Origin: JALTID01 sp027004335 [NCBI: bacterium] | GTDB taxonomy: Bacteria; JALSQH01 | Length of the DNA stretch: 9,272 nucleotides | Direction of reading: 5' to 3' | Assembly (NCBI GenBank): GCA_027004335.1 | Contig: JALTID010000155.1 | Coordinates: 1 to 9,272 of the forward strand | Shown: in pieces, positions 1 to 9,272 of the stretch | Position numbering within the stretch: position 1 is the first letter of the stretch | How the letters are laid out: each line of letters opens with the position of its first letter | Translations under genes and position numbers: made by a program | Notes under the pieces: model-generated | What the model saw: only the letters and a program-made list of their open reading frames with translations | Databases searched by the model: none | Told to the model about the DNA's origin: nothing

Positions 1-452
1 TCCACAGAATCAAAATTTTCACCAAAACCCCAGATGTGTTCCCCTGCCCTGAGGTTTATATCTCCTATGAGATATCTCTTCTCCACATCAAGATCATCAA
101 AAGGGGAAGATTTTACATTAAATTGGCTCTCATCATCTGAATAAGAAAGACGGACTTCTATATCTTTTTCCTTTCCATCCACTGTGCATTTGTACTTTAT
201 TTTGTAAGTATTACTATTTTTCCAAATTGTTATGTCACCTTTTATCTTACCTCCCATAGGACAAAATCCCGGTTTGAGCATCTCAAATATATTTTTCCCC
301 CGCTTCCTAATAGAAATCAATAAATTGGTGGTGGTTTTAATAGAAATTGCTTGCCTCTCCTTCTCACTACTCCCTCCGCAACTCTGCATCAAGAAAAATA
401 TTATAAAAGTCAAAACATAAATAATGCTAATCCTGCTTTTTTTATAAATCAT
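1..452 (-). CDS. Lipoprotein, probable GH31-family glycosidase (N-terminal part only)
   Basis: The frame is open from an ATG at 452-450 to the window edge, giving 150 residues of a longer protein. Residues 1-24 are a lipoprotein signal peptide: a basic start (IYKKSR), a hydrophobic core, then MQSC with Cys25 as the likely lipidated residue, so the protein should be membrane-anchored outside the cytoplasm. A charged linker follows, then about 110 beta-rich residues ending in AGEHIWGFGENFDSV. In GH31 enzymes (alpha-glucosidase, alpha-xylosidase and relatives) an N-terminal beta-sandwich of similar size leads into a GxGExF motif just before the catalytic barrel, which is the basis of the family call. 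The catalytic aspartates lie beyond the edge, so substrate is unknown. An AAGGAG at 461-466 supports the start. The gene is divergent from the diguanylate cyclase gene. Lipoprotein status is fairly sure; GH31 is a moderate inference from one motif and layout. Confidence 0.6.
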   Translation of the reverse strand, partial: MIYKKSRISIIYVLTFIIFFLMQSCGGSSEKERQAISIKTTTNLLISIRKRGKNIFEMLKPGFCPMGGKIKGDITIWKNSNTYKIKYKCTVDGKEKDIEVRLSYSDDESQFNVKSSPFDDLDVEKRYLIGDINLRAGEHIWGFGENFDSV

Positions 453-460
453 AAAACTAA

Positions 461-466
461 CTCCTT
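461..466 (-). promoter_or_regulatory. Ribosome binding site of the left-edge lipoprotein gene
   Basis: AAGGAG on the minus strand lies 8 nt before the ATG at 452-450. It confirms this start and the minus-strand reading of the left edge. Confidence 0.8.
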
Positions 467-476
467 TTTAGATAAA

Positions 477-505
477 ATTATATCAAATAATTATATCCAT
501 ATCAA
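477..505 (-). promoter_or_regulatory. Sigma70-type promoter for the lipoprotein/GH31 gene
   Basis: On the minus strand TTGATA (505-500) and a consensus TATAAT (482-477) are separated by 17 nt. Transcription would begin near 470, leaving a leader of roughly 18 nt that contains the Shine-Dalgarno. A second TATAAT slightly upstream (495-490) has no good -35 partner. Confidence 0.7.
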
Positions 506-531
506 AAGGTCAATGGGAACCCGTACAGAAT

Positions 532-575
532 AAGAAACTTACTTGACATCAATACTTATCAAGGTAAAATTTCTT
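532..575. promoter_or_regulatory. Imperfect inverted repeat over the promoter, operator candidate
   Basis: AAGAAACTTACTTGA (532-546) is mirrored by TCAAGGTAAAATTTCTT (559-575). The reverse complement of the right arm matches the left arm in the blocks AAGAAA, TTAC and TTGA, with two small gaps, around a 12-nt centre. The arms cover the -35 and -10 elements, and most of the repeat would not be transcribed, so a DNA-level role such as a repressor site is more likely than an RNA hairpin. No regulator can be named. Such a dyad can arise by chance in AT-rich DNA. Confidence 0.4.
543..570 (+). promoter_or_regulatory. Sigma70-type promoter for the diguanylate cyclase-aroF operon
   Basis: TTGACA (543-548, perfect -35) and TAAAAT (565-570) are separated by 16 nt. 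Transcription would be expected around 576-578, directly at the ATG at 579. It is divergent from the promoter at 477-505, and its elements fall inside the inverted repeat at 532-575. Confidence 0.72.
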
Positions 576-578
576 TAA

Positions 579-1607
579 ATGGATGATGTAATAAGAAAAA
601 AAGCTATCAAGGACCTTATTCCATTTATAGAAATAAGCAAAGCTCTTACATCCACCCTGAATCCAAGGGAAGTTCTTGAAATTATTATGAAAGAAATCAG
701 TGAGCTTTTCAAACCTAAAAATTGGTCACTTCTTCTTATAGATGAAGAAAAAAAAGAGCTTTATTTTGAAATAGCAATAGGTCCTGATTCCGACAAACTT
801 AAAAGAATAAGACTCAAAATTGGCGAAGGCATTGCAGGATGGGTTGCAAAACATGGTGAACCAGTAATAACGAATAACCCTTACAATGACCACAGGTTCA
901 CTCAAGAAGTTGATAAAACCATTAAATTTAAAACCCAATCCATTATTGCAGTCCCGCTAAAAAGTAAGGGTAAAATCCTCGGTGTAATTGAACTCATTAA
1001 TGAACTTGATGAAAACAAATTCACCAAGGATGATCTTATCCTCTTACAGACCTTTACTGACTTTGCCGCTATTGCTATTGAAAACGCAAGGTCCGTAGAG
1101 AAAATTAAGGAATTAACAATAAAAGATGATGTAACAAAATTATATAACGCCAGATTTCTCCATGAAGCTCTGGATAAGGAAGTAAGCAGGGCACGAAGAC
1201 ATGCAAGAAAACTCTCAATTATTTTTATTGATATTGACCATTTTAAAAATGTTAATGACACATATGGCCACCTTGTGGGAAGCAAAGTTCTATCTGAATT
1301 TGGTAACCTTATTAAAGATTCTTTAAGAAATATTGACATTCCTACAAGATATGGGGGGGATGAGTATGTAATTATCTTACCTGAAACGGATAAGAAAGGG
1401 GCTTTAAGAGTAGCCCATAGACTTAGAAACAAATTAAAACAGCATGTATTTATGGAAGAAGAAGGGTATCACATAAAAATCACTGCAAGTTTTGGAATTT
1501 CTTCCTACCCCGATGATGCTCTTGAAAAACTTGATCTGTTAAGACTGGCAGATAATGCAATGTATCGAGTTAAAGAAACCACTAGAGACGGAATTCAAAC
1601 AGCATAA
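579..1607 (+). CDS. GAF-GGDEF diguanylate cyclase
   Basis: This 342-residue cytoplasmic protein has no membrane segment. Residues about 12-172 form a GAF sensor domain (GEGIAGWVAKHGEPV and IIAVPLKSKGKILGVIELIN are typical). Residues about 178-338 form a GGDEF domain that should condense two GTP to c-di-GMP. The active-site loop is RYGGDEY (GGDEY at 259-263). The metal and guanine region DIDHFKNVNDTYGH (218-231) is intact and keeps Asp227, the position altered in Hypr enzymes that make cGAMP, so c-di-GMP is the expected product. RNID (250-253), five residues before GGDEY, is the RxxD inhibitory site, so product feedback is likely. The GAF ligand is unknown. The start is well fixed: a TAA (576-578) sits directly in frame before the ATG, and the next in-frame ATG would cut into the GAF domain. 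There is no Shine-Dalgarno at normal distance. The stop overlaps the aroF ribosome binding site, so the two are probably co-transcribed. Confidence 0.93.
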   Translation: MDDVIRKKAIKDLIPFIEISKALTSTLNPREVLEIIMKEISELFKPKNWSLLLIDEEKKELYFEIAIGPDSDKLKRIRLKIGEGIAGWVAKHGEPVITNNPYNDHRFTQEVDKTIKFKTQSIIAVPLKSKGKILGVIELINELDENKFTKDDLILLQTFTDFAAIAIENARSVEKIKELTIKDDVTKLYNARFLHEALDKEVSRARRHARKLSIIFIDIDHFKNVNDTYGHLVGSKVLSEFGNLIKDSLRNIDIPTRYGGDEYVIILPETDKKGALRVAHRLRNKLKQHVFMEEEGYHIKITASFGISSYPDDALEKLDLLRLADNAMYRVKETTRDGIQTA

Positions 1608-1616
1608 AAGGAGGTG
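1607..1616 (+). promoter_or_regulatory. Ribosome binding site that fixes the aroF start
   Basis: AAAGGAGGTG is a near-perfect Shine-Dalgarno; its GGAGG ends 6 nt before the ATG at 1621. It begins on the last base of the upstream stop codon, so translation of the two genes may be coupled. It rules out the longer in-frame start at 1555, which lies inside the GGDEF gene. Confidence 0.9.
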
Positions 1617-1620
1617 CAAC

Positions 1621-2634
1621 ATGATACTTGTTCTTAGAAAAGATGCCACGAGTGAACAAATTAAAAAATTAAAAGAAAAAATCACGGGCCTTGGGTTCAA
1701 AATCCACGAATCTACCGGGGAAGAAAGAACCATTTTGGGAATAATAGGAGGAAATGTAAACATTCTTCAGGAACTTGGTATAGAAACATACCCTGGAGTT
1801 GAGAAAGTTATAAGGGTTTTGAAACCCTATAAGTTAGTCAGCAGGGATTTCCATCCTGAGAACACTGTAATAGAGATAAATGGAGTGAGAGTTGGTGGGA
1901 ATAATTTTACTGTCATCGCTGGCCCCTGCTCTGTGGAAAGCGAGGAACAGATCATTGAAGTAGCAAAAGCTGTAAAAAAAGCTGGTGCGCATATGTTAAG
2001 GGGAGGGGCCTTTAAGCCCAGGACCTCCCCATATTCATTCAGAGGTCTAGAGAAGGAAGGAATCAGGCTTCTTCTTACCGCAAAAAAAGAAACAGGGTTA
2101 CCCATAGTAACAGAATTAATGGATCCAAGAGATATAGATCTCTTTGAAGAGATGGATGTAATTCAAATTGGAACAAGAAATATGCAAAACTACAGATTAC
2201 TCACAGAAGTTGGTAAACTAAACAAGCCCGTAATTCTAAAGAGAGGTTACGCAGCCACTATTGAGGAATGGCTTTTAGCTGCTGAATATATTGCATCAGA
2301 GGGAAACAATAAAATAATCCTCTGTGAGAGAGGTGTAAGAACTTTTGAGACGGCTACAAGGAATACCATGGATATAAGTGCTATACCACTTGTGAAAGAA
2401 TTGAGTCATTTACCCGTCATCGCTGATCCCTCTCACGGAACGGGAAGATGGGATCTCGTAGAACCCATGGCCCTTGCCTCTCTATCAGCAGGGGCAGATG
2501 GTCTCATCATAGAAGTCCACAACAACCCATTTGAAGCGTTAAGTGACGGACCACAATCCCTAAAACCCAAAAAATTTGGCAAGTTGATGGAAAAAATAAA
2601 ACAACTGGCTCCTCTTTTAGGAAAGGAAATCTAA
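1621..2634 (+). CDS. aroF: 3-deoxy-D-arabino-heptulosonate 7-phosphate synthase, type I-beta, with N-terminal regulatory domain
   Basis: This 337-aa cytoplasmic enzyme joins phosphoenolpyruvate and erythrose 4-phosphate, the first step of the shikimate pathway to aromatic amino acids. Residues 1-70 form the ferredoxin-like (ACT-like) domain starting MILVLRKDAT, which in the Thermotoga maritima enzyme mediates Phe/Tyr feedback inhibition. Residues about 85-335 form the TIM barrel. Conserved motifs are GPCSVES (Cys103), GGAFKPRTSPYSFRG (128-142, PEP/phosphate binding), LKRG (206-209), DPSHGTGR (His272), IIEVHNNP (Glu298) and LSDGPQ (Asp309). Cys103, His272, Glu298 and Asp309 match the usual metal ligands, so the protein should be active. 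Length is close to the T. maritima homologue. The start is set by the Shine-Dalgarno at 1607-1616. The gene follows the diguanylate cyclase by 13 nt, and its TAA overlaps the nadE stop on the other strand. The feedback role is inferred from the family. Confidence 0.95.
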   Translation: MILVLRKDATSEQIKKLKEKITGLGFKIHESTGEERTILGIIGGNVNILQELGIETYPGVEKVIRVLKPYKLVSRDFHPENTVIEINGVRVGGNNFTVIAGPCSVESEEQIIEVAKAVKKAGAHMLRGGAFKPRTSPYSFRGLEKEGIRLLLTAKKETGLPIVTELMDPRDIDLFEEMDVIQIGTRNMQNYRLLTEVGKLNKPVILKRGYAATIEEWLLAAEYIASEGNNKIILCERGVRTFETATRNTMDISAIPLVKELSHLPVIADPSHGTGRWDLVEPMALASLSAGADGLIIEVHNNPFEALSDGPQSLKPKKFGKLMEKIKQLAPLLGKEI

Positions 2635-4364
2635 ATATCACGATAAGTGTTTGTGATCGGCATTCTCCTATCTTTTCCAAAAGCTCGGACAGTAATTTTA
2701 ATACCTGGCGCCCCCTGTCTCCTTTTATACTCATTTTTATCCACTGTAATTATCACTTTTTTAACAATCTCTGGATCCAGCCCTTTTGCCACGATTTCCT
2801 CAAAACTCTTATCCTCTTCAATATAAGCAACAAGAATCTCATCTAAGATCTCATAAGGAGGGAGAGTATCCTCATCCTTCTGGTCAGGCCGAAGTTCTGC
2901 TGAAGGAGGTCTTTCAATTACTGATTCTGGGATCATCTCACTTCCCTTACTATCATTCACAAATCTTGACAGAGCATAAACCCGGGTCTTCAAAACATCC
3001 TTCAGAACATTAAAACCACCTACCATATCTCCGTAGAGAGTGCAATATCCCATACTTAATTCACTCTTATTCCCGGTGGAGAGAACTAAGTATCCAAATT
3101 TATTTGAAAGAGCCATCAGGATCATTCCTCTTATTCTCGCCTGGATATTTTCTTCCGTTATATCCCATTCTCTCCCTTTAAAATTAGGCGCTAACTCCCC
3201 CAAATACGCATTAAAAATATTCTCAACGGGGATTTCGTAAAATTCTATGCCGAGATTCTCTGCGAGTTTTCTGGCATCCGATTTAGTACCTGTGGAAGTA
3301 AATCTTGAAGGCATAGAGACTCCTACAACATTTTCCCTGCCAAGAGCTTCCACAGCAACTACAGCTGTAAGTGATGAATCTATACCTCCACTGAGACCAA
3401 TGATTACCTTTTCAAAACCGTTTTTTCGGACATAATCCCTGACACCAGTTACAAGAGCTTTATATATCCTCTCAACAGAAGGAGTATCCACAACTATTTG
3501 TTGGTGGGGTATAGACTTCTTTTCTACATCCCATTTTTCTGCCATATAAATATCAACCTTTACATTTTCCTCATCAACACATACAATTTTCCTTCTCCTT
3601 GGATCATGTAGCCTCGATCTGAATATCTCACCCGGATTGATATCAACCATCTCAAATGCTTCTTCAAAAGGGGGCATCTCCATCACCACTCTCCCTGCAG
3701 GATCAAAAACAAAACTGTTACCATCAAACACCAGTTCATCCTGACCACCTACAAGATTTACATAAATCAGATAAACCCCATAATCACTCGCTCTGGTAGC
3801 AAGCATTCTCTTTCTTTTTTCTTCCTTATGAATTTCATAGGGGGAAGAGGAAATATTAACTAATATCTGGGCATTCCCCACAAGAGCCTGATAATAGCCC
3901 GGACCATTGGGATACCAAACATCCTCACAGATGTTTACTCCAATTTTTACATTCCCAATTGAAAAAATAGCATTATGCGTTCCCCTCTTAAAATATCTGT
4001 TCTCATCAAAAACTCCATAGTTAGGAAGAAGCTGTTTATGATATGTATAAATTACCCTTCCCCTCTGGGCTATTGCGGCAGCATTGTAAATATCATCTCC
4101 GTCATAATCAACAAAACCTATAACTGCTATAGTTTCTTCCACAAGTTCTACAATCTCGTTTAAGGTCTTAAGGTTATTTTTTATAAAATTGGGCTTGAGA
4201 AGAAGATCCTCCGGGGGGTACCCCGGTACAACAAGCTCGGGAAAAACAACAACATCGGCTTCCTTTTCTCTGGCTCTTTCATAATAATCCAAAATAAGAT
4301 CCCTGTTTCCGTTAAGATTCCCCACTGTGGGATTAACTTGTGCTATTGCTATTCTTACTGTCAT
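2631..4364 (-). CDS. nadE: Glutamine-dependent NAD+ synthetase
   Basis: This 577-aa two-domain cytoplasmic enzyme converts nicotinic acid adenine dinucleotide to NAD+ using ATP and ammonia from glutamine, the last step of NAD synthesis. Residues 1-265 are the nitrilase-type glutaminase domain with the full triad: Glu43 (FPELVVPGYPPEDLL), Lys110 (HKQLLPNYGVFDE) and Cys146 (NICEDVW). Residues about 295-577 are the synthetase domain with the ATP-pyrophosphatase loop SGGIDSS (325-331), STGNKSE (429-435) and the conserved KDVLKTRVYALSRF region. Length is normal for the long, glutamine-using form. The ATG lies 4 nt after GGAGG (4373-4369), a rather short spacing. It overlaps, as ATGA, the old stop of the decayed mannosidase gene before it, so nadE is the last gene of the tilS-mannosidase operon. 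The TAG stop overlaps the aroF stop of the opposite strand by 4 bp. No internal promoter was identified. Confidence 0.96.
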   Translation of the reverse strand: MTVRIAIAQVNPTVGNLNGNRDLILDYYERAREKEADVVVFPELVVPGYPPEDLLLKPNFIKNNLKTLNEIVELVEETIAVIGFVDYDGDDIYNAAAIAQRGRVIYTYHKQLLPNYGVFDENRYFKRGTHNAIFSIGNVKIGVNICEDVWYPNGPGYYQALVGNAQILVNISSSPYEIHKEEKRKRMLATRASDYGVYLIYVNLVGGQDELVFDGNSFVFDPAGRVVMEMPPFEEAFEMVDINPGEIFRSRLHDPRRRKIVCVDEENVKVDIYMAEKWDVEKKSIPHQQIVVDTPSVERIYKALVTGVRDYVRKNGFEKVIIGLSGGIDSSLTAVVAVEALGRENVVGVSMPSRFTSTGTKSDARKLAENLGIEFYEIPVENIFNAYLGELAPNFKGREWDITEENIQARIRGMILMALSNKFGYLVLSTGNKSELSMGYCTLYGDMVGGFNVLKDVLKTRVYALSRFVNDSKGSEMIPESVIERPPSAELRPDQKDEDTLPPYEILDEILVAYIEEDKSFEEIVAKGLDPEIVKKVIITVDKNEYKRRQGAPGIKITVRAFGKDRRMPITNTYRDI

Positions 4365-5281
4365 ATTTCCTCCAGCAAAATTGATTCAAAACTATTTTTA
4401 ATATCAAAAGTCGTTTGCTTCTCATTGAAGGTTAATTTCTAACTCATACCATTTATCCTATAACAATTGTACTTTCCATCAAGATTGAGACCCATTGTAA
4501 GTGTTACCTTTTTATGAAGAGGGTTATAAGTCCTTATTTTTACAGCATTTTTAGCAGGCTCCAGCAACAAATTTGAAACAATTATATCTTTCCTGTTAAG
4601 AGAATAAAAACTCTTTCTTTTACGGATAATTACACCACCGGGAAGATGACACAAATAGTTTTCTCCACTTAACCCGGTTTCAAATCTCGCAGTCCATAAT
4701 AGATGAAGTGGGAGACCCGACTCATCCTTAGAAAAAATACCTGTTACAAACTGCAGATAGGGATAACCTGGAAATACCCAAGTTGTTCCCACAAGGTTAA
4801 ATTTCTCACCCTGAAGATTCCCCTCTTTAAAAATTAAGCTTCTAACTCCTCCCGCAGGAAGAGAAAAGCTAAAAACAAACTCTCCGGTTTTCACTGTACC
4901 ATCAGGATAATATTCATCCGGGAATAATTCTCCAGCTCCATCTTTATTTTTAAAATAGAGAGAAACATAACCCTGCTTTAAACTAACGGGAACACTTCCT
5001 GTATGTACTATCTCAAGAGACTTTTCTCTCAGTGAAGAAACAACAGATAACTGCTCCTGAGAATAAACTTCAGATGTCCCAGTTCCAGTTATCCACTCAT
5101 GATGATCACCGAGTACACCATTTCGCCGTGTATTTTTTATTTCATCAAAAACTGAAATAAGGGAATTTTTAATTTTCTCTTTATCCGTTCAACTTCCTCC
5201 TTTCTACCGCAACTGTCTTCAAAACAAGAAAAGAAAAAGCCCCGAAAGAAGTAAAAATTCAACAAATTCTCTTCTATCCAC
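4361..5281 (-). pseudogene. Decayed tandem paralogue of the GH38 alpha-mannosidase
   Basis: The stretch matches the neighbouring 912-aa mannosidase from first to last residue but is broken. It starts at GTG 5281-5279 with MDRREFVEFLLL, parallel to MNRRDFLNFLIS. One extra T near 5221-5224 shifts the frame; after it, EDSCGRKEE...LKIP mirrors ENGCGSKES...LGIP. Near 5160-5190 a deletion of roughly 360 codons removes the GH38 catalytic domain and shifts the frame again. The next 251 codons (about 5191-4442) are open: GDHHEWITGT mirrors IDHHDWIPGT, FPDEYYPDGTVKTGE mirrors FPDEIYSDGNVKSGK, and RFETGLSGENYLCHLPGGV mirrors RFETALAGDKFLAHLPGGV. About 105 residues (near mannosidase 541-648) and 108 residues (717-824) are missing in frame, with a smaller gap before FPDE. 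TAG at 4441-4439 interrupts the tail; behind it NSFESILLEEI mirrors NPLESFLFEET and ends at TGA 4363-4361. The longest conventional ORF, from GTG 4894, gives only 151 aa. It lacks the nucleophile and the HxD zinc ligands, so it cannot be a mannosidase. Confidence 0.88.
4369..4373 (-). promoter_or_regulatory. Ribosome binding site of nadE inside the pseudogene tail
   Basis: GGAGG 4 nt before the nadE ATG. It sits in what were the last codons (Leu-Glu-Glu-Ile) of the decayed mannosidase. This gives one reason why this tail might survive while the rest of that gene eroded. Confidence 0.75.
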
Positions 5282-8012
5282 TACTTTCCCCCTTTGTTTC
5301 CTCAAATAGAAAAGATTCCAGCGGGTTGCTTAGCTGAAATTCACCATATTCTGAAAAATTTCCAACATCCTCAAGTTTTTCCTCTCTTCCATTAACCTTA
5401 AAGATCTTAAATTTGCCCTCCAGGCCCAATCTAAATTTAATTTTTTCTTTCAAATGAAACGGATTGTAAAATTCTGCCACAATACCTCTATATCTTAAAC
5501 TATTACGCAGGAGTACAAGAAAATCTTTTTGATCTAACGAAAAAAATGTTTTTTCTCCCTCAGCTTTTGAAGAAATCACTTCACCCATGACTCCATTTTC
5601 AAAATAAAAACCATACCTCAGCATATCTTCATTACTCAGGCTCTCGGCAGGGTAAAGAAGATATCTGCTTCTATATCCATTCTTTTCTTCGCACCATGCT
5701 CCTAAATTAGCGCATTCTTCAAGTTTTGCATTTCTCAGGAGAACCGCCTCTATTACACCATCCTTATCCACCCTCCATGCTCTGTTACCAGCAGAAGCAA
5801 AAAGAACATCAGGCATATTCTCCGAATATAGTTTCAGCCATCCTTCCACCGGCCAGTAGGTTGGGGAATAGAAACTTTCCCTTTTTCTCTCATAAACACC
5901 ACCGGGCAGATGGGCTAAAAATTTATCACCAGCAAGAGCAGTTTCAAATCTTGAGACCCATGCTACATGCTCGGGAAGATCTCCCTCCGGTGTTATCTCT
6001 GTCTCAAAAAGAAGCAGAGGAGAATCAGGAAAAAACCAGATAATTTTTTCTACAGAAAAACCTTCATATTTCCCGTTGTATTTTACCCCCCAACGAAAAG
6101 GCTGTTGGTCCAGAATTTCAAACTGTGTCTCTGATGGAGTTGCTGGAATAGAAGTATAATCCCCACATGGCAATTCCATTCCCATTCTGTAAGGACCACC
6201 ATTATCCTTATAAAGAAGAAGCTGATTTCCTCTTGCATTAAATATCAACTTCTTTGATTGAAAAGATAATTCAATTATATCACCAGTAGATTTCTCAATC
6301 TGCACAGGATCATAATAGGCAGTTCTCACCTCAATATAATCACCATAGTCCCCCTCCACAACAAAGGGTGAAGTGTTAATATCAACATTATTCAACCTTA
6401 TTATTTTCATGGTTCCACCAGTGATGGATAAATCAACAACAAGCTTCCCACTTTTTACATTACCATCAGAATATATCTCATCCGGAAAGACTTGACCTTT
6501 ACCTCTCTCCTCTATAAAACCAGGACTCTGATACTTATCTGGAAGGGTCACATCAATTTCATCATAATATCTCACATCAAAAGGAAAGGGATTTAATATC
6601 ACCAGCGTAGGATCACCCTCCTCCGAATTGATATAAGATCTTATAATTTTTCCTGCTAATTGATTTGACTCAGCTTTCAGTTTCTCTCCATCCGGGAGTT
6701 GTTCACCATAATATACAGCAGGAACGCTTGTTCCCGGGATCCAGTCATGATGATCAATCAAAACCGCCTGCTCCCAGATGCTTTTTATTTCTCCATAAAA
6801 ATCTTCTTTGTTTTCAAAGGTAGAAAAAACATTTACCATTTCAGCGGCAGTCAAGTTTTCTGTAATAACAGTAGAATGTTCTTTCAAAACAGGATGATAC
6901 GAGTAGAAACCTGTCCACAATGGATTTAAATCCGCTTGAAAAACTGGAATATTTTTTTCGTCACTTTCAGCCATCTTCATAAAATCAGCAAAGGTGGCAG
7001 TTACAGCATAGACCCCTGTCTCTCTATATCTTCTTCTATTCCACAGATCAGCATACTCTGCAAGATGAATATGAGGCGATTGAAAATCACATCCCACGGG
7101 GACAAAAAGATATTTTCTATTTTTAGAAAAGGGGGCAAGGTCATTTATATAACCTTCTATTCTTTTCAGGATAAGATCCTCATTATTTGAATCATCCGTC
7201 AATCTTGCACCGGGAAGTGTCACGGGAGAAACAGAATCAATATCATCACCCTGACAGTATGTAAGAGGCATCCAGTATGCAAGTACTTTACCACCCCCCG
7301 GACCCACCCATCGAAAAAGAGATATTCCATCTTTTAAAAAATATTCTCCATGAGAACCTTTTCTATATCCTGAATCTCCATACAATTTTTCCATAATACC
7401 CTTTAATTCCCATGACATAAAAGCCGTTGCCCCATCAATTCTTGAGAATCCCACATATTTATACCCCAGATATGAAAGGATATCTGGAAGGGTCGCTGAA
7501 TGACCAAAACTATCAGGCTGCCATGCAGCTATGGGGAAGCCACCAAGATTCTCATTAACCCACAAATTCCCCAGCACCCAATCCATGATAAGCATATCCG
7601 GGGTAGGAAGTAGAGTATCAGGACTGGTAAACCCACCCCCCACAATCTGAAGACGGTTCTCCCTGTAATATTTCAACATCTCCTCCCTCTTCTCAGGATG
7701 GTCATCCCAATACCTTTTTAAAAAAGCGATCTCACAAATGGAATATGTATTCTTATTGTTATATCTTAAATGTACAAGAGAATCATTTATTATTCCCTCC
7801 ACATTTTCTCTATAATATCCATCAAAGGTTTTCTGCCAGTTAATATCCCAGTGGGAAGATTGTGAGAGAACAAGAACTTTTTGGGCACCTGCTGGAATCC
7901 CAAGAGATTGCTTCAGATTCTCGCTTTCCTTACTACCACAGCCATTTTCAAAACCCAAGAAAACAATAGCACCTGTAGATATGAGAAAATTTAAAAAATC
8001 TCTCCTATTCAT
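5274..8012 (-). CDS. GH38-family alpha-mannosidase, exported, twin-arginine/lipoprotein-type leader
   Basis: This 912-aa enzyme probably hydrolyses alpha-mannosides outside the cytoplasm. The leader MNRRDFLNFL has the twin arginine and hydrophobic core of a Tat signal and ends at Cys25 (FENGCGS). A Tat-exported lipoprotein is plausible, though Glu at -3 is not a classic lipobox. The GH38 catalytic domain spans about 45-345: SSHWDINW gives zinc ligands His54 and Asp56, and WQPDSFGHS gives Asp167, the expected nucleophile and third ligand. The middle domain (about 365-450) has GFYSYHPVLKEHS and then IDHHDWIPGTS, whose His421/His422 includes the fourth zinc ligand. The remainder is the GH38 C-terminal beta-sandwich. 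All catalytic features are present. The ATG is confirmed by AAGGAGGT at 8020-8027 and overlaps the tilS stop by 8 nt; its own TAG lies within the first codons of the decayed copy downstream. The physiological substrate and exact linkage cannot be read from sequence. Confidence 0.9.
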   Translation of the reverse strand: MNRRDFLNFLISTGAIVFLGFENGCGSKESENLKQSLGIPAGAQKVLVLSQSSHWDINWQKTFDGYYRENVEGIINDSLVHLRYNNKNTYSICEIAFLKRYWDDHPEKREEMLKYYRENRLQIVGGGFTSPDTLLPTPDMLIMDWVLGNLWVNENLGGFPIAAWQPDSFGHSATLPDILSYLGYKYVGFSRIDGATAFMSWELKGIMEKLYGDSGYRKGSHGEYFLKDGISLFRWVGPGGGKVLAYWMPLTYCQGDDIDSVSPVTLPGARLTDDSNNEDLILKRIEGYINDLAPFSKNRKYLFVPVGCDFQSPHIHLAEYADLWNRRRYRETGVYAVTATFADFMKMAESDEKNIPVFQADLNPLWTGFYSYHPVLKEHSTVITENLTAAEMVNVFSTFENKEDFYGEIKSIWEQAVLIDHHDWIPGTSVPAVYYGEQLPDGEKLKAESNQLAGKIIRSYINSEEGDPTLVILNPFPFDVRYYDEIDVTLPDKYQSPGFIEERGKGQVFPDEIYSDGNVKSGKLVVDLSITGGTMKIIRLNNVDINTSPFVVEGDYGDYIEVRTAYYDPVQIEKSTGDIIELSFQSKKLIFNARGNQLLLYKDNGGPYRMGMELPCGDYTSIPATPSETQFEILDQQPFRWGVKYNGKYEGFSVEKIIWFFPDSPLLLFETEITPEGDLPEHVAWVSRFETALAGDKFLAHLPGGVYERKRESFYSPTYWPVEGWLKLYSENMPDVLFASAGNRAWRVDKDGVIEAVLLRNAKLEECANLGAWCEEKNGYRSRYLLYPAESLSNEDMLRYGFYFENGVMGEVISSKAEGEKTFFSLDQKDFLVLLRNSLRYRGIVAEFYNPFHLKEKIKFRLGLEGKFKIFKVNGREEKLEDVGNFSEYGEFQLSNPLESFLFEETKGESSG

Positions 8013-9272
8013 TACTAATACCTCCTTTTCTCAGTTCTGCCGAAAGGAAAAATTCTTCACCTTTACATTCATATTTTACCTCAACACCGGGAACCCACAC
8101 AATTTCACCTTCAGAATTCAGAATCACAGGTAACAATTTCCTCGTTATCTTCCCAATTTTTTTATTAGCAAAAATATCTTTGAGTTTTTTTTCAATCACT
8201 CTATGACCATATCTGATTTTCATTCTATCTCCCGGAGAATAACGCCTGATTGTTAACATGCCATCCTTAAAACAATCTTTTTTAATACCCTGGACAAATC
8301 CATCTTTCAGAGGATCCATAGAAGCATTAATCTGCCACAGCTCAAGTTTCAATGAGTCAGGAATCTTAATTGAGATACTCTCCTCCATCAAAAGGTATTT
8401 AAAACTTCCTGGACAGATAAGGAGAAAATCAAAAAATGTAAAGACCGTAACTTTCCTGAAAAAATCTCTATAAAATTCCCTGCCACCTCCTAACAACTCA
8501 TCAATTTGATTTACAAATTCAAAATTTCCTCCTCCCTCAAGCCCCACTCTGGATGCGAGATCCCTTAAAATTTCACCCTTTTCAAAGAAACTTAATCCCC
8601 TCAAGCAATCAATTTTACAACCATAACATCCCCATCCATATCTCCGGCAATTCTCCTTCATTAAAGAATGAATATGATGCCTGAGAAATTTTTCAGTCTC
8701 ATAAAAAAGAAGATACTGCGCCTCTCCTATCTTTCTATATAAATCATAACCCAGTTTAGATGAAATATACGGGATTATATCAAGTCTAATCAAATTCCTC
8801 GTATACCTTTTTGAAAAATTGGTACGATCTAGACGAAAAGGAATATTTTTCTCATTGAGGAACTTGATAATCTCCTCTTTCTTAATGACTAACATTGGTC
8901 TCACTATTTTCCCCCTTATCGGGGGTATGCCAATGAGTCCCTTTAAGCCTGCCCCCCTAAAAAAATTAAAAATAACTGTTTCAACATTATCATTCAAATT
9001 ATGGGCAGTAAAAATATAATCGTAACCATGTTCAAATTCTTTAAAAAAGCTGTATCTTACTCTCCTCGCCGCTTCTTCAAGGGTCTCACCCTGCCTCTTC
9101 AAAGCAGGAACATCCACTTTTCTCCATAACAGGGCAACGCCATTTTTATATGCCAATTCCCTAACAAACTCTTCATCCAGATCACTTTCTTTGCCTCTTA
9201 TCCCATGATTAAGATGAATAAGAGTAAGATCAAAATCCAATTTATCTTTTCTATCCAGCAGATAATAAAATA
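8005..9272 (-). CDS. tilS: tRNA(Ile)-lysidine synthase (N-terminus outside the window)
   Basis: TilS attaches lysine to C34 of the CAU anticodon of tRNA-Ile, turning AUG decoding into AUA decoding. The frame is open to the window edge (421 residues visible), so the TTG at 9240 is not the real start: upstream codons read FYYLLDRKDKLDFDLTL in good agreement with the family. The ATP-binding SGGxDS loop lies just beyond the edge. Visible marks are HLNHGIRGKESD, then TLEEAARRVRYSFF, AHNLNDNVETVIFNFFRGAGLKGL (the H-x-x-D/N-D-x-x-E-T block) and RPMLVIKKEEI. Near the end, RRYSPGDRMK, EKKLKDIFANKKIGKITRKLLPVI and IVWVPGVEV belong to the TilS C-terminal domain, so this is the long form. Between the two lies a cysteine cluster, C-x6-C-x2-C-x3-C (8649-8605), that is not a usual TilS feature as far as I know. 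The TAG stop overlaps the mannosidase ATG by 8 nt. Confidence 0.93.
   Translation of the reverse strand, partial: FYYLLDRKDKLDFDLTLIHLNHGIRGKESDLDEEFVRELAYKNGVALLWRKVDVPALKRQGETLEEAARRVRYSFFKEFEHGYDYIFTAHNLNDNVETVIFNFFRGAGLKGLIGIPPIRGKIVRPMLVIKKEEIIKFLNEKNIPFRLDRTNFSKRYTRNLIRLDIIPYISSKLGYDLYRKIGEAQYLLFYETEKFLRHHIHSLMKENCRRYGWGCYGCKIDCLRGLSFFEKGEILRDLASRVGLEGGGNFEFVNQIDELLGGGREFYRDFFRKVTVFTFFDFLLICPGSFKYLLMEESISIKIPDSLKLELWQINASMDPLKDGFVQGIKKDCFKDGMLTIRRYSPGDRMKIRYGHRVIEKKLKDIFANKKIGKITRKLLPVILNSEGEIVWVPGVEVKYECKGEEFFLSAELRKGGISNE
8020..8027 (-). promoter_or_regulatory. Ribosome binding site of the mannosidase, within the tilS 3' end
   Basis: AAGGAGGT lies 7 nt before the ATG at 8012-8010 and inside the last codons of tilS. 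It fixes the mannosidase start and implies coupled translation. Confidence 0.85.

What the first reader, a model, noticed from the sequence alone, without database searches (positions are those of the whole stretch)
4361..5281. A complete tandem GH38 mannosidase paralogue reduced to a multiply deleted pseudogene
What would be annotated as a 151-aa hypothetical protein plus about 380 bp of non-coding DNA is a second mannosidase gene. Its leader (RREFVEFLLL, then EDSCG after one extra T), a middle part (GDHHEWITGT, FPDEYYPDG, RFETGLSGENYLCHLPGG) and its tail (NSFESILLEE) align in order with the intact copy next door. The catalytic domain is gone, two frameshifts separate the leader from the rest, and a TAG interrupts the tail. 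Its original start and stop still overlap the neighbouring genes, so it was once a normal operon member.
Basis: seen in the sequence. Interest (0 to 1): 0.62.

Follow-up and report, generated by a model that had tools for sequence, protein, structure and literature searches.

The report
Decayed second copy of mannosidase gene
Next to an intact sugar-cutting enzyme gene of an uncultured bacterium lies the wreck of a second copy that has lost its active part; this is an ordinary case of a duplicate gene dying.

Summary
On the minus strand, 4361-5281 aligns in order with the neighbouring 912-aa GH38 alpha-mannosidase from residue 1 to 905 (frameshift-aware score 464; 60 codon shuffles mean 63, maximum 90). 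About 600 of 912 codons are missing in at least four blocks, including the whole GH38 catalytic domain. Two frame changes break the leader and a TAG breaks the tail. The 151-aa ORF starts in mid-domain at a GTG with no convincing ribosome site. The original start and stop still overlap the neighbouring genes. It is a tandem paralogue turned pseudogene.

What I add: the one same-family genome held (G001; its contig matches JALSQH010000073.1, hydrothermal-vent candidate phylum JALSQH01) shows tilS-GH38 on one contig and a GH38 tail-nadE on another, with one GH38 gene seen. The remnant is about equally far from both intact proteins (26 versus 29 shared sites of 246), so a duplication younger than the split of the two genera is unsupported, though not excluded. 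The loss looks late: two thirds of the gene was deleted while one stop arose by a point change (rough inference). Ordinary in kind, low interest.

The parts
5279..5281 (-). original start codon (GTG) of the remnant; its reading overlaps the stop of the intact copy (5274-5276)
   Evidence: sequence; purine-rich AAAGGGGGAAAG upstream
5225..5281 (-). leader part 1, VDRREFVEFLLLSGLFLFL, matches residues 1-19 of the intact copy
5161..5223 (-). leader part 2 in the shifted frame (FEDSCG...KLKIP), matches residues 21-40
5140..5161 (-). junction of the main deletion (about residues 41-404, with the whole GH38N domain) and return of the frame; exact point not placed
5048..5140 (-). block matching residues about 409-439, with HHEWITGT in place of HHDWIPGT
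4787..4984 (-). block matching residues about 489-554
   Evidence: one search splits its second half differently
4601..4810 (-). best conserved block, residues 649-716, 51% identity
4364..4615 (-). tail matching residues 821-906, interrupted by TAG at 4439-4441
4361..4363 (-). original stop TGA, overlapping the NadE start ATG (4362-4364)
4439..4894 (-). 151-aa ORF that would be annotated; starts in mid-domain, most likely not a gene
5274..8012 (-). intact GH38 alpha-mannosidase copy, 912 aa, twin-arginine-like leader (motif recalled)
   Evidence: Pfam Glyco_hydro_38N 2.1e-33, Alpha-mann_mid 2.8e-12, Glyco_hydro_38C below cut-off
2631..4364 (-). nadE-type NAD synthetase with carbon-nitrogen hydrolase domain, downstream neighbour
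   Evidence: Pfam NAD_synthase 1.3e-78, CN_hydrolase 5e-31
8005..9240 (-). tilS-type gene, upstream neighbour, overlaps the intact mannosidase start
   Evidence: Pfam ATP_bind_3 1.8e-39, TilS_C 1.8e-08

Best explanation
The stretch is the wreck of a second GH38 alpha-mannosidase gene that once sat in the order tilS - GH38 copy A - GH38 copy B - nadE. Copy B arose by tandem duplication, probably before or near the split of the two known genera of the family. It stayed under protein-level constraint for most of its history, then lost function and was whittled down mainly by deletions: about 1.8 kb of 2.7 kb is gone, while one stop from a point change is seen. Shown: collinear homology, missing catalytic domain, frame changes, stop, no ATG/GTG/TTG for the upstream part of the open frame. 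Inferred: duplication age, order of events, and the idea that the last bases persist because they carry the ribosome site and start overlap of nadE. The confidence is for the pseudogene claim, not for the dating.
For: Score 464 against shuffle maximum 90, collinear over residues 1-905. One GH38N match in the whole assembly, in copy A. No Pfam match in 4439-4978 and no NCBIfam match in 4439-5161. No ATG, GTG or TTG in the open frame before 4894, and that GTG has 3 of 6 Shine-Dalgarno matches; starts further inside reach at most 4 of 6, and those with 4 leave 71 codons or fewer. A GGAGG ahead of the nadE ATG lies inside the remnant's tail. Changes unique to the remnant fall more on codon positions 1+2 (74 of 118) than those unique to copy A (51 of 108; Fisher p 0.023). 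107 of 2169 possible single-base changes in the open stretch (its TAG codon included) would make a stop, so one stop fits recent decay. Sites shared with copy A only 29, with G001 only 26, of 246.
Against: The open frame of 249 codons has no stop (2000 mononucleotide shuffles: median 55, maximum 149), and the three internal deletions are in frame with each other, which chance gives about 1 time in 27 (my estimate), so residual selection is not excluded. The position-1+2 excess is not significant against the G001 branch (61 of 110; p 0.28) or against both together (p 0.051). No genome with two intact copies was found. On dating: no topology is rejected by AU, and the site counts (copy A and G001 share 46) and the best tree (remnant with G001) point different ways.
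Confidence: 0.93

Rival explanations
1. The remnant is a shortened but still used protein: a non-catalytic C-terminal GH38 fragment translated from the GTG at 4894 or an unusual start.
For: Open frame of 249 codons without a stop, in-frame internal deletions; differences still concentrate on codon position 3.
Against: No ATG, GTG or TTG before 4894 and only 3 of 6 ribosome-site matches there; that start cuts a domain in the middle; HHD, invariant in the 5 proteins aligned, reads HHE; the tail has a TAG; no short form seen in the one same-family genome.
Confidence: 0.05
2. The breaks are assembly or strain-mixing artefacts of a draft genome.
For: The assembly has 262 contigs and is 80% complete; reads cannot be inspected.
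Against: At least four deletions, two frame changes, a stop, and 54% amino-acid difference from copy A over 246 sites cannot come from misassembly of copy A; both gene junctions are clean overlaps.
Confidence: 0.02
3. A variant of the best explanation, on dating only: the duplication is recent, in the window's own genus, and the pseudogene merely evolved fast.
For: Tandem position; AU does not reject this topology (0.285 and 0.213); 29 against 26 shared sites leans this way by 3.
Against: Copy B shares hardly more sites with copy A (29) than with G001 (26); the best tree puts it with G001 at bootstrap 72 and 83; its leader, aligned by hand, has the 41-residue length of the G001 leader, one more than copy A.
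Confidence: 0.2

Closest known systems
Deletion-degraded bacterial pseudogenes (Kuo and Ochman 2010, PMC2916853; abstract and passages seen)
   Same: A gene not kept by selection is disabled by small changes and removed by deletion; the passages seen speak of strong deletional bias in Salmonella and bacterial genomes.
   Different: Here the dead gene is the downstream member of an old tandem pair in an uncultured lineage; no strain series is available to date it.
GH38 alpha-mannosidases (Pfam PF01074, PF09261, PF07748; PDB matches 1hty, 2wyh and others)
   Same: The intact copy has the GH38N and middle domains and H54, D56, D167, H421, H422, D423, invariant in the 5 proteins.
   Different: The remnant lacks the catalytic domain; no Pfam match in 4439-4978 and no NCBIfam match in 4439-5161.
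GH38 gene of G001 / JALSQH010000073.1
   Same: 56% identical to the intact copy over residues 1-833, also directly downstream of tilS; a GH38 tail also overlaps the nadE start on another contig of that genome.
   Different: One copy seen; its contig stops inside the gene, so a second copy there is neither shown nor excluded.

Membership tests
Pseudogene of a GH38 tandem paralogue | Significant collinear homology to the intact gene from start to end | tested here: met
   score 464, all controls at most 90
Pseudogene of a GH38 tandem paralogue | Disabling lesions (frameshift, stop, loss of essential domain) | tested here: met
   GH38N only in copy A
Pseudogene of a GH38 tandem paralogue | No usable translation start for the remaining frame | tested here: met
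   by sequence only: none of ATG/GTG/TTG before 4894, poor ribosome site there; rarer start codons were not scored
Pseudogene of a GH38 tandem paralogue | Relaxed protein-level constraint | tested here: inconclusive
   p 0.023 against copy A, 0.28 against G001, 0.051 combined
Pseudogene of a GH38 tandem paralogue | Intact two-copy arrangement in a relative | tested here: inconclusive
   one same-family genome only, contigs broken at the place
Functional GH38 enzyme | GH38N domain with zinc ligands and nucleophile (residue roles recalled) | tested here: not met
   residues about 41-404 absent

The most novel reading that the evidence does not exclude
The family's ancestor carried two divergent GH38 genes between tilS and nadE, and the two genera resolved the pair in opposite ways: the window's lineage kept copy A and lost copy B, while the JALSQH lineage kept the copy-B type.
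Probability: 0.3. Interest if true: 0.3.

Novelty: new member of a known kind. Interest (0 to 1): 0.17.

Why it matters
It corrects what automatic annotation would probably call a 151-aa hypothetical protein plus non-coding DNA, and gives a small example of deletion-driven gene loss in a candidate phylum with few genomes. It does not change any general picture.

Tried and rejected
Second intact copy: the GH38N model hits once in each of G000 and G001; the GH38C model misses even the G001 gene and is below cut-off in G000, so its silence means nothing. Two genome-contig scans: by single protein, 13 candidate stretches, none confirmed; by alignment, 38 candidates, 1 locus, the G001 contig itself. 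Relatives: 10 of 98 genomes, the window's own included, have a GH38 match at 1e-10; with the remnant as query 4 of 98 at 1e-3. Only G001 is in the same family; the other 96 are 'same domain' only, so their gene order was not pursued. The tree test rejects no topology by AU; its bp-RELL column alone marks copy A with G001 as outside the set (0.047 and 0.020). A post hoc impression, untested: leader, C2, tail and end blocks share 16 sites with G001 and 9 with copy A, the other blocks 10 and 20; gene conversion or chance. General genome decay: in 20 stretches from 20 contigs ORF cover was 75-100% each; this measure is coarse, since the window itself scores 94% with the remnant in it, so other remnants are not excluded. 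The pooled 0.945 printed includes three re-fetched records (L052-L054) and is not used. Short direct repeats at deletion ends: not tested, because copy A is too diverged to place the ends. Literature: one search on GH38, alpha-mannosidase, tandem, pseudogene, bacteria listed 2 papers, neither opened; one on tandem duplication and deletion bias listed 1 maize paper, not opened; one search listed 10 of 103. Papers: PMC9793634 passages only; PMC2916853 abstract, section list and passages.

Full report
Check of the observation. On the minus strand the window reads tilS, a 912-aa GH38 alpha-mannosidase (5274-8012), the stretch in question, and nadE (2631-4364). tblastn of the mannosidase against 4361-5281 finds the leader in two frames, a block around HHEWITGT, a block around FPDEYYPDG, the block RFETGLSGENYLCHLPGG and the tail. 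A frameshift-aware alignment with capped gap cost joins them collinearly from residue 1 to 905, score 464, 128 identities in 300 aligned codons. Sixty codon shuffles gave mean 63, sd 10, maximum 90; reverse complement 39; reversed mannosidase 70; NadE 52; TilS 45. This is far beyond chance.

Anatomy of the damage. The leader changes frame at codon 20. After about residue 40 the sequence jumps to about residue 405 and returns to the first frame, which removes the whole GH38N domain (residues 52-193 match the Pfam model in the intact copy). Further blocks are missing at about 450-477, 555-645 and 717-820. These boundaries are mine and approximate; the alignment splits some gaps and adds a small one, 603 codons in all. 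A TAG stands at 4439-4441 where copy A and G001 have a glutamate codon. The GTG reading overlaps the stop of the intact copy, and the TGA overlaps the ATG of nadE. The frame from 5188 to 4442 is open, but no ATG, GTG or TTG occurs before 4894, and that GTG has 3 of 6 Shine-Dalgarno matches. No Pfam model matches 4439-4978 and no NCBIfam model matches 4439-5161. The promoter-like and terminator-like scans find one site each, no more than shuffles lead one to expect (means 2.7 and 0.8).

Relatives. In 98 genomes the mannosidase has matches in 10, own included, but only G001 is in the same family. There the mannosidase, 56% identical over residues 1-833, lies next to tilS on a 4228-base contig that ends inside the gene. 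nadE (79%) lies on another contig that begins inside a mannosidase tail ending LLEEL and overlapping the nadE start. That prefix is the name of candidate phylum JALSQH01, for which the paper reports 3 MAGs from deep-sea hydrothermal deposits (PMC9793634, passages). That the window belongs to the same phylum follows from the family assignment. GH38N occurs once per genome. A second copy in G001 is not seen, but the contig break falls just where it would lie.

Age. At 246 comparable residues the remnant matches only G001 at 26, only copy A at 29, and the other two match each other at 46. A recent duplication inside the window's genus should have made remnant and copy A clearly closer. Maximum likelihood puts the remnant with G001 (bootstrap 72 and 83), but AU rejects none of three topologies (p 0.075 to 0.835), so the order of splitting is open. 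Pairwise dN is 0.52 (remnant-G001), 0.49 (remnant-copy A) and 0.42 (between the intact genes); dS is 1.7 and 2.4 and could not be computed for the third pair, that is, saturated. The remnant's branch is thus only modestly longer, and most of its history was probably under constraint. Position-1+2 changes unique to the remnant are 74 of 118, against 51 of 108 for copy A and 61 of 110 for G001 (p 0.023, 0.28; combined 0.051). Read as an excess of about 18 changes, this is about 4% neutral change since loss, which predicts about one new stop; one is seen. This is a rough estimate of mine on a weak signal.

Against the reading. Three internal deletions that keep frame and a long open frame leave a small place for a used fragment; I give that 5%. 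The relaxed-constraint signal is weak. No two-copy relative was found, and with one same-family genome the test had little power.

Verdict. It is an ordinary tandem-duplicate pseudogene, dismantled mainly by deletion. A coarse sample of the genome (20 stretches, 75-100% ORF cover) gives no sign of gross decay, but would not see remnants like this one.

Noticed in passing
window 3-452 (-): Start of a lipoprotein-like ORF (signal peptide with QSCGG) running off the contig, with GFGENFDSV that by recall resembles the N-terminal part of GH31 glucosidases; no Pfam or NCBIfam match.
   Followed up: partly
window 5274-8012 (-) and L004 2-2509 (-): Both intact GH38 proteins begin with a twin-arginine-like leader (RRDFLNFL / RREFLKFL) followed by a cysteine, which suggests export, perhaps with a lipid anchor; motif recalled, not tested.
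   Followed up: no
window 2631-9240 (-), L004 and L028: tilS overlaps the start of GH38 in both genera, and a GH38 tail overlaps the nadE start in both: an odd conserved order of housekeeping genes around a glycosidase.
   Followed up: partly
L036 3584-4293 (G000:C20): A 710-base internal stretch not covered by ORFs of 80 aa or more; could be an RNA gene or another remnant.
   Followed up: no
window 1555-2634 (+): The DAHP synthase ORF as listed overlaps the GGDEF gene upstream; its first domain starts at residue 23, so the real start is probably the later ATG (MILVLRKD).
   Followed up: no
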